Positions 1-55,185 of a DNA stretch of 55,185 nt are shown piece after piece. The position numbers and the translations under genes are program-made. Below the pieces are notes generated by a model, which did not search any database, was not told the DNA's origin, and saw only the letters and a program-made list of their open reading frames with translations. This stretch comes from a virus, in IMG/VR virus record IMGVR_UViG_3300017734_000007, positions 1 to 55,185 of that record. One strand, given 5' to 3'. The first letter of the stretch is position 1. Each line of letters starts with the position of its first letter.

Positions 1-264
1 GAACCCTCAAGGGGGCAGGATAAGATTGCCAGAGTCAATGCAGTCAGTGACTTATTTGCATCTGGAGTGATATGGGCCCCTCCTACAAGATGGGCTGATG
101 AGATAATAGAGGAGTGCGCCTCGTTTCCATCGGGTGAGCACGATGACTTAGTTGACTCTATGTCTCAAGCCCTGCTTAGATTTAGGCAAGGTGGATGGAT
201 TCGTTCTGAGATGGACGAATGGGAAGAACCACAATACCGATATCGGAAGGCTGAGTTTTACTAA
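1..264 (+). CDS. terL: Terminase large subunit, C-terminal end (partial)
   Basis: The reading frame is open at the left edge, so only the last 87 residues are present. The segment GEHDDLVDSMSQALLRF fits the end of the RNase H-like nuclease domain of phage large terminases, where the conserved acidic pair lies just before a helix. In this family the protein cuts concatemeric DNA and drives it into the procapsid through the portal. The stop codon overlaps the portal start (TAATG), so the two genes are translationally coupled. The ATPase domain lies outside the window. The small terminase is far away at 54.4 kb, so the two would be near each other only if the genome is circular or circularly permuted. 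Confidence 0.8.
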   Translation, partial: EPSRGQDKIARVNAVSDLFASGVIWAPPTRWADEIIEECASFPSGEHDDLVDSMSQALLRFRQGGWIRSEMDEWEEPQYRYRKAEFY

Positions 265-2720
265 TGGCTATTGAAAAACCAATGATCCCATCGAATGTTG
301 TCGAGATTATGTCCGGCAACGAATCTGAAGAGCAGGTTGAGGTCGAAATAATAAACCCTGACGCTGTCTCAATAGAGGACGAAGATGGGGGAATGACTAT
401 CGTCTTAGACCCCAGCATGCAAGAAGACATCATTGGTCCAGACCATATGTCAAACATCGCAGAGTTCATGGATGATGCGGATCTAGAAAGTCTTGGTTCC
501 GAGTTAGTCCATCAGTTTCACAGTGATCGTCAGTCGAGGTCTGACTGGGCGAGGTCCTATGTGAAGGGACTAGACCTGATGGGACTCAAAATCGAGGAAA
601 GGGATCAACCTTGGCCCGGAGCGTGTGGCGTATTTCACCCGCTACTTACAGAGTCAGTAATTCGTTTTCAAGCGCAGGCAATCACAGAAATCTTCCCAGC
701 ATCAGGGCCAGTAAGAACGAATATTGTTGGGTCATTAGATGCGGATAAAGCAAAGCAGGCTGTTCGTGTCGAGAACGAAATGAACTACCTCACAACAGAG
801 GTGATGACTGAGTACCGTGATGAGTTTGAGCAGATGCTGTTCAAGCTACCCTTGGCAGGTTCTGCCTTCAAAAAAATATACTATGACCCTATGCTTGAGC
901 GTCCTGTAGCAATGTTTGTCCCAGCAGAAGACTTCGTTGTTTCTTATGGCGCGGCTGATTTGGACACGGCCATGCGTTACACGCACGTGATGAAGAAGTC
1001 AGCGAACGATGTTCTCAAGCTGATGGTGTCTGGTTTCTATAAAGATGTTGACCTCCCTGACCCAGCGCCAGAGATCTCTGACATTGAGGAGAAGTACGAT
1101 GAGCTTGATGGTGAATCTGCGTACTCGATTGAAGATGATGACAGATACACAATCCTCGAGATCCATACCGATCTTGACCTTCCGGGCGAATACGCAGACC
1201 CAGATGGGATTGCGAGACCGTATGTTGTTACGATTGATAAATCTTCAAGAACAGTTCTCTCAATCAGGAAGAACTGGTATGAGGACGATAGCAAAAAGAA
1301 AAAGCTTCAACACTTTGTGCACTATCGCTATTTGCCCGGACTTGGGTTCTACGGGACTGGGCTTATTCATCTTATTGGTGGCCTAGCAAAGTCGGCAACA
1401 TCGATACTGCGTCAGCTTGTCGATGCGGGAACTTTGGCTAACCTCCCTGCTGGACTAAAAGCCAGAGGGTTGCGTATCAAAGGTGATGACTCTCCTCTGA
1501 TGCCCGGTGAGTTCAGAGACGTTGATATCCCCGGCGGTGCGATACGAGACAACATCTACCCACTGCCATACAAAGAACCTTCCGGCGTTCTATACAACTT
1601 GCTTGGCAATATCGTTGAGGAGGGTAGACGTGTTGGCTCTGTAGCAGACCTAGACATAGCATCCTCGAACCCCAATGCCCCAGTCGGTACCACTCTCGCG
1701 TTACTTGAGCGGAACATGAAGGTGATGTCTGGTGTACAGGCTCGTATGCATTCTTCCATGCGTAACGAACTGCGTATCCTGTCTCGCGTAATTCATGATT
1801 ATATGCCCGCTGAGTATGACTATGAGCTGAACGGTAAGTTCAACAGGATTGATGACTTTGATGGGCGTGTTGATGTGCTTCCTGTCTCTGATCCAAATGC
1901 GGCAACCATGTCTCAAAGAGTTATGCAATATCAGGCGGCATTGCAATTAGCCCAACAAGCTCCACAGATCTACGACTTAGGTCAGTTGCATCGTCAGATG
2001 CTTGATGTTCTTGGAATACAGAACGCAGAGAAGATAGTGAAGTTGGATGATGAGATCCAGCCAACAGACCCAGTGACAGAAAATCAACGAATCCTACAAC
2101 AGGAGTCAGTCAAGGCATTCGCATATCAAGACCATGAGGCCCATATGCAGGTCCACATGGCGATGATGAACGATCCAAAGATCAAAGAGATGGTTGGCCA
2201 GAGCCCGTTTGCATCTGCTATTCAGGGCGCTATGATAGAGCACATCACAGAGCACGTAGCTCATCAGTATCGGAAAGAAATCGAGGAACAGTTGGGCGCT
2301 CCTCTTCCTGATCCAGATGCGCCTATCCCAGAGGACGTTGAGTATGATCTTGCAGGAACAGTCGCTAAGGCCGCATCAAAACTATTACAGAAAGATCAGG
2401 CCGAGGCTCAAGCCGCGCAAGCTCAACAACAAGCGCAAGACCCACTTACGCAGATACAGCAAAGGAAGATTGCCCTCGAAGAAGCAGAGTTTCAACACAA
2501 GAGGGAAGTTGACATGGCCAAGCTTGAGCTGGATAAACAGTCCAAGCAAGCTACCGTTGAGACAGAAAGAGAGCGTATCGATTCGCAAGAAAGGCAAGAA
2601 GGTGCAAGGCTTGGCGTCAAGATTGCGACTGAAAAAGATAAGCTTGAGCGTAGGGATCAGCTCGAGGGCGCAAAATTAGGTGTTGAAATAGCGAAGTCAA
2701 TTGCAGACAATAAATCCTGA
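264..2720 (+). CDS. Portal protein (P22-like size)
   Basis: This 818-residue protein lies directly after terminase and before the scaffold and capsid genes, the usual place of the portal. The portal forms the dodecameric ring at one capsid vertex through which DNA enters and leaves. An acidic N-terminus (about residues 1-80) is followed by the body, with a segment WPGACGVFHPLLTES near residue 118. The last 130 residues are rich in Gln, Ala and Lys and look like a long coiled coil, with a near repeat (ARLGVKIA then AKLGVEIA). The length is close to the long portals of P22-like podoviruses, whose C-terminal helical barrel would match this tail. The call rests on position, length and general resemblance. 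Confidence 0.8.
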   Translation: MAIEKPMIPSNVVEIMSGNESEEQVEVEIINPDAVSIEDEDGGMTIVLDPSMQEDIIGPDHMSNIAEFMDDADLESLGSELVHQFHSDRQSRSDWARSYVKGLDLMGLKIEERDQPWPGACGVFHPLLTESVIRFQAQAITEIFPASGPVRTNIVGSLDADKAKQAVRVENEMNYLTTEVMTEYRDEFEQMLFKLPLAGSAFKKIYYDPMLERPVAMFVPAEDFVVSYGAADLDTAMRYTHVMKKSANDVLKLMVSGFYKDVDLPDPAPEISDIEEKYDELDGESAYSIEDDDRYTILEIHTDLDLPGEYADPDGIARPYVVTIDKSSRTVLSIRKNWYEDDSKKKKLQHFVHYRYLPGLGFYGTGLIHLIGGLAKSATSILRQLVDAGTLANLPAGLKARGLRIKGDDSPLMPGEFRDVDIPGGAIRDNIYPLPYKEPSGVLYNLLGNIVEEGRRVGSVADLDIASSNPNAPVGTTLALLERNMKVMSGVQARMHSSMRNELRILSRVIHDYMPAEYDYELNGKFNRIDDFDGRVDVLPVSDPNAATMSQRVMQYQAALQLAQQAPQIYDLGQLHRQMLDVLGIQNAEKIVKLDDEIQPTDPVTENQRILQQESVKAFAYQDHEAHMQVHMAMMNDPKIKEMVGQSPFASAIQGAMIEHITEHVAHQYRKEIEEQLGAPLPDPDAPIPEDVEYDLAGTVAKAASKLLQKDQAEAQAAQAQQQAQDPLTQIQQRKIALEEAEFQHKREVDMAKLELDKQSKQATVETERERIDSQERQEGARLGVKIATEKDKLERRDQLEGAKLGVEIAKSIADNKS

Positions 2721-2741
2721 AAAAGTTCATATGCACTTTTT
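2720..2741. repeat. Dispersed palindrome, copy 1
   Basis: Core GTTCATATGCAC flanked by five A and five T. It begins at the last base of the portal stop codon and ends directly before the AGGAGG ribosome binding site of the next gene. The left half-site is GTTCA instead of GTGCA. Confidence 0.8.
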
Positions 2742-2751
2742 AGGAGGCTAA

Positions 2752-2934
2752 ATGACAGAGCTTGATTACATTCAAGATAAAATCCGAGGATACATGAACG
2801 ACACCGCAGATCACATGGCGGGCGGTGGCTGTGAAGATCACTCACAGTACAACTACATGTGCGGAATGATCAAAGCATTCGCTACCGTTGAGAGGGACAT
2901 TGTTGACCTCAAGGAAAAAATCGAAAAAGCGTGA
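2752..2934 (+). CDS. Small protein of unknown function (60 aa)
   Basis: A 60-residue soluble protein with three cysteines or near-cysteine motifs (GGGCEDHS and YMCG) and a charged helical C-terminus. A strong AGGAGG site 6 bases upstream supports the ATG. It sits between portal and the GroES-like gene in the head operon. I do not recognise a named family. A role in head assembly is only suggested by position. Confidence 0.65.
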   Translation: MTELDYIQDKIRGYMNDTADHMAGGGCEDHSQYNYMCGMIKAFATVERDIVDLKEKIEKA

Positions 2935-2942
2935 ATGCGTGT

Positions 2943-2951
2943 TGATATAAT
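2943..2951 (+). promoter_or_regulatory. Possible extended -10 promoter before groES-like gene
   Basis: The bases TGATATAAT match an extended -10 element (TG-N-TATAAT). No clear -35 box is seen. The site lies in the 83-base gap between the 60-aa gene and the GroES-like start, one of the few gaps in this packed operon. The assignment is by motif only. Confidence 0.35.
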
Positions 2952-3017
2952 CAGATATTGGTTTACGCCACTATGGCGCAGGCACTACGGGCCTTAATCG
3001 TAAGCAAAGGAAACCAA

Positions 3018-3386
3018 ATGCAAGTAAAAGAATTTTCTCTTAGTGAAGAGATAGCCAATTTATTACCCGCTCCAAAGGGATACAAGATTCTTGTAGCCTG
3101 CCCAGAAATAGAAGAAACCACAGAAGGCGGTATCATAATCGCTGAAGAGCTTCGTAAAAAAGAATCCACAGCATCAATTATTGGCATGGTCATAGACATG
3201 GGCGATGAGTGTTACACCGATAATGACAAGTTCCCATCAGGGCCGTACTGCCAGCGTGGGGAGTGGATCATATTCAGATCGTACTCAGGTACACGTATCA
3301 AGATTAAAGGACAGGAGTTCCGTTTAATTAATGATGACACTGTTGAGGCAACAGTAAACGACCCAAGGAGCGTTGAAAGAGCATGA
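3018..3386 (+). CDS. GroES-like co-chaperonin
   Basis: A 122-residue protein resembling the co-chaperonin GroES, which caps the GroEL chamber. The order fits: a PKGYKILV strand near residues 19-26, then EETTEGGIIIAEE at 32-44, which matches the mobile loop ending in the GG-hydrophobic tripeptide that contacts GroEL, then GMVIDMGDE and a late RGEWIIFRSYSGTRIK strand. Phage co-chaperonins such as T4 gp31 let host GroEL fold the capsid protein (family knowledge). Its place between portal and scaffold supports that job here. I chose ATG at 3018 because AAAGGA lies 7 bases upstream; the in-frame ATG at 2958 has no such site. The stop overlaps the scaffold start (ATGA). Confidence 0.85.
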   Translation: MQVKEFSLSEEIANLLPAPKGYKILVACPEIEETTEGGIIIAEELRKKESTASIIGMVIDMGDECYTDNDKFPSGPYCQRGEWIIFRSYSGTRIKIKGQEFRLINDDTVEATVNDPRSVERA

Positions 3387-4288
3387 ACGAAGAAAACGAA
3401 ATTGAAGTAGAGATCGAGGGGGCCGCTGGCGAAGTCGAGGTCGAAATCGTTGACGATACTCCAGAGCAGGATCGAGACCGCCCTAGAAGGGCTGAGGGCC
3501 AAGAGCCAGAGATTCCTAGTGATGATGAGATATCTAACTATTCTGATAATGTCCAGAGCAGAATTAAGAAGCTGAAGTTTGAGTATCACGAGGAACGCAG
3601 AGCAAAAGAAGAGGCTGAGAGATTTAAGCTTCAAGCTGTAGAGGACATGAAGAAACTCTACGAAGAGAATCAAAAGCTGAAGAACACTCTCTCTAAAGGC
3701 GAGGGTGCTCTAGTCGGTCAGGCACAACAACGTATTGAGGCCCAGCTTGAAAAAGCAAAGCAGGCTTACAAAGATGCGTATGAGTCAGGCGATGCTGAAG
3801 CTATAACATCAGCTAGTGAGCAAATGGCAGTTCTTGCAAATGAGAAAGTTCGTTATGCAAACTACAAACCAAAAGCTCCTAAACAACAGAAACCAGCACA
3901 GCTTGATACAAAACAGTATGAAGCATCACAAACACAACCAACGCAGATAGACCAAAAGGCTGTAGAATGGTCCGAAAAGAACCCTTGGTTTCTAAAAGAT
4001 AAGGCAATGACAGGATATGCCTACGGGGTTCATGAGGAATTAATTGATAGAGGTGTCAGCCCAAACACTGAAAGCTACTATCAAGAAATAGATTCGAGAA
4101 TGCGTGAAGCATTCCCGTCAAAGTTTGGACAACAAAGGCAACAGGGCTCCGTGGTGTCCCCCGCTACAAGAACAGCGAAATCGTCACGCCAAGTAAAGTT
4201 GACCAAGACACAAGTCGATATCGCGAGAAGACTTGGGCTTACGCCAGAAAAATATGCCGCGCAACTTTTGAAGGAAATGCAAGCATGA
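3383..4288 (+). CDS. Probable scaffolding protein
   Basis: This 301-residue protein has a very acidic N-terminus (EVEIEGAAGEVEVEIVDD, residues 6-23), a long charged coiled coil (about 60-150), a Gln/Pro-rich linker and a short basic helical C-terminus (about 265-301). That layout, and the place immediately before the decoration and major capsid genes, is typical of internal scaffolds that guide procapsid assembly and leave before packaging. The C-terminal basic helix would be the capsid-binding part in that model. It overlaps both neighbours by four bases (ATGA). There is no sequence match to a specific scaffold family that I can name. Confidence 0.65.
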   Translation: MNEENEIEVEIEGAAGEVEVEIVDDTPEQDRDRPRRAEGQEPEIPSDDEISNYSDNVQSRIKKLKFEYHEERRAKEEAERFKLQAVEDMKKLYEENQKLKNTLSKGEGALVGQAQQRIEAQLEKAKQAYKDAYESGDAEAITSASEQMAVLANEKVRYANYKPKAPKQQKPAQLDTKQYEASQTQPTQIDQKAVEWSEKNPWFLKDKAMTGYAYGVHEELIDRGVSPNTESYYQEIDSRMREAFPSKFGQQRQQGSVVSPATRTAKSSRQVKLTKTQVDIARRLGLTPEKYAAQLLKEMQA

Positions 4289-4737
4289 GCACACGAGCAA
4301 GTAGGGAATCTCAGACCCGCGAAAAAACTGAGCGCAAAAAAGCTTGGGCTCCGGCATCCCGAATTCCTACTCCAGATGGTGAGGATGGATATTCGTACCG
4401 TTGGGTACGCACATCAATTTTAGGACAGGCTGACAATACCAATGTTTCGGCAAAGTTTCGCGAAGGGTGGGAACCTGTTCGCGCTGAAGATCATCCCGAG
4501 CTAATGGTGCAGTCAGATATTGATTCTCGCTTCGAGGGGAATGTCGAAGTAGGTGGCCTATTACTGTGTAAAAACAGCAAAGAAAACGTGGAAGCCCGTC
4601 AGGAATACTACGCGGAAATGAATCAACGGCAAATAGAGTCTGTGGATAACAACTTTATGAGAGAGAACGATCCAAGGATGCCTCTCTTACGCCCTGAAAA
4701 AAGAACGAAAGTAAGTTTTGGAAGTGGCAACTCCTAG
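4285..4737 (+). CDS. Head-operon protein of unknown function (150 aa)
   Basis: A 150-residue, charged, soluble protein beginning MSTRASRESQTREKTERKKAW and containing a YSYRWVRTSI segment near residues 37-46. The start overlaps the scaffold stop as ATGA. I recall similar genes next to scaffold in marine podovirus genomes but cannot name a function. Its place between scaffold and decoration protein suggests a virion or assembly role. Confidence 0.65.
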   Translation: MSTRASRESQTREKTERKKAWAPASRIPTPDGEDGYSYRWVRTSILGQADNTNVSAKFREGWEPVRAEDHPELMVQSDIDSRFEGNVEVGGLLLCKNSKENVEARQEYYAEMNQRQIESVDNNFMRENDPRMPLLRPEKRTKVSFGSGNS

Positions 4738-4784
4738 CTAATTGGGGTGTCGCTTCTGATAGACATATGTAAGGAGATAGACAA

Positions 4785-5387
4785 ATGTCTGCAACAGCCG
4801 CACCCTTCGGGTTACGCCCGATTGGTCGCCTAGACAGTGGGTCACTGGAGGTTTTCCGCCAGTATCCTATTGCTTCTGGGTACGGTACGAGTATTGCTAT
4901 GGGCGATATCGTGCAACTAGTTGATGGCGGGACCGCTACAACTATCGAAAAGCAGTCAGCTACAGGAGATGACTCTACCGAAATCGATATGGTAGGTATT
5001 TTCTTGGGCTGTAAGTTTACTGATCCCAACACAAATCAAATGACATTCAGTCAGTTGTGGCCTGCAAGCACTGTTGCTTCAGACGCAATGGCTTATGTCG
5101 TTGATGACCCCAATGTGTTGTTTGCGATTCAAGCGGATGCCGCTCCAACAAACACTGGAGATATTTACGGCAAGAACACTTTGCTTGTGCAGACTGCACC
5201 AAATACAACCCTGAAGGTATCTCGCGTAGCGTTAGACATCTCAGAGTTGAGCACAGATGCTCAGAACCCAATTCGGGTTATTGACTATCTTGGTGGGGAT
5301 CAGGGTGATGAGAAAGGAACGACATACCCAATACTGGTTTGTAAGTTCAACTATCATCAGCATTCATCTACCACTGGTTCTGCATAA
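4785..5387 (+). CDS. Probable capsid decoration or head structural protein
   Basis: A 200-residue protein with a strong AAGGAGAT ribosome binding site, implying high expression. The N-terminus MSATAAPFGLRPIGR and the repeated short beta segments (GDIVQLVDGG, MVGIFLGCKF, AMAYVVDDPN) suggest a beta-rich structural fold. It directly precedes the major capsid gene, where decoration or head-stabilising proteins are often encoded. The exact family is not certain. Confidence 0.6.
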   Translation: MSATAAPFGLRPIGRLDSGSLEVFRQYPIASGYGTSIAMGDIVQLVDGGTATTIEKQSATGDDSTEIDMVGIFLGCKFTDPNTNQMTFSQLWPASTVASDAMAYVVDDPNVLFAIQADAAPTNTGDIYGKNTLLVQTAPNTTLKVSRVALDISELSTDAQNPIRVIDYLGGDQGDEKGTTYPILVCKFNYHQHSSTTGSA

Positions 5388-5399
5388 GGAGATTGAACG

Positions 5400-6308
5400 A
5401 TGGCTATTACTCGCGCCCAACTCCTCAAGGAGTTATTACCGGGCCTTAATGCATTGTTTGGTCTTGAGTACGACAAGTATGAAGATGAACATGCAGAGGT
5501 CTATGAAACAGAAAGTTCAGAGCGTTCTTTCGAGGAAGAAGTTAAGCTCTCAGGCTTCGGTGCCGCACCGGTCAAGCCAGAGGGAAGTGCGATTTCCTAC
5601 GACAATGCTCAGGAGTCTTTCACTGCTCGTTACAACCACGAAACAGTTGCGATGGGTTTCTCCATTACTGAAGAGGCAATGGAAGATAACCTGTATGACG
5701 CTCTGTCTGCTCGGTACACAAAAGCACTTGCTCGCGCAATGGCTTACACCAAGCAAACAAAAGCGGCTTCTCTGCTGAACACAGGTTTCGACACATTCCA
5801 ATCTGGAGATGGCGTAACTCTGTTCAACACAGCGCACCCAACTGTTGCTGGCGGTAACAACCGTAACCGTCTTTCTACAGACTCTGACCTCAACGAGACT
5901 TCTCTTGAGCAGGCTGTGATCGACATCGCGGCTTTCACGGATGAGCGTGGTCTTCTGATCGCGGCACGTCCTCGTAAGCTGATTGTTCCACCTGCATTGA
6001 TGTTCGTTGCAACTCGTTTGCTCGAATCAGAACTGCGTACCGGAACAGCCGACAACGACACAAACGCATTGCGTAACAATGGGTCTATCCCAGAGGGATA
6101 TCGCGTTAATCACTACTTGACTGACAGCGATGCCTTCTTCTTAGTGACAGACGTTCCTAACGGAATGAAGCACTTCGAGCGTACTCCAATGCAAACGTCT
6201 ATGGACGGTGACTTCGATACTGGCAATGTTCGCTACAAAGCTCGCGAGCGTTACAGCTTCGGTGTTTCAGACCCACTAGGAATCTTCGGATCGCCCGGTG
6301 CGTCTTAA
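5400..6308 (+). CDS. Major capsid protein (HK97-fold type)
   Basis: A 302-residue protein placed after scaffold and decoration genes, with a strong AAGGAGATTG ribosome binding site and a strong terminator right after it, as expected for the most abundant virion protein. The helical N-terminal arm (LLPGLNALFGLEYDKYEDE), the segment YNHETVAMGFSITEEAMEDN near residues 77-96, and the C-terminal VRYKARERYSFGVSDP strand resemble the gpT-like group of HK97-fold capsid proteins. It would form the icosahedral shell. Possible folding client of the GroES-like protein encoded 2 kb upstream (inference). Confidence 0.8.
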   Translation: MAITRAQLLKELLPGLNALFGLEYDKYEDEHAEVYETESSERSFEEEVKLSGFGAAPVKPEGSAISYDNAQESFTARYNHETVAMGFSITEEAMEDNLYDALSARYTKALARAMAYTKQTKAASLLNTGFDTFQSGDGVTLFNTAHPTVAGGNNRNRLSTDSDLNETSLEQAVIDIAAFTDERGLLIAARPRKLIVPPALMFVATRLLESELRTGTADNDTNALRNNGSIPEGYRVNHYLTDSDAFFLVTDVPNGMKHFERTPMQTSMDGDFDTGNVRYKARERYSFGVSDPLGIFGSPGAS

Positions 6309-6360
6309 TCAGGAATCTTTTCCTGATACAATAAAGGGGAGGCTTCGGCCTCCCTTTTTT
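6308..6360 (+). terminator. Double hairpin terminator after the capsid gene
   Basis: Two hairpins follow the capsid stop. The first (6308-6327) has stem ATCAGGAA with TTCCTGAT and a four-base loop. The second (6337-6354) is GGGGAGGC, loop TTCG, GCCTCCC, followed by six T (6355-6360), a classic intrinsic terminator with a stable UUCG-type loop. The pair probably limits read-through from the head genes into the neck and tail genes. Confidence 0.85.
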
Positions 6361-6369
6361 CATCCTGAC

Positions 6370-6391
6370 AAAAGGTGCATGTGCACTTTTT
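6370..6391. repeat. Dispersed palindrome, copy 2
   Basis: Perfect core GTGCATGTGCAC with A-run and T-run flanks; one flank base is G. It lies 10 bases after the capsid terminator and about 17 bases before the ribosome binding site of the next gene. Confidence 0.85.
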
Positions 6392-6417
6392 GACACTGGC
6401 CAAGACAGGAGATTTTC

Positions 6418-6816
6418 ATGGCTAATACAACTTTCAATGGGGCAGTCCGCTCCGAAAACGGATTCGTATCTGTAACAAAGAACGCAACGACAGGAGCGTT
6501 TACCACAGGTACCACATATTCAGATATCATCACAGGTAGCGTTCAGTCACTGTCTGGCGCTGGTGCAGTTAATATCACTGATCTGATCACAGAGGTGACC
6601 ACCACAGGAGCGAACGCACTCACGCTAGCTAATGGCGCGACAGGTCAGGTTAAGATCATTACAATGGTCACTGACGGTGGTGATGGAACTCTTACTCCAA
6701 CAACTCTTGCTGGCGGTACAACCCTCACGTTCAATGACGTTGGAGACGGTGTTGTTCTCGTTTACGGTTCAGCAGGCTGGGTGGTTGTCGGAAACAACGG
6801 CGCTACGATTGCGTAA
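6418..6816 (+). CDS. Virion structural protein, beta-rich (132 aa)
   Basis: A 132-residue protein rich in Thr, Gly, Ala and Val with short alternating strands (NALTLANGATGQVKIITMVTDGG, GDGVVLVYGSAGWVVVGNN split by loops). This composition is typical of phage head-decoration or fibre-like surface proteins. Start is supported by AGGAGA 6 bases upstream. It is the first gene after the capsid terminator and palindrome copy 2, so it may start a new transcript or receive limited read-through. Confidence 0.6.
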   Translation: MANTTFNGAVRSENGFVSVTKNATTGAFTTGTTYSDIITGSVQSLSGAGAVNITDLITEVTTTGANALTLANGATGQVKIITMVTDGGDGTLTPTTLAGGTTLTFNDVGDGVVLVYGSAGWVVVGNNGATIA

Positions 6817-6826
6817 GGGGTAGATC

Positions 6827-7105
6827 ATGGCAATGTCTGATACATTTGCAGTTACTCGAACAAGTGACGGCACAATATTTGGGCAGAGATCGCGAGTACG
6901 TCAGATCGTTGCCACGACAGCGAGTTCTGGGAGTCCTGCTATTGTCGTCAAAGATGGCGGTGCCAGTGGGACAACCCGGCTCTCTATGGCGTTTACAACA
7001 TCCGATGTGATCACGGTAAACATCCCTGACAATGGAATATTGTTTGAGACAGATGTATATCTTGATTTAACGGCTTGCGATTCCGTTACATTCTTTCTAT
7101 CGTAG
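6827..7105 (+). CDS. Small beta-rich structural protein (92 aa)
   Basis: A 92-residue protein with predicted strands and no charged or catalytic motif (AIVVKDGG, VITVNIPDNGILFETDVYLDL). It follows the previous structural gene by 10 bases and probably also belongs to the virion. No family is recognised. Confidence 0.55.
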   Translation: MAMSDTFAVTRTSDGTIFGQRSRVRQIVATTASSGSPAIVVKDGGASGTTRLSMAFTTSDVITVNIPDNGILFETDVYLDLTACDSVTFFLS

Positions 7106-7113
7106 GAGGTATT

Positions 7114-7407
7114 GTGGCCGCTCCAGAAAGAGTTAAAAGTAAGATGAAGGAGCTTGGGCTGAGCGGTGTTAATAAGCCCAAGAAGACCCCGAGTCATAAA
7201 ACTAAATCTCATGTGGTCATGGCAAAAGAAGGGGACAAGTATAAGCTTGTCCGCTTCGGCCAACAGGGGGTGAAGGGTGCAGGGAAAAGCCCGAAGACAG
7301 CGAAAGATAAGGCACGTAAAAAGTCATACTATGCAAGGCACAATGCCCAAGGAAAACCCTCCAGCAAACTCAGCGCAAAGTACTGGTCCCATAAAGTTAA
7401 GTGGTGA
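7114..7407 (+). CDS. Small basic protein of unknown function (97 aa)
   Basis: A Lys-rich protein containing KYKLVRFGQQGVKG and KARKKSYYARHN, ending AKYWSHKVKW. I recall this arrangement as a small basic protein widespread in marine and algal virus genomes, without a proven function. I chose the GTG at 7114 because AGGAGGT lies directly upstream; an ATG at 7075 would overlap the previous gene and lacks a site. The charge suggests nucleic-acid contact, which is inference only. Confidence 0.6.
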   Translation: MAAPERVKSKMKELGLSGVNKPKKTPSHKTKSHVVMAKEGDKYKLVRFGQQGVKGAGKSPKTAKDKARKKSYYARHNAQGKPSSKLSAKYWSHKVKW

Positions 7408-7440
7408 TGATTGGCGTTACTGGGCGCAATGAGAATTTGA

Positions 7441-7911
7441 ATGATTAGACTGGCTACGAAGGATGATGCGAAGGCTATTGTGAAGATAGCCTTTTTGTTT
7501 CACAGGCTCAGCCAGTTTGGTGATGTCACAACTTACAATTTTAAAGATGCATTGTTGTACACCCTGAACGGTATCAAGAACAAAAACAAGTTATGGATGG
7601 TGTGCGAGAAAGACTCTGAAGTCATAGGGTTTTTTGTTGCGGGTAAGCATCATCCACCTTGGAACTCAAGTCAAAGTCTTTCCAGTGAAGAATTATTTTT
7701 TCTGCTTCCAGAGCACAAGTCACCTCGGATTGCGTTAAACTTTTTTAAGGAGTGGGAAAAATGGTGCGTAAGTCACGGTGTAGTCCAGATGTCATTCACT
7801 CCTACATCGTTTGTTGATGACAACCTCAATCGGTGGGATGGGTTTTGCAACCACATCGGTTTTAAGAAAGGTGGCATCTACTACAAGAAGGTCTTGACCA
7901 ATGAAGTTTAA
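7441..7911 (+). CDS. GNAT-like acetyltransferase
   Basis: A 156-residue protein that begins MIRLATKDDAKAIVKIAFLFH, the usual first strand and helix of GNAT N-acetyltransferases, continues with a central strand LWMVCEKDSEVIGFFVAG (about 56-73), and ends with GFCNHIGFKKGGIYYKKVL, like the last GNAT strands. Family members move an acetyl group from acetyl-CoA to an amine. The substrate is unknown. Such genes are common between structural genes in marine phages. The ribosome site is weak. The stop lies inside the next start region. Confidence 0.6.
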   Translation: MIRLATKDDAKAIVKIAFLFHRLSQFGDVTTYNFKDALLYTLNGIKNKNKLWMVCEKDSEVIGFFVAGKHHPPWNSSQSLSSEELFFLLPEHKSPRIALNFFKEWEKWCVSHGVVQMSFTPTSFVDDNLNRWDGFCNHIGFKKGGIYYKKVLTNEV

Positions 7912-8410
7912 ATCAATATGTCCATCGCTGAGTCCTGACGCACTTGATGATTTATTTATCAGGACGATGTATTGCTTCGGTGATGATGGCGGCGGTGGCG
8001 GCGGTGGCGGCGGTGGCGGCAGTAAATCCGACAGCTATGATGACTATGATGGTGGTCGCTTCAATGATGATGACGCCGGATTTGATGACGGTGATACTGG
8101 TGACACGGGTGGGTCTGATGACGCAGGATTTGATGACGGGGACACCGGTGATACCGACAGCGATGATGAGTCCTCTAGAGGTGACAATGATGATGATACG
8201 TTTGTTGGTGACGAGGTAGATCTCACAGATTCAGAGATTGACAATATCGTAGATGACATCATCGATGATTTTGTTGGTGATGAGATAGATTTCAGTGATT
8301 CAATCACTGGGGATGAAGCTGAAGAATTTATTGATTCTCTTGTCAGTGATGACGTATCAGGCCTAGAACAAGAACTAGGCTCCATAGCTAAGGTTAGCTT
8401 TGATGACTGA
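7901..8410 (+). CDS. Acidic FVGDE-repeat protein, N-terminal part
   Basis: A 169-residue reading frame with eleven consecutive Gly near residue 29-40, a tandem repeat DDAGFDDGDTGDT (twice), and two copies of an FVGDE motif. It is extremely Asp-rich. It ends at a TGA (8408-8410), but the same frame continues without another stop into the next entry, which carries five more FVGDE-type motifs. The simplest reading is one gene of about 766 codons (7901-10201) broken or read through at one TGA. Function is unknown. Position suggests a virion protein. Confidence 0.6.
   Translation: MKFKSICPSLSPDALDDLFIRTMYCFGDDGGGGGGGGGGGSKSDSYDDYDGGRFNDDDAGFDDGDTGDTGGSDDAGFDDGDTGDTDSDDESSRGDNDDDTFVGDEVDLTDSEIDNIVDDIIDDFVGDEIDFSDSITGDEAEEFIDSLVSDDVSGLEQELGSIAKVSFDD
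8408..8410 (+). other. In-frame TGA inside a continuous repeat-protein frame
   Basis: The codons around it read AGC TTT GAT GAC TGA GAA GAT GAG. The 53 codons after it and before the next possible start keep the same acidic composition (EDEFDEGDVGG follows at once). Candidate causes are opal read-through, a recent nonsense mutation, a sequencing error, or a split gene. Confidence 0.7.
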
Positions 8411-8569
8411 GAAGATGAGTTCGATGAGGGAGATGTTGGAGGTACGCTGACGGATGCAGAAATCGAAAAAGCACTTGATGATATTGATCGGGGTTTTACT
8501 AAAGAGGCAAGAATAGATAACGCAGTTGAAGCATATAAAAACAAGGGTCCTTTCGATAGAAAGGTGACA

Positions 8570-10201
8570 ATGGACTCGACCCAGCCAGACGTTATCCAAA
8601 ATCTTAGAGAAGAGCTAGGCAGTAAGACTGTTGATGAAATAGACGATTTTACTAAAAGCATTGGCGGGCTAACTTTGGATGAGCTTGCCGCTGAAGCACC
8701 AGATAAGTCCGATTCATCAATAACTGAGGCTGAGATTGAGGTCGAGCCTGAGTTTGAAACCCCACCGAGAGATATAACAGACCCGAACGCCCTCGATACC
8801 GAAGAGTTACTTGCAGAGATAAGGGGCGAAGGTACAGCAGAGTTTGGGGATGGCTCCCAGACCTACCAACAAGAAATCCCTGTAAAAGTCAATGTCCCTG
8901 AGGTCACGTCTTATGATTCGGATGATGCAGATGATGAGACATTACCGGCGCCTGAGCCAGAGGATATTTTTGTTGGGGATGAGGTCGCTATTCCGACAGA
9001 TACCTATGATGACTACGATGACGTGTTTGGCGACCCCAGCGGCACAGATCCTTTCGTTGGTGAAGAGATTGCCCCCGAAGGTAATGTAGTCTCAACCACG
9101 ATAAATGATCTCATCAATGCGGTTTTATCTGTACCAACTCCCGGCAGTTTAATACTTGAAGGGATATCTAAAGAGTTTCCTAAAATCGCTCAGGCAATCA
9201 AGGAGGGCACCTACGATCCTGAGTTCGATTATGGCGATGTAGATGACATCACGCTCGATGAGAGAGTTTCTTATATCAGTCCCAACACGGGAGAGCTGAA
9301 CACTAGAAACTTCAACATTGGGGATGACGAAAGAGATCAGCCGTATGTGGACACGTATGTAAACGGTAAGTTTACTCGCGTGTATGGACCTATAGAGAAC
9401 CTGTCAAAACAGTTTGACCCCAGCGAGATACGCGGCGTTGATTTTGATGAGGGTGATGTAGCTAACACGATTCCAATTATTGACGAGTTACCCATACCAG
9501 AGGAAGCGCCTGAAACAGACTTCAAACAGCTTACCAGTGATACGTTTTCTCAAGCAGATGAACCGTTTGTAGGTGATGAGATCGCTGTCGAGCCTGAAGA
9601 CATCGATGACATCGTAGCGGATATAGAGATTCCATACCCTGAGCCCGAGCCTGAACCTGACGACCCGTTTGTTGGCGATGAAATAGATTATTCGGACGAT
9701 GATGAAGAGGATCCATTCGTTGGTGATGAAGTGTTTTATCCAGATGAACCAGATCCAGTAGTGCCTGTGACGGGCGGTGGCGGCGATGACACCTCCACTC
9801 CAACAGAAACCGCTCCGTCTTACGTAGCATCACCGTACAGCGGATTGTTTGGAGACTCTCTACAGTACAATCCCTTCGAGGGCCAAGATCCGTTTGAGTA
9901 CGATACCCCTACGGTCACCGACCCATTCAGGCCGGAAGAACTGTTCGGTTCATATACGTTGTCGAACGATGTGGCTCAGGGATTAGCGGATCTAGTCAAT
10001 GCAGGTTATGCACCTGAATACCTTGAACCAATATCCCAGATGGACGAGGCAAGGAGAGAGCAGGAAGAGATCATGGCGTTGATTGGCGCTCAAATGCCTA
10101 CGGGTACGCCTGTCTCGGATGAAGACTTCCAGTACTTTGAGCTTTCTCCCATCGAGGAAGCGGAGCGTTTAATAGCGGAGTTAAACAATGATCAATCGTA
10201 G
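8570..10201 (+). CDS. Acidic FVGDE-repeat protein, C-terminal part
   Basis: This 543-residue part is Asp/Glu-rich with five FVG(D/E)E motifs (for example EDIFVGDEVAIPTD, DPFVGEEIAPEG, DDPFVGDEIDYSDDD) spaced irregularly, a GGGGDD stretch and a helical C-terminus (MDEARREQEEIMALIGAQM). Upstream the frame stays open back to the TGA at 8408. An internal start at ATG 8570 is possible, with AAAGG 5 bases upstream, so separate translation cannot be excluded. Shared FVGDE motifs tie it to the preceding part. Function is unknown; very acidic repeat proteins can bind metal ions or coat basic partners, but nothing here shows that. Confidence 0.6.
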   Translation: MDSTQPDVIQNLREELGSKTVDEIDDFTKSIGGLTLDELAAEAPDKSDSSITEAEIEVEPEFETPPRDITDPNALDTEELLAEIRGEGTAEFGDGSQTYQQEIPVKVNVPEVTSYDSDDADDETLPAPEPEDIFVGDEVAIPTDTYDDYDDVFGDPSGTDPFVGEEIAPEGNVVSTTINDLINAVLSVPTPGSLILEGISKEFPKIAQAIKEGTYDPEFDYGDVDDITLDERVSYISPNTGELNTRNFNIGDDERDQPYVDTYVNGKFTRVYGPIENLSKQFDPSEIRGVDFDEGDVANTIPIIDELPIPEEAPETDFKQLTSDTFSQADEPFVGDEIAVEPEDIDDIVADIEIPYPEPEPEPDDPFVGDEIDYSDDDEEDPFVGDEVFYPDEPDPVVPVTGGGGDDTSTPTETAPSYVASPYSGLFGDSLQYNPFEGQDPFEYDTPTVTDPFRPEELFGSYTLSNDVAQGLADLVNAGYAPEYLEPISQMDEARREQEEIMALIGAQMPTGTPVSDEDFQYFELSPIEEAERLIAELNNDQS

Positions 10202-10433
10202 CAGTATGTCTAAACAGCTCACTGGCAAGATGGCCAAAGGTGGTAAAGTAAAGAAGAAGGCAAAGAGCAAGGTCAATGAAGCCGGTAACTATACAAAGCC
10301 CACACTACGCAAGCGACTCTTTAATGAGATCAAGGCAGGCGGAAAAGGAGGCAAGCCGGGTCAATGGAGCGCAAGAAAAGCTCAGATGCTCGCTCAACGC
10401 TATAAGAAAGCAGGCGGAGGTTACCGCGACTAA
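10188..10433 (+). CDS. Small basic protein, DUF5872-like region (81 aa)
   Basis: A Lys/Gly-rich 81-residue protein with AGNYTKPTLRKRLFNEIKAGG and GKPGQWSARKAQMLAQRYKK, motifs that I recall from a small basic family of marine and giant-virus genomes. A GCGGAG site lies 7 bases before the ATG at 10188. It overlaps the end of the acidic protein gene. The strong positive charge contrasts with the acidic protein just upstream. Function is unknown. Confidence 0.6.
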   Translation: MINRSSMSKQLTGKMAKGGKVKKKAKSKVNEAGNYTKPTLRKRLFNEIKAGGKGGKPGQWSARKAQMLAQRYKKAGGGYRD

Positions 10434-10690
10434 TGGCCAAGAAAGCGTCCCAGAAATCACTCGACAGTTGGACAAAGCAAAAGTGGCGTACCAAGAGTGG
10501 CAAGCCATCTACACAAGGCTCGAAAGCTACAGGGGAGCGCTATCTACCGGAGAAAGCTATCAAGGCTCTTTCATCAAAAGAATATGCGGCTACGAGTCGC
10601 AAGAAACGAACAGACACCAAAAAGGGCAAACAGTTTTCGTCACAGCCTAAGAAGGTTGCCAAGAAAACAAAAACGTATAGGAAGAAGTAA
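10433..10690 (+). CDS. Small basic protein, DUF5872-like (85 aa)
   Basis: An 85-residue basic protein with KSLDSWTKQKWRTKSGKPS, then ATGERYLPEKAIKALSSKEYAAT and a Lys-rich tail. I recall this pattern as DUF5872, seen in marine phage and large DNA virus genomes; no function is established. It overlaps both neighbours by one base (TAATG), so it is co-translated with the preceding basic gene and the neck gene after it. Confidence 0.65.
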   Translation: MAKKASQKSLDSWTKQKWRTKSGKPSTQGSKATGERYLPEKAIKALSSKEYAATSRKKRTDTKKGKQFSSQPKKVAKKTKTYRKK

Positions 10691-11373
10691 TGGCTGTTAT
10701 AACGCCTGATCTGCCAGAGATATTCGAGGAAGCTTATGAGAGAGCAGGACTTGAGATGCGTTCTGGTTATGATCTCAAGACTATAAGACGGTCCTTGAAC
10801 CTCCTAACCCTTGAATGGCAAAACAGGGGTCTGAATCTGTGGACTATTGAGCCCGGAACTATTAGCCTTTCTTCTGGGACGGAAACCTATACGTTCCCTA
10901 CCGACACTGTAGACGTAATTGAGATGACACTACGTACAGGATCTGGTACGAATCAAATAGATCAGAATGTGGAGAGAGTGAGTGTATCTACGTATTCTCA
11001 ACAAACTAATAAGAACACGACAGGACGGCCCGTACAAGCGTTCATTAGGCGCTTGGCAACGTCAACGACTGTTACGCTGTGGCCTGTGCCGGATTCAACT
11101 GAGTCTTATACTCTTTCGTATTTCCGTTTGCGTGGAATCGAAAGCATTAGCTCGGGCGTTACGGGTACGGCTGACATGCCTCCGCGATTCGTTCCTTGCT
11201 TGGTTGCAGGGCTTGCCTACTACGTTGCGATGAAGAGACCAGAGGTAGCTGAAAGAGTTTCTGCTCTCAAGCAGGAATATGAGTTTCAGTTCGAGTTAGC
11301 CGCAGGGGAAGATAGGGAAACATCAAGCATACAGTTTGTTCCGTTCAATACTTTTTATGGGGCGGGTGGCTGA
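10690..11373 (+). CDS. P22 gp4-like tail accessory / neck protein
   Basis: A 227-residue protein. The segment LPEIFEEAYERAGLEMRSGYDLKTIRRSLNLL (residues about 7-38, split by loops) followed by NRGLNLWTIEPGTISLSSG matches the general form of podovirus head-completion proteins like P22 gp4, which bind under the portal. The C-terminal half has beta strands and a helix YYVAMKRPEVAERVSALKQEY. It starts at TAATG with AGGAAG upstream. A neck position for this gene agrees with the adaptor-like gene at 12.7 kb. Confidence 0.65.
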   Translation: MAVITPDLPEIFEEAYERAGLEMRSGYDLKTIRRSLNLLTLEWQNRGLNLWTIEPGTISLSSGTETYTFPTDTVDVIEMTLRTGSGTNQIDQNVERVSVSTYSQQTNKNTTGRPVQAFIRRLATSTTVTLWPVPDSTESYTLSYFRLRGIESISSGVTGTADMPPRFVPCLVAGLAYYVAMKRPEVAERVSALKQEYEFQFELAAGEDRETSSIQFVPFNTFYGAGG

Positions 11374-11705
11374 TGGCCGTTTATGCAAAGGCCAAGAAAG
11401 CTTTCGGGTTTTGTGATAAGACTGGGTTCAGGTATCCACTCAGTCAGTTAGTAACAGAGATCAGAAATGGCATTCCAACAGGATTCAAAGTTGGTTTCGA
11501 TGTGGTTGATCCAGATCAGCCACAAAACTTCCTTGGTCGGATTAGGATTAATGACCCTCAAGCTCTACGCGACCCCAGACCAGAGCGGAAAATTGAGCCG
11601 GTCACATTCAAGTATCCAGCGCTCGACCAAGAAACATTAGAACCATTCGGGCCACCAGATCCACTACACGTAACGGCGGGCGCTGTTACAATAGTAATAT
11701 CATAA
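11373..11705 (+). CDS. Small protein of unknown function (110 aa)
   Basis: A 110-residue protein that begins MAVYAKAKKAFGFCDKTGFRYPL, with a Cys near residue 15 and a C-terminal hydrophobic strand GAVTIVIS. The start overlaps the preceding stop (TGATG). It is the kind of short gene found beside neck genes in marine podoviruses. No family is assigned. Confidence 0.6.
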   Translation: MAVYAKAKKAFGFCDKTGFRYPLSQLVTEIRNGIPTGFKVGFDVVDPDQPQNFLGRIRINDPQALRDPRPERKIEPVTFKYPALDQETLEPFGPPDPLHVTAGAVTIVIS

Positions 11706-11724
11706 AAGTTCACATGCACTTTTT
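11703..11724. repeat. Dispersed palindrome, copy 3
   Basis: Core GTTCACATGCAC, with four A before it and six T after it. It begins in the stop codon of the 110-aa gene and ends one base before the GGAGAG ribosome binding site of the next. Confidence 0.85.
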
Positions 11725-11739
11725 TGGAGAGAAGAAGCA

Positions 11740-12021
11740 ATGATGAAGAAGACAAAAGGTTATGCCAAGGGTGGCATGAAGAAGAAAACGAAAGGTATGG
11801 CTAAGGGCGGTAAGCTCAAAATGGTCGATAAGGGTGGCAAGAAGGTTCCATTCTTTGCGGCTGACGGCAAAGGTAAGATGGCTGGCGGCGGCATGGCCAA
11901 GAAGACCAAGGGCTACGCTAAAGGTGGCGCTATGAAGAAAACTAAGGGATACTCCAAGGGTGGAGTTGCTCGCGGTACAGGTGCGGCAACAAAAGGAAAG
12001 AAGTTCACTCGGGGTGGCTAA
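11740..12021 (+). CDS. Lys/Gly repeat protein (93 aa)
   Basis: A 93-residue very basic protein built from about five copies of KKTKGYAKGG-like repeats (MKKTKGYAKGG, MKKKTKGMAKGG, AKKTKGYAKGG, MKKTKGYSKGG). Charge and low complexity suggest binding to DNA or to an acidic partner; the FVGDE-repeat protein encoded 1.5 kb upstream is one candidate (inference). GGAGAG upstream supports the start. No catalytic motif. Confidence 0.6.
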   Translation: MMKKTKGYAKGGMKKKTKGMAKGGKLKMVDKGGKKVPFFAADGKGKMAGGGMAKKTKGYAKGGAMKKTKGYSKGGVARGTGAATKGKKFTRGG

Positions 12022-12689
12022 TGCCGTATTTAATCTCCAACGTGCCCAGCTTCAAGTGCTGGGTGCGTAAGGAGTTCACCTGTAATCATCAGGATTATCA
12101 TGGTGAGTTCATTCATGCGTTGGCTTTTGCAGTCAACACAATTCCAGACAGATCTCTGAGCTTCCAAGTTGTTTTCACAGGATGTGAGATTGACTCGGAA
12201 GGCGGTGAAAATGTTCACGGAGGAGCAATGTGGGCAAGGATGCCCATCCAAGCTCTTGTCGCTGATATACATTTAAATGAGTGGCCTGACCGGATGGAGG
12301 ATCATTTGTGTCAGCCGTGGGACTGTGAGTCTAGGAATCACTCAGTCATAGTCATGGATAGGGTTAGCTCTAGTCCGTGGGTCGCCAAAATTAACAGCGA
12401 GTTTTACGAGGCTCGATATATGTTCACTGTAGATTACACGGACCACGAGATTGCCGACTCTCCTGATCAACATAAGCAATCGCATGTGCTCTATCTTACT
12501 GAAGGTCCTTGGACTGGTAATATCGTTGCACTGCCCAACAATCGAGTCAGAGCAACGTCACCTGCCCTGTGGCGCACAGGCGAGGGCGCACCAGATTTCA
12601 CGCCTAGTCAATATACCCATTCAGCAGAGGGACATTCGAGTTATACTGATCCAGACATAACATTCAATAATCTATATCAGGATTCGTGA
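12021..12689 (+). CDS. Structural-region protein of unknown function (222 aa)
   Basis: A 222-residue protein rich in Trp, His and Cys with blocks FKCWVRKEFTCNHQDYHGEF, GGAMWARMPIQALVADI and LCQPWDCES. I recall similar proteins between the gp4-like and adaptor genes of marine podoviruses, without a known function. It overlaps both neighbours by one base. A neck or tail role is inferred from position. Confidence 0.6.
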   Translation: MPYLISNVPSFKCWVRKEFTCNHQDYHGEFIHALAFAVNTIPDRSLSFQVVFTGCEIDSEGGENVHGGAMWARMPIQALVADIHLNEWPDRMEDHLCQPWDCESRNHSVIVMDRVSSSPWVAKINSEFYEARYMFTVDYTDHEIADSPDQHKQSHVLYLTEGPWTGNIVALPNNRVRATSPALWRTGEGAPDFTPSQYTHSAEGHSSYTDPDITFNNLYQDS

Positions 12690-13324
12690 TGAATTACTCA
12701 GAGCTGACTCAAGCGATCAAGGACTATACAGAGAACGAAGAGACAACTTTCGTTAACAATATTCCTGTTTTTGTTCGTCAGGCAGAAGAGCGCCTGAACC
12801 GTTCTGTCATCATCCCTGAGTTAAGGAAGACATCCCAAGGCACATTTACAGCGGGCAACAGATTTCTATCCAAGCCCACTGACTTTCTTGCAGTGGCCTC
12901 TATTGCTGTCTTAGATGGGTCAAGTAACTTTAACTATCTTCTACCTAAAGATGTGAACTTCATAAGGGAGGCGTATCCAGCAACAGCGACTCAAGGATTG
13001 CCAGAGTACTATGGTCAGTTCAGCGATGGATCTATAGTTGTAGCACCAACGCCCGATACAGGCTACACAGTCCAGTTGGCTTATTACTATGACCCACCAT
13101 CAATCGTCACGTCTTCTACAAGCTGGTATGGAGATAACGCAGAGACTGCATTACTATATGGCTCATTGATTGAGGCCTACACCTTCATGAAAGGCGAAGC
13201 TGACTTAATCAATCTTTATGGGCAACGATACGAGGAGGCGGTCTCGCAGTTAATGGTCCTTGGTGAGGGTCGTCTCAGAAGAGACACTTACAGGAACAAC
13301 GAGCCACGACCACAGGTCACATGA
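12689..13324 (+). CDS. Phage head-tail adaptor-like protein
   Basis: A 211-residue protein with an N-terminal helix pair (YSELTQAIKDYTENEETTF, then FVRQAEERLNRS) followed by beta strands (FLSKPTDFLAVASIAV, GYTVQLAYYYDPP) and a C-terminal helix. This resembles the adaptor proteins found in many podoviruses between portal and tail hub. The ATG at 12689 overlaps the previous stop (TGATG). Together with the gp4-like gene it points to a short-tailed virion. Confidence 0.65.
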   Translation: MNYSELTQAIKDYTENEETTFVNNIPVFVRQAEERLNRSVIIPELRKTSQGTFTAGNRFLSKPTDFLAVASIAVLDGSSNFNYLLPKDVNFIREAYPATATQGLPEYYGQFSDGSIVVAPTPDTGYTVQLAYYYDPPSIVTSSTSWYGDNAETALLYGSLIEAYTFMKGEADLINLYGQRYEEAVSQLMVLGEGRLRRDTYRNNEPRPQVT

Positions 13325-13614
13325 GTATTTCTGAAACATCCGATACCCTAGTAGGGACGCCTACTATAGTTGCGACATCCAATCGAGGACTCAACCCAGA
13401 AGAACTTGCCGGATTGGCTGTAGAAAAAATAATGCATATATCATCTGGTGCAGATCCAATCATCAGGATGCAAGCAGAAGCCTTTAAGGAACGATTGCGC
13501 GTCTTGTTGGTGGGATACTTTGAACAAGCCCAAAAATCAGAGCGAACTACGTTGTATAATCTATTTAAGAGCCAAGGTCATGAAGACATGGCGCAGATTA
13601 TCAAGAGGCTGTAA
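13321..13614 (+). CDS. Small helical protein of unknown function (97 aa)
   Basis: A 97-residue protein, mostly helical in its C-terminal two thirds (AEAFKERLRVLLVGYFEQAQKS, then a final DMAQIIKRL). It overlaps the adaptor gene by four bases (ATGA) and the next gene by one (TAATG). No family is recognised. Confidence 0.55.
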   Translation: MSISETSDTLVGTPTIVATSNRGLNPEELAGLAVEKIMHISSGADPIIRMQAEAFKERLRVLLVGYFEQAQKSERTTLYNLFKSQGHEDMAQIIKRL

Positions 13615-14075
13615 TGGCAATCACAAACGCAATTTGCAACGTCTTCAAGACTGATATCCTTAAAGGCGTTCATAATTTTAGTTCATCAGGTGGTAACACA
13701 TATAAGCTTGCACTGTTCACGTCCTCCGCGACACTGAATAAAAGTACAACGGCTTATGCGGCACCTACGAGTGCATCGGCTGATCCAACAAGCACACATG
13801 AAGTCACAACGACCGGCACGAGCTACAGTTCTGGCGGCGGTACTCTGACTAATGTCACACCCGCTTTGAGTGGTGATGTTGCCCAGATGGATTTTGCGGA
13901 CGAAACATTTTCTGGAGTTACTCTCACGGCGAACGGAGCGCTGATTTATAAGAACAGTTCTAACGAAGCTGTTATGGCGGTAGCTTTTGGTGGCGATAAA
14001 ACAGCCACTTCAGGTGATTTTACTGTCCAGTTCCCAAATCCAGCTAGCGCCACCGCGATCATAGAAATCAACTAG
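13614..14075 (+). CDS. Tail-region structural protein (153 aa)
   Basis: A 153-residue Thr/Ser/Ala-rich protein with a beta pattern (YKLALFTSSATLNKSTTAY, QMDFADETFSGVTLTANGALIY, AVMAVAFGGDKT). It is of the type found just upstream of repeat fibre proteins in marine phages and is probably a tail or fibre component. Start overlaps the previous stop (TAATG). Confidence 0.55.
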   Translation: MAITNAICNVFKTDILKGVHNFSSSGGNTYKLALFTSSATLNKSTTAYAAPTSASADPTSTHEVTTTGTSYSSGGGTLTNVTPALSGDVAQMDFADETFSGVTLTANGALIYKNSSNEAVMAVAFGGDKTATSGDFTVQFPNPASATAIIEIN

Positions 14076-14109
14076 GCGTTTGCCGTGGCCTAAGTAAGGA
14101 GGCGTTAGC

Positions 14110-17100
14110 TTGTCTAATCCAGTCACTGCGCCTCTTATATCTGTCCCTGCCCAGAATAATTCTACGTGGACACAGCGAACAGCCGATATCTCTCAGTATA
14201 TCGGCCATACCGCTCGCCTAATAATTCTTTATCAATCCGGCTCATCTTTCCGTGGTGACATCCAGCTTGATGACTTCAATATCGGTGGCAACACATTTGA
14301 CCCCGAGACAGGCACCCATGATTTCCAAGTACAGACAACAGCAGATAACAGTCAGCTTAGTGATGTCAATGATATTTACTCTGACTACAATGCTGTTTCA
14401 TGGACTGCATTAACAACAGACTCACTCACCCATGAGTCTACTGATTACGGAAAGTTTTTCAGAGATTCCGGCGGCACTCCATCAGGCGGCACGGGCAACA
14501 CATCAGGCAACACTGGTTCTTTTTATTACTTTGTTGAGACTACCTCGACTGGCTCGAACAATGATGTTTGGCTACGCTCACCTGAGGTAACCATTACTAA
14601 TGGCACCCTTGAGTTTTACACCGCCCAGAACGGAAGTAACAGTGGACCTATTTATGCATATCTAGAACTCACTGGTCCGGCTGTAAGCGCTGGTTGGGGC
14701 AGGGGTACATGGAGTAGTGATGCGTTCGGCACAAACGATTCTGGTGGTGTAACGACAGGATGGGGGCGCAGTACTTGGAGTGATGGCCCTTGGGGAAGGA
14801 CGGTCACCGCAGTAGCGCTCACCGGTATTCAATCAGCGAGTTCTGCTGGATCTGTAACTGTAGCGGCAGAGGCGAGTGCCTCTCCCTCAGGCATACAGTC
14901 ATCGAGTTCCGCAGGTTCTGTTTCGGTCGTTGCAGAAGCAAGTGCTTCTCCGTCAGGGATACAATCAGGTTCATCAGCAGGATCTGTTTCCACCGTGGGA
15001 GAGGCAAACGTACCTCTTACAGGTATACAGTCGTCCACTTCGGCTGGAAACGTAGACGCAGACCCTGATGCAAATATTACAGGTATTCAGGCTTCAAGTT
15101 CCTCAGGATCGGTTTCTGTGCAGGCAGAAGCAAATGTTTCCGCGACAGGTATCCAAGCCACTTCAACAGCGGGCTCCGCAACAGCATCAGCCACTTTTAC
15201 AGTTGAGTTAACAGGACAGACCCTGCGTACCAGCAATGCAGATCTTGCGGGCGCATTCAACGCCGAGTATTTCGTCCCTACGGATTCAGGAGATCCTAAC
15301 GTCACAGTTGTTGCTTATGAAGACAGCACCACTGTTTCTTCTGATGGATCGTCTCTCGGAACAATCAGTTCGGCTGGCGGGACACTTACTGTCAGTGCGT
15401 CCGATTACGAAAACAAACTGATATCTGCCAACAAGCCAATCACACTACAGAGCGCAAACAATGAAACTACTGGTGTGCCTACATCGTGGCAAGGCACTTC
15501 GTTTGGTTTTAGAAATACCAGAACAGGTGTCAGGCTACAATTCAGATCCATATCCGGTACCGCAACAGTTGAGATATTTAAGGATGGGTCACTAGAGACA
15601 ACACTCAGTGTTCCAGACAACACTACAACTATACAAACCTACGCAGACGATACAAGCAATCCTGAGTATCAAATCTTTTCAGACCTGCCGATTGTTGGTT
15701 TCAAATCTAGTAACGCTAGTTTTGCAGACACGCATCCTCTATTCCCTGCAACCAGAGAAATTTACGGCTTTGCTTCAGGCAGTGGAACGGTCGTTAAAGT
15801 TGAAGACTATGGATCGTCAGCCAGTTACGTAGAGTTTCGCTCGAACAATCAAGGCGGCACATCTAGCACAATAAGCACGTTTAAATCCACGGGGGGAACC
15901 GCATCAGATTACACCGGTCCTTCTGTCCGTGTTGTAGCAGGAGCCGATGTAGCAGGTTTTGCGATTAGTGATGGCGATGGTGGAGAGAAGACAAGCTGGA
16001 TACCTGAAGGGTGTTTTGCTCACGAGTTTAGATTAATCGAAGCCGCAGAGTTTCTCGCCATCATGGGTGCGCCGGGAACTAAAGGTCGTAATATTAACGT
16101 CTTTGACTCAAGTGGTAACCTGATTGACACGGTTCAACTTGATGCAGATACGACAGATGCAGATTTTCCGACTAAGTTTCAATTAGTTTCTAACTCTACG
16201 ACAGACTCTAACCTCACGCCGATTGCGAAATCCTACGATTTGACCGCTGGTATGCGGATCGTGTCGGAAGTTCCTGTCGGAGTCATTGTCGAAGACAATA
16301 GCAGTGACAACGAAGAAAACCTGTTTGGACTGAGATTCTTCAATGGTTTTGTAACTGGTGAAGCAATTGCTTCGGCAACAGGCATTCAGTCAGCTAGCTC
16401 AGCGGGGAGTGTGAGTGTAGTAGCTGATGCCAGCGCTTCCTTAACAGGTATACAATCGACAACTAGCGCCGGAGCTGTAGATGCAGATCCTGACGCAAAC
16501 ATTACGGGCATCCAAGCAAGTAGTACAGCAGGAAGTGTCTCCGTAGTCGGTGAGTCAAATGTATCACTGACTGGCATACAGGCTTCGAGTACAGCGGGCG
16601 ACTCTTCTATCTCAGCCGATGCGAATACATCGACTACAGGGATACAAGCAAGCTCATCAATCGGTACTTGCACTGTAGCGGCAGAGGCCAATACTTCTCC
16701 GTCAGGTGTACAAAGCTCTTCTTCCGAAGGATCTGTGACGGTAGTTGGCGTAGCGAATGTATCTACAACAGGTATACAGGCAACGAGTAGTGAGGGCGAT
16801 GTTTCTGTATCAGCCGATGCAAGTACAGCGCTCACAGGTATTCAGTCTTCCACCAGTGCTGGTAACGTAGATGCAGATCCTGATGCAAACATAACAGGTA
16901 TACAGGCAACAACCTCAGCGGGCACGGTTTCGGTCCTCAATGACATGACGGTATTCCCTACAGGAATACAGTCGGCTACCACCGCTGGTAATGTAGATGC
17001 AGACCCTGACGCTAACGTAATTGGCATACAGGCGTCCTCCTCTGCTGGCTCTGTGTCTGTCTCCGCAGAGGCAACGACATCACCCTCTGGGTTGCAATCT

Positions 17101-17640
17101 TCAACATCCGAAGGAAGTGTCTCACTTACTATCACATCATCGTTTACGACAACGGGAATCCAATCTGCCACTTCGGAAGGTGATACTTCAGTGTCAGCAA
17201 ACGCTGATGTTGACACGACAGGAATACAAGGATCAACAGCAGTAGGTTCTGTGGCCGTCTCGGCGCAGGCCAGCGTTACCTCCACAGGCATACAATCTGC
17301 AACGACCGCTGGCGGCGTTTCAGTATCTATAAATCAGACTGTCGTGCCTACGGGAATACAGGCTTCCACAACGGTTGGTTCTGTTACAATATCAGGGAGT
17401 GCTAATGTTGTTCCGATAGGCATAGCATTAGTAATCTCGGCTGAGTCTGCCAATGTCTGGGGCCCTGTTGATGAGAGCCAGACATCTAATTTTGTTGCTG
17501 TGAATACAGCCCAGACTCCGAATTATTCAGTTGTATCGGATGGTAACGTCCCCAACTGGTCGGAAATTTCAGGAGCGAGTGATGCTGGATTTTCTCAAGT
17601 ATCTGATGGCAACACTCCAAATTGGGAAGAAGTAGCATAA
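14110..17640 (+). CDS. Tandem-repeat tail fibre / adhesin (1176 aa)
   Basis: The start is TTG, supported by AAGGAGG 7 bases upstream. After an N-terminal beta domain (about 1-235) come about six repeats of 18-22 residues of the form TGIQSSxSAGSVSV (237-365). A distinct domain of about 390 residues follows (366-755), beginning ELTGQTLRTSN. Then about 16 more TGIQ repeats (756-1100), and a tail with two near copies of SDGNxPNWxE. Several repeats end in the conserved block VDADPDAN. Repeats of this type are found in marine phage tail proteins and in adhesins. It probably forms a fibre contacting the host surface. Confidence 0.65.
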   Translation: MSNPVTAPLISVPAQNNSTWTQRTADISQYIGHTARLIILYQSGSSFRGDIQLDDFNIGGNTFDPETGTHDFQVQTTADNSQLSDVNDIYSDYNAVSWTALTTDSLTHESTDYGKFFRDSGGTPSGGTGNTSGNTGSFYYFVETTSTGSNNDVWLRSPEVTITNGTLEFYTAQNGSNSGPIYAYLELTGPAVSAGWGRGTWSSDAFGTNDSGGVTTGWGRSTWSDGPWGRTVTAVALTGIQSASSAGSVTVAAEASASPSGIQSSSSAGSVSVVAEASASPSGIQSGSSAGSVSTVGEANVPLTGIQSSTSAGNVDADPDANITGIQASSSSGSVSVQAEANVSATGIQATSTAGSATASATFTVELTGQTLRTSNADLAGAFNAEYFVPTDSGDPNVTVVAYEDSTTVSSDGSSLGTISSAGGTLTVSASDYENKLISANKPITLQSANNETTGVPTSWQGTSFGFRNTRTGVRLQFRSISGTATVEIFKDGSLETTLSVPDNTTTIQTYADDTSNPEYQIFSDLPIVGFKSSNASFADTHPLFPATREIYGFASGSGTVVKVEDYGSSASYVEFRSNNQGGTSSTISTFKSTGGTASDYTGPSVRVVAGADVAGFAISDGDGGEKTSWIPEGCFAHEFRLIEAAEFLAIMGAPGTKGRNINVFDSSGNLIDTVQLDADTTDADFPTKFQLVSNSTTDSNLTPIAKSYDLTAGMRIVSEVPVGVIVEDNSSDNEENLFGLRFFNGFVTGEAIASATGIQSASSAGSVSVVADASASLTGIQSTTSAGAVDADPDANITGIQASSTAGSVSVVGESNVSLTGIQASSTAGDSSISADANTSTTGIQASSSIGTCTVAAEANTSPSGVQSSSSEGSVTVVGVANVSTTGIQATSSEGDVSVSADASTALTGIQSSTSAGNVDADPDANITGIQATTSAGTVSVLNDMTVFPTGIQSATTAGNVDADPDANVIGIQASSSAGSVSVSAEATTSPSGLQSSTSEGSVSLTITSSFTTTGIQSATSEGDTSVSANADVDTTGIQGSTAVGSVAVSAQASVTSTGIQSATTAGGVSVSINQTVVPTGIQASTTVGSVTISGSANVVPIGIALVISAESANVWGPVDESQTSNFVAVNTAQTPNYSVVSDGNVPNWSEISGASDAGFSQVSDGNTPNWEEVA

Positions 17641-17658
17641 AGTGCACATGCACTTTTT
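17637..17658. repeat. Dispersed palindrome, copy 4
   Basis: Perfect core GTGCACATGCAC. The TAA stop of the fibre gene lies inside the left A-rich flank, and the right T-run leads straight to the GAGGA ribosome binding site of the next gene. Confidence 0.85.
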
Positions 17659-17673
17659 TATGAGGAATAAATA

Positions 17674-18810
17674 ATGCCCAGTACCTATACCACAAATCTT
17701 GGCGTAGAGAAGATCGCTACTGGCGAGCAGTCAGGAACGTGGGGGACCACGACAAATACAAACCTTGATCTAATAGACGAGGCAGTCAATGGGATTGTAA
17801 GCATTACCCTGTCCTCTGCCGGTTCTTCAGGTTCCCCTAATTCACTGCCCGTGACAGATGGCTCATCATCAAATGGCCGAAACAAGTTTATTGAGTTTGT
17901 AGATGGAGGAGACTTAGGCGCGACAGCATACGTGCAGTTGACTCCAAACAACGCAGAAAAAATAGTTCACGTCCGTAACAGCCTGTCAGGCAGTAGAGCT
18001 ATTATAGTTTTCCAAGGGACGTATAACGCATCCAATGACTTCCAGATTGAAAATGGTAAGGACGTTGTACTCAAGTTTGATGGAGCCGGAACCAATGCAA
18101 CGGTCACGGATGTATTCACAGACCTCGCTGTCACTAAGGTGGATGCGACCACTCTTGCTATTGGCGGCACCGCCGTCACTTCAACCGCGGCAGAGCTAAA
18201 TATCTTAGACGGGGTTACGGCAACAGCAACTGAACTTAACAAGCTGGACGGGGTTACGGCAACAACAACAGAACTGAACTACGTTGATGTCACCACGTTA
18301 GGTACTGTAGAAGCATCAAAAGCGGTGACCGCGAATTCAAGCGGGGAAGTGATAGTCCCCGACAACAAAAGGATACTCTTTGGTTCTGGCTCTGATGTCG
18401 GCATCCAATACGATGAAACTACGGATGATCGTCTGGAAATTAGCGGGGGTGAGGTCTTCGTTGATAATACACTGACGGCAAAACGCGGAATCGGAACAAC
18501 TCTTACCGACACATCAAACACAGGCAGTGTAACGCTTGATTTCTCTGCCAGCCAAAACTTCGTCCTTACGCTGACAGGTAACGTCACTCTGGCAAATCCC
18601 TCTACAGAAGCTGTGGGCCAGTCAGGGTTTATTGTTCTCATTCAGGACGGTACAGGAGGCCGAACTGTATCTCTTGGCACAGACTATGAAACAGCGGCAG
18701 GAGCGGGTCTCACGTTATCATCAGCCGCGAGCACGACAGATATTGTTCCATACATTGTCGCGGCGTCAGGACGCATCCTGCTTGGCGCACCCCAACTGGC
18801 GTTTGCATAA
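17674..18810 (+). CDS. Tail fibre protein (378 aa)
   Basis: The N-terminus MPSTYTTNLGVEKIATGEQSG with GTWGTTTNTNLDLIDEAVNG is a common start of phage fibre proteins. The middle holds repeats AAELNILDGVTATATEL and ATELNKLDGVTATTTEL (about 170-205), a well-known coiled fibre motif in marine phages. The C-terminal half is beta-rich. The role is host contact as part of the tail. It is followed at TAATG by the lectin-like receptor-binding candidate. Confidence 0.75.
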   Translation: MPSTYTTNLGVEKIATGEQSGTWGTTTNTNLDLIDEAVNGIVSITLSSAGSSGSPNSLPVTDGSSSNGRNKFIEFVDGGDLGATAYVQLTPNNAEKIVHVRNSLSGSRAIIVFQGTYNASNDFQIENGKDVVLKFDGAGTNATVTDVFTDLAVTKVDATTLAIGGTAVTSTAAELNILDGVTATATELNKLDGVTATTTELNYVDVTTLGTVEASKAVTANSSGEVIVPDNKRILFGSGSDVGIQYDETTDDRLEISGGEVFVDNTLTAKRGIGTTLTDTSNTGSVTLDFSASQNFVLTLTGNVTLANPSTEAVGQSGFIVLIQDGTGGRTVSLGTDYETAAGAGLTLSSAASTTDIVPYIVAASGRILLGAPQLAFA

Positions 18811-21173
18811 TGTTTGATAACTCTCAGTTTTTTGTATCTGGTGCGAGTTTTTATCCGCATCGTATAAATCAGTCGTTGAGATTCAACGATGATGATAACC
18901 CCTACCTAGAACGAACAATGGTCACGCCCACCAACAACCTAAAGTTTACTCTTGCATTCTGGTGCAAAAGAGCAAATTTAGGCACTTCTCAAATGATTTT
19001 GTCAGCAGGTACGAGCGGTGTCAGTTACATACAGTTTCAAACTGACGACACCATAAAAGTCAGAGGCAGTGGTAATCTCGAAATCGAAACAGTTATGAAA
19101 TTTCGAGATGTAGGAAGCTGGTATCACATTGTCTTCGCGTATGACTCCGCGCAAAGCACAGATACAGATCGAGTTAAATTGTACGTAAACGGCACAGAAG
19201 TAACTGATTTTTCTCCCTACACAAAGCCCGCCCTAAATGAAGCGATTGTACTTAACAGCGCTGTTGTACATCACATTGGTAATTATTCCTTCAATGAGAA
19301 TTTTGATTTTGATGGCTATCTTGCAGAGATGTACTTTGTCGATGGACAGGCTTTAACGCCCAGTTCTTTTGCGGAGACTAAAAACGATATATGGGTACCT
19401 AAACAGACATCAATCTCAACTTTTGGTAACAATGGTTTTCACCTAACTTTTTCAGATAGTTCAGATATTGGGGCCGATTCTTCTGGCGAGGGGCACAATT
19501 TTACGCCAAACAACTTCGCCGCAAGCGATGTAGTCAATGACAGCCCAACTAATAATCACAGCACGCTCAATTCTATTCAGGGTGCACACGGAACCACATT
19601 ATCGGACGGAAATTTAAAGGTTGTTGTTCCTGATAATAAGTCTGTCGGTTCTACAATCGCCCCAACATCAGGCAAGTGGTATGCGGAAGTAACAGTTAAT
19701 TCGGCAGATTTTGTTTCTGTTGGTGTTTGCGAAGATGGACAAGAGTTCGGCGCTAATCTGAACGCATCAAGCAAAGCATACATGTACTCTTACGTAGGGA
19801 CAGTTTATAAAAAAGGTGTATCTGATACCAATCCAGCAACATTTGGTGCAACCGATAAAATCGGTATATTCCTCGATTTAGATAATAATAAATTATATTT
19901 CAAAAAGAATAATACGGGCATTACAACATCGGAAGGGCAACACGTTGTTGGCTCAACTGGGATAAGTATTGATTCTGGACATGGGTATTATTTCGCCGTG
20001 ACATCAAATGGAAATAGTGCTGATTGCAGTTTTAATTTTGGCCAAAGCACCTTTACATATTCGCCCGATGGGGGGCATGAAGCATTAAATACATCTAATC
20101 TTGCTGACCCATCTATCGATCCCAATGACGATGAAACACCAGATCAATACTTTGATACAACCACATATACCGCAAACAATGGAACACTATCAATTACAAC
20201 TTTAGAGTTCCAGCCAGATTTTGTTTGGATCAAATCTAGAAGTTTAGATATTGCACATGCATGGTTTGATGTGCTTCGGGGAACAGCAACAGCAGGATCA
20301 ACGAATACAGCTATTGCTTCTAACAGGACTGATGCACAAGGTAACGGTAACGGAGTATTGTCTTCGTTTGACTCCAACGGTTTCACGGTTGCAGGAGGAA
20401 GCTCAGGATCAAATCCTCGCAATCTGGTTAACAAGGGTACAAACACATACGTGGCGTGGACTTGGAAAGCAGGGGGGTCTGGAGTAACTAATAATAACGG
20501 AACAGGAACATCTACCGTCAGCGCAAGTGACGAGTCAGGTTTTAGTCTAGTTAAGTATACTGGCAATGGCTCAAACCAAACACTTGGACACGGGTTAAGT
20601 TCTGCTCCAGATGCAATATGGATAAAAGAAATTAACAGTACATCCGGTTGGATGTGTTATTACAGTGCTTTAGGCGAAGGTAAATTTTTATCTCTTCATA
20701 GCACTTCCGCACAGTCGTCCAGCACTGCGGCTTTTAATAACACTGCCCCAACAACTTCGGTGTTTTCAGTAGGCGGGAGTAATGCTACCAATCAGTCAAG
20801 TCAGGATTATATCGCGTACTGTTTTTACAATGTGGATGGTTACCAGAAAATTGGATTGTATGAAGGAAATAACTCGACTGATAATGCGTTTGTTTTTACC
20901 GGCTTCCGTCCCAGATTCCTTATGATAAAAAATGTTGATTCAACCGGTAACTGGGGTATGTGGGACACAGCACGTACCACGTCTAATGTTGCAGGTAGCA
21001 TTCAAAGGGCCGACTTAAGCACTGTTGAAAATACTACGTCACCTAACAACGATGTAGATATACTGTCAAACGGGTTTAAGGTAAGAGGAAACACAGGTGT
21101 GTCTGGTGATGCTGTCACTTACGTTTACATGGCTATAGCAGAACAGCCGTTTAAATACTCAAACGCGAGATAG
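18810..21173 (+). CDS. Receptor-binding candidate: LamG-like plus SPRY-like domains
   Basis: A 787-residue protein. Residues about 25-200 look like a concanavalin-A/LamG fold (FTLAFWCKRAN, then WYHIVFAYDSAQSTDTDRVKL and YVNGTEV, then FDGYLAEMYFVDGQAL). Residues about 285-415 look like a SPRY domain (GKWYAEVTVNSADFVSVGVC, then IGIFLDLDNNKLYFKKN). The C-terminal half has two related blocks (FQPDFVWIKSRS, then APDAIWIKEIN, then RPRFLMIKNVD), resembling a domain common in marine phage tail proteins (recall). Such domains bind sugars or proteins, so host recognition is likely (inference). Confidence 0.7.
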   Translation: MFDNSQFFVSGASFYPHRINQSLRFNDDDNPYLERTMVTPTNNLKFTLAFWCKRANLGTSQMILSAGTSGVSYIQFQTDDTIKVRGSGNLEIETVMKFRDVGSWYHIVFAYDSAQSTDTDRVKLYVNGTEVTDFSPYTKPALNEAIVLNSAVVHHIGNYSFNENFDFDGYLAEMYFVDGQALTPSSFAETKNDIWVPKQTSISTFGNNGFHLTFSDSSDIGADSSGEGHNFTPNNFAASDVVNDSPTNNHSTLNSIQGAHGTTLSDGNLKVVVPDNKSVGSTIAPTSGKWYAEVTVNSADFVSVGVCEDGQEFGANLNASSKAYMYSYVGTVYKKGVSDTNPATFGATDKIGIFLDLDNNKLYFKKNNTGITTSEGQHVVGSTGISIDSGHGYYFAVTSNGNSADCSFNFGQSTFTYSPDGGHEALNTSNLADPSIDPNDDETPDQYFDTTTYTANNGTLSITTLEFQPDFVWIKSRSLDIAHAWFDVLRGTATAGSTNTAIASNRTDAQGNGNGVLSSFDSNGFTVAGGSSGSNPRNLVNKGTNTYVAWTWKAGGSGVTNNNGTGTSTVSASDESGFSLVKYTGNGSNQTLGHGLSSAPDAIWIKEINSTSGWMCYYSALGEGKFLSLHSTSAQSSSTAAFNNTAPTTSVFSVGGSNATNQSSQDYIAYCFYNVDGYQKIGLYEGNNSTDNAFVFTGFRPRFLMIKNVDSTGNWGMWDTARTTSNVAGSIQRADLSTVENTTSPNNDVDILSNGFKVRGNTGVSGDAVTYVYMAIAEQPFKYSNAR

Positions 21174-21182
21174 GAGAATTTC

Positions 21183-21743
21183 ATGTGGCAACACAACGGT
21201 AAAACAATCAAGGAAGGGAGATCTTGGGTCTCTACCGATGGTATTAAACATCCGTCAAACTGGGCCGTGTGGTCGGACGAGGTAAAAAAATCTTTTGGTC
21301 TGGTTCAGGTTGCTGACTCAAAGACTTGGGATAACCGATTCTATTGGGGCTGGGACTCAGAAGAAAAAAACTTGGTTGAAAGAAATATTGACGATGAAGA
21401 TGCAACGGACGAAAGCGGCAATAAACTGAAGGATGAAGACGGCAATCAAGTTGTCAACTACGGACTCAAGTCTATCGCAATTAGTAACACTAAAACTATT
21501 GCGAGAGGAAAGCTATCGCATACTGATTGGTATGTTATTCGGAAATCAGAGTCTGAAACCGCCATACCATCTTCTATTGCAACTTACAGAGCGGCTGTCC
21601 GCACCGCGTGTAAAACTATAGAAGATGCGATTACCGCTTGTGATACCCACGCAAAATTCATGGCTCTTCATGAAGTGCCTCTGGATGGCAGTGGGAACCC
21701 AACAGGTAACGCACCTATTAGTGACTGGCCCAAAGAAATTTAG
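21183..21743 (+). CDS. Tail fibre assembly-like protein (186 aa)
   Basis: A 186-residue protein with a C-terminal pattern HTDWYVIRKSESETAIPSSI then ATYRAAVRTACKTIEDAI, like the conserved end of tail fibre assembly or DUF4376-type proteins, which act as fibre chaperones or adhesin tips. The N-terminal half starts MWQHNGKTIKEGRSWVSTDG. It directly follows the receptor-binding candidate, with TAGGAGA upstream. The match is by pattern only. Confidence 0.55.
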   Translation: MWQHNGKTIKEGRSWVSTDGIKHPSNWAVWSDEVKKSFGLVQVADSKTWDNRFYWGWDSEEKNLVERNIDDEDATDESGNKLKDEDGNQVVNYGLKSIAISNTKTIARGKLSHTDWYVIRKSESETAIPSSIATYRAAVRTACKTIEDAITACDTHAKFMALHEVPLDGSGNPTGNAPISDWPKEI

Positions 21744-21754
21744 GGCGAAGGACC

Positions 21755-23713
21755 ATGTCTCTTACAAAGTTGCAATTCAACCCCGGCATCGTCAGGGAAA
21801 CAACGTCTTACACAAACGAGGGCGGGTGGTTTGACGGCGATAAGATTCGATTCCGTGCAGGGTTGCCTGAGAAAATAAAAGGCTGGTCTAAACTTTCTGC
21901 TAATTCATTTCTTGGCATATGCCGTGGGCTCAAACCTTGGGTAGCCCTCGACTCAACTATTTATAATGGCGTTGGGACAAACTTAAAGTATTACATTGAA
22001 GATGGCGGTGTCTATAAAGATATAACACCAATCAGAGCAACAACATCAGCAGGTGATGTTACCTTCTCTGCAACAAATGGTTCATCAGTAATTACAGTTA
22101 CTGATTCGGCCCACAATGTAGAAACAGGAGACTTTGTCACGTTCTCAGGCGCGGTATCTCTTGGCGGTAATATCACTGCGGCTGTTTTGAATCAGGAGTA
22201 CCAAGTTGATGAAAGGGTCTCCACTACGCAATACAAGATATCAGCGAGAGCGGCAGGGACGAGCATACAAAGTATTACCGTTAATGGGCAGATTGTTGCT
22301 AGTAGTGTTTCTGCTAATTCTTCTGACACAGGGAACGGCGGCTCTTCAACCGTAGGCGCATATCAAATAAACACAGGTCTGAACGAATCTGTTTACTCAG
22401 GTGGCTGGGGTGTTGGCACTTGGGGTCGAGGAACATGGAGTTCATCGGTGGATCTTACAAATGAGGCTTTCAAACTAAGACTCTGGTCTCATGATAATTT
22501 CGGTGAAGACCTCATTATAAACGTAAGAGAAGGCGGCATATTCTACTGGGATAAATCAACAAACAGTGGTGAGCCTTTTTCCAGAGCAGTGGCTTTGGGC
22601 TCAGTTGCTTATAATTCAGCAGGCGACATTGATGCTGGAGTCCCCACACTTGCAACTCAGGTATTAGTTTCTGATATCGACAGACACGTCATTGCATTTG
22701 GCGCGGATGATATTGGTGCAGACGGTTCTTCAACTGGTGTGCAAGATCCGATGCTGATAAGGTTTTCAGATCAGAGCAATCCGTTTTTGTGGACAGACGC
22801 TATCGAGAATACAGCAGGCTCTTTGGCGCTGGGCAGTGGATCAAAGATAGTTTGCGCCACCGAAACAAGACAGCAGATAATTGTTTGGACAAATAAGGCG
22901 CTTTATAACCTCCAATTCCAAGGTCCTCCATTTACTTTTGGCGCCAGCCTTATATCAGAAAATGTCACTATTGCCAGCCCGCAATCCTTCAAGGCTGTTG
23001 ATGATCTAGTTTTCTGGATGGGTGAAGGCGAGTTTTATTACTACAATGGACAGGTGCAGACGTTGTCATGCTCTGTCAAAGAATATATTTATAGTGATAT
23101 CAATATTGAGCAGATTGAAAAAGTCACGTCAGGGCTCAATTCTGCGTACAGCGAGATATGGTGGTTCTATCCTTCATCAGATTCCACTACGAATAACAGA
23201 TACGTAGTGTACAACTATGAGGACAAGCTTTGGTATTACGGAACAATTGCAAGGTCTAACTGGATTGATCGCGGTATCAACAGATATCCTATCGCCGCTG
23301 GACTAGATGGATTTCTTTATTACCATGAGTTCGGAACCAATGATGGTTCAACTTCCCCAGAGTCTGCGATTACAGCGTTTATTGAATCAAGTCAGATCGA
23401 CCTCTCTGATGGCAACGAGTTTGCTTTCATCAGGAGGGTGATACCAGATCTCGCTTTTCCTGAGTCAACCTCATCAACACCAACGGTTGACCTTACGCTC
23501 AAGGTGCGTAATTTTCCGGGCTCGAATTACAGCAACACCAACACATCGTCCGTTGTGAGATCACAGACAGTTCCTATAGAGGCGTGGACCGATCAAGCAT
23601 ACGTCAGGTTGCGTGGGCGCTCATTCGCCTTACGTGTCGAGTCCAATCAACCAGATGTCGGATGGAGACTAGGCACAACCAGAGTTGATGTTAGAAAAGA
23701 TGGGAGGCGGTAA
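21755..23713 (+). CDS. P22 gp10-like tail stabilisation protein
   Basis: A 652-residue protein with an N-terminal segment PGIVRETTSYTNEGGWFDGD then KIRFRAGLPEKIKGW, which I recognise from the tail stabilisation (gp10-like) proteins of podoviruses. The middle contains beta blades (ALYNLQFQGPPFTFGASLIS, DLVFWMGEGEFYYYNGQVQ). In P22 this protein forms the hexameric hub below gp4. Its presence with gp4-like and adaptor-like proteins supports a podovirus tail. Internal GGWGVGTWGRGTWSS resembles a motif in the 1176-aa fibre (GWGRGTWSSDAF). Confidence 0.7.
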   Translation: MSLTKLQFNPGIVRETTSYTNEGGWFDGDKIRFRAGLPEKIKGWSKLSANSFLGICRGLKPWVALDSTIYNGVGTNLKYYIEDGGVYKDITPIRATTSAGDVTFSATNGSSVITVTDSAHNVETGDFVTFSGAVSLGGNITAAVLNQEYQVDERVSTTQYKISARAAGTSIQSITVNGQIVASSVSANSSDTGNGGSSTVGAYQINTGLNESVYSGGWGVGTWGRGTWSSSVDLTNEAFKLRLWSHDNFGEDLIINVREGGIFYWDKSTNSGEPFSRAVALGSVAYNSAGDIDAGVPTLATQVLVSDIDRHVIAFGADDIGADGSSTGVQDPMLIRFSDQSNPFLWTDAIENTAGSLALGSGSKIVCATETRQQIIVWTNKALYNLQFQGPPFTFGASLISENVTIASPQSFKAVDDLVFWMGEGEFYYYNGQVQTLSCSVKEYIYSDINIEQIEKVTSGLNSAYSEIWWFYPSSDSTTNNRYVVYNYEDKLWYYGTIARSNWIDRGINRYPIAAGLDGFLYYHEFGTNDGSTSPESAITAFIESSQIDLSDGNEFAFIRRVIPDLAFPESTSSTPTVDLTLKVRNFPGSNYSNTNTSSVVRSQTVPIEAWTDQAYVRLRGRSFALRVESNQPDVGWRLGTTRVDVRKDGRR

Positions 23714-24015
23714 TGTCTTCTAACAGAGGGCTAGCTAAGCCGTTTTTTCCCGTAGCGCCTCGAGAGTACAATCAAGCGTATTTCGCAGACCTTGTTAATC
23801 AATTTACACTGCTGGTGAATCAATCAAAGAATCCGGGCGATGGTCGCTTTAGTTCTGTGACTATTAAAGACCTATCGTCAGATGATGTGGGCCTTGAGTC
23901 TGGAACACTTTATAGGCACGGGACTACGGTAAGGGTATCTGATTTGTCGCTTTCCAGCGTTCGCGGTGTATCCGCAACTAGTACAATAGGTACTGTAACA
24001 GTGAGTACACCATAA
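23713..24015 (+). CDS. Small tail-region protein (100 aa)
   Basis: A 100-residue protein starting MSSNRGLAKPFFPVAPREYN with the helix FADLVNQFTLLVNQSKNPGDG. It overlaps both neighbours by one base (TAATG). The C-terminal Ser/Val/Thr stretch resembles the repeats of the large fibre (SSVRGVSATSTIGTVTVS), suggesting a shared beta module. No family name. Confidence 0.55.
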   Translation: MSSNRGLAKPFFPVAPREYNQAYFADLVNQFTLLVNQSKNPGDGRFSSVTIKDLSSDDVGLESGTLYRHGTTVRVSDLSLSSVRGVSATSTIGTVTVSTP

Positions 24016-24227
24016 TGGCGAATATTGATAGAGAGATTGGTGAAGTTTCAGCACGACTGACTGCGCTCGAAAGAGATATGGCAGAGCTTCGTGATGACAT
24101 TAAGTGGATGAGGGATCAGGTCCAGCAGTCGAAAGGTGGTTGGAGGACAATCGCGTTCTTAATATCAGCCTCCGGCATACTAGGCGCATTTGCTACACTG
24201 TTATCACAACACATGTGGTTTAAATAA
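24015..24227 (+). CDS. Coiled-coil membrane protein, lysis-cassette candidate
   Basis: A 70-residue protein with a heptad-like charged helix (VSARLTALERDMAELRDDIKW, about 10-31) followed by one membrane helix (TIAFLISASGILGAFATLL). The layout resembles haemolysin XhlA-type phage proteins that help lysis. It begins the membrane-protein group that also holds the EF-hand and holin-like proteins. A structural role cannot be excluded. Confidence 0.55.
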   Translation: MANIDREIGEVSARLTALERDMAELRDDIKWMRDQVQQSKGGWRTIAFLISASGILGAFATLLSQHMWFK

Positions 24228-24245
24228 AGTGCACATGCACTTTTT
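24224..24245. repeat. Dispersed palindrome, copy 5
   Basis: Perfect core GTGCACATGCAC, identical to copies 4 and 15. The TAA stop of the membrane protein gene forms part of the left flank, and GAGGA follows the T-run. Confidence 0.85.
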
Positions 24246-24258
24246 TGAGGATTAAGAA

Positions 24259-25038
24259 ATGATGTATGCACCGGGCTTTGTTGGCCCTAAAGTTTCAGGA
24301 CCTAATTCAAAAGGTGGTCCAACAATGCCGGTACAGCCAGCAACTCCTGCACAGCCTGTCACAGCACCGACATCAAAGGGTAACGTGCCGTCACCAGATC
24401 CAATCACAGATTTCCAATATAAGCCACCAGCACTTGGTGATCAGTTCGGTGACTTTATGGGCTCTCCTGAGTATCAAGCCGTAGTGGATCGGAATCAAGA
24501 TCGAGGCTTTGGCGTAGAAACTGCGGACATGTATAGGTCAAACGTTTTCCCTGATTATATGGGTTCGTCTTCTCGCATACGCCCATATGAGAATGCATAC
24601 AAAAACTATCAATCAAGGATTAATGCTGAGCCTGCTCCGGCTGAGCCTGCACCACCTCCAACAAATGCAGATGTGTATGGTGGAATGTTTGGGTTCAACC
24701 GTCCACCGCCTATGCGTAATCCGTTCCGCAATCCAATGATGGGTTTGGGGTTCGGTGGTCAATTCGGAGGTATGGGATTCGGAGGTCCATTCGGCGGCAT
24801 GGGATACGGTAGCCCATATGGTGGCATGTTCGGGTTTGGTAACCCAATGATGGGTTTTGGTAACCCAATGATGGGATATGGTGGTAGTCCGTTTATGGGC
24901 GGTTTGGGTGGATTCTTTAGGAGAACTCCAGATCCACGGATGGGGTTCCGACCTGTTGAGCAGTTCCAAGAAATTCGCCGCTCCTCTCCGTCATTACCAA
25001 GGATGACAGGTCTTGGAAGCTTGTTTAGGCGTGGATAG
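24259..25038 (+). CDS. Gly/Met/Phe-rich low-complexity protein (259 aa)
   Basis: Residues 1-140 are Pro-rich and polar (PATPAQPVTAPTS). Residues about 150-225 form a low-complexity block of FGGMGFGG and FGNPMMG repeats. The C-terminus is basic. I do not recognise a family. Marine phages often carry such Gly-rich proteins near lysis genes. GAGGATT upstream supports the start. Confidence 0.6.
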   Translation: MMYAPGFVGPKVSGPNSKGGPTMPVQPATPAQPVTAPTSKGNVPSPDPITDFQYKPPALGDQFGDFMGSPEYQAVVDRNQDRGFGVETADMYRSNVFPDYMGSSSRIRPYENAYKNYQSRINAEPAPAEPAPPPTNADVYGGMFGFNRPPPMRNPFRNPMMGLGFGGQFGGMGFGGPFGGMGYGSPYGGMFGFGNPMMGFGNPMMGYGGSPFMGGLGGFFRRTPDPRMGFRPVEQFQEIRRSSPSLPRMTGLGSLFRRG

Positions 25039-25040
25039 CC

Positions 25041-25490
25041 ATGATCTTCGAGGCAGTCGCGGCAATAGAAGTTGCGAACCAAGCCATACGGGGGATCAAA
25101 GAACTCGCGGGGCACGTCACCTCTGTCGGACAGATGGGGAAGCATCTAACTAATCTTGCTGATGCTCATGAGGATATACAAAAGCAGGCAGAAGCAGGGG
25201 ATGCGAACGCATTCTTCCATTTGGAAGAAATCAAGCAACGCGAATACGAGATAAAGCAACTTTTTATTTACGCTGGCAGGGCTGGCCTCTGGACGGACTA
25301 CCAGACTTTTATACGCAATAGGAAAGAAATAAGGAAGAAGCAACGAGAGCGTGAAAAAGCTCAAAGACTGGCTAAGCGAAAAGCCATCAAGAACGGAATT
25401 GCTTATACTGCTATTGTACTTGGTGGTTGTCTCACCGTGGCTGGGGGAATTTGGTTACTTCTTGCAATTATGGCAGTGAAAGGTCGTTGA
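25041..25490 (+). CDS. Membrane-anchored helical protein (149 aa)
   Basis: A 149-residue protein: a soluble helical N-terminal part (about 1-90), a highly basic stretch RNRKEIRKKQREREKAQRLAK (about 93-113), and one C-terminal membrane helix (AYTAIVLGGCLTVAGGIWLL). I recall similar proteins in marine phages with unknown function. Position in the membrane-protein group suggests a lysis or DNA-entry role (inference). Confidence 0.6.
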   Translation: MIFEAVAAIEVANQAIRGIKELAGHVTSVGQMGKHLTNLADAHEDIQKQAEAGDANAFFHLEEIKQREYEIKQLFIYAGRAGLWTDYQTFIRNRKEIRKKQREREKAQRLAKRKAIKNGIAYTAIVLGGCLTVAGGIWLLLAIMAVKGR

Positions 25491-25491
25491 T

Positions 25492-25677
25492 ATGTGGTCT
25501 GTGATTGGAATAATAACTATCGCTGTGCAACCCGGCTTAATACAAATAGTGGGTCGTGAAGAGTTTGAGAACCCACAAGATTGTTTTGAAAAAGCAATGG
25601 TGTTTATGCAAGACGCAGAGGATCCGCGAGGCATGGCGTGTGTCCCAATACCACCTGAGTGGAAGACAGGTGTATGA
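25492..25677 (+). CDS. Small protein with hydrophobic N-terminus (61 aa)
   Basis: A 61-residue protein with a short hydrophobic N-terminus (MWSVIGIITIAVQPGLIQIV) and a soluble C-terminal part holding two Cys (DCFEKAMVFM and MACVPIPPEW). The N-terminus could be a signal anchor; a small spanin-like or periplasmic protein is possible. No match is known. It overlaps the next gene by four bases. Confidence 0.5.
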   Translation: MWSVIGIITIAVQPGLIQIVGREEFENPQDCFEKAMVFMQDAEDPRGMACVPIPPEWKTGV

Positions 25678-26000
25678 CAGAACTAGAAAAGTACGACCTT
25701 AATGGTGATGGTGTTCTAGATGCTGAAGAACGTAAGCTTATGCTTGAAGATAGGCGTAGGCGTATTGAGGATGATGATAAACAGCGTGATCAGATTCGGG
25801 TTATGGTTTGGTTCGCTCTTGCGGGCATGTTGCTCTATCCGTCTGGAATTTTTATTTGTGATCTTCTTGGCCTTAGTAATGCCGCTACTATTCTTGGTAA
25901 TATCAGTGGCACTTATTTCATCGCAGTTTCAGCTTTAGTAGCGAGTTTTTTCGGCGCGAGTGCTTGGCAGGCGAAGATTAACAAGGGCGATAACCAATGA
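25674..26000 (+). CDS. Membrane protein with an EF-hand loop (108 aa)
   Basis: Starting from ATG 25674, the N-terminus holds DLNGDGVLDAEE (residues 8-19), a full EF-hand calcium loop with acids at positions 1, 3(N), 5, 9 and 12. A charged helix follows, then two membrane helices (VMVWFALAGMLLYPSGIFIC, and ISGTYFIAVSALVASFFGA). It overlaps both neighbours by four bases. It lies directly before the holin-like gene, so a calcium-sensing step in lysis or membrane function is imaginable but unproven. Confidence 0.65.
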   Translation: MTELEKYDLNGDGVLDAEERKLMLEDRRRRIEDDDKQRDQIRVMVWFALAGMLLYPSGIFICDLLGLSNAATILGNISGTYFIAVSALVASFFGASAWQAKINKGDNQ

Positions 26001-26362
26001 TACAGATGCTGATAGGGCCTGCAATTGAGTTGGCAAAAGATTTTATCAAGGGTAAGGCTGATGAGAAGAAAGCCATACAACAGAGAAAGATAACCACGAT
26101 ACAAAACGATGCCGATTGGGAAAGTAAGATGGCTGGCGCTACAACCACGTCATGGAAAGACGAGTGGTTCACGCTAGTTTTATCGGCGCCAATTATTGCG
26201 ATAATGTGGGCTGTCGCTACAGATGATCCTGATATTATCGAGCGGGTACATAAAGGGTTCGAGACACTACAGGCACTGCCTGATTTCTACCAAACGTTGC
26301 TTTTTATTGCGGTCACTGCTAGTTTCGGGCTGAAGTTCGGGTCTTCCATCTTCAAAAAATAA
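25997..26362 (+). CDS. Holin-like protein (GTA-holin 3TM type)
   Basis: A 121-residue protein with an amphipathic N-terminal helix, the segment TSWKDEWFTLVLSAPIIAIM (about 51-70), and a final hydrophobic helix YQTLLFIAVTASFGLKFG. KDEWFTL followed by a membrane helix is typical of the three-TM holin family seen in gene transfer agents and marine phages. Holins make the membrane lesion that lets endolysin reach the wall. The amidase lies 1.3 kb downstream. Start overlaps the EF-hand gene stop (ATGA). Confidence 0.7.
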   Translation: MIQMLIGPAIELAKDFIKGKADEKKAIQQRKITTIQNDADWESKMAGATTTSWKDEWFTLVLSAPIIAIMWAVATDDPDIIERVHKGFETLQALPDFYQTLLFIAVTASFGLKFGSSIFKK

Positions 26363-26380
26363 AGTGCATGTGCACTTTTT
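26359..26380. repeat. Dispersed palindrome, copy 6
   Basis: Perfect core GTGCATGTGCAC. The TAA stop of the holin-like gene is in the left flank, and GGAGGG of the next ribosome binding site directly follows the T-run. Confidence 0.85.
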
Positions 26381-26389
26381 GGAGGGACA

Positions 26390-26614
26390 GTGATTAAGCG
26401 AATCCATGTCAATCAGCACAACATCAGGCACAACAAGAAGAATCCTGATGATCCAGTTCCGGTTCTTACCGTCAAAACATCTAAAGAAAATATTAAGTGC
26501 AACAGGGTCAAGGTAGATGGGCCCTGTGAAGTTGTATATTCGCCAGACAAGCCACTTTCATGCGGCGCCAAGGTCTGGGTTGAAACTAATTCGGACATAA
26601 CTGTGGTGGAGTAA
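26390..26614 (+). CDS. Small conserved-type protein (74 aa, GTG start)
   Basis: A 74-residue protein beginning MIKRIHVNQHNIRHNKKNP and containing EVVYSPDKPLSCGAKVWVET. I recall this short pattern from many marine phage and cyanophage genomes, with no known function. The GTG start is supported by GGAGGG 4 bases upstream. It sits between holin-like and phosphoesterase genes, directly after palindrome copy 6. Confidence 0.65.
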   Translation: MIKRIHVNQHNIRHNKKNPDDPVPVLTVKTSKENIKCNRVKVDGPCEVVYSPDKPLSCGAKVWVETNSDITVVE

Positions 26615-26644
26615 ACACAGCCGCGCAGTAAAAGGAGTATTTGC

Positions 26645-27649
26645 GTGAAGGATGATAGGAGCGAACTTCTTAGGGAGACCGCTGAATTATACAAAAAGCA
26701 CAACGGTAAGGTTTTAGAAGCCGCTAGGGAGATCGGCATACCAAGGACAACTCTTGCAAGCAGGATCGAAACTGCTAAAACAGAGGGTTACATACAACAG
26801 GAGATTAAAGTCGTAGATACTCCAGAGGAGGAGTACAAGACAGTTTATCTCAAGCATAGATACGTCATACATCAAAGGCCCAAGGGCGACAACGTGAATT
26901 GTCGTGTACTGGCTATTGGCGATTCTCATGATGGACCGGAGATACCAGATAAATCAAGGTTCTACGCGATGGGAAAGTATGCGCGAGAGAATCAAGTTGA
27001 TCACATAATCCAGATTGGTGACTTTACGTCAATGGATAGTATGAGTACTCACGATCCAAACTGGACCATCAAAGGTCACGACAAGCCTAGCTTCAAAGAC
27101 GATCTGGCTAGCTTCTCCGAAGCTCTCCTCAGTTTCGATGACGGCCTCGGGGGGTACGAAGTACCGAAGCATATCACCCTCGGGAATCATGAAGATCGTA
27201 TCGCTCGATTCGTCAATAATAATCCCGAACTCGCTCAACTCCTCTTTGAGGAAGTCTATGGATTGTTCGACAAATTTGGATGGAGCTATAGTCCATTCGG
27301 GGAATTCTTCTTCATTGGTGACGTAGGTTTTACTCATGTGCCCCTCAACCAGATGGGTAAGCCCTATGGCGGTATGAACTCAGAAAATTCGATAGCAAGA
27401 GACAGCCTGCATGATGTTGTGTTTGGCCACTCCCATAAACGAGTTGATCGAACATTCCCCAAGCTAGGACATAATTATATCACTGTTATAAATCTTGGTT
27501 GTTCGATGCCGGATGGGCACGTTGAAGACTATGCTAAGCACTCTGTTACCGGATGGAGCTATGGCGTGTACGATATCACCATTGAAAATGGTAGAATTAA
27601 GGAGCAGTCATGGATTCCAATGACTAAGTTGATGAGAGAATATTGTTGA
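26645..27649 (+). CDS. HTH plus calcineurin-like metallophosphoesterase (334 aa)
   Basis: The GTG start has AAAGGAG 7 bases upstream. Residues about 8-45 form a Fis-like helix-turn-helix (KVLEAAREIGIPRTTLASRI). Residues about 90-330 carry metallophosphoesterase motifs in order: GDSHD, GDFTSMDSMSTHD, GNHED, and GHSH near 260. These residues bind two metal ions in enzymes that cut phosphodiesters or phosphomonoesters. The substrate is unknown. Phage versions may act on DNA, cyclic nucleotides or nucleotide pools. The DNA-binding-like N-terminus argues for action at DNA (inference). The stop overlaps the amidase start (TGATG). Confidence 0.75.
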   Translation: MKDDRSELLRETAELYKKHNGKVLEAAREIGIPRTTLASRIETAKTEGYIQQEIKVVDTPEEEYKTVYLKHRYVIHQRPKGDNVNCRVLAIGDSHDGPEIPDKSRFYAMGKYARENQVDHIIQIGDFTSMDSMSTHDPNWTIKGHDKPSFKDDLASFSEALLSFDDGLGGYEVPKHITLGNHEDRIARFVNNNPELAQLLFEEVYGLFDKFGWSYSPFGEFFFIGDVGFTHVPLNQMGKPYGGMNSENSIARDSLHDVVFGHSHKRVDRTFPKLGHNYITVINLGCSMPDGHVEDYAKHSVTGWSYGVYDITIENGRIKEQSWIPMTKLMREYC

Positions 27650-28089
27650 TGAGAGAACTCAATAAAATAATCATTCATTGCTCAGCTACGCCAGAAGGTA
27701 GAGACGTTAAAGCGGATGAAATTAAGCAGTGGCACAAAGACAGAGGTTGGTCAGACATTGGCTACCATTTTGTTATCGAACTCGATGGGACCATTTGTGA
27801 CGGACGCCCAGTTGAACGCTCTGGTGCACACGCTAAAGGCCACAACAAAGACTCGATTGGAATCTGCTATGTGGGTGGCATTGATGAGAACGGGAAAGCT
27901 AAGGATACAAGGACCGAAGAACAAATATCTAATCTCTTAGATCTTGTTTTGGATTTGCGCCAAACCTATGGCGAGCTATCAGTCCACGGTCATAACGAGT
28001 TTTCCAGTAAAGAATGTCCTAGTTTCGATGTGCAATTAGAATTTTCTAATATCGAGGCTCTACTAGACGAAAGAAGTAGGAGTATCTGA
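27649..28089 (+). CDS. N-acetylmuramoyl-L-alanine amidase (endolysin)
   Basis: A 146-residue protein with the T7-lysozyme/Amidase_2 pattern: IIIHCSATPEGRDV (first zinc His), GYHFVIELDGTI, GAHAKGHNKDSIGICYVGG, then VHGHNEFSSKECPSFD supplying the second His and the Cys ligand. The enzyme cuts the amide bond between muramic acid and L-alanine in peptidoglycan. There is no signal peptide, so it would need the holin-like protein. I chose ATG 27649 at the TGATG overlap rather than the TTG six bases upstream. Confidence 0.85.
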   Translation: MRELNKIIIHCSATPEGRDVKADEIKQWHKDRGWSDIGYHFVIELDGTICDGRPVERSGAHAKGHNKDSIGICYVGGIDENGKAKDTRTEEQISNLLDLVLDLRQTYGELSVHGHNEFSSKECPSFDVQLEFSNIEALLDERSRSI

Positions 28090-28982
28090 TGCTACCTTTG
28101 CTAGGTGCTTTAGGCGGTAGTTATTTAGGAACAGCCGGTGCGCTCGGAGGCCTCGGCGCTCTAGGCGGTGCCGCACTTGGATCTGGTCTTGGTGGTTTTC
28201 TACAGACAGGTAGTCTCCAGCAAGGTTTAGCGACAGGTATTGGTTCTTATTTTACAGGCGGTATATACGGTAATATGGCAGGCAGTGCTTTTCCTAATGC
28301 GTCTTTTGCCGGTATGAACGCAGGTCAGTTAGGTCAGGCTCTCGGTGCAGGCTTAGGCGGTATGGCAACGATCCCGCAGGAGATAGAGAGAAGAGCTTCT
28401 AAAGATTTGCAGGGCCGTAGCTACGCTAATCAGTTGAACCCATTATCACTCCGTTTACTTAAAAAACGACAGGAAGACGAGGAAGAACAGCTCCCGTTCC
28501 CAAACATTAAGGGATTCAGGGAAGGAGGTTTGAACAGTTTGACAATGCCGCAACAGTTGAATGACAAACAATTGATCCAAATGGTGCGCTCTGCTGTTGA
28601 GGGGTCTATTGATAGGGAGACATCCCTCAAAATATTGGGTGAGTTTGTGAGTAGGTTTGGCAAGGAGAAGCTTGCAAGATTACTCAAGGACATAGCGCAG
28701 AAGCGTGAGTCAAAAACAATGCGACCCTCCGAAGGCATGATTGATGGTTTCGGTGATGGCATGGATGATTTCGTCCCAGCCTCTAATGAATCTAATGAAG
28801 ATATACTGTTATCGAACGAAGAATATATACTTCCTGCTGATTTTGTTTCCGCAGTTGGTAATGGTTCTTCAGAAGAAGGCGGCGAAGTTCTCGATGAGAT
28901 GGTCGCCAAGGTAAGGACTGCTAAGAATGGCAGACCGGAGCAACCCCCAAGGATTGATCCAAGTGAGTATCTCATTGGATGA
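28089..28982 (+). CDS. Probable internal virion protein (297 aa)
   Basis: The first 90 residues are Gly/Ala/Leu-rich and hydrophobic (GALGGLGALGGAALGSGLGG), resembling membrane-interacting parts of phage ejection proteins. The rest is charged, with LSNEEYILPADFVSAVGNGS near residues 235-255, a block I recall from marine phage virion proteins. It starts a run of four genes ending in the giant protein. A role in DNA entry is an inference. Confidence 0.55.
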   Translation: MLPLLGALGGSYLGTAGALGGLGALGGAALGSGLGGFLQTGSLQQGLATGIGSYFTGGIYGNMAGSAFPNASFAGMNAGQLGQALGAGLGGMATIPQEIERRASKDLQGRSYANQLNPLSLRLLKKRQEDEEEQLPFPNIKGFREGGLNSLTMPQQLNDKQLIQMVRSAVEGSIDRETSLKILGEFVSRFGKEKLARLLKDIAQKRESKTMRPSEGMIDGFGDGMDDFVPASNESNEDILLSNEEYILPADFVSAVGNGSSEEGGEVLDEMVAKVRTAKNGRPEQPPRIDPSEYLIG

Positions 28983-29398
28983 TATTTACCCTAATACCTG
29001 ACGATCATGCACTGATTGTCTGGCCGCAAGTTGCGGATAAGCTGGAGAAAGCAACCAAAACAACCGATGGGCGATTTGATAAAATGTCTATATTGGATGA
29101 GTTGCTCGAAAGGAGAATCCAATTGTGGGTTGTATACGAAGAGACAACCCCTGTAGCGGCAATAACTACACGCATATTACAGTACAGTCAGTACAAAGCA
29201 TTATCGATTGACTGGGTTGGCGGTAGCCAGATGAAACAATGGCTTGATGAGGTGTTAAAAACCCTCAAGTCATACGCAAAGGATCAGGGATGCAAGAAGC
29301 TGGAAGGCCGAGGCAGAACTGGATGGAAAAAGATTCTCCTGAAGAACGGATGGAATCTTGATTATGTTGCATACGAGGTTGATATAAGCAATGAGTAA
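28979..29398 (+). CDS. GNAT-like acetyltransferase-fold protein (139 aa)
   Basis: A 139-residue protein with a beta-alpha pattern and GCKKLEGRGRTGWKKILLKNGW then NLDYVAYEVDIS at the end, like the terminal part of GNAT proteins; the acetyl-CoA loop is weak. It overlaps both neighbours. Similar short GNAT-like genes lie among virion genes in marine phages. Activity is unproven. Confidence 0.5.
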   Translation: MIFTLIPDDHALIVWPQVADKLEKATKTTDGRFDKMSILDELLERRIQLWVVYEETTPVAAITTRILQYSQYKALSIDWVGGSQMKQWLDEVLKTLKSYAKDQGCKKLEGRGRTGWKKILLKNGWNLDYVAYEVDISNE

Positions 29399-30299
29399 AG
29401 GAAGTAGCGGAACTACCACAGTGGTTCAGGACACTTTGCCAGAGTATGCACAGCAGTACATCCAAAATATTTTAGCTACTGCGGCAGGCGGCGAGGACGG
29501 GCAATCCGGTCTCTACACCAGCCCATACATTCAGTACACCGGCCCACGCATGGCCGAAGAATCTCCCCTCAGAGACAAGGTAAACCTAGGTATCGAACAG
29601 CTTGCTGAGGTGGGCGCCCCATACTTTGGCGAAGCTATGGATTTACAGCGCGGAATCATCCGCAGTCTGGAGACACCATCTGAGTTTACTGCTGAGACAG
29701 CACAGAAATACATGAATCCGTTTTTGGAATCCACGCTTGAGACACAAAAACAGGAGGCAATAGCGGATTACCAGCAGAGATTACCTGAGATGGCAAAGAA
29801 TGCAGTGGCCGCAGGGGCATTTGGCGGTAGTCGTGCACAATTACTTGAGAATCAAGCGAAAGAAAACCTGCTCGACAGGCTTTCAGGTATAGAGTCCGAG
29901 GGACGAGCAACAGCTTATCAGCAGGCACAGGATCTGTTCGATGTAGACAGACGCTTTGCACGGGACAGCTTGCTTGCAAAAGAGGCAGGACTTGCGGGTC
30001 TTGTAGGACTTGGTGAGCGCGGTCAGTCATCATTGCTTGAGCGCCTGAGACAGCTCGAAGGTGTAGGCAAGGCAGATGAGGCTCGCAGACAGAGCGAGCT
30101 TGATCTAGCTTACGATGAGTTTACCCGTCAAAGAGATTATCCAATGGAGCAACTGGAGCGGTTTGCCGCGCTGGTCAGGGGTATGCCTACCCCAACAAGC
30201 CGTATCACTGAAAAGCTTACGCAAAGCAATCCACTTGTTGATGCGCTTGGTCTGGGTATTACCGGCCTTCAGCTTAAAAACCTAGGGGCATTTGGTTAA
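29391..30299 (+). CDS. Virion protein, DNA-transfer candidate (302 aa)
   Basis: A 302-residue, largely helical protein. After a polar N-terminus (MSKGSSGTTTVVQDTLPEYA) come long Ala/Gln/Glu-rich helices (YQQRLPEMAKNAVAAGAFGG, then SRAQLLENQAKENLLDRLSG). I recall such proteins next to the polyvalent protein in marine podoviruses, probably internal or ejection proteins. No catalytic motif is seen. It overlaps the previous gene by 8 bases. Confidence 0.55.
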   Translation: MSKGSSGTTTVVQDTLPEYAQQYIQNILATAAGGEDGQSGLYTSPYIQYTGPRMAEESPLRDKVNLGIEQLAEVGAPYFGEAMDLQRGIIRSLETPSEFTAETAQKYMNPFLESTLETQKQEAIADYQQRLPEMAKNAVAAGAFGGSRAQLLENQAKENLLDRLSGIESEGRATAYQQAQDLFDVDRRFARDSLLAKEAGLAGLVGLGERGQSSLLERLRQLEGVGKADEARRQSELDLAYDEFTRQRDYPMEQLERFAALVRGMPTPTSRITEKLTQSNPLVDALGLGITGLQLKNLGAFG

Positions 30300-30301
30300 A
30301 C

Positions 30302-31894
30302 ATGAACATACTAGAAGTACAAGAAGCCCTGAAGAATATGAGTGAGCAACAGTTGGTGCAGGAGGTACAGCGTCCAAGCGGTAACGCACCTGTATTCCTA
30401 GTGGCCACTGAGCTTGACCGTAGACAGAAGATGAAGGCTCGATACAACAAGCAACAACCACCTCAGTCCACCGTAGTGGAAGACCTTGTTGGTGGTATCG
30501 GCGCCATGATGCCAATGCAAAAAAGTGCATATGCACCTAATTCTGGTGGGGTAATGAAGTTGCGCGGTGGCGGTATTCCGAGCTTCAAGAGCTTCATGCT
30601 CAAGCAGGCCAAAGAGATGGGTGTCGATTTCCCGATGCGTAAAAGATACCCAGACCAATCTCCCGGTCCATTTGATGAGTTGTTCGGGGATGCAGACCGT
30701 GTCAGAGAAGGTTTGAATCCGTACCAGTTAGAGGTATATGAAGAAACTGGCCTCACACCAGCGATGGCTAGCAAGATGTTGAGTGACTTCATCCCAAGCT
30801 TGAGAGCGCAGGATAGGTCTGGAATGCCTCAGAAGACCCGTGAACAGCTTGAAGAAGCAACCAATAGCACGGTTGAAATGTTGCGTAGTGTTATTGCGGG
30901 ACGACCTGTTAGAAAGATGGCCGTTGGTGGGCTTGCTGGATTAGCAAGAGCTATTCCTAAGGGCTTTCTCGGTCGGCAAACAGAGCGCTTGTCGGATTTA
31001 TCCCCGATTCCTAAAGGGCAAGGTATTGTCCCATATGTCGCAGGTACATCCAGAGTTACTAAAGGCGGTGGATACGCTCCTCAAATGGGTTTCTTTGGAC
31101 CTAAAGGCGGATCACTCGGTGGCAAGTTCTTGCGGGGGGCAACACTGTCAAGCCCATTTGGATTGGGCGCTTTCTTTGCGTCACCGACAGACATGGGAGA
31201 CGGCACTCTAGCGGGAGCTTATGGTCTGACACAAGATGAGTTCGACCAAGTCTTGCAATACATGATGCAGAATGGCTTGGACTTCCCAACTAGCTCTCCA
31301 GAATTTGCGGACCTTGCGGCTCAGTTGACTGGTAAGGATGTCCCGAGACCCCCAAGCCTCGGAGTTCCTGCTGAACAAAGGAGTCAGGAGGCGGCGAGGG
31401 TTCAGGCTCAACAACAGGAAGATGAAATCAATAGGAAGCAGGCAGAAACAAAGACCCTGTTCGATCAGATTGCTGAGATGGATGAGCGCAAACGTAAGCA
31501 GGCTCTGCAAATGGGTATCGCCAGAGCAGGTCTTGCCGCAGTGGGTCAGCCTAATTTAATACAAGCCTTGAAGGCAGGCGGGAAGGAAGTGCTCGACTCA
31601 GTGCAGGAGTCTTCCAAGCCATCAGGTTTGCAGTCATTTATCATCAAAGAAAAAATCAAGAAGATGATTGCTGGCGGTGATAAAAATCTACAGAACATAC
31701 TCAAGTTTAGACAAGAGTTAGGTAAGTTGTTTGGGGATACGATGGAAGGAACTCCAGAGCGACAGCAGTTAGCAGATCAAATCAAGCAATTAGATTTGAT
31801 GATTGCACAAATGCTTGGCCTTGGGACAGGGGGAACTTCGTCTGGGATATCATCGGCAGATATAGCCGCTGAACTTGCCAAGCGTTCAAGGTAG
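30302..31894 (+). CDS. Virion protein of unknown function (530 aa)
   Basis: A 530-residue protein with basic, Gly-rich and helical segments. Residues 1-45 are helical, the middle has a Gly-rich stretch (GGSLGGKFLRGATLSSPFGL, about 270-290), and residues 350-430 form a Gln/Glu/Lys-rich coiled coil. It carries palindrome copy 7 in frame, encoding QKSAYAPN near residue 73-80. It lies between the DNA-transfer candidate and the giant protein. An internal virion role is inferred from position. Confidence 0.55.
   Translation: MNILEVQEALKNMSEQQLVQEVQRPSGNAPVFLVATELDRRQKMKARYNKQQPPQSTVVEDLVGGIGAMMPMQKSAYAPNSGGVMKLRGGGIPSFKSFMLKQAKEMGVDFPMRKRYPDQSPGPFDELFGDADRVREGLNPYQLEVYEETGLTPAMASKMLSDFIPSLRAQDRSGMPQKTREQLEEATNSTVEMLRSVIAGRPVRKMAVGGLAGLARAIPKGFLGRQTERLSDLSPIPKGQGIVPYVAGTSRVTKGGGYAPQMGFFGPKGGSLGGKFLRGATLSSPFGLGAFFASPTDMGDGTLAGAYGLTQDEFDQVLQYMMQNGLDFPTSSPEFADLAAQLTGKDVPRPPSLGVPAEQRSQEAARVQAQQQEDEINRKQAETKTLFDQIAEMDERKRKQALQMGIARAGLAAVGQPNLIQALKAGGKEVLDSVQESSKPSGLQSFIIKEKIKKMIAGGDKNLQNILKFRQELGKLFGDTMEGTPERQQLADQIKQLDLMIAQMLGLGTGGTSSGISSADIAAELAKRSR
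30520..30541. repeat. Dispersed palindrome, copy 7 (inside a coding region)
   Basis: Perfect core GTGCATATGCAC with five A before it; the right flank is degenerate. In the reading frame it gives K-S-A-Y-A-P, the same phase as copies 8, 9 and 11. Confidence 0.7.
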
Positions 31895-31906
31895 TCGGAG
31901 GGCCGC

Positions 31907-34900
31907 ATGGCTTTTGATTTAAGTAGACTACGGACGGATCAACTCCTCAAGCTTCAAGGTGTAGGCGGAGACCTCACCCAGCTAAGTACTGAAGAGCTAG
32001 AAGAACTCCTCGAATCTCAGGAAGATATGAGTGATCTTGGTGCTGGCTTCCAGAGAGCAGGCGGCTCTTTCAGACAGGGCATTGCTGGACTACTACGTGA
32101 CATAGCTCCAGAGTACTCAGAAGAATTGTTCGAGTCAGGCGCTAGAGCTATTGAAGAAACACAGCGCCAACGTACCCCAGACATTCCATCATTCAAAGAC
32201 ATCGAAGACCCTCTCGATCTTATCGAGTACACGGGTGAGCAACTAGCCACATCCCTACCTCAGCTTATTGCACAGCTCGGAACTGGTGCAGTTGCAACCA
32301 GATTGGGCGGTCCTAGAGTGGGCACCGCCGCCGCAGTCGGGGCCGCAACTCCATTCTTTACCGGCATGAATATCGAGCGCCAGATTCAAGAGCAAGGTAT
32401 CGACTTCAAAGAGGCAGATGTCGCTAAGGCATTTGGAGTGTCTGTTGGCCAAGGCGCTCTTGATGCACTAATCGGTCGTTACATTGGTGTCTTCGGTCCC
32501 GCTAAAGCTGGTAGCAAGATAGTCAAGGCCACAAAGGCAGGTCTTGGTAAAAAGGTTGCCACGGGTGCCGCTCTTGGTGTTGCTGTGGAGGCACCCACAG
32601 AAGCCGCTCAGCAAGCGCTTGAGATAATACAAGCAGAAAGCACCTTAAAGAATGGTCTTGACCGCTTAACGTCCATGCCTCCTGAGGTACAGGACGAGCT
32701 ACTAGAAGCCTTGGTTGCAGGTGGACTTGTCGGTGGAACCATCGGTGGTGCCGCAGGGCCTTTGCGTCCAGACCCTCCTGACATTGCCAAACGCAGGGAT
32801 CTCGAAGCACACCTCGAAGAGCTACGTGATCAAGTCGCAGAGGATTCTCAAAATCTAGAGCGATTCCGCGCTGAGGCCAGAGAAAGGGGACTGGCAATTC
32901 CCCCGGAGAGACGTCTCCCTCTTTTTGATGACTCTGACATTGTTGTCGCGGCGCAGGAAAAACAGGCCGAGGCGATCAGGGCGCAGGAAGAGGCCGCTGT
33001 CGAGCAAGAACAAAAGCAACAAGATGCGGTCACCATCCTTGAGGCTGACAATGAACTGAAAGCACAAGAACAGCGGTTCAATGAATTGTATCAACCATTA
33101 ATAGGGAAGAAGCTCGAAGAGATTGAGATTGCTGATATTGAAAAGTTTGTTGCCAAGGACGATGCAGATCAAGCTCAGTTAGCAAGAGCCCTTGATGCTT
33201 TCCGTGCGTACAACACGCTGAAGGCTCAGCGGGCAAGAGCGGCTAAGGCAAGAGAGGCCAAAGCAAAGAAGCGCCAAGCGCTCGAATTACAAAAGCAATC
33301 TGAAGAAGAGACCGTTGCGGCAAGAGAACTTGACGAGGCATCTGCTCAGCAGGCCAAGGTAAGGGAGGAGGTCCTACAAGACATTATTGGCTCAAGCCCA
33401 GATGTTGTTTCTGTTGGCAGTGAAGTCCAATTATTCCAGACAATACTGCGTAACGCAGGTATGGACCCAACTCTCACAGCGACAGAGACCCGTCTGATCG
33501 AGCGCAGGAAAGACTTCATTGATCCTCCCTTTGTCGATACGAGGACTCCTGAGCAGACCAAGAAGGGCCAAGCAGTCGGTGTCCGCGAGAGCCTGAAGAG
33601 ACTGACCTCCCTGCAATCACGCAGGCTGGCAGAAGCTAACGCAATTCAGATCAGAGCGAATGCCCAAGATGCTATCAACCTAGGCTACACCCCCGAGTTT
33701 ATGGACAGGGTCCGTAACATCGCCAAGTCTCTGAGACAGGATCTATCAAAGATTGGGCTTGAGGACGTGGCGCTCAAGATAGGCGGTGCAATTCAAGGAA
33801 GCCCAGAAATCGAGGGCGCGACTGATATCGAAAAAGATAGTGGTCGTGTCTCTATATCCCTAGCCGCACAGATTTACAACCCTCAAATGACTGACGAACA
33901 GCTCAAGGCAAAGCTGAAAGAAGTCATGAATCACGAGACCATCCACGCTTTGCGTATGCTGGGTGTCCTGAAAGAGCCTGAGTATAAGTCGCTAGTCAAG
34001 GTGGCCAAGGAGCAGAAGTTTGTTGATAGGTCAGGGAAGGCAAGACTATTCTCATATTTTGACAGAGCACAGGTTCTGTACGCAAAGGATGAAAAAGGTA
34101 ATGCCTTGCCAGAGTCTCTTCAAGAAGAAGAGGCGGTAGCTGAGTTATTCCGTGACTGGGCCGCAGGCCGTAAGAAGATCGCAGGTAAACCACTCAATCT
34201 ATTCCAGAAGATCATCAAGTTCTTCAAGGGTCTTGGCAAGAGTCTTGACAGCGAACAGCTTTCTGACGCCAATCGAATCTTCCAGAGCATCGAGTCAGGA
34301 GAGATTGGTTCAAGGGTCAGGGACAGAAAAGGTGCAGATGCACTTTCTCCGATGCAATCGAGAAGAGCAACGGCTGATTCACCTGCCTTCTTCAACGCAA
34401 CACTCAAGCAACTACAACAGCTTAAAGATAGGTATGACTATAATGATGGCACTTCTGGTTACGCTGTTCGTATGCCAGTCGAAGATTTCATGACACTCAC
34501 ATATGGTGTGGGTAAGGTTAATAAGCAGGATGTGGATAGAGTTGCAAAGGCGTTCCTAGAACGAAATCCTACCAATGATTTGTCAGTCATGGTGAGTAAA
34601 GAGGATTTAGATCCTGACGCAGTGACGCAACCGCGTGAGGCGTTCGCAAGATTTGATCCAGATAAAGTAGACTCACAAAATTACATGGGTATACCTTATC
34701 TTGAAATTAGATTTGATGAAGCGGCTCAAGATCTCAAGGTATACGGGCATGAAGGAAGACATCGCACTGCCCTAGCGGCAATCGATGGGGCAGACACTGT
34801 TCCTGTACAGATTGAATATAAAGAGTTTTATAAAGACTATGATTATAAAAAACGAGTTGGTGAAATCCCACGCGACCAAGAAATGGATTACAAAGAATTT

Positions 34901-37900
34901 GCAAAAGGCAGGAACGTAGTACAGCAGTACTATAATAATCCGCTAGCCCCAGCCTTTGCAGACATAGACATCGATCCGTTTGGAGCTGACCTGCCACAGG
35001 GCGTTCCCATCTATTTCAAATTCAATGAAGAATTAGACAAGTTGATCGGTCCTAAGTCTGACCCATTGTATCCAGATGATGCCGAAGGGACGGCCAAGTT
35101 TTCCAAGCGCATAGCACTCGATGAATGGTTGAAGAACTCTGCTATTAAGGAGCCGGTTTACCACGCAACCATTGATTCTTTCCCAGCTCTGAATCCTGAC
35201 GAGACGCAAGACAAGGCTGTGCATTTTGCCCCTGACATAGAGACTACAGATGGCAGGCTCGAAGAGATTTTCCAGCGTGAAGTTGTGCAAGAGCTGGAAG
35301 ACGGGACGTTAATGTTCCCCCGCAGGATCACAGCTAGAATTCAAATGAACAACCCCCTCAGACTGCCATTCGATCTTGGTAACTGGGGAGATGATAACTT
35401 GTGGCGCTCTGCGCTTGAAGATAGTTCCTTCATGTTCACCCAGAGATATAGGAAAGAGCGCATGGCGAATATTATTCAGTCGCGCCCTGACATACAGAAG
35501 GTCAAGAAGAAGCTTGCCGAGTATAGAAAAGAATTCCCTAACGAGCCTCTTGATGCAGAATCAATTTGGTTAGCCATAGATAGCTCTGGGTTTGACGGGA
35601 TAATTTACACAAACATGGGCGAGGGATATGGCTCGGATTCCTATCTGGTGTGGAATCCTAACCAGATATATGTAGAGGAGATCGAACCTCTCGACTACGG
35701 TGACTTTGAGTTTGCCTTCCAGTTTGATGACCCCAAAGAAAGCATGACACCCGAAGAACTTGCTGAGGTTTCTACACGGCCAGTCATGGGACTGCAAGGT
35801 AAGTTCTTGAGTCCAGAGGATGTCGGGGAGTTAGCAAGAGACAAAGATCTGTTTGAAGAAAGGAAGCGGCAGTTCTCAGGTATCAAGGGAACTGAAGAGA
35901 TCAGAGATCCTCAGCGGATGTTCTCAAGGAGAGGCCCATCAATGTTCGGGGCTTTCTCCAGAGCAGGGCAACAGGAACTAGATTTCGTTCTCAGTAAAAA
36001 TCAAGAAAGGCTTTCCCCTGATTTCGATATACCTGTTCCTCCTATTGCGGTAGCTCAGGGTTATTCAGAAGAAAAGTTTATCCATGTTGGCCCTGAAGGC
36101 ATTACAGACTATGACTTTGACGGCGAGAGAGCAAACGCAGGACTCTCGCCAGAGGGTATATACACGTCAATGAATGATTCAACCTCTGATATGTATGCCG
36201 ATAGGTTGAGGGAAAGGGGGGTTAGACCGTTCAAGTACGAGCTGACTACAACAGCTAGGAATATTTTTGTACTGAATCAGGATAAGCCTAATAGAGGTAT
36301 GATTGATGCGTACAGGAAGAAACTCGAAGAAGATTTTGGAAGTAATACTGGGTACATAGATTCCAAGCTGAACGATTTCATACGCACTGCCGTCCCCCCA
36401 ACAGACATGACAAGGAAGGAGAGGTCTGATATCTATCGTGCTGGAGGGGCAGAGATTCTCCTAGATGGTGAAGATTTTGTTTTTCTGAACAGCAATCAAG
36501 TTCGGGAGGTAACAGCAGATTTTAAACCCGAATCGTTAGGGCGCTCTGGACTGTTCCTCTCTCGCAGAACTCCTGTTATTGCTGAAGACAATCCGTTCGA
36601 CATAGACATGGGGCGGACTACTCTTCCTCTGTATCCAGATCCTGTAGTGGATGAGAGCGGCAAGATTACAGGGTATCGTTTAACAAACGGAGAGCAGTTC
36701 AAGCCAAACTCTGTGAAACTTACAGACGCTGTCGCATATCTTGGTCGCAAGGTATCTGATGTTCTGGGTACAACAGATAAGGTTCCTTACACAGATGACA
36801 ACGTAGAGCCCCTCGCGAAGATCATGGCGACAGAGGCGGTCAAGGCGCTCGAATCAGATAACAACGCTATTGGCTGGTACGACAAGCAAGTCCAAGCCGC
36901 AAAGAGAACACTCAGTCTAGTCGAGCCACGTATATTCGAGACAGGCAGAGACGAGACAGCTTTCGATTGGGCGCTTGCTGTGACATCAAACGGGCAGGCA
37001 GTGACAGACAACTTTGCTTACGCACTTGAGGCGTTCCGTTTCTACAGAGATAAGGGTAGGTTCCCAGTAAAAGAATGGAAGAAAGGTGGGGACCGAAAGA
37101 ATCAGATGCAGAGTGCTTTTGTTTTCTTCAATGAGTATCAGAAGCTGTACGAGGACGGTAGTGTTACCAAGCCAATCGATCAGTTCCTTGACTCACAGTT
37201 CACAGTGAAACAACTGCAAGCAGTGGTTGATGATATCAACCAGCGATTCAATACCAAGATCAGCGTCCCAGCGGACGAGCTTGTGGACACTGTGGTGTTC
37301 GGTTCATACATCGCAGGTCCCAAGATTGGACAAGGTTTCTATCAGAACCTGAGGGGTAACCTCGATCCACTCACGATGGATATCTGGTGGATGCGTATGT
37401 GGAACCGTTACGTCAACCGCCCTTTCGCAACAGAGGCAACGCCAGAACAGTTAAGAACACTGCGTGGCAAGATACGGGGCGTCATACAAAACAGTCGTGA
37501 CGAGGTGATACAGGAAGTAGTGCAGGATGCTTTGCGGGTTACGGGTATACGCAAGTCCGACCTCCGAAACAACAAGACACTCGACCAGTTTATTCCTGCC
37601 CTGCGAAAATCATGGGACAGATACTTCAGGAAGTTCCAGAAAGAACAAGACCGCAACCCAATCAAGCCTCAATTATTTAAGGATGTGAAGACCCTCGAAG
37701 GCAAGCTCTACGGACAGATACAGGCCACGCCAACGAACGGTACTGAGCGTAACTACATGAGGCGGGTAACCAAGAAAGCACAGGGTTTATTGTCCTCAGT
37801 AGGGGTGGACATTGAGACTGCTGACTTACAGGCTTTGATGTGGTATCCTGAGAAGCGTTTGTTCGAGGCCCTTGGTGTCCGCAAGGGAGCAGGACAAGAT

Positions 37901-40900
37901 ACAGACTATGCTCAAGCCGCATACGACCAAGCAAAACAGGAGGGGTATACAGATGAGCAAATCAATGAAGCACTCAGCGATCCAGAAAGAGGATACGTCA
38001 GTACTCGCACAGACCCCAGACAAGTTGATGAAAGAACTGATACTGGGACTGGACAAGCAAGACTCTCAAAGAGGTACAGCGCCTCAGACACGGCAAGACG
38101 TGTCGCCAACAGTGCAGGGGCTGATGGACAAGTATGGGATGTCTCGCGACAAAGCAGAGGCGTGGACGGAAACAACGTAGTTGCGTCCTACTCAGTAAAT
38201 AATCTTTTCGCGCCCATGTATCTCATGGGCGACATCTCAACCCCAGTAGTTCACGAATTAGAACAGTCAGTATCCTCAGCAGAATACTTCAGATCAAAGA
38301 TACAGCAGTCTAAGGATAGCAATCCTTACGGTGCCGCTGTGTATGTCTACCCCGTGATCACAGATCCAGATGACACAGGATATGCAGACATGCGTTTGTT
38401 TGTAACAGACGGTGGTAACGCAGGGTTTGCACTGAAGGGCAATGACATTGTGAGTGTATTCAACACGAGGGGCGGTGGCCTACGTAGTGTTTCGTATCCG
38501 TTAGTGCGGCTTGCTATCGAGCAGGGCGGCAGGAAGCTGGATGCTTTTGACACAATCCTACCTGAGATCTATTCAGCCAACGGCATGAAGACTGCATCCC
38601 GTTTAGTTTGGGACGAGAGTCAACGTCCTGAGGGATGGCGCGACAATGACTTCATTGAGTTCAATAGAGGGCAACCAGATGTTGTATTCATGTACTACGA
38701 GCCTCCAGCCACAGAGTACAAGCCTGATTCTGGGACATATGCTTTAGACTATGCAGAAGCTCTTGAGATACAGGACAGGGCTGTACGCGGAATCAAAGAC
38801 AAGTCTTTCGAAAAAGGTGCAGATGCACTTTCTTCTGACGGACCTAATACAATCAGGTTCTCGAAGAGGTTCTCTTACACTGGTACGCCCAACCCTGAGG
38901 GCTTCTCATCATTCGTTGACAGGGTCATAGCAAAGGACGAGTCAACAGGTCCATTCAACGAATTCATGCGTAAGATGTTTGGCGCGGCCAAGGGTGAGAC
39001 GCTACGAGAAGCGTTTGTACGCAACCATATTAGTAGGTTTAGTCCGGGCTATAAGCTCGATGATATCGTTTACGGAACGAGTTACAACAACCCTGATTCT
39101 GTTGGACGGGCAATGGAAATGTCTCAACAGGTTCTGGGCCGTATTTACGCACTCATGGAGTTCGGACCAGTCAAGGTGGATGTTGATGGCAATGTCGAGC
39201 AGGTGTCCGAAGCAGGCGTTAAGGGGCTCCAAGAGATATTCGCACCACTGCTCGAAGGGCAGACACAGGCGCAAGCAAAAGAGAATGAGCGACAGTTCTA
39301 TGCCTATGCAATTGCAAGAAGAGAGAAAGCATTGCGGGCTGTTGGGCGAAGAGGCTTTCAAAATTTAAGTGACGCAGAGATCGATAGGGCAATAGCCGCT
39401 GGCGACCCAGCGTTCCAAAAAATATTCAACGACTATCAGAACTTCAACAACTACATGGTTCAGTTCGGCAAAGACTCAGGTTTGTTGAATGACCAGATGG
39501 CCGAAGAGTTTGCCAACATGGCTTACGTACCATTCTATCGTTTGCTTGAGACAGCCGAGGGCGACACAGATTTCTCTAACTCCCTCCCGCAGAGAGCGGC
39601 CAATAGTTTGATGCAGAAGGGAGCGTTTGATCGAGAGCTTGTAGGGAGTAACTTCCAAGTCTCGGGCGACCTACTCAAGAACATCTATCGTAATAACGAG
39701 ATGATCATATCTGCTGGTCTGCGTAACATCGCAATGCGTAAAACTTCTGAGGCATTAGAGAAGCTACAAGATCCATCTTGGGGAGAGAAGGCTGACCTCA
39801 CGAAGCCGCAAGGCAACGTCATGAAGTTCAGGGTCAATGGTGAGCAAGTCGGATATAAGATTCGGGACGGTGCACTGTGGCATGCACTGTCTGGTTTGAC
39901 GCCCCAACAGAAGGATGCATACATCAAAGCGGCAGAGATGTTCGCAAATTTACTGCGAGTCGGTGTCACAAATATGCCCGGTTTTATGGTAGCAAACCTT
40001 TGGCGGGGAAAAGTGGATGCCTACATCAAAGCTGGTGTCCCAATTGGCATAGGATCGAAAACTTTCAGCCGCATGAACCAGTCTATGAGAGACGGCAAAG
40101 ATGCAATGGCCATCAAACTTCTCACTGGGTTCGGTGGGTATTCTTTCGGTGCAGATCCAGCAGACTTTGCCTCGACCGCAAGACGGCTTGGCAGAACTGG
40201 GGGCAGGATCATACAGAAGGACACGCCTGTCGCGGCTGTTGCTACAGGATTCAAGAACCTGCTCCAGAAAGTAGAGCGGTTCGGTGAGTCAACAGAGCTT
40301 GAGGTTCGTATCGGTTTGTACCAGAAACTTATCGCTGAGGGTGTGTCTGAAAGAGAGGCCGCATTCCAAGCGATGAACCTAATCAACTACGGTAGGAAAG
40401 GAGCCGGTGGTGGTATCACTGGACAACTACTGGTCAACCGACTCATCCCTGCAATCCCGTTCTTGAATGCACGTATCCAAGGTCTGTACCGTTTAGCAGA
40501 AGATCCAAGGCTACCAGCAGATGAGCGTCAGGCATATTGGCAAGGGATAATGAATCGTGGACTTCTTGTGATGGCAGTTTCTGCCACGCTGGGGGGTCTG
40601 GCAATGTCAGATGATCGCTGGGAGGAAGAGTCATTACAAAACAAACTGAACTACGACATCATCTATATCACTGATGATCAGGCAGTAAGGATACCAAGAG
40701 CGTTCGAGCTAGGCGCCATATTCGGGACATTCCCTGTGTTCGCAATTGATGCAATCAGGCAGGAAGATGGCTCTGATCTTGCTATGGCGGTACTCCATAC
40801 ATTTGCCAACACGTTTGCCTTCAACCCAATACCACAGGGCGTGATGCCTGCACTAGAGGTTGTGACAGGGTATGACTTCTTCAGGATGGCCCCACTAGAG

Positions 40901-41521
40901 GGTATGGCGCTACAAAGAAAGATGACATCAGATAAGTACTACTCATCTACTCCGCACGTCTACCGATTCCTGAGTGAGGCTGGATTGGATAAGTTGACGC
41001 TGAGTCCTCTGGAGATTCAACAGTTACTCGAAGGATACATGGCAGGCTTGGCTACGATCCCAATAGGGATAGCTGAAAGCGTCATGGCTTGGACGGGTGC
41101 AGTGCCACAGAAACCAAATGGTGTATTCGGTAATCCATATGTCACAGAGGCTGGCAGAGTGCTTGGACTAACTAGATTCATACAGCAAGACGGAGAAAGT
41201 TCCAGCCAGTTTGTCAGGGACTTCTATGACCTCAGGCGCGAATCAGATGCTGTGTTTACATCTTATCGTGATGCGGCGGCTACAGGCGATCAGGATCGCA
41301 TGAATGAGTTACTCGAAGATCGCGGTGTCGCTATGGGGTTCCGCAAGACGTTCAATCGTGTAGCGAAGCAACTGACTGACATCAACAACGCCATGAATAG
41401 AATAGTCGAGAGCCCGACTATGTCGCCTACACAAAAGACACAGCAACTCAGGCAACTCAGGATACAAAAGAACAAACTAGCAAGACGTATTGTTGAGCTA
41501 GCTGAGAAGCAAGGGATATAA
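31907..41521 (+). CDS. Giant polyvalent virion protein (3204 aa)
   Basis: GGAGG lies 6 bases before the ATG. Features in order: Gly/Ala-rich possible membrane segments (about 100-290); a Glu/Lys/Gln coiled coil (300-480); HETIH at 676-680 with EEEAVAELFRDW later, a zincin-like peptidase pattern; GHEGRHR at 947-953, like a ParB/DNA-processing motif; an ADP-ribosyltransferase-like region from YHAT (1085) to GFDGIIYTNMGEG (about 1228); a second ART-like region (about 1385-1530); a conserved block FGSYIAGPKIGQGFYQN (about 1800); and an LPD38-like region with LLRVGVTNMPGFMVANLWRG (about 2680). This combination is known for phage polyvalent proteins, thought to enter the cell with DNA. (F/L)S(K/R)R motifs recur at junctions. 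Palindrome copies 8 and 9 lie inside. Confidence 0.7.
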   Translation: MAFDLSRLRTDQLLKLQGVGGDLTQLSTEELEELLESQEDMSDLGAGFQRAGGSFRQGIAGLLRDIAPEYSEELFESGARAIEETQRQRTPDIPSFKDIEDPLDLIEYTGEQLATSLPQLIAQLGTGAVATRLGGPRVGTAAAVGAATPFFTGMNIERQIQEQGIDFKEADVAKAFGVSVGQGALDALIGRYIGVFGPAKAGSKIVKATKAGLGKKVATGAALGVAVEAPTEAAQQALEIIQAESTLKNGLDRLTSMPPEVQDELLEALVAGGLVGGTIGGAAGPLRPDPPDIAKRRDLEAHLEELRDQVAEDSQNLERFRAEARERGLAIPPERRLPLFDDSDIVVAAQEKQAEAIRAQEEAAVEQEQKQQDAVTILEADNELKAQEQRFNELYQPLIGKKLEEIEIADIEKFVAKDDADQAQLARALDAFRAYNTLKAQRARAAKAREAKAKKRQALELQKQSEEETVAARELDEASAQQAKVREEVLQDIIGSSPDVVSVGSEVQLFQTILRNAGMDPTLTATETRLIERRKDFIDPPFVDTRTPEQTKKGQAVGVRESLKRLTSLQSRRLAEANAIQIRANAQDAINLGYTPEFMDRVRNIAKSLRQDLSKIGLEDVALKIGGAIQGSPEIEGATDIEKDSGRVSISLAAQIYNPQMTDEQLKAKLKEVMNHETIHALRMLGVLKEPEYKSLVKVAKEQKFVDRSGKARLFSYFDRAQVLYAKDEKGNALPESLQEEEAVAELFRDWAAGRKKIAGKPLNLFQKIIKFFKGLGKSLDSEQLSDANRIFQSIESGEIGSRVRDRKGADALSPMQSRRATADSPAFFNATLKQLQQLKDRYDYNDGTSGYAVRMPVEDFMTLTYGVGKVNKQDVDRVAKAFLERNPTNDLSVMVSKEDLDPDAVTQPREAFARFDPDKVDSQNYMGIPYLEIRFDEAAQDLKVYGHEGRHRTALAAIDGADTVPVQIEYKEFYKDYDYKKRVGEIPRDQEMDYKEFAKGRNVVQQYYNNPLAPAFADIDIDPFGADLPQGVPIYFKFNEELDKLIGPKSDPLYPDDAEGTAKFSKRIALDEWLKNSAIKEPVYHATIDSFPALNPDETQDKAVHFAPDIETTDGRLEEIFQREVVQELEDGTLMFPRRITARIQMNNPLRLPFDLGNWGDDNLWRSALEDSSFMFTQRYRKERMANIIQSRPDIQKVKKKLAEYRKEFPNEPLDAESIWLAIDSSGFDGIIYTNMGEGYGSDSYLVWNPNQIYVEEIEPLDYGDFEFAFQFDDPKESMTPEELAEVSTRPVMGLQGKFLSPEDVGELARDKDLFEERKRQFSGIKGTEEIRDPQRMFSRRGPSMFGAFSRAGQQELDFVLSKNQERLSPDFDIPVPPIAVAQGYSEEKFIHVGPEGITDYDFDGERANAGLSPEGIYTSMNDSTSDMYADRLRERGVRPFKYELTTTARNIFVLNQDKPNRGMIDAYRKKLEEDFGSNTGYIDSKLNDFIRTAVPPTDMTRKERSDIYRAGGAEILLDGEDFVFLNSNQVREVTADFKPESLGRSGLFLSRRTPVIAEDNPFDIDMGRTTLPLYPDPVVDESGKITGYRLTNGEQFKPNSVKLTDAVAYLGRKVSDVLGTTDKVPYTDDNVEPLAKIMATEAVKALESDNNAIGWYDKQVQAAKRTLSLVEPRIFETGRDETAFDWALAVTSNGQAVTDNFAYALEAFRFYRDKGRFPVKEWKKGGDRKNQMQSAFVFFNEYQKLYEDGSVTKPIDQFLDSQFTVKQLQAVVDDINQRFNTKISVPADELVDTVVFGSYIAGPKIGQGFYQNLRGNLDPLTMDIWWMRMWNRYVNRPFATEATPEQLRTLRGKIRGVIQNSRDEVIQEVVQDALRVTGIRKSDLRNNKTLDQFIPALRKSWDRYFRKFQKEQDRNPIKPQLFKDVKTLEGKLYGQIQATPTNGTERNYMRRVTKKAQGLLSSVGVDIETADLQALMWYPEKRLFEALGVRKGAGQDTDYAQAAYDQAKQEGYTDEQINEALSDPERGYVSTRTDPRQVDERTDTGTGQARLSKRYSASDTARRVANSAGADGQVWDVSRQSRGVDGNNVVASYSVNNLFAPMYLMGDISTPVVHELEQSVSSAEYFRSKIQQSKDSNPYGAAVYVYPVITDPDDTGYADMRLFVTDGGNAGFALKGNDIVSVFNTRGGGLRSVSYPLVRLAIEQGGRKLDAFDTILPEIYSANGMKTASRLVWDESQRPEGWRDNDFIEFNRGQPDVVFMYYEPPATEYKPDSGTYALDYAEALEIQDRAVRGIKDKSFEKGADALSSDGPNTIRFSKRFSYTGTPNPEGFSSFVDRVIAKDESTGPFNEFMRKMFGAAKGETLREAFVRNHISRFSPGYKLDDIVYGTSYNNPDSVGRAMEMSQQVLGRIYALMEFGPVKVDVDGNVEQVSEAGVKGLQEIFAPLLEGQTQAQAKENERQFYAYAIARREKALRAVGRRGFQNLSDAEIDRAIAAGDPAFQKIFNDYQNFNNYMVQFGKDSGLLNDQMAEEFANMAYVPFYRLLETAEGDTDFSNSLPQRAANSLMQKGAFDRELVGSNFQVSGDLLKNIYRNNEMIISAGLRNIAMRKTSEALEKLQDPSWGEKADLTKPQGNVMKFRVNGEQVGYKIRDGALWHALSGLTPQQKDAYIKAAEMFANLLRVGVTNMPGFMVANLWRGKVDAYIKAGVPIGIGSKTFSRMNQSMRDGKDAMAIKLLTGFGGYSFGADPADFASTARRLGRTGGRIIQKDTPVAAVATGFKNLLQKVERFGESTELEVRIGLYQKLIAEGVSEREAAFQAMNLINYGRKGAGGGITGQLLVNRLIPAIPFLNARIQGLYRLAEDPRLPADERQAYWQGIMNRGLLVMAVSATLGGLAMSDDRWEEESLQNKLNYDIIYITDDQAVRIPRAFELGAIFGTFPVFAIDAIRQEDGSDLAMAVLHTFANTFAFNPIPQGVMPALEVVTGYDFFRMAPLEGMALQRKMTSDKYYSSTPHVYRFLSEAGLDKLTLSPLEIQQLLEGYMAGLATIPIGIAESVMAWTGAVPQKPNGVFGNPYVTEAGRVLGLTRFIQQDGESSSQFVRDFYDLRRESDAVFTSYRDAAATGDQDRMNELLEDRGVAMGFRKTFNRVAKQLTDINNAMNRIVESPTMSPTQKTQQLRQLRIQKNKLARRIVELAEKQGI
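34327..34348. repeat. Dispersed palindrome, copy 8 (inside the giant gene)
   Basis: Core GTGCAGATGCAC, A-rich and T-rich flanks. It encodes KGADALS (residues 808-814), ten residues before an SRR motif at a domain junction. Confidence 0.7.
38812..38833. repeat. Dispersed palindrome, copy 9 (inside the giant gene)
   Basis: Core GTGCAGATGCAC, the same as copy 8. It encodes KGADALS (residues 2303-2309), followed by FSKR at 2318-2321. Confidence 0.7.
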
Positions 41522-41542
41522 AAAAGCCCCCATAAAGGGGGC
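41520..41542 (-). terminator. Intrinsic terminator for the leftward recombination operon
   Basis: Stem GCCCCC (41526-41531), five-base loop, GGGGGC (41537-41542). Read on the minus strand it is followed by a run of T (the A run at 41520-41525). It directly adjoins the giant gene stop, so it could also slow rightward transcription, but no T-run follows on that strand. Confidence 0.8.
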
Positions 41543-41577
41543 AATGTCCAACAGGAGTAAGCAGATAGTACTATACA

Positions 41578-41599
41578 AAAAAGTGCATGTGAACTATTT
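41578..41599. repeat. Dispersed palindrome, copy 10 (between convergent genes)
   Basis: Core GTGCATGTGAAC. It overlaps the stop codon of the leftward 78-aa gene and lies in the gap between convergent operons, so here it is not upstream of any gene. The right half-site is GAAC. Confidence 0.75.
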
Positions 41600-41830
41600 T
41601 TGTATGGCAAGTAGGCGGTCAATCTCAGCTTGAGCGTAGAACAATATCTTCCTTGCGTCCCGAAGCATCTCGCTGTGTTCAACCTCTCCATACCTGTAGC
41701 AGGCACGGAATATCTCTCCTATCTGAGCGTTCATGTTTTTGTGTGAGATCAAGTCCTGTATCTGAGCCGCCCCTTCAGGTAGCTCATAGTAGCTAGCGGT
41801 ACTGCCATCAGAACGTAACTTTGCCTGCAT
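41594..41830 (-). CDS. DUF3310-like small protein (78 aa)
   Basis: The pattern YYELPEGAAQIQDLI, then MNAQIGEIFRACYRYGE and LRDARKILFYAQAEIDRLL resembles the DUF3310 group (once called putative nucleotide kinase) common in phages, where a Y-x-x-L start is followed by an alpha-helical pair. Function is not established. GGAGG upstream fits the ATG at 41830 rather than 41836. It is the last gene of the leftward operon and its stop lies in palindrome copy 10. Confidence 0.55.
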   Translation of the reverse strand: MQAKLRSDGSTASYYELPEGAAQIQDLISHKNMNAQIGEIFRACYRYGEVEHSEMLRDARKILFYAQAEIDRLLAIQK

Positions 41831-42011
41831 CAACATCCTCCTTGATTAGAGGGACACACCCCGCAACAAGCGGGGTATCGTCCGACATAATCTGCTTTGC
41901 TTCTTGAACACAGGAATGAAGCTCATCATGAAACAACTTCTCTTGGACCTCCGCCACAGGAGTCCCATTAGCGAACACTAAAAGAACGTATACCCACATT
42001 GGAATCACCAT
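41808..42011 (-). CDS. Small protein with hydrophobic N-terminus (67 aa)
   Basis: A 67-residue protein with a hydrophobic start (MVIPMWVYVLLVFANGTPVA) and a soluble, Cys-containing remainder (SCVQEAKQI, VAGCVPL). It could be exported or membrane-anchored. It overlaps the HTH gene upstream by 44 bases; a start at 41999 (MWVYVL) would shorten the overlap. No family is recognised. Confidence 0.5.
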   Translation of the reverse strand: MVIPMWVYVLLVFANGTPVAEVQEKLFHDELHSCVQEAKQIMSDDTPLVAGCVPLIKEDVDAGKVTF

Positions 42012-42219
42012 TCATCTTTTTCTTGACCCAGTCCTCAATATCAACGTACTTCCAGTAAATCTTTCGGTCACTGATCTTGAACGATCTAGGGAACGTATCG
42101 TCATTGTTGATACGATGAGTAAGTGTTGACCTTGCAATGCCAAGGTATTTACAAACTTGCTTAGGACTGAGCACGGGCTCATTCCCAATCCGTTTGATGT
42201 CTCCTATCTCTTCAACCAT
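41968..42219 (-). CDS. AlpA-like HTH DNA-binding protein (83 aa)
   Basis: An 83-residue protein with LSPKQVCKYLGIARSTLTHR (about 17-36) and NDDTFPRSFKISDRKIYWKY then VDIEDWVKKK, the helix-turn-helix plus wing pattern of AlpA/excisionase-type regulators. Such proteins bind short DNA sites. It is one of two visible HTH-type proteins and a candidate binder for the dispersed palindromes, but no evidence links them. It lies in the recombination operon. Confidence 0.65.
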   Translation of the reverse strand: MVEEIGDIKRIGNEPVLSPKQVCKYLGIARSTLTHRINNDDTFPRSFKISDRKIYWKYVDIEDWVKKKMNGDSNVGIRSFSVR

Positions 42220-42626
42220 CGGTTAAAATCCTCTCTTAAATCTACAAACACTGATCGCGCCTGTGCATTATTTTTAAGCTCTGACCTTGAGGTAATCCCA
42301 AGTGCATCCCTTAAAACCACAACGGTGTTTGCCTCTGTCACATCAAGACCTGTCCCAAGCAGAACAAACTGCTGGAACTTCTCTTGCCTGCAAAGAGCAC
42401 CGCAGGATGCTATCAGCCTGCTTATCTCTTTTGTTGAGGTGTCTTGTGCTATCTCATCATCATCACTAAGCCTGACCATAGCAACCATATAACGTGACCC
42501 GACCCAATCCGTCATCAGATCAGGGGGCACATCATCTGGATGCACGGCCATCTTGAGCACTGTCCCATCAGAGGACTGATTGAGAGATATCTTCACACCC
42601 TCAAAGTGCATTGCTTCAATCGACAT
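42204..42626 (-). CDS. Protein of unknown function (140 aa)
   Basis: Chosen start ATG 42626 (MSIEAMHFEG). It contains VHPDDVPPDLMTDWVGSRYM then VAMVRLSDDDEI and two Cys in SRLIASCGALCRQEKF. I recall similar proteins in phage replication or recombination regions without a known function. It overlaps both neighbours (16 and 11 bases). Function is unknown. Confidence 0.55.
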   Translation of the reverse strand: MSIEAMHFEGVKISLNQSSDGTVLKMAVHPDDVPPDLMTDWVGSRYMVAMVRLSDDDEIAQDTSTKEISRLIASCGALCRQEKFQQFVLLGTGLDVTEANTVVVLRDALGITSRSELKNNAQARSVFVDLREDFNRWLKR

Positions 42627-42879
42627 GGAACACACGCCTCTCTGCTTGAACTTTAAGGGCATGTCTCATACGATCAGCCCTCCGCGCTTTATTTGGATGC
42701 AGACACTCAGAAGTTTCAATCACATCGACATCACCAATTGAGTAGCCCATGTTGAACAGGCTCTTTTGATTATCCCGAATGATGGCTTCAGCCTTCTCTT
42801 GTGCCTCAGCTTCTGATTCAGCATGGAGATAAACCGTCTTGGTAAAATCCATGTTGAGTGTGACGGCATAAGATGTCAT
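42616..42879 (-). CDS. Small protein of unknown function (87 aa)
   Basis: An 87-residue protein with a strand-rich start MTSYAVTLNMDFTKTVYLHA, a helix SEAEAQEKAEAIIRDNQK, and a basic C-terminus (KARRADRMRHALKVQAERR). No match is recognised. It overlaps the 104-aa gene upstream by four bases, so they are co-translated. Confidence 0.5.
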   Translation of the reverse strand: MTSYAVTLNMDFTKTVYLHAESEAEAQEKAEAIIRDNQKSLFNMGYSIGDVDVIETSECLHPNKARRADRMRHALKVQAERRVFHVD

Positions 42880-43190
42880 CCCTGCTTATCCTCTGCACTA
42901 GACCCATGAACCATACGCTTCAAGTTCTCCATCGCGTATCTAATAAAATGCTGGGAACCTTCATCGCCCATTGATAAAGCCTCAGCATCCTTGTTGGCCC
43001 GAATCAGACCGGCTATCTCTGCGCGACTCAGTGCGCTCATTAGCTCTCGCACAGTTGTAAAGTTACTGTCCTCCAGAACGGATACGCCATTCACATGGAC
43101 GGTCACAGTGCCCGAGTGGTTGCCGTTTTTGTGCACACGATACGTAAGATCTGTATCACCGTGCTTCTCTTGGATTGTGAATCCTGTCAT
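42876..43190 (-). CDS. Small protein of unknown function (104 aa)
   Basis: A 104-residue protein with beta strands first (TDLTYRVHKNGNHSGTVTVHVNG) in loops and helices later (LMSALSRAEIAGLIRANKDA, IRYAMENLKRMVHG). AAAGGAG lies upstream and the start overlaps the HNH gene stop as ATGA. No family is recognised. Confidence 0.5.
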   Translation of the reverse strand: MTGFTIQEKHGDTDLTYRVHKNGNHSGTVTVHVNGVSVLEDSNFTTVRELMSALSRAEIAGLIRANKDAEALSMGDEGSQHFIRYAMENLKRMVHGSSAEDKQG

Positions 43191-43450
43191 TTTTCAAACT
43201 CCTTAAAAAGTTCTATTGCATGTTCTATAGGATCAACGCCTTGCATGGCCCACCATAATCTTTCGTCACCAAAGTTATGCAGTTCCATGTGATGAGCATG
43301 GCAAAGCGGGACACACCAGTTGTCTCCCACCTTCATACCCATCGCGTTAGGCTCTGCGTAGGTAACGTGGTGAGCCTCTGAGGCAAAGCCGCACACAAGG
43401 CACGGCTTGCCATGCAAGCTCTTGATGTACTTCTTAGAACGGTATCTCAT
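43187..43450 (-). CDS. HNH-type nuclease-like zinc protein (87 aa)
   Basis: A compact 87-residue protein with CLVCG near residue 18, ASEAHHVTYAEPNAMG, and VPLCHAHHMELHNFG later, the Cys/His pattern of small HNH nucleases (DUF968-type). The HH in the first half and CHAHH in the second would form the zinc and catalytic site. HNH proteins in recombination operons may process branched DNA or act in packaging. It overlaps the SSB-tail gene by 17 bases. Confidence 0.65.
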   Translation of the reverse strand: MRYRSKKYIKSLHGKPCLVCGFASEAHHVTYAEPNAMGMKVGDNWCVPLCHAHHMELHNFGDERLWWAMQGVDPIEHAIELFKEFEK

Positions 43451-43727
43451 CGCCTGTAGGCTCAGACTCTGGTTTAGATTCAGCGGTTCTCTTTTGCTCC
43501 GCCTTCATGGAGATAAAGGTTCCTTTGTTGCCTTCTTTCCTCCAACCAGCAAGTGCGATGATGGGCATATCAGCCCCCTTGTTTCGCTGAGCGAGGATAG
43601 AATCCACCGTCTCCTTATCCAGTTCCACGTCTCCCGTGTAGTCGGGGGATGAGTCCTTGGTCTTCTCTCTATTCACATAGAGAGCACCACTTGGTTTTTT
43701 TACTCCGTTCCTATCTATATACGCCAT
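43434..43727 (-). CDS. SSB-tail protein (97 aa)
   Basis: A 97-residue protein ending PTGDEIPF, which resembles the acidic DDDIPF tip of bacterial single-strand DNA binding proteins, used to recruit partner enzymes. The body (GALYVNREKTKDSSPDYTG, then MPIIALAGWRKEGNKGTFIS) could be a small beta barrel but is not a clear OB-fold. Its place beside annealing protein and exonuclease genes supports a role with single-stranded DNA (inference). Confidence 0.55.
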   Translation of the reverse strand: MAYIDRNGVKKPSGALYVNREKTKDSSPDYTGDVELDKETVDSILAQRNKGADMPIIALAGWRKEGNKGTFISMKAEQKRTAESKPESEPTGDEIPF

Positions 43728-43972
43728 TAGTGCAAACTCCTATTACGTTGCTCTTGTGTTAATCCAAAACGCTTTCTCAAGACTTCAACCTCTTTGTTAC
43801 TCAAAGAGTCCAAGACATCCTGAGTAGACTGAGAAAGCCCCTCAATGGGTGCGCTCTCTATCTCCTTGAATACATCCTTGAGAAACCTGTCACAACCCTC
43901 TCGCTCGAAATACTCAATCTCTTCAGGGGTGAGGTCATCAAAGAAGTTTGTCTTAGGCTTTTCTACAGCCAT
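43727..43972 (-). CDS. Small protein with sigma-region-4-like end (81 aa)
   Basis: An 81-residue acidic protein. Residues about 55-72 (VLDSLSNKEVEVLRKRFGL) resemble the start of sigma-70 region 4, where LxxREREVLxLRFGL precedes the HTH. The protein stops before the recognition helix would appear. It could be a fragment, a partner of RNA polymerase, or chance similarity. The ATG at 43972 overlaps the annealase stop (TGATG). Confidence 0.45.
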   Translation of the reverse strand: MAVEKPKTNFFDDLTPEEIEYFEREGCDRFLKDVFKEIESAPIEGLSQSTQDVLDSLSNKEVEVLRKRFGLTQEQRNRSLH

Positions 43973-44664
43973 CACTTATTCTCCTTTAGCTTGTTAGCTT
44001 TATCCATGAACGCATCGTAGACACGCTTGTATTCTTCTGGGTCACACTGCTCCAGATGCTCAATTGCCTGCTGGTTCATACTCCAGAACTGACGCAAGGA
44101 ATTAATGTCTCTTCCATCCATGAACTTGATCAGGACTTCAGCGACAGTTTTCCATGTGCCATCCGTGATATCTTCAGACTTGCCATCAGGCGCAACTATC
44201 GCTCGATTCGGACTTGGAGCAACAGGTTTTTCTTCAGCCTTCTTAGCAGGTTTACCAGCAGGCTTGCTTTGTGCATCAGGTGACGAATCAGGATGATGGT
44301 CATCCCCGTGATAGATATACATACCCAGACCCATGTACGCCAACACCTTCACAAGACAACGCTGATATGCAGTGTTGATCTGAAAGGCGTTGGGGTTTGG
44401 GATTGGCTTGTTGCTGTAGTTGATGACAGGAAACACCTCTGTCACATCCTCATCAATACCAATGAACACACGCACAGAAATCAGTGCCGTGCCGTCCTCA
44501 AGATACTGGACAGGGCCCTTCTCAAACCGAGCCTGAGGATAATTCTCCTTCAGTGTTTGCCAAGCCCATGACCAAGACAGGTATGTAAAACCATTCTTCT
44601 CCTCAGTGTGACCATCACAGTCAATCGCACTGAGGGTCTCCCAAACAGTTTTCTTACTTGGCAT
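43972..44664 (-). CDS. Single-strand annealing protein (DUF1071/Sak type)
   Basis: Chosen start ATG 44664 gives 230 residues. It contains GFTYLSWSWAWQTLKENYPQ then a strand ALISVRVFIG, then FPVINYSNKPIPNPNAFQIN and AYQRCLVKVLAYMGLGMYIY, the pattern of DUF1071 single-strand annealing proteins. These coat single-stranded DNA and anneal complementary strands during phage recombination. The C-terminal third is a Lys/Pro-rich linker and a helical end. It pairs with the exonuclease two genes upstream in the operon. Confidence 0.75.
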   Translation of the reverse strand: MPSKKTVWETLSAIDCDGHTEEKNGFTYLSWSWAWQTLKENYPQARFEKGPVQYLEDGTALISVRVFIGIDEDVTEVFPVINYSNKPIPNPNAFQINTAYQRCLVKVLAYMGLGMYIYHGDDHHPDSSPDAQSKPAGKPAKKAEEKPVAPSPNRAIVAPDGKSEDITDGTWKTVAEVLIKFMDGRDINSLRQFWSMNQQAIEHLEQCDPEEYKRVYDAFMDKANKLKENK

Positions 44665-45067
44665 AAACTGTCCCTGCGAAAAGTTGATTGTGCAATCTTT
44701 TCCCAATGCCAGTCGGGGACGTATCACTAAGTATTGTTGTTTCTGGGCTGATCCAATCCTCGTAAGTGGTAAGCTCACCTCTCGCCAGTAAATTTTTGAT
44801 AGCTTGACTCTTGGTCAGCCCCCGACCCTGCACAACGCTTGCAACCAGTCTCGCGTTTTTGATGCGAACATCTTGCCGCTTCTGGACCTGATCTGCATCG
44901 ACACGTCTTGTGTGCTTCCTCTTTGGTTTGGGTAAGTCAAGTGCACCGGTCTTTACATTCATTCGCTTGAGAAGATTCTCAAGGACTGCCTTGTGATATG
45001 CATGAAGCGTGAGCTTCTCATCGATGTTATCCAACTCCTGTTGGATTATGTTTACTGCGTCAGACAT
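44654..45067 (-). CDS. Protein of unknown function between exonuclease and annealase (137 aa)
   Basis: A 137-residue protein. An N-terminal helix (ELDNIDEKLTLHAYHKAVLE) is followed by a basic linker (KPKRKHTRRVDADQVQKR) and a C-terminal helical part with QGRGLTKSQAIKNLLARGEL. The basic centre suggests DNA contact. GGAGAG upstream supports the start at 45067. It overlaps both neighbours. It may be an accessory to the exonuclease/annealase pair. Confidence 0.55.
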   Translation of the reverse strand: MSDAVNIIQQELDNIDEKLTLHAYHKAVLENLLKRMNVKTGALDLPKPKRKHTRRVDADQVQKRQDVRIKNARLVASVVQGRGLTKSQAIKNLLARGELTTYEDWISPETTILSDTSPTGIGKRLHNQLFAGTVYAK

Positions 45068-45938
45068 TATTACTCTCCTCAAATTGACTACAGAACTGAG
45101 CAACACCGCAGAAGTTTTCACAACAACGTGTCAACTCTGACGGGCGCTCTTCAAGATAAAGTGCAGATGCACCTTTTTGCTCTTTCATGTAAAGCTCAGC
45201 TAGCTTTGGATCATCAAAGAGTTTGACCGCAGACTTGCGGCCCTTCTTCATGACAGCCCACTTGGCAGGCTTGGCCCACCGCTCTTCATCAGAGCACAGA
45301 GGTATGTCATTTATGAAGTCTGTTTGCGTGTTCTTATGCAGGAACACACGATTAGCGATGTACTCAGACTGCTCTTCAAAATCCCAAAGCGGTACATCGA
45401 TAACTTGAATATTGGCATTCGGATAGTCTTGCTCTCTCTGTGATTTTCTGCGATTGAAATCACGAATGATTGCGATTATCTGTAATTTCTTGACAGGTAA
45501 CTGTTTGGTTCTGGTTACAAGCCATGCATAACAGTTCAGTTGCTTCTCCCAATCAGGTTTATCGTTCATGACGGCCCAAGCTGTACAGACCTTATAGTCC
45601 ATGATCGACACAGAGCCGTCAGCTTCGTACTTCTGCACGTCAATCGCTCCAGACACCACCCAGTCGAATACATTCTGATACAGGCGCTCCTCGTAGACCT
45701 CATTGGGTTTTTCGTCAGTGTCTTCTAACATCTGATGGACAGCAGTCCCGACCATGCTGAAAGTCATGTCGGTAATATCGCGTTGCATCTGGTCTTCATG
45801 ACGCTGTTTGAGGATATTAATGCGAGGAGAATCGATCAGTGTTGTGACACTGATATCTGCATTGCCTTTTGAATACTTGTTATTCTGAGCGACACGGATA
45901 AACTGCTCAGGAACATTGTGAACATTAGTAATTATCAT
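45060..45938 (-). CDS. PD-(D/E)XK exonuclease (RecB/Cas4-like, 292 aa)
   Basis: Conserved motifs are GTAVHQMLE (residues 64-72), SGAIDV with D100, and SIMDYKV with D114 and K116: the H, D and (E/D)xK set of RecB-family nucleases. The C-terminal RCCENFCGVAQFC is Cys-rich, like the iron-sulphur end of Cas4/AddB-type nucleases, but no matching N-terminal Cys is clear. It likely makes single strands for the annealing protein. GGGAGG precedes the ATG. Palindrome copy 11 lies in frame near the end (QKGASALY). Confidence 0.75.
   Translation of the reverse strand: MIITNVHNVPEQFIRVAQNNKYSKGNADISVTTLIDSPRINILKQRHEDQMQRDITDMTFSMVGTAVHQMLEDTDEKPNEVYEERLYQNVFDWVVSGAIDVQKYEADGSVSIMDYKVCTAWAVMNDKPDWEKQLNCYAWLVTRTKQLPVKKLQIIAIIRDFNRRKSQREQDYPNANIQVIDVPLWDFEEQSEYIANRVFLHKNTQTDFINDIPLCSDEERWAKPAKWAVMKKGRKSAVKLFDDPKLAELYMKEQKGASALYLEERPSELTRCCENFCGVAQFCSQFEESNNV
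45156..45177. repeat. Dispersed palindrome, copy 11 (inside exonuclease gene)
   Basis: Core GTGCAGATGCAC. Read with the gene on the minus strand it encodes K-G-A-S-A-L, the same phase and nearly the same peptide as copies 8 and 9 in an unrelated gene. Confidence 0.7.
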
Positions 45939-45968
45939 CCCGCCTCCCGATAGGACTATGAGCTGTCA

Positions 45969-45996
45969 ATAGTAACAGGTATTGAAACTAATGCAA
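45969..45996 (-). promoter_or_regulatory. Possible leftward promoter for the recombination operon
   Basis: On the minus strand TTGCAT, 16 bases, then TACTAT preceded by TG-N form a weak -35 and an extended -10. It lies in the short gap between divergent operons, about 30 bases before the exonuclease start. No equally clear rightward box is seen there. Weak evidence. Confidence 0.3.
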
Positions 45997-46374
45997 CCTA
46001 AAGATACAAACGAAACAGACGTACTTATAACGATACTAGGGGAGCCTGCGAGCAAAGCAAATTCACGTAGAATGGTATTGATAAGGGGTAAACCTCGATT
46101 GATTAAATCGAAAAAAGCTCTGGACTACTGCAAGGGATTCGCAGATCAATGTCCGGTTCTGGACACCCTTATCGAGAGTGATGTTGCGGTGACGCTCGAC
46201 ATATATTACGCTTCTCGCAGGCCTGATCTGGATGAGTCAGTCATTCTGGATGAGCTACAGGGGAGGGTGTACAAGAACGACAGGCAAGTAAAGGAGAAGC
46301 ATGTCTTCTGGCATCTCGACAGAGATAATCCACGATCCGATATCCGCGTTAAAGTTATGGAGAGCGGTGATTAG
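45991..46374 (+). CDS. RusA-like Holliday junction resolvase (127 aa)
   Basis: A 127-residue protein with LGEPASKANSRR at the N-terminus and ASRRPDLDESVILDELQGRV (residues 74-93) followed by NDRQV. D79, D81 and D97 correspond in spacing to the three catalytic Asp of RusA, which cuts four-way DNA junctions made during recombination or replication. It is first in a rightward operon with the primase-helicase. The TTG at 45982 is an alternative start; ATG 45991 is preferred by spacing. Confidence 0.8.
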   Translation: MQPKDTNETDVLITILGEPASKANSRRMVLIRGKPRLIKSKKALDYCKGFADQCPVLDTLIESDVAVTLDIYYASRRPDLDESVILDELQGRVYKNDRQVKEKHVFWHLDRDNPRSDIRVKVMESGD

Positions 46375-46585
46375 TCAGGCTTTCACCGATGCATCGAGTG
46401 ACAAGAGACATAATCGGGTTGCAGTGGCGACTTGGCTTCTTTGTAAAGATTTTGAGACGGTCTGTGACTTAGCATCTCTGAACCATCGAGTCATCAAAAA
46501 AGTATTGGCAACAATTCTTGCCGAGACACCTGATAGGGGGCAGGTGATCTGTAAAAAGCTAATTACAACAATAGAAAACTTGTAA
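46367..46585 (+). CDS. Small protein between RusA and primase genes (72 aa, GTG start)
   Basis: The GTG at 46367 has GGAGAG 5 bases upstream and overlaps the RusA stop by 8 bases; an ATG at 46301 would overlap by 74. The 72 residues are mainly helical (AVATWLLCKDFETVCDLASL, then HRVIKKVLATILAET). Similar short helical proteins with DF-x-x-VC occur in phages near recombination genes (recall), function unknown. Confidence 0.6.
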   Translation: MISQAFTDASSDKRHNRVAVATWLLCKDFETVCDLASLNHRVIKKVLATILAETPDRGQVICKKLITTIENL

Positions 46586-46598
46586 CACGGGAGGTTAC

Positions 46599-48359
46599 AT
46601 GAGCGACAATCTAGCTCTGAAGGAGTACGCAGACCACTTGCCTATTGGCGATCACAAGAAAGCCTGTCCACTCTGTTCACACACACGCAAGAAAAACAAG
46701 AACGATCTCTGTCTTTCACTCAAGGTCATGCCTGACCGCATGGTATTTAATTGTTTCCATTGTCAAGAAAGTGGAGTCATTCAGTTTCGCGGGAGAGAAA
46801 AAGTGCAAGTGCACCAAATTGACCAACACAGAACACAAAAGTTGAACATACAACCGTTATCAGAAGAAGCTTTTAAGTGGTTGGAAAGTAGAGGGATATC
46901 AAAACAAGTAGCAAAGGACGCCAACCTTTTCTCCAGTGACCACTGGATCAACTCGGAGAATAGTAGAACTCCTTGCATCGGATTCCCTTATGAGAGAGGG
47001 AGCATTACGGCAGGGGCCAAGATGCGCTCACTGGGTAGCAAAGGATTCTCATGCACGTCTGCATTGCAGTGGTTCTTCAATATCAATTCGATAGGAGACG
47101 GAGATTATTTTGTTATCTGCGAGGGTGAGATAGACGCTTTGTCTTTTGTGCAGGCGGGGATCAAGTCAGCGGTCAGTGTTCCGAATGGCGCTGTCGGGAA
47201 GGTCAAGACTGGCGCTATAAATCCTGAGGACGACAGGACATTCAACTTCCTGTGGGATGCAAAAGAGAAGCTGGACAACTCACGTAAGATAATCATAGCG
47301 ACAGACGGAGACACTGCTGGCAATGCAATGGCAGAGGAGCTGGCGAGAAGGATTGGCAGGGATAGATGCTGGCGTATTGTTTACCCAGAGGGTTACAAGG
47401 ACGCCAATGAAGTGCTTCTCGACTGCGGCGAGGAGTGCCTCGTGGATCTGGTTGAGTCTGCTGAGCCTTGGCCTATCAAAGGGATATACGATGCATCGTT
47501 TTATTCCACTGAGGTTCAGGACATTTATTCCAACGGGCTCGGATCTGGACTATCTACTGGGTACCAGAATCTGGATGACATATACACGGTAGCATCTGGA
47601 CAACTTACTGTAGTCACAGGGATTCCCAGTTCTGGTAAGTCAGAGTTCATAGATCAACTGATGATGAATCAAGCCAGACAGTTTGACAGTAAGTTCGCAG
47701 TGTGTTCTTTCGAGAACGAACCAAGACTGCACATTGCTAAGCTGGCTTCTAAGTACATCCGTAAACCATTCTTCGATGGCATGAATGATCGGATGACACA
47801 GGATGAGCTGGATGAGTCCCAAGAGTTCGTAAACAAGCACTTCACGTTCCTGTCGCACAATGATGGGAACCTTGTAGATCTGGATGACTTACTAGAGAGA
47901 TTGAAGGTAGCAGTGATGCGGTTTGGGATTACGGGTGTGGTGATCGATCCATATAACTACATCAAGAAAGACACAGATAGAGAGACAGATTGGATCAGTG
48001 AGATGCTGACTAAGGTGAGGATGTTCGGACAGCACTACGACTGCCACATCTGGTTTGTCGCGCATCCGACAAAGATGCAGAGAGAGAATGGCAAGACGCC
48101 AGTCCCGAAAGGGTACGACATTTCAGGCAGTGCCGCATGGTTTGCTAAGGCAGACTGTGGCATCACAGTTCACAGAGAGTTCCAGTCTCCCAACACGGAG
48201 ATACATGTGTGGAAGTGCAGGTTTGCGTGGATTGGCAAGCAGGGCGTCTGCGACCTGATCTACGATCCTGTCAGTACCTGTTACCGTGAGCATGGATTCG
48301 CAGACAGGTACATCAGCACTGAGAAAGCGGGCCCATCAGACTTCCCTGCACCATTTTAA
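46599..48359 (+). CDS. Primase-helicase (T7 gp4 / Twinkle-like, 586 aa)
   Basis: Domains in order: a zinc ribbon with C23, C26, C52 and C55; a TOPRIM domain with VICEGEIDALSF near 170-182 and ATDGDTAGNAMAEELARRIG near 230-250; and a DnaB-like helicase with Walker A GIPSSGKS near 341-348 and VVIDPYNYI as a Walker B strand. It unwinds the fork and makes primers. GGGAGG upstream supports the ATG. Palindrome copy 12 lies in its zinc-ribbon/TOPRIM linker (residues about 67-74). No DNA polymerase is seen nearby. Confidence 0.9.
   Translation: MSDNLALKEYADHLPIGDHKKACPLCSHTRKKNKNDLCLSLKVMPDRMVFNCFHCQESGVIQFRGREKVQVHQIDQHRTQKLNIQPLSEEAFKWLESRGISKQVAKDANLFSSDHWINSENSRTPCIGFPYERGSITAGAKMRSLGSKGFSCTSALQWFFNINSIGDGDYFVICEGEIDALSFVQAGIKSAVSVPNGAVGKVKTGAINPEDDRTFNFLWDAKEKLDNSRKIIIATDGDTAGNAMAEELARRIGRDRCWRIVYPEGYKDANEVLLDCGEECLVDLVESAEPWPIKGIYDASFYSTEVQDIYSNGLGSGLSTGYQNLDDIYTVASGQLTVVTGIPSSGKSEFIDQLMMNQARQFDSKFAVCSFENEPRLHIAKLASKYIRKPFFDGMNDRMTQDELDESQEFVNKHFTFLSHNDGNLVDLDDLLERLKVAVMRFGITGVVIDPYNYIKKDTDRETDWISEMLTKVRMFGQHYDCHIWFVAHPTKMQRENGKTPVPKGYDISGSAAWFAKADCGITVHREFQSPNTEIHVWKCRFAWIGKQGVCDLIYDPVSTCYREHGFADRYISTEKAGPSDFPAPF
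46798..46819. repeat. Dispersed palindrome, copy 12 (inside primase-helicase)
   Basis: Core GTGCAAGTGCAC with an A-rich left flank and a degenerate right flank. It encodes EKVQVHQ in a phase different from the other in-gene copies, in the linker between zinc ribbon and TOPRIM. Confidence 0.55.
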
Positions 48360-48380
48360 AAAAGTGCATAGGAACTTTTA
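48359..48380. repeat. Dispersed palindrome, copy 13
   Basis: Core GTGCATAGGAAC; both halves are imperfect. It begins at the last base of the primase-helicase stop (TAA) and ends before GGGGAG. Like copy 16 it carries CATAGG at the centre. Confidence 0.65.
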
Positions 48381-48403
48381 TGTGGGGAGTTAGACAAGAT
48401 CCA

Positions 48404-48571
48404 ATGGATGCTTTAGATGATGCTAAGGCGATGAGTTTAAGGGACTACGCTGGAGAGATACACATCACTCGAACCCATCAAGGGTACAGGGCAATTTATC
48501 CAGACCAAAAACATTACGGCACTGTGATGGCTGTTCTTCAGCGTGACATGTTGCGGTCTGATCTGATTTAA
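48404..48571 (+). CDS. Small protein of unknown function (55 aa)
   Basis: A short protein with MSLRDYAGEIHITRTHQGYR and AIYPDQKHYGTVMAVLQRDM. The start is uncertain: ATG 48380 follows palindrome copy 13 directly and has no upstream binding site, while ATG 48404 has GGGGAG about 14 bases upstream. The latter fits the rule that the palindrome is followed by the ribosome site. Last rightward gene before the leftward terminator. Confidence 0.45.
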   Translation: MDALDDAKAMSLRDYAGEIHITRTHQGYRAIYPDQKHYGTVMAVLQRDMLRSDLI

Positions 48572-48584
48572 CTTTTCTCAAGGC

Positions 48585-48621
48585 AAAAAAAAGGCGCTCC
48601 AGTCGGGAAACCGGAGCGCCT
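48585..48621 (-). terminator. Intrinsic terminator for the MoxR-region leftward operon
   Basis: A nine-base stem AGGCGCTCC (48592-48600) pairs with GGAGCGCCT (48613-48621) around a 12-base loop. Read leftward it is followed by a run of seven or more T (A run at 48585-48591). It ends the 48.8-53.8 kb operon. Confidence 0.85.
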
Positions 48622-48811
48622 AGCTATTCGATAGATTCACTGTACTATAAGCCGCAGTCTCATCGTGTGGGATTGCAGTCCCACGACCACGGTGCGCGAC
48701 ACAATTTTAGATCTTCCCAAGCCTGTGAAATACTCAAGGGGTCAGACAAGGTCAGACATCTATCGCCTTCGGCACGTAGCTACCGTGCACTTGGAGGTAG
48801 TCGCGCCCCCA
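48622..48811. other. 190-base untranslated stretch with hairpins
   Basis: It lies between the last leftward gene and its terminator. Hairpins include GTGGGA-loop-TCCCAC (about 48668-48685) and CTACC-loop-GGTAG (about 48780-48799), plus a tandem GGTCAGACA (48739-48757). No tRNA fits: there is no matching acceptor stem or T-loop. It may be a structured 3' untranslated region or a small RNA. Confidence 0.45.
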
Positions 48812-49804
48812 TTAAAAATCAAGCTGATCAAGCACAGCATTCTTGAGCCGTCTCTCATATAGACTCTTGGCCTGAGAGATCGTGATCCCTGTCCCCTCGA
48901 TAGGGACCTCATATTCATCCTTATCGACTGTGCATACTGAGTCATTGATAACATGGTAATACTGGAAGTGTACAGGTTTCTTGTTCTGCACCTTTTCAAT
49001 ATCCCTTTCGAGTTGATTGATAATCGCGGCATACTCTTGAGAACTCCAGTTCTCTTCTCTCGACCTTATGTTTGCCATAAGCATCTGCTCTTTAAGATGG
49101 GTGATCCAAGCCAGAGGAGCCCGACCGTAACCAGAAAAATTGTGGATCGTGCACTCATCTAGGCCGTGAGGCTTGGAAGGGATAAGCCTGCCATCAACAT
49201 TGAAGATGGTCTCTTTGCTGACAGTCACGGTAGCAAATCGACTGCTTACACGATGTGGCCACAGGTGCGAGATCACTGCTGTAAACCGCTTGGAGTCCGC
49301 AGATGACATGACTCTAGGTACGTCATCTTCGAGTACGCGATTGCCGAATGACTGAACCTCGACATTCATCCTGTCTACCCAGTGCGGAGCGTCCCGATTG
49401 AACTCTCTCCATGCGCTGTTGTACACGGACTCTTTAATCTCAGCTAAGCGATCACCCCAGTTATAAGACGCAGGCGCCCGCTCACTGACACGTATGTCCT
49501 GAATGGTTGCCGCATAGCTCTGGATTGTCCGAACACAGTCAAGCCATGTCTTGCGTCCCAGCGTCTTGGCTGAGACCAGCATATAATCGTCAGCCTCCCA
49601 CTGCCGAATGATATCCTTGATCGCTGTGCAGAACTCGACCTCATCATCTGATTTACGAAGCATCTGCAACCAGTCAGCACTCTGATCCCTGTCATAGACG
49701 ATCCACTTGATCAGGTTCGGAGGGATCCCCAGATATTTGGCCCTGACTTGAATCATCTCATTCAGCATCGGGACCATGTTCCTCTTTGTGAAATTGTTTT
49801 CCAT
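48812..49804 (-). CDS. Protein of unknown function (330 aa)
   Basis: A 330-residue soluble protein, probably alpha-helical with a beta middle. Blocks are MVPMLNEMIQVRAKYLGIPP, ASYNWGDRLAEIKESVY, and a late helical part (AAIINQLERDIEKVQNKKP). I recognise no family. GAGGA precedes the ATG. Its leader holds pseudoknot element A, 26 bases from the start. It is the last gene of the MoxR-region operon. Confidence 0.6.
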   Translation of the reverse strand: MENNFTKRNMVPMLNEMIQVRAKYLGIPPNLIKWIVYDRDQSADWLQMLRKSDDEVEFCTAIKDIIRQWEADDYMLVSAKTLGRKTWLDCVRTIQSYAATIQDIRVSERAPASYNWGDRLAEIKESVYNSAWREFNRDAPHWVDRMNVEVQSFGNRVLEDDVPRVMSSADSKRFTAVISHLWPHRVSSRFATVTVSKETIFNVDGRLIPSKPHGLDECTIHNFSGYGRAPLAWITHLKEQMLMANIRSREENWSSQEYAAIINQLERDIEKVQNKKPVHFQYYHVINDSVCTVDKDEYEVPIEGTGITISQAKSLYERRLKNAVLDQLDF

Positions 49805-49830
49805 AATCGTTTCCTCGTGTTGGTTTGTTA

Positions 49831-49880
49831 CGGCCAGTCAGACCGAGCATGTGCCCCGCAGGGCACATGGGCAGGTGACT
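49831..49880 (-). ncRNA. Pseudoknot-like leader element A
   Basis: Read leftward: AGTCA, then CCTGCC, then a nine-pair hairpin (CATGTGCCC, loop TGCG, GGGCACATG), then CT, then the stem CGGTC with GGCCG closing the loop TGACT. The loop TGACT can pair with the 5' AGTCA to form a pseudoknot. The TAG stop of the upstream gene supplies the first bases of AGTCA. The next ATG is 26 bases downstream. Confidence 0.7.
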
Positions 49881-50175
49881 AAGCATGGTTTGCCTGAGTC
49901 TGGTTTTCGTCTTTCCGTCTCTGGAATTCTTTCTTGGCGAACTCTCTTGCGGCATAGATACCCTCATCAGCATTCAGACCATCAGCTAACTTCTCAGCTA
50001 TCTTGGTCAGCTTGAGCCGTATGTCCAGCTCTTGCCTCGCAGTTCGGAAATCGAACTCGTCTGTGTATACGATGCCTAAGATTCTTCTGACAGCGGCCTC
50101 ATGTGCCTCCGCTTTCACGCCAAGGAATTCCTTCGGAGGGATCCCCATTCTTGTTAACATGTCATTCATGTTCAT
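49879..50175 (-). CDS. Helical protein of unknown function (98 aa)
   Basis: A 98-residue mainly helical, charged protein (AEAHEAAVRRILGIVYTDEF, then RQELDIRLKLTKIAEKLADG). GGAG lies 7 bases upstream and the start overlaps the preceding stop. Its stop codon lies in pseudoknot element A. No family is recognised. Confidence 0.55.
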   Translation of the reverse strand: MNMNDMLTRMGIPPKEFLGVKAEAHEAAVRRILGIVYTDEFDFRTARQELDIRLKLTKIAEKLADGLNADEGIYAAREFAKKEFQRRKDENQTQANHA

Positions 50176-50389
50176 GATTTGTCTCCACTTTTATGACTTC
50201 AAATTCTTCAGATACGTGGTTCAATGCGAACCATTGCAGGCAGTCCTCGACTGAGTAACAAAAGAGCTGAGTCTGCTCATCATCACTACAGTGGAGTACA
50301 GCGTGGGCCTTGCTTGGCCCAGCTCCGTGACCATCTTCCACGCCATAAACCTCAGCGCGTACAATGGTGAGTCCGGTTGGTGTGCTCAT
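50162..50389 (-). CDS. Small protein of unknown function (75 aa)
   Basis: Start at ATG 50389 (MSTPTGLTIVRAEVYGVEDG), supported by AGGAG 8 bases upstream; the longer reading frame would run through pseudoknot element B. The protein holds short strands, a Cys pair (HCSDDEQ, SVEDCLQWF) and FALNHVSEEFEVIKV. It overlaps the next gene. Function is unknown. Confidence 0.55.
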   Translation of the reverse strand: MSTPTGLTIVRAEVYGVEDGHGAGPSKAHAVLHCSDDEQTQLFCYSVEDCLQWFALNHVSEEFEVIKVETNHEHE

Positions 50390-50414
50390 AGTATTTCTCC
50401 TTTTATGCTCACAG

Positions 50415-50468
50415 CGGTCCAGTGAGACCGATCCAGTGCCCGATACACAGACACTGGGGCAGGTCACT
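50415..50468 (-). ncRNA. Pseudoknot-like leader element B
   Basis: Read leftward: AGTGA, CCTGCC, hairpin CCAGTG with CACTGG around a 13-base loop, AT, then CGGTC and GACCG closing the loop TCACTG. The 5' AGTGA pairs with TCACT in the loop, a compensated change against element A. The TAG stop of the 35-aa gene overlaps the first bases. The next ATG is 25 bases downstream. Confidence 0.7.
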
Positions 50469-50574
50469 AGAACTTCCATTTGTCCTTATCATCAGAAAAC
50501 CAGAAGGCTATAAGGCCCACTGCATAGACAAGGCAAATCAAGGCAACGGATGCAAAGCTGGTGTATTCGGTCAT
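50467..50574 (-). CDS. Small membrane protein (35 aa)
   Basis: A 35-residue protein with one membrane helix (FASVALICLVYAVGLIAFWF) and a charged tail DDKDKWKF. The ATG overlaps the upstream TGA as ATGA, GGAG lies 10 bases upstream, and the stop starts pseudoknot element B. These contacts on both sides support a real gene despite its size. Function is unknown; it could be a holin-like or membrane-anchored peptide. Confidence 0.6.
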   Translation of the reverse strand: MTEYTSFASVALICLVYAVGLIAFWFSDDKDKWKF

Positions 50575-50846
50575 CTCGATGTGCTCCAAGGGTTTGTGGA
50601 TTTATCCCTCATCTTTTTGAGGAACTCCTCAGCGTAGGCTTTGTTGCGGTCTGCAACCATGCCTGACTCCTTCAGGTAATTGATAGCGTTAGTCAGCTCC
50701 TCAATATCCTGATGCATCTCAGCCACGGTGTCAGGGTCAGAGATCAAGTGAGTAACCTTGTAGGTCAGATCATCTACGCGAGACGCGCAGTTGTCTACCA
50801 GTACTCGAATGGCGCTCTTGATAGCGCCCTCATGAAGTTCAGTCAT
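50571..50846 (-). CDS. Helical protein of unknown function (91 aa)
   Basis: A 91-residue helical protein with coiled-coil-like stretches (TVAEMHQDIEELTNAINYLK, KAYAEEFLKKMRDK). ATG 50846 is chosen because GGAG lies 6 bases upstream, directly after palindrome copy 14. It overlaps the 35-aa gene by four bases. No family is recognised. Confidence 0.55.
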   Translation of the reverse strand: MTELHEGAIKSAIRVLVDNCASRVDDLTYKVTHLISDPDTVAEMHQDIEELTNAINYLKESGMVADRNKAYAEEFLKKMRDKSTNPWSTSR

Positions 50847-50857
50847 ATCATTCTCCA

Positions 50858-50879
50858 AAAAAGTTCACATGCACTTTTT
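50858..50879. repeat. Dispersed palindrome, copy 14
   Basis: Core GTTCACATGCAC, same as copy 3. It lies between the VWA gene stop and the 91-aa gene. Read leftward, its T-run is followed at once by GGAGA. Confidence 0.85.
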
Positions 50880-50883
50880 GACA

Positions 50884-50903
50884 TGGTCAGCTTACGCTGA
50901 CCA
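50884..50903 (-). other. Hairpin at the end of the VWA gene
   Basis: TGGTCAGC, loop of four, GCTGACCA: an eight-pair perfect hairpin that overlaps the last codons and stop of the VWA gene, five bases from palindrome copy 14. It could act with the palindrome as a boundary structure. No T-run follows directly. Confidence 0.5.
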
Positions 50904-52020
50904 CATCTCCGAATGGTGCGGCTGTAGCGCCAGTGGATACCCATAGCACCGGATAGTCAGGTGCCTGTGGGAAATCATGCACATACAGGTCTGTGAAGTA
51001 CACCATAGAATCGACAGGCAGGCCCTGCTCATCAATGTAATTGAATGCAGGCGTGACCCGTGTGCCGCCACGGCCCTTGGCATTGAGTGACTCGATCACC
51101 TCGCCCTCATAGTACGTAGTCACAGACTGTACCTGAGTGTCGCAAGTAATGATCGTCACGGACGTAGGCGCCATGTCCTCAGAGATCGCATTCAGCTCAC
51201 TGAGATACATGTTCAGCTCCTCCTGCGTAACAGAACAGGAGGAGTCGATCACGGCCACGATGTTGCCCACACCATTGTGCTCGACACTGGGCATGTAAAT
51301 GCCACAGGAGGCCAGCATCTTGCGATTGGGTTTCCGCATGGTGTAGTCATCAGGCTGGTCACCTCCCACGAACAGACGCAACTTGTCACGCCAGTCAACC
51401 TTGTTAGTGGTCAAAACATTGACCAGCTCATCAAGGCCAGCGGGTATCTTGCCGATATTCTTGGCAGTGGTAGCGGCCTGCATGACCAGACGATCTGCCT
51501 GCGCCTCCATCTCCTCAAGCTCCTCACCGGAGACAGGATCACCGTCACCGTTGGTAGGTTGCTTGATATCACCGAACTTCCAGCCCTCGCCCTTAGGACG
51601 ATCAGCGGTGTCCAGCAGGCGGGGATAGATCGCCTCAGCAGACATGCCTTTGTACTGAGGGTCAAACAAACCCTCAGGAGGCATCTCCAGTCCGCTGTCG
51701 ATACAGATCTGGTTGATAGCGTAGTCAGTCGCCATATTCCAGACCTCATGGTCACGGCCATCACAACGCATCGGATGCTTGAGTGCCACATGCATGATCT
51801 CGTGGACAACCACGAACAGTACCTGATCGAAAGGGAGCCGCATGACAAATTCAGGATTGTAATCCACTGTCCTGCCATCGGTGCACATCGTAGGGATTGA
51901 TGAGTCCTCAATGAACTGCATACCCATAGCGATGGCGCCAAAGAATGGATGCTTGATCATCAAGCGGGTCTTGACCCGCGAGATGACGAACTGGGCATCC
52001 TGATTGAGTGCCTGAATCAT
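50887..52020 (-). CDS. VWA / DUF2201-like metallopeptidase protein (377 aa)
   Basis: An N-terminal part with HEIMH (residues 73-77), the zincin pattern seen in DUF2201 proteins, and a C-terminal von Willebrand A domain with MIDAS DSSCS (259-263), later GGTRVTPAF giving the Thr, and YFTDLYVHD giving the Asp. In bacteria these proteins pair with MoxR ATPases to remodel partner complexes. The start overlaps the MoxR gene stop by four bases (ATGA), so they are co-translated. N4-like phages carry a similar ATPase/VWA pair (recall). The substrate is unknown. Confidence 0.75.
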   Translation of the reverse strand: MIQALNQDAQFVISRVKTRLMIKHPFFGAIAMGMQFIEDSSIPTMCTDGRTVDYNPEFVMRLPFDQVLFVVVHEIMHVALKHPMRCDGRDHEVWNMATDYAINQICIDSGLEMPPEGLFDPQYKGMSAEAIYPRLLDTADRPKGEGWKFGDIKQPTNGDGDPVSGEELEEMEAQADRLVMQAATTAKNIGKIPAGLDELVNVLTTNKVDWRDKLRLFVGGDQPDDYTMRKPNRKMLASCGIYMPSVEHNGVGNIVAVIDSSCSVTQEELNMYLSELNAISEDMAPTSVTIITCDTQVQSVTTYYEGEVIESLNAKGRGGTRVTPAFNYIDEQGLPVDSMVYFTDLYVHDFPQAPDYPVLWVSTGATAAPFGDVVSVS

Positions 52021-53072
52021 GATGCCTTCTCCTCAAGTACCAGAAGCTTCGCGTCACCAGTCAGCCAGTCACGCACCTCCTTGACATCGTGAGCCCACTT
52101 GCGGATCTCAGCCTTGCCATTGAGATTGACCACGGTCTTCATAGCGAACGCACTGTACTCCTGCGCTGGGATACGGTTGATGAACCGAACCAGATTGGCA
52201 GACGTGGACTTCTTGACCCGATAGGCAAGGGATGCACACAGGGCATATGCCATTGCAGGCTCAGAAGGGATCTCAGCATTGTCTGGATCAGTGAACGGGG
52301 CATCGATGTCAGGCATCGCATCACACATTTGCAGGTGCACCTCGAACATGGCCGTAGTGCCCTCGCCCAGAGTCCCGCACAAAGCGATGTGCTGGGCCAT
52401 TGGGCTCAGCTTCCAAGACAGGATCTGGTGAGCCTTCTCCCAAGAGCGAGGGGATGGACATGCATTCACGTCTTTGTCGAACTTGGACAGGTGCTCAGGC
52501 TGGAAGCGCAGGAAGCTTAGGATGCGATTGTCGATCCCATTGACCGCCATGTACTGGAGCGCATCATCAAGGTCAGGCACGATGGTGATGTGCAGTAGAC
52601 GATCCTTGAGGTGAGAAGGCATGGCGTTGGTACCAGCGCGATGATGCATCTGGTTGCCAGCACAGACCACAGTCCATCCGTCAGGCAGAACGTGCTCACC
52701 GATACGGCGCTCATTGACCAGTTGACCAATGATGTTCTGGTTGGCGACAGGAGCCTGTGGCAGTTCATCCACGAACAAGATACCGACACCCTCAGTGGGC
52801 AGGTACTGTGGACGCAGGCGGATCATACGCTCACCCTGAGCCCAAGGCAGACCGCCCAGCTCACCAGCGTCATACTGGTTGGCGCGGAAATCCATGAAGC
52901 CGATCTCCATGTCCTGTGCCAGAGCCTCGACAGATGCCGTCTTACCGGCACCTGCCACACCCCAAAGCATTGGGGTCACGTACTGGCTTGAGCGGCCAGT
53001 CAATTGCTGATTCGCCAGAACACTGGCGCGAACGATTTCCACAGCAGTGGATAGGTTTGTAGTTTGATTCAT
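52017..53072 (-). CDS. MoxR-family AAA+ ATPase (351 aa)
   Basis: ATG 53072 with GGGAG upstream. Walker A GVAGAGKT (38-45), Walker B GILFVDELPQAP near 94-105, and a sensor-1 strand with VVCAGNQ. This is the MoxR group, ATPases that remodel protein complexes with VWA partners. The gene follows pseudoknot element C and palindrome copy 15 and is coupled to the VWA gene. Its phage role could be remodelling of the host or virion assembly; nothing here decides. Confidence 0.85.
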   Translation of the reverse strand: MNQTTNLSTAVEIVRASVLANQQLTGRSSQYVTPMLWGVAGAGKTASVEALAQDMEIGFMDFRANQYDAGELGGLPWAQGERMIRLRPQYLPTEGVGILFVDELPQAPVANQNIIGQLVNERRIGEHVLPDGWTVVCAGNQMHHRAGTNAMPSHLKDRLLHITIVPDLDDALQYMAVNGIDNRILSFLRFQPEHLSKFDKDVNACPSPRSWEKAHQILSWKLSPMAQHIALCGTLGEGTTAMFEVHLQMCDAMPDIDAPFTDPDNAEIPSEPAMAYALCASLAYRVKKSTSANLVRFINRIPAQEYSAFAMKTVVNLNGKAEIRKWAHDVKEVRDWLTGDAKLLVLEEKAS

Positions 53073-53092
53073 TGTTACTCTCCCATTGGAAA

Positions 53093-53114
53093 AAAAAGTG
53101 CACATGCACTTTTC
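53093..53114. repeat. Dispersed palindrome, copy 15
   Basis: Perfect core GTGCACATGCAC. It sits directly after pseudoknot element C in the MoxR leader; read leftward its right side is a run of eight T, seven bases before GGGAG. Confidence 0.85.
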
Positions 53115-53167
53115 CGGTCAGTCAGACCGATCATGCACACCACAGAGATGTGCATGGGCAGGTGACT
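53115..53167 (-). ncRNA. Pseudoknot-like leader element C
   Basis: Read leftward: AGTCA, CCTGCC, a hairpin CATGCACA with TGTGCATG, AT, then CGGTC and GACCG closing the loop TGACT. The loop can pair with the 5' AGTCA. It begins three bases after the stop of the upstream gene. The next 22 bases are palindrome copy 15. Without them the distance to the MoxR ATG would be 20 bases. Confidence 0.7.
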
Positions 53168-53170
53168 GGA

Positions 53171-53764
53171 TTAGTCATCAAGGGTATCGAGCATCACGTC
53201 AACATCATCAGCGACAGTGTCACCCTTTGCCTTTGCCGCCTCCTCAGCGGCCTTGGCCTCCTGCATCTCGCGGACTACGTCCAGCAGGCGGTCATACTCA
53301 GCATTGTCGAGCTTGAGGATTTGCTCAGCCAGCTTGTGGACCTTGTCCACTTCAGGCTTGAACTTGTCAACCAGCTTGCCTTGTGAGGTGATACCGGCGG
53401 CATCCAGAGTCAGGGCGACAGACACAGAGTCTGTGCACTCCATCAGCTCAGGCATGACAGGCAGAAGCTTCTGAACGTTCTCTGAGTAGCGCTTGACGTT
53501 GGAGCCAGAGACACCGGCATCCTCAAGCTGTTGACGCAGAGACTCCATGACCTTGACAGGAAGACCTTGTTTTTTGCCACGGTTGACCAGCTTGACGCCA
53601 GACACAGCGATGTCAGCGATGATGTGCTGGTAGGCAGTCATGACCGCCTCCTGCTTCTCATTTGAAAGATCAGCCGCCTTGGCCTTGAGGCCGTCTGCCG
53701 CAGTGATAGCCTGTGCGATTTCAGTAGCTGAAGCGAGAGTGAAATTTACTTTTGAGTTTGCCAT
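53171..53764 (-). CDS. MoxR-operon first protein of unknown function (197 aa)
   Basis: ATG 53764 is chosen because GGAGGA lies 6 bases upstream. The 197-residue protein is helical, with NFTLASATEIAQAITAADGL near the start, a middle VMESLRQQLEDAGVSGSNVK, and an Ala/Glu-rich acidic end (EAAKAKGDTVADDVDVMLD). It is the first gene of the leftward operon and probably works with the MoxR/VWA pair. Its leader has pseudoknot element D. I do not recognise a family. Confidence 0.6.
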   Translation of the reverse strand: MANSKVNFTLASATEIAQAITAADGLKAKAADLSNEKQEAVMTAYQHIIADIAVSGVKLVNRGKKQGLPVKVMESLRQQLEDAGVSGSNVKRYSENVQKLLPVMPELMECTDSVSVALTLDAAGITSQGKLVDKFKPEVDKVHKLAEQILKLDNAEYDRLLDVVREMQEAKAAEEAAKAKGDTVADDVDVMLDTLDD

Positions 53765-53797
53765 GAGAATATCCTCCATATTGGCTTGGTTTGAAAA

Positions 53798-53850
53798 CGG
53801 TCAGTGTGACCGATACAGAACCCGTGACAGGATGCTGAGGCAGGACACTG
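53798..53850 (-). ncRNA. Pseudoknot-like leader element D
   Basis: Read leftward: CAGTGT, CCTGCC, a hairpin CAGCATCC with GGGTTCTG (one mismatch and one G-T pair), AT, then CGGTC and GACCG closing the loop ACACT. The 5' AGTGT pairs with ACACT, a second compensated change. It lies 33 bases before the first gene of the operon and near the end of the large untranslated region. Confidence 0.65.
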
Positions 53851-54324
53851 ACAGAGGCAGGTATTCCAACCCGCCTCAAACACGAAAACCCCGAACCAAC
53901 TTGCAAGCGCTCAGGGTAGTTCCAACATTGACGAATGACTCAGTACAAGGCACTGCTGATCTCACTTGGCTTGGGTCACCCCCTCTGCGCGTCCGATTCA
54001 CACGATCCGCTTGTCAGCTTGGCACAGGCACCGCCTGTCACCGTCTCCCATCGCTACACGTTAACCGTGGGCTCCTCACTCCGCGCAATGGGTGCAGTGT
54101 GAGTTGAAAGCCGTTTGTCAGGTCTGATATGGACTGCTGTCCTGTCAGCGCACCAACCGGATGGCGAATCCCCTGTGGGGTAGAGCCTGAGCGGTGCCCA
54201 CGAGCGAGGCACTGCAATCCGTTGACCCATTATAAACACAGGTAAAAATATATAACAACACCTATCGGCATAAAAAAGTAGAAAAAGTCACAGAGCCCAG
54301 AAAGTACACTGGTTGCAGGGATCA
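53851..54324. other. Gene-free structured region, origin or large RNA candidate
   Basis: About 475 bases with no supported gene. The 53851-54220 part is GC-rich with many hairpins, including GAGGC-GGT (53853-53877 area), ACAGGC-ACC-GCCTGT (about 54023-54038) and CCCC-TGT-GGGG. A ten-base repeat CCGYYTGTCA occurs at 54007, 54031 and 54111. It is followed by an AT-rich stretch (54228-54290). This combination could be a replication origin, a long leader, or a large structured RNA. Nothing in the sequence decides. Confidence 0.5.
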
Positions 54325-54346
54325 AAAAAGTTCATAGGCACTTTTT
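54325..54346. repeat. Dispersed palindrome, copy 16
   Basis: Core GTTCATAGGCAC with full A and T flanks. It lies about 25 bases before the ribosome binding site of the small terminase gene, at the right side of the gene-free region. Confidence 0.7.
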
Positions 54347-54385
54347 CAGCGCCCGAAACATTACCGCTGAGTAAAAGGGGATACA

Positions 54386-54859
54386 GTGGAAAGACTACAG
54401 GTGATCGCAGGCCAATCAATCAAGGGAGGCCTTACAGCCAAGCAGGATGCATTCGCTCAGGGCGTGGCCAACGGACAGACACTCAGCGAGGCATACAGGG
54501 CATCGTACAGTGCCGAAGGCATGAAGGACTCCAGCGTGTGGACAGAGGCTTCTAAGCTGATGGATAACCCCAAGGTCTCCCAGAGGGTGTTATCGATTCA
54601 GAAGGCTCAGGAAGACAAAACACTGCATGATCAGGCTCGCTTGAAGAGATTGGTGCTGGAGCGGCTTCACACAGAGGCCATGCAGGCTGAGTCTGACAGT
54701 GCGCGGATCAGGGCTCTGGAACTACTGGGTAAATCGATCGCCATGTTCACTGATCGAGTGGAGCAGGACGACACCAGCCGGAGTGCCGGAGAGATCGAGA
54801 CAGAACTCCAGAAGAAACTGGCTGACCTAGCACAGCGCTATGGGGGTACTGGTTCGTGA
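54386..54859 (+). CDS. terS: Terminase small subunit
   Basis: A 157-residue protein with the helical N-terminal pattern GLTAKQDAFAQGVANGQTLS then EAYRASYS, typical of terminase small subunits that bind packaging sites, then a central coiled coil and a C-terminal helical tail. GTG start with GGGG 5 bases upstream. The protein recognises the phage DNA and loads the large subunit. It is isolated from the large subunit by the right-edge genes and the genome break. Confidence 0.75.
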   Translation: MERLQVIAGQSIKGGLTAKQDAFAQGVANGQTLSEAYRASYSAEGMKDSSVWTEASKLMDNPKVSQRVLSIQKAQEDKTLHDQARLKRLVLERLHTEAMQAESDSARIRALELLGKSIAMFTDRVEQDDTSRSAGEIETELQKKLADLAQRYGGTGS

Positions 54860-55033
54860 TCTGGCCATCTGGCTGACCCCACCCACGGGGTACCCCCCTG
54901 CGCGGTCATGGGGCACTGGTCGTACTACACACACTATTCCACACACCCAATCACAGCACTTTCATAAACCCCTTTTTTGCTATGGTTTATCGGATACTTT
55001 GCCTGAAGTAATAGGTAGGGTACCCCCATAAAG
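54860..55033. other. Short untranslated stretch with GGGTACCCCC repeats
   Basis: About 175 bases between the small terminase and the right terminator. The ten-base GGGTACCCCC occurs at 54888-54897 and again at 55018-55027. No gene, promoter or tRNA is clear. The region near terS could hold a packaging site, but nothing shows that. Confidence 0.4.
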
Positions 55034-55077
55034 AAAAAGCCCCGTAGAGAGCCTTAGAATCACTCTGAAGGGGCTTT
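55034..55077 (-). terminator. Intrinsic terminator for a leftward right-edge gene
   Basis: Outer stem AAAGCCCC (55036-55043) with GGGGCTTT (55070-55077) and an inner AGAG/CTCT pair. Read leftward it is followed by a run of T (A run at 55034-55038). It is placed 50 bases after the stop of the leftward reading frame entering from the right edge. Confidence 0.75.
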
Positions 55078-55128
55078 GTGAATTGCGCCAAGGAACCATA
55101 GGCGCCGATCATTCTATTTATTAGCTAA

Positions 55129-55185
55129 TCACAGGTCCTTCGTCATCATTTCTAGCTGACGTTTGTGGACTTCCCTTAGGATACC
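55129..55185 (-). CDS. Leftward gene entering from the right edge (partial)
   Basis: The minus strand is open at the window edge and ends at a TGA (55129-55131), giving 18 visible residues, ILREVHKRQLEMMTKDL. The terminator 50 bases further on supports a real gene end. Too little is present to name the product. Confidence 0.4.
   Translation of the reverse strand, partial: GILREVHKRQLEMMTKDL

Follow-up and report, generated by a model that had tools for sequence, protein, structure and literature searches.

The window analyzed here is the whole 55,185-nt stretch of marine phage DNA in IMG/VR record IMGVR_UViG_3300017734_000007. Four copies of a small structured RNA, elements A to D, lie on its minus strand, each in front of a gene (Table 1). 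An earlier note had described four elements built from shared parts, and all four were recovered in the common order AGTNN, CCTGCC, hairpin, WT, CGGTC, NNACT, and (G)GRCCG. As that note had also described, the 5′ strand and the loop change together: in each copy, AGTNN is complementary to the loop (AGTCA/TGACT, AGTGA/TCACT, and AGTGT/ACACT), and the resulting pairing, S1, reaches 6 to 7 bp, as the base preceding AGT pairs with the base following ACT. From the end of the element to the start codon, the distance is 25 nt for B, 26 nt for A, and 33 nt for D, in agreement with the 20 to 33 bases originally given with the palindrome at C set aside. The 42-nt gap at C is due to that intervening palindrome, one of ∼16 dispersed palindromes and separate from the element; a terminator-like palindrome is found downstream of some copies only.

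Table 1. Elements, their parts, and neighboring features in the window (bit scores are from model R1)
Feature	Position	Strand	Description
Element A	49880–49831	minus	67 bits; S1a AGTCA 49880–49876; linker CCTGCC 49875–49870; hairpin P3 49869–49848; CT; S2a CGGTC 49845–49841; S1b TGACT 49840–49836; S2b GGCCG 49835–49831
Element B	50468–50415	minus	73 bits; S1a AGTGA; linker CCTGCC; P3 50457–50433; AT; S2a CGGTC; S1b TCACT; extra G 50420; S2b GACCG
Element C	53167–53115	minus	75 bits; S1a AGTCA 53167–53163; linker CCTGCC 53162–53157; P3 53156–53132; AT; S2a CGGTC 53129–53125; S1b TGACT 53124–53120; S2b GACCG 53119–53115
Element D	53849–53798	minus	65 bits; S1a AGTGT 53849–53845; linker 53844–53839; P3 53838–53815; AT; S2a 53812–53808; S1b ACACT 53807–53803; S2b 53802–53798
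Leader upstream of D	53850–53939	minus	nearly identical to the leaders of L129 (leading to a hammerhead) and L004 (leading to an element)
Gene P0002	53171–53764	minus	downstream of D; no database family
Palindrome AAAGTGCATGTGCACTTT	53095–53112	minus	between element C and the AAA gene
Gene P0001	52017–53072	minus	downstream of C; MoxR-like AAA ATPase (phrog_1297)
Gene after B	50162–50389	minus	75 aa; function unknown
Gene P0003	48812–49804	minus	downstream of A; 330 aa; function unknown

Further homologues with covariation bring the family to at least 31 distinct copies on ∼17 contigs from two phage lineages, HTVC023P-like and HMO-2011-like. Copies from pattern scans were retained only where the 5′ strand pairs with the loop, and chance matches were removed. 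The element measures ∼50 to 60 nt, with one variable hairpin (P3). All copies stand in gene orientation directly upstream of the ribosome-binding region, and the gene families that they precede, at least 11 in number, are unrelated to one another.

Outside this set, model R1 found nothing in HMO-2011, HTVC023P, HTVC027P, CRP-1, CRP-7, CRP-902, DSL-LC04, or MinM2 (one match at an E value of 0.45 was noise). A blastn search against phage isolates gave no match, and the element was absent from other AAA-bearing phages. In 392 host genomes (from the order of the Cellvibrionales MAG), only partial chance matches occurred, save for the MAG contig itself. A loose scan aimed at the CGATC/GATCG clade lacked specificity and added nothing new, and a generic six-frame descriptor returned nothing but noise. 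Searches of Rfam at gathering and relaxed thresholds produced no meaningful match; single elements at an E value of ≤10 gave only chance eukaryotic families far below threshold.

Covariation strongly supports S1 and P3. In an unbiased scan of IMG/VR, in which the 5′ strand and the loop were left free in the pattern, 47 copies combined AGT with 5/5 pairing, and the remaining random matches had 0 to 4 pairs. In one further copy, ACTGT/ACAGT, a G-C pair that is invariant elsewhere is flipped by a double compensatory change. Across the 31 distinct elements, the top nine covarying column pairs of 1,225 are all proposed base pairs, and double-changed cells number 78, against 29.8 in shuffles, with slide controls in agreement. 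At paired positions, G·U pairs exceed A·C mismatches 46 to 1, which indicates that the mRNA-sense strand is the one that folds. These results, together with the absence of an Rfam match, uphold the description of a previously undescribed leader RNA with covarying pairs, including hairpin stems that differ in sequence while remaining paired.

The pseudoknot proposed along with this fold fared less well. Its S1 and P3 pairings stand, but the CGG of S2a has two possible partners: the CUG of the linker, which yields a very stable hairpin with all pairs nested, or the downstream CCG, which yields S2 (CGGUC/GACCG). In the nested fold, S1 and P3 enclose CUG/CGG, for which S2 competes; the predicted stability of this fold is −16 to −30 kcal/mol, with z-scores to −4.3. 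Covariation in S2 comprises U·G variants and a single compensatory change, from G-C to A-U, seen in three related copies; in one clade all three strands change in concert. It is possible that the element forms a pseudoknot, with the nested fold as the alternative. A base triple, considered as the source of the joint change of linker C2 and S2, was dropped; the nested fold accounts for this change equally well (C-G to U-A pair), and neither is claimed. Linker positions 1, 3, and 4 are kept in 31/31 elements (C-Y-U-G), and an invariant linker and S2 core beside a freely varying hairpin is what a core for catalysis or ligand binding would show.

Genomic context is decisive for our reading of the element. 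Related phages carry a type I/III or type II hammerhead ribozyme at the corresponding place in front of the same genes (the MoxR-like AAA ATPase, P0002, and GLPTTID families). Several of these hammerheads score above Rfam gathering scores, and others were called from the core pattern with its stems. Counted this way, the leaders at 15 loci of the P0002 family hold the element (six), a type II hammerhead (four), or a hammerhead core (five); those at 15 loci of the AAA family hold the element (nine) or a hammerhead (six); and the GLPTTID family contributes one of each. Where the window has element C, the relatives L362, L364, L374, and L375 have a hammerhead instead. A nearly identical 90-nt leader is shared and then runs into element D in the window, an element in L004, or a hammerhead in L129, the last starting within ∼2 nt of the point at which element D starts. 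Both RNAs also alternate inside single operons (L129, L130, L216, and the HMO-2011-like L197); in the first three of these, nearly every gene after a real gap bears one or the other. In one ortholog, the site is cleanly empty, with a 74-nt presence/absence difference. Many orthologous genes lack either RNA, so the position tolerates absence.

The element thus occupies positions otherwise held by known self-cleaving ribozymes, and on these grounds we read it as probably an intercistronic self-cleaving ribozyme, a candidate for a new class, rather than a riboswitch. Clustered hammerheads have been found to flank genes in prophages, with a proposed role in processing long phage transcripts (PMC3088659), and the occurrence of two ribozyme classes at similar locations has served as a search logic for new classes (PMC10085705). 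Of the ribozyme-proximal candidate RNAs tested in the latter study, however, none cleaved except hammerheads, an outcome that, together with the narrow distribution of the family, the many orthologous genes with neither RNA, and the absence of known catalytic core sequences, counts against our reading.

Hammerheads and the element could share their position for reasons other than cleavage, and exchange demonstrates an equivalent position, not chemistry. A noncatalytic intercistronic RNA might do the hammerheads' job as a site at which an RNase of the phage or its host cuts, as protection of the 5′ end of the downstream mRNA, or as insulation of the ribosome-binding site of that mRNA. The high stability of the nested fold and the uniform placement directly upstream of the ribosome-binding region would suit such a role, yet a plain stabilizer or RNase site needs neither the invariant linker nor a competing S2 strand, and we consider this explanation rather unlikely. 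Regulation of the downstream gene by a pseudoknot-type riboswitch or a protein-binding translational operator appears improbable. A leader position, a 55-nt pseudoknot-capable fold, and two mutually exclusive helices that share CGG, with three-way co-change in one clade, speak for such a switch. Nevertheless, the riboswitch likeness drawn in the earlier note is not supported, given the unrelated gene families downstream, the Shine-Dalgarno sequence that lies outside the fold and is covered by neither helix, the replacement by hammerheads at orthologous positions, and the orthologous gene that exists without the element. Neither an association with the genes of one metabolite nor an expression platform over a ribosome-binding site or terminator was found.

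The repeats might instead act as DNA, for instance, as an integron attC-like recombination or mobile-cassette site, a T4 promoter/stem-loop cassette, or an operator, the RNA fold being incidental. Whole-hairpin swaps between closely related phages, the clean empty site, and repeated copies at gene borders, including a tandem decayed copy in L052, fit this idea. The excess of G·U pairs, the strict orientation directly before a gene, and the alternation with RNA enzymes speak against it and make it very improbable. Mobility of the element as a module is in any case compatible with a ribozyme.

Several known RNAs resemble the element in part. Riboswitches of the preQ1 and SAM-II type share a short 5′ leader, a pseudoknot-capable fold, and a linker with an inserted hairpin; the element differs in its unrelated downstream genes, its exclusion of the ribosome-binding site, its exchange with ribozymes, and the lack of an Rfam match. 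The autoregulatory pseudoknot of T4 gene 32 is likewise a phage leader pseudoknot, but it is present in a single copy before its own gene, whereas the element has many copies before unrelated genes. Start-associated sequences of Cluster K mycobacteriophages are short sequence repeats, unlike a covarying fold of 50 to 60 nt. They are reported as repeated, conserved elements that lie immediately before start codons within a single phage genome (PMC3203893).

Among ribozymes, types I/III and II hammerheads (RF00008 and RF02276) match the element in size, operons, leader, and position before the same genes. They also have an outer stem, and AGTGT/ACACT in two HMO-2011-like phage hammerheads is identical to S1. 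Unlike hammerheads, the element has only one hairpin plus the 3′ strand S2b, the core strands CUGANGA and GAAA are absent from all 31 elements, and neither Rfam model matches any element. Twister-sister, pistol, and hatchet belong to the kind of class sought through proximity to ribozyme-associated genes (PMC10085705), and the hairpin loop of pistol forms a six-base-pair pseudoknot (PMC6154101). The element differs from all three in strand order and conserved nucleotides. Their Rfam models and those of twister, HDV, and hairpin gave no match at an E value of ≤5 on 4.3 kb with the four copies or ≤10 on single elements, and no other known catalytic core sequence is present.

For the candidate ribozyme, we lean slightly toward a new structural class of ∼50 to 60 nt, defined by one hairpin of variable sequence, the invariant C-Y-U-G linker, and a helix that is exchangeable or part of a pseudoknot. 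Marine phages would use this class and hammerheads interchangeably for cutting polycistronic mRNA ahead of individual genes. Located in early phage operons, in leaders and in the gaps between cistrons, the RNA would fold into S1 and the P3 hairpin during polycistronic transcription. It would then either keep the nested CUG/CGG helix or give it up for S2, formed with the downstream GRCCG. A putative self-cut would then fall inside the conserved core, perhaps in the linker region, a guess by loose analogy with hammerheads. Each gene would thereby begin a separate processed mRNA that carries a 5′-hydroxyl end and a folded leader, the role that has been put forward for hammerheads in phage operons.

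Only about 10 structural classes of small self-cleaving ribozyme have been described, of which nine are well studied and one is proposed (PMC10085705). If our reading is correct, a further class at exactly the places where hammerheads occur would enlarge the repertoire of catalytic RNA folds. A single operon would then suffice to test a long-standing question, namely for what reason phages put self-cleaving RNAs in front of single genes and different ribozymes can replace one another there. Ready material for experiments comprises several natural variants, decayed copies, the empty site, and a clade that has diverged (L110, L191, and L196).

All four structured leader RNAs claimed in the earlier note, elements A to D, were found on the minus strand where it had placed them, each ahead of a gene in one minus-strand cluster (see the table). 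They follow the proposed consensus, AGTNN-CCTGCC-hairpin-WT-CGGTC-NNACT-(N)-GRCCG, and in all four the AGTNN 5' strand is exactly complementary to the loop (pairing S1), which bears out the claimed joint change of the two. In keeping with the claim of an undescribed class, no Rfam family matched elements A to D; the sole gathering-level match in the window was Mu-gpT-DE, unrelated to the elements. The hairpins (P3) all differ in sequence within one genome, yet the same hairpins recur across genomes (window, L004, and L110); this within-genome diversity perhaps reflects selection that keeps the copies from recombining.

When matches from an IMG/VR pattern scan were filtered on 5'-strand/loop pairing, relatives in at least a dozen other contigs were retained. 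A second scan, complete and with neither the 5' strand nor the loop constrained, returned 47 copies with AGT and full pairing, as well as one copy with ACTGT and ACAGT, a double flip of the otherwise invariant pair. The covariance-model search proposed earlier was run, and diverged copies turned up in contigs L110, L191, and L172. Three copies carry CGATC/GATCG in place of CGGTC/GACCG (pairing S2), one has lost its S2/loop half, and one decayed copy stands in tandem with an intact one. In total, 31 distinct intact sequences were collected.

In the structural alignment of these 31 sequences, P3, which played no part in sequence selection, comprised 234 Watson-Crick, 37 G·U, 0 A·C, and 8 other cells, compared to 152, 2, 1, and 0 for S1 and 148, 7, 0, and 0 for S2. 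The 46-to-1 excess of G·U over A·C identifies the mRNA-sense strand as the one that folds. Under a simple, purpose-built tree-based null (not R-scape), the top nine of 1,225 column pairs were all proposed pairs: six in P3, two in S1, and an extension pair ahead of AGT. E values were <0.1 for six pairs, about 0.2 for S1_5, 0.28 for P3_5, and 2.6 for the extension pair, for sequences that are drawn from few phage groups and recombine. This ranking, with which alignment-shuffle and slide controls agreed, upholds the covarying pairs claimed previously.

Energy folding gave a fully nested structure (−17 to −29 kcal/mol; z from −2 to −4.3) consisting of S1, then a CUG/CGG helix between the linker and the 5' strand of S2, then P3. 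The CGG is common to this helix and to S2 (CGGUC/GRCCG). On average, the nested fold reached −24.4 and P3 plus S2 reached −21.1; the S2 hairpin contributes about −7, compared to about −3.3 from the CUG/CGG helix. The diverged clade has three positions altered in concert: linker C2 to U, S2a G3 to A, and S2b C3 to U. This co-change, one event in one clade, is compatible either with a pair of mutually exclusive helices or with a pseudoknot containing a base triple.

Relatives of the MoxR-like AAA ATPase gene downstream of element C were retrieved in an unbiased way, and in four of them (L362, L364, L374, and L375) hammerhead ribozymes take the position of element C. More hammerheads were found ahead of other genes. 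When genes directly downstream of either RNA were clustered, the AAA family had 9 elements and 6 hammerheads as leaders; the family of P0002, the gene downstream of element D, had 6 elements, 4 type II hammerheads, and 5 core-order hammerheads; and a third family had one of each. The chance of such sharing is about 1e-5 by a rough binomial, biased by AAA-centred loci and relatedness. The most striking contextual observation concerns one leader: the 90 nt upstream of window element D are nearly identical in L129 and similar in L004. What follows this leader, from a position that agrees to within about 2 nt, is the element in the window and L004 but a hammerhead in L129. One HMO-2011-like contig, L197, carries one element and two hammerheads in the same direction. 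In L129, L130, and L216, a gene either overlaps or closely follows its upstream neighbour, or is preceded by a gap of about 75 to 200 nt that a hammerhead or element occupies; the gaps in L130 and L216 that seemed empty proved to contain small ORFs or probable coding sequence. In the marine phage operons of L129, L130, and L374, nearly every real intergenic gap has a hammerhead, up to five per operon. Unlisted small hydrophobic ORFs (about 35 amino acids) also occur in the window, ending at a TAG that overlaps element B, and comparable ones occupy apparent gaps in L130.

Prophage hammerheads flanking single genes have been proposed to split the long transcripts of phages into mRNAs of single-gene length; cleavage by tandem hammerhead sets has been demonstrated (PMC3088659). 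The occurrence of two ribozyme classes at similar locations has served as a rationale for seeking new classes (PMC10085705). By that argument, the locations shared with hammerheads make the element a candidate self-cleaving ribozyme. We withhold certainty because candidates picked by a related argument, hammerheads excepted, failed to cleave (PMC10085705). The element lies outside Rfam 15 and the isolate phage collection, and every known core tested was absent. It is a candidate new structural class, though not categorically new in kind, since it probably does what known self-cleaving ribozymes do.

The elements may also be mobile: in closely related phages, orthologous elements C and D can differ completely in their hairpins ahead of genes 93 to 96% identical. 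In L421, the ortholog of an HMO-2011-like downstream gene lacks the element, a clean absence of 74 nt bounded by the upstream gene's stop region and the Shine-Dalgarno sequence; this contig also has a hammerhead ahead of another gene.

The window phage portal is 42 to 44% identical to those of Pelagibacter phages HTVC023P and HTVC027P, and copies also occur in HMO-2011 relatives (DNA polymerase 62% identical). Contigs hold 1 to 5 copies, all within one gene cluster, and the genes that follow them belong to at least 11 unrelated families. The element is missing from named isolates of both groups and from all 54 further AAA-bearing loci. One copy sits among phage genes at one end of L217 (CAKZNR010000238), a contig of a Cellvibrionales MAG; it is a weak host clue because the contig joins bacterial and phage genes. 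The rest of this contig is composed of bacterial genes, some chemotaxis- or pilus-like by eye, and the border of the phage segment is either a prophage junction or a misassembly.

Positions of elements, hammerheads, and other features in the window and related contigs
Feature	Sequence	Position	Strand
Elements A to D	window	49831-53849	minus
Element, ACTGT/ACAGT	L110	2783	
Element, CGATC/GATCG	L110	5383	
Element, CGATC/GATCG	L191	1088	
Element, CGATC/GATCG	L196	889	
Element, S2/loop half lost	L172	2480	
Element, decayed	L052	4948	
Phage genes and one element	L217	11962-13920	
Hammerheads	L129	2383, 2910, 3235, 3575, 4322	
Hammerheads	L130	3911, 4184, 4524, 5267	
Hammerheads	L374	3642, 4420, 4942	
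Hammerhead	L421	about 1137-1192	
Small hydrophobic ORFs	window	about 50469-50575	minus
Small ORFs	L130	8793-8917, 9309-9410	
Palindrome AAAGTGCAYRTGCACTTT	window	2722, 6372, 11705, 17639, 24226, 26361, 30522, 34329, 38814, 41580, 45158, 48361, 50860, 53095, 54327	
Mu-gpT-DE match	window	6363-6420	
3204-residue ORF	window	31907-41521	

The window also contains a dispersed near-perfect palindrome, AAAGTGCAYRTGCACTTT, at about 16 sites (1.1 matches expected), whose variants change both arms together. These palindromes, also present in related contigs, lie mostly just 5' of Shine-Dalgarno sequences in both directions, with some inside ORFs, and would be either operator/stoperator-like or weak terminators. 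The Mu-gpT-DE match overlaps one of them (6372-6389), so the hairpin of this family may here be a palindrome of that type. The 3204-residue ORF is probably a large virion protein.
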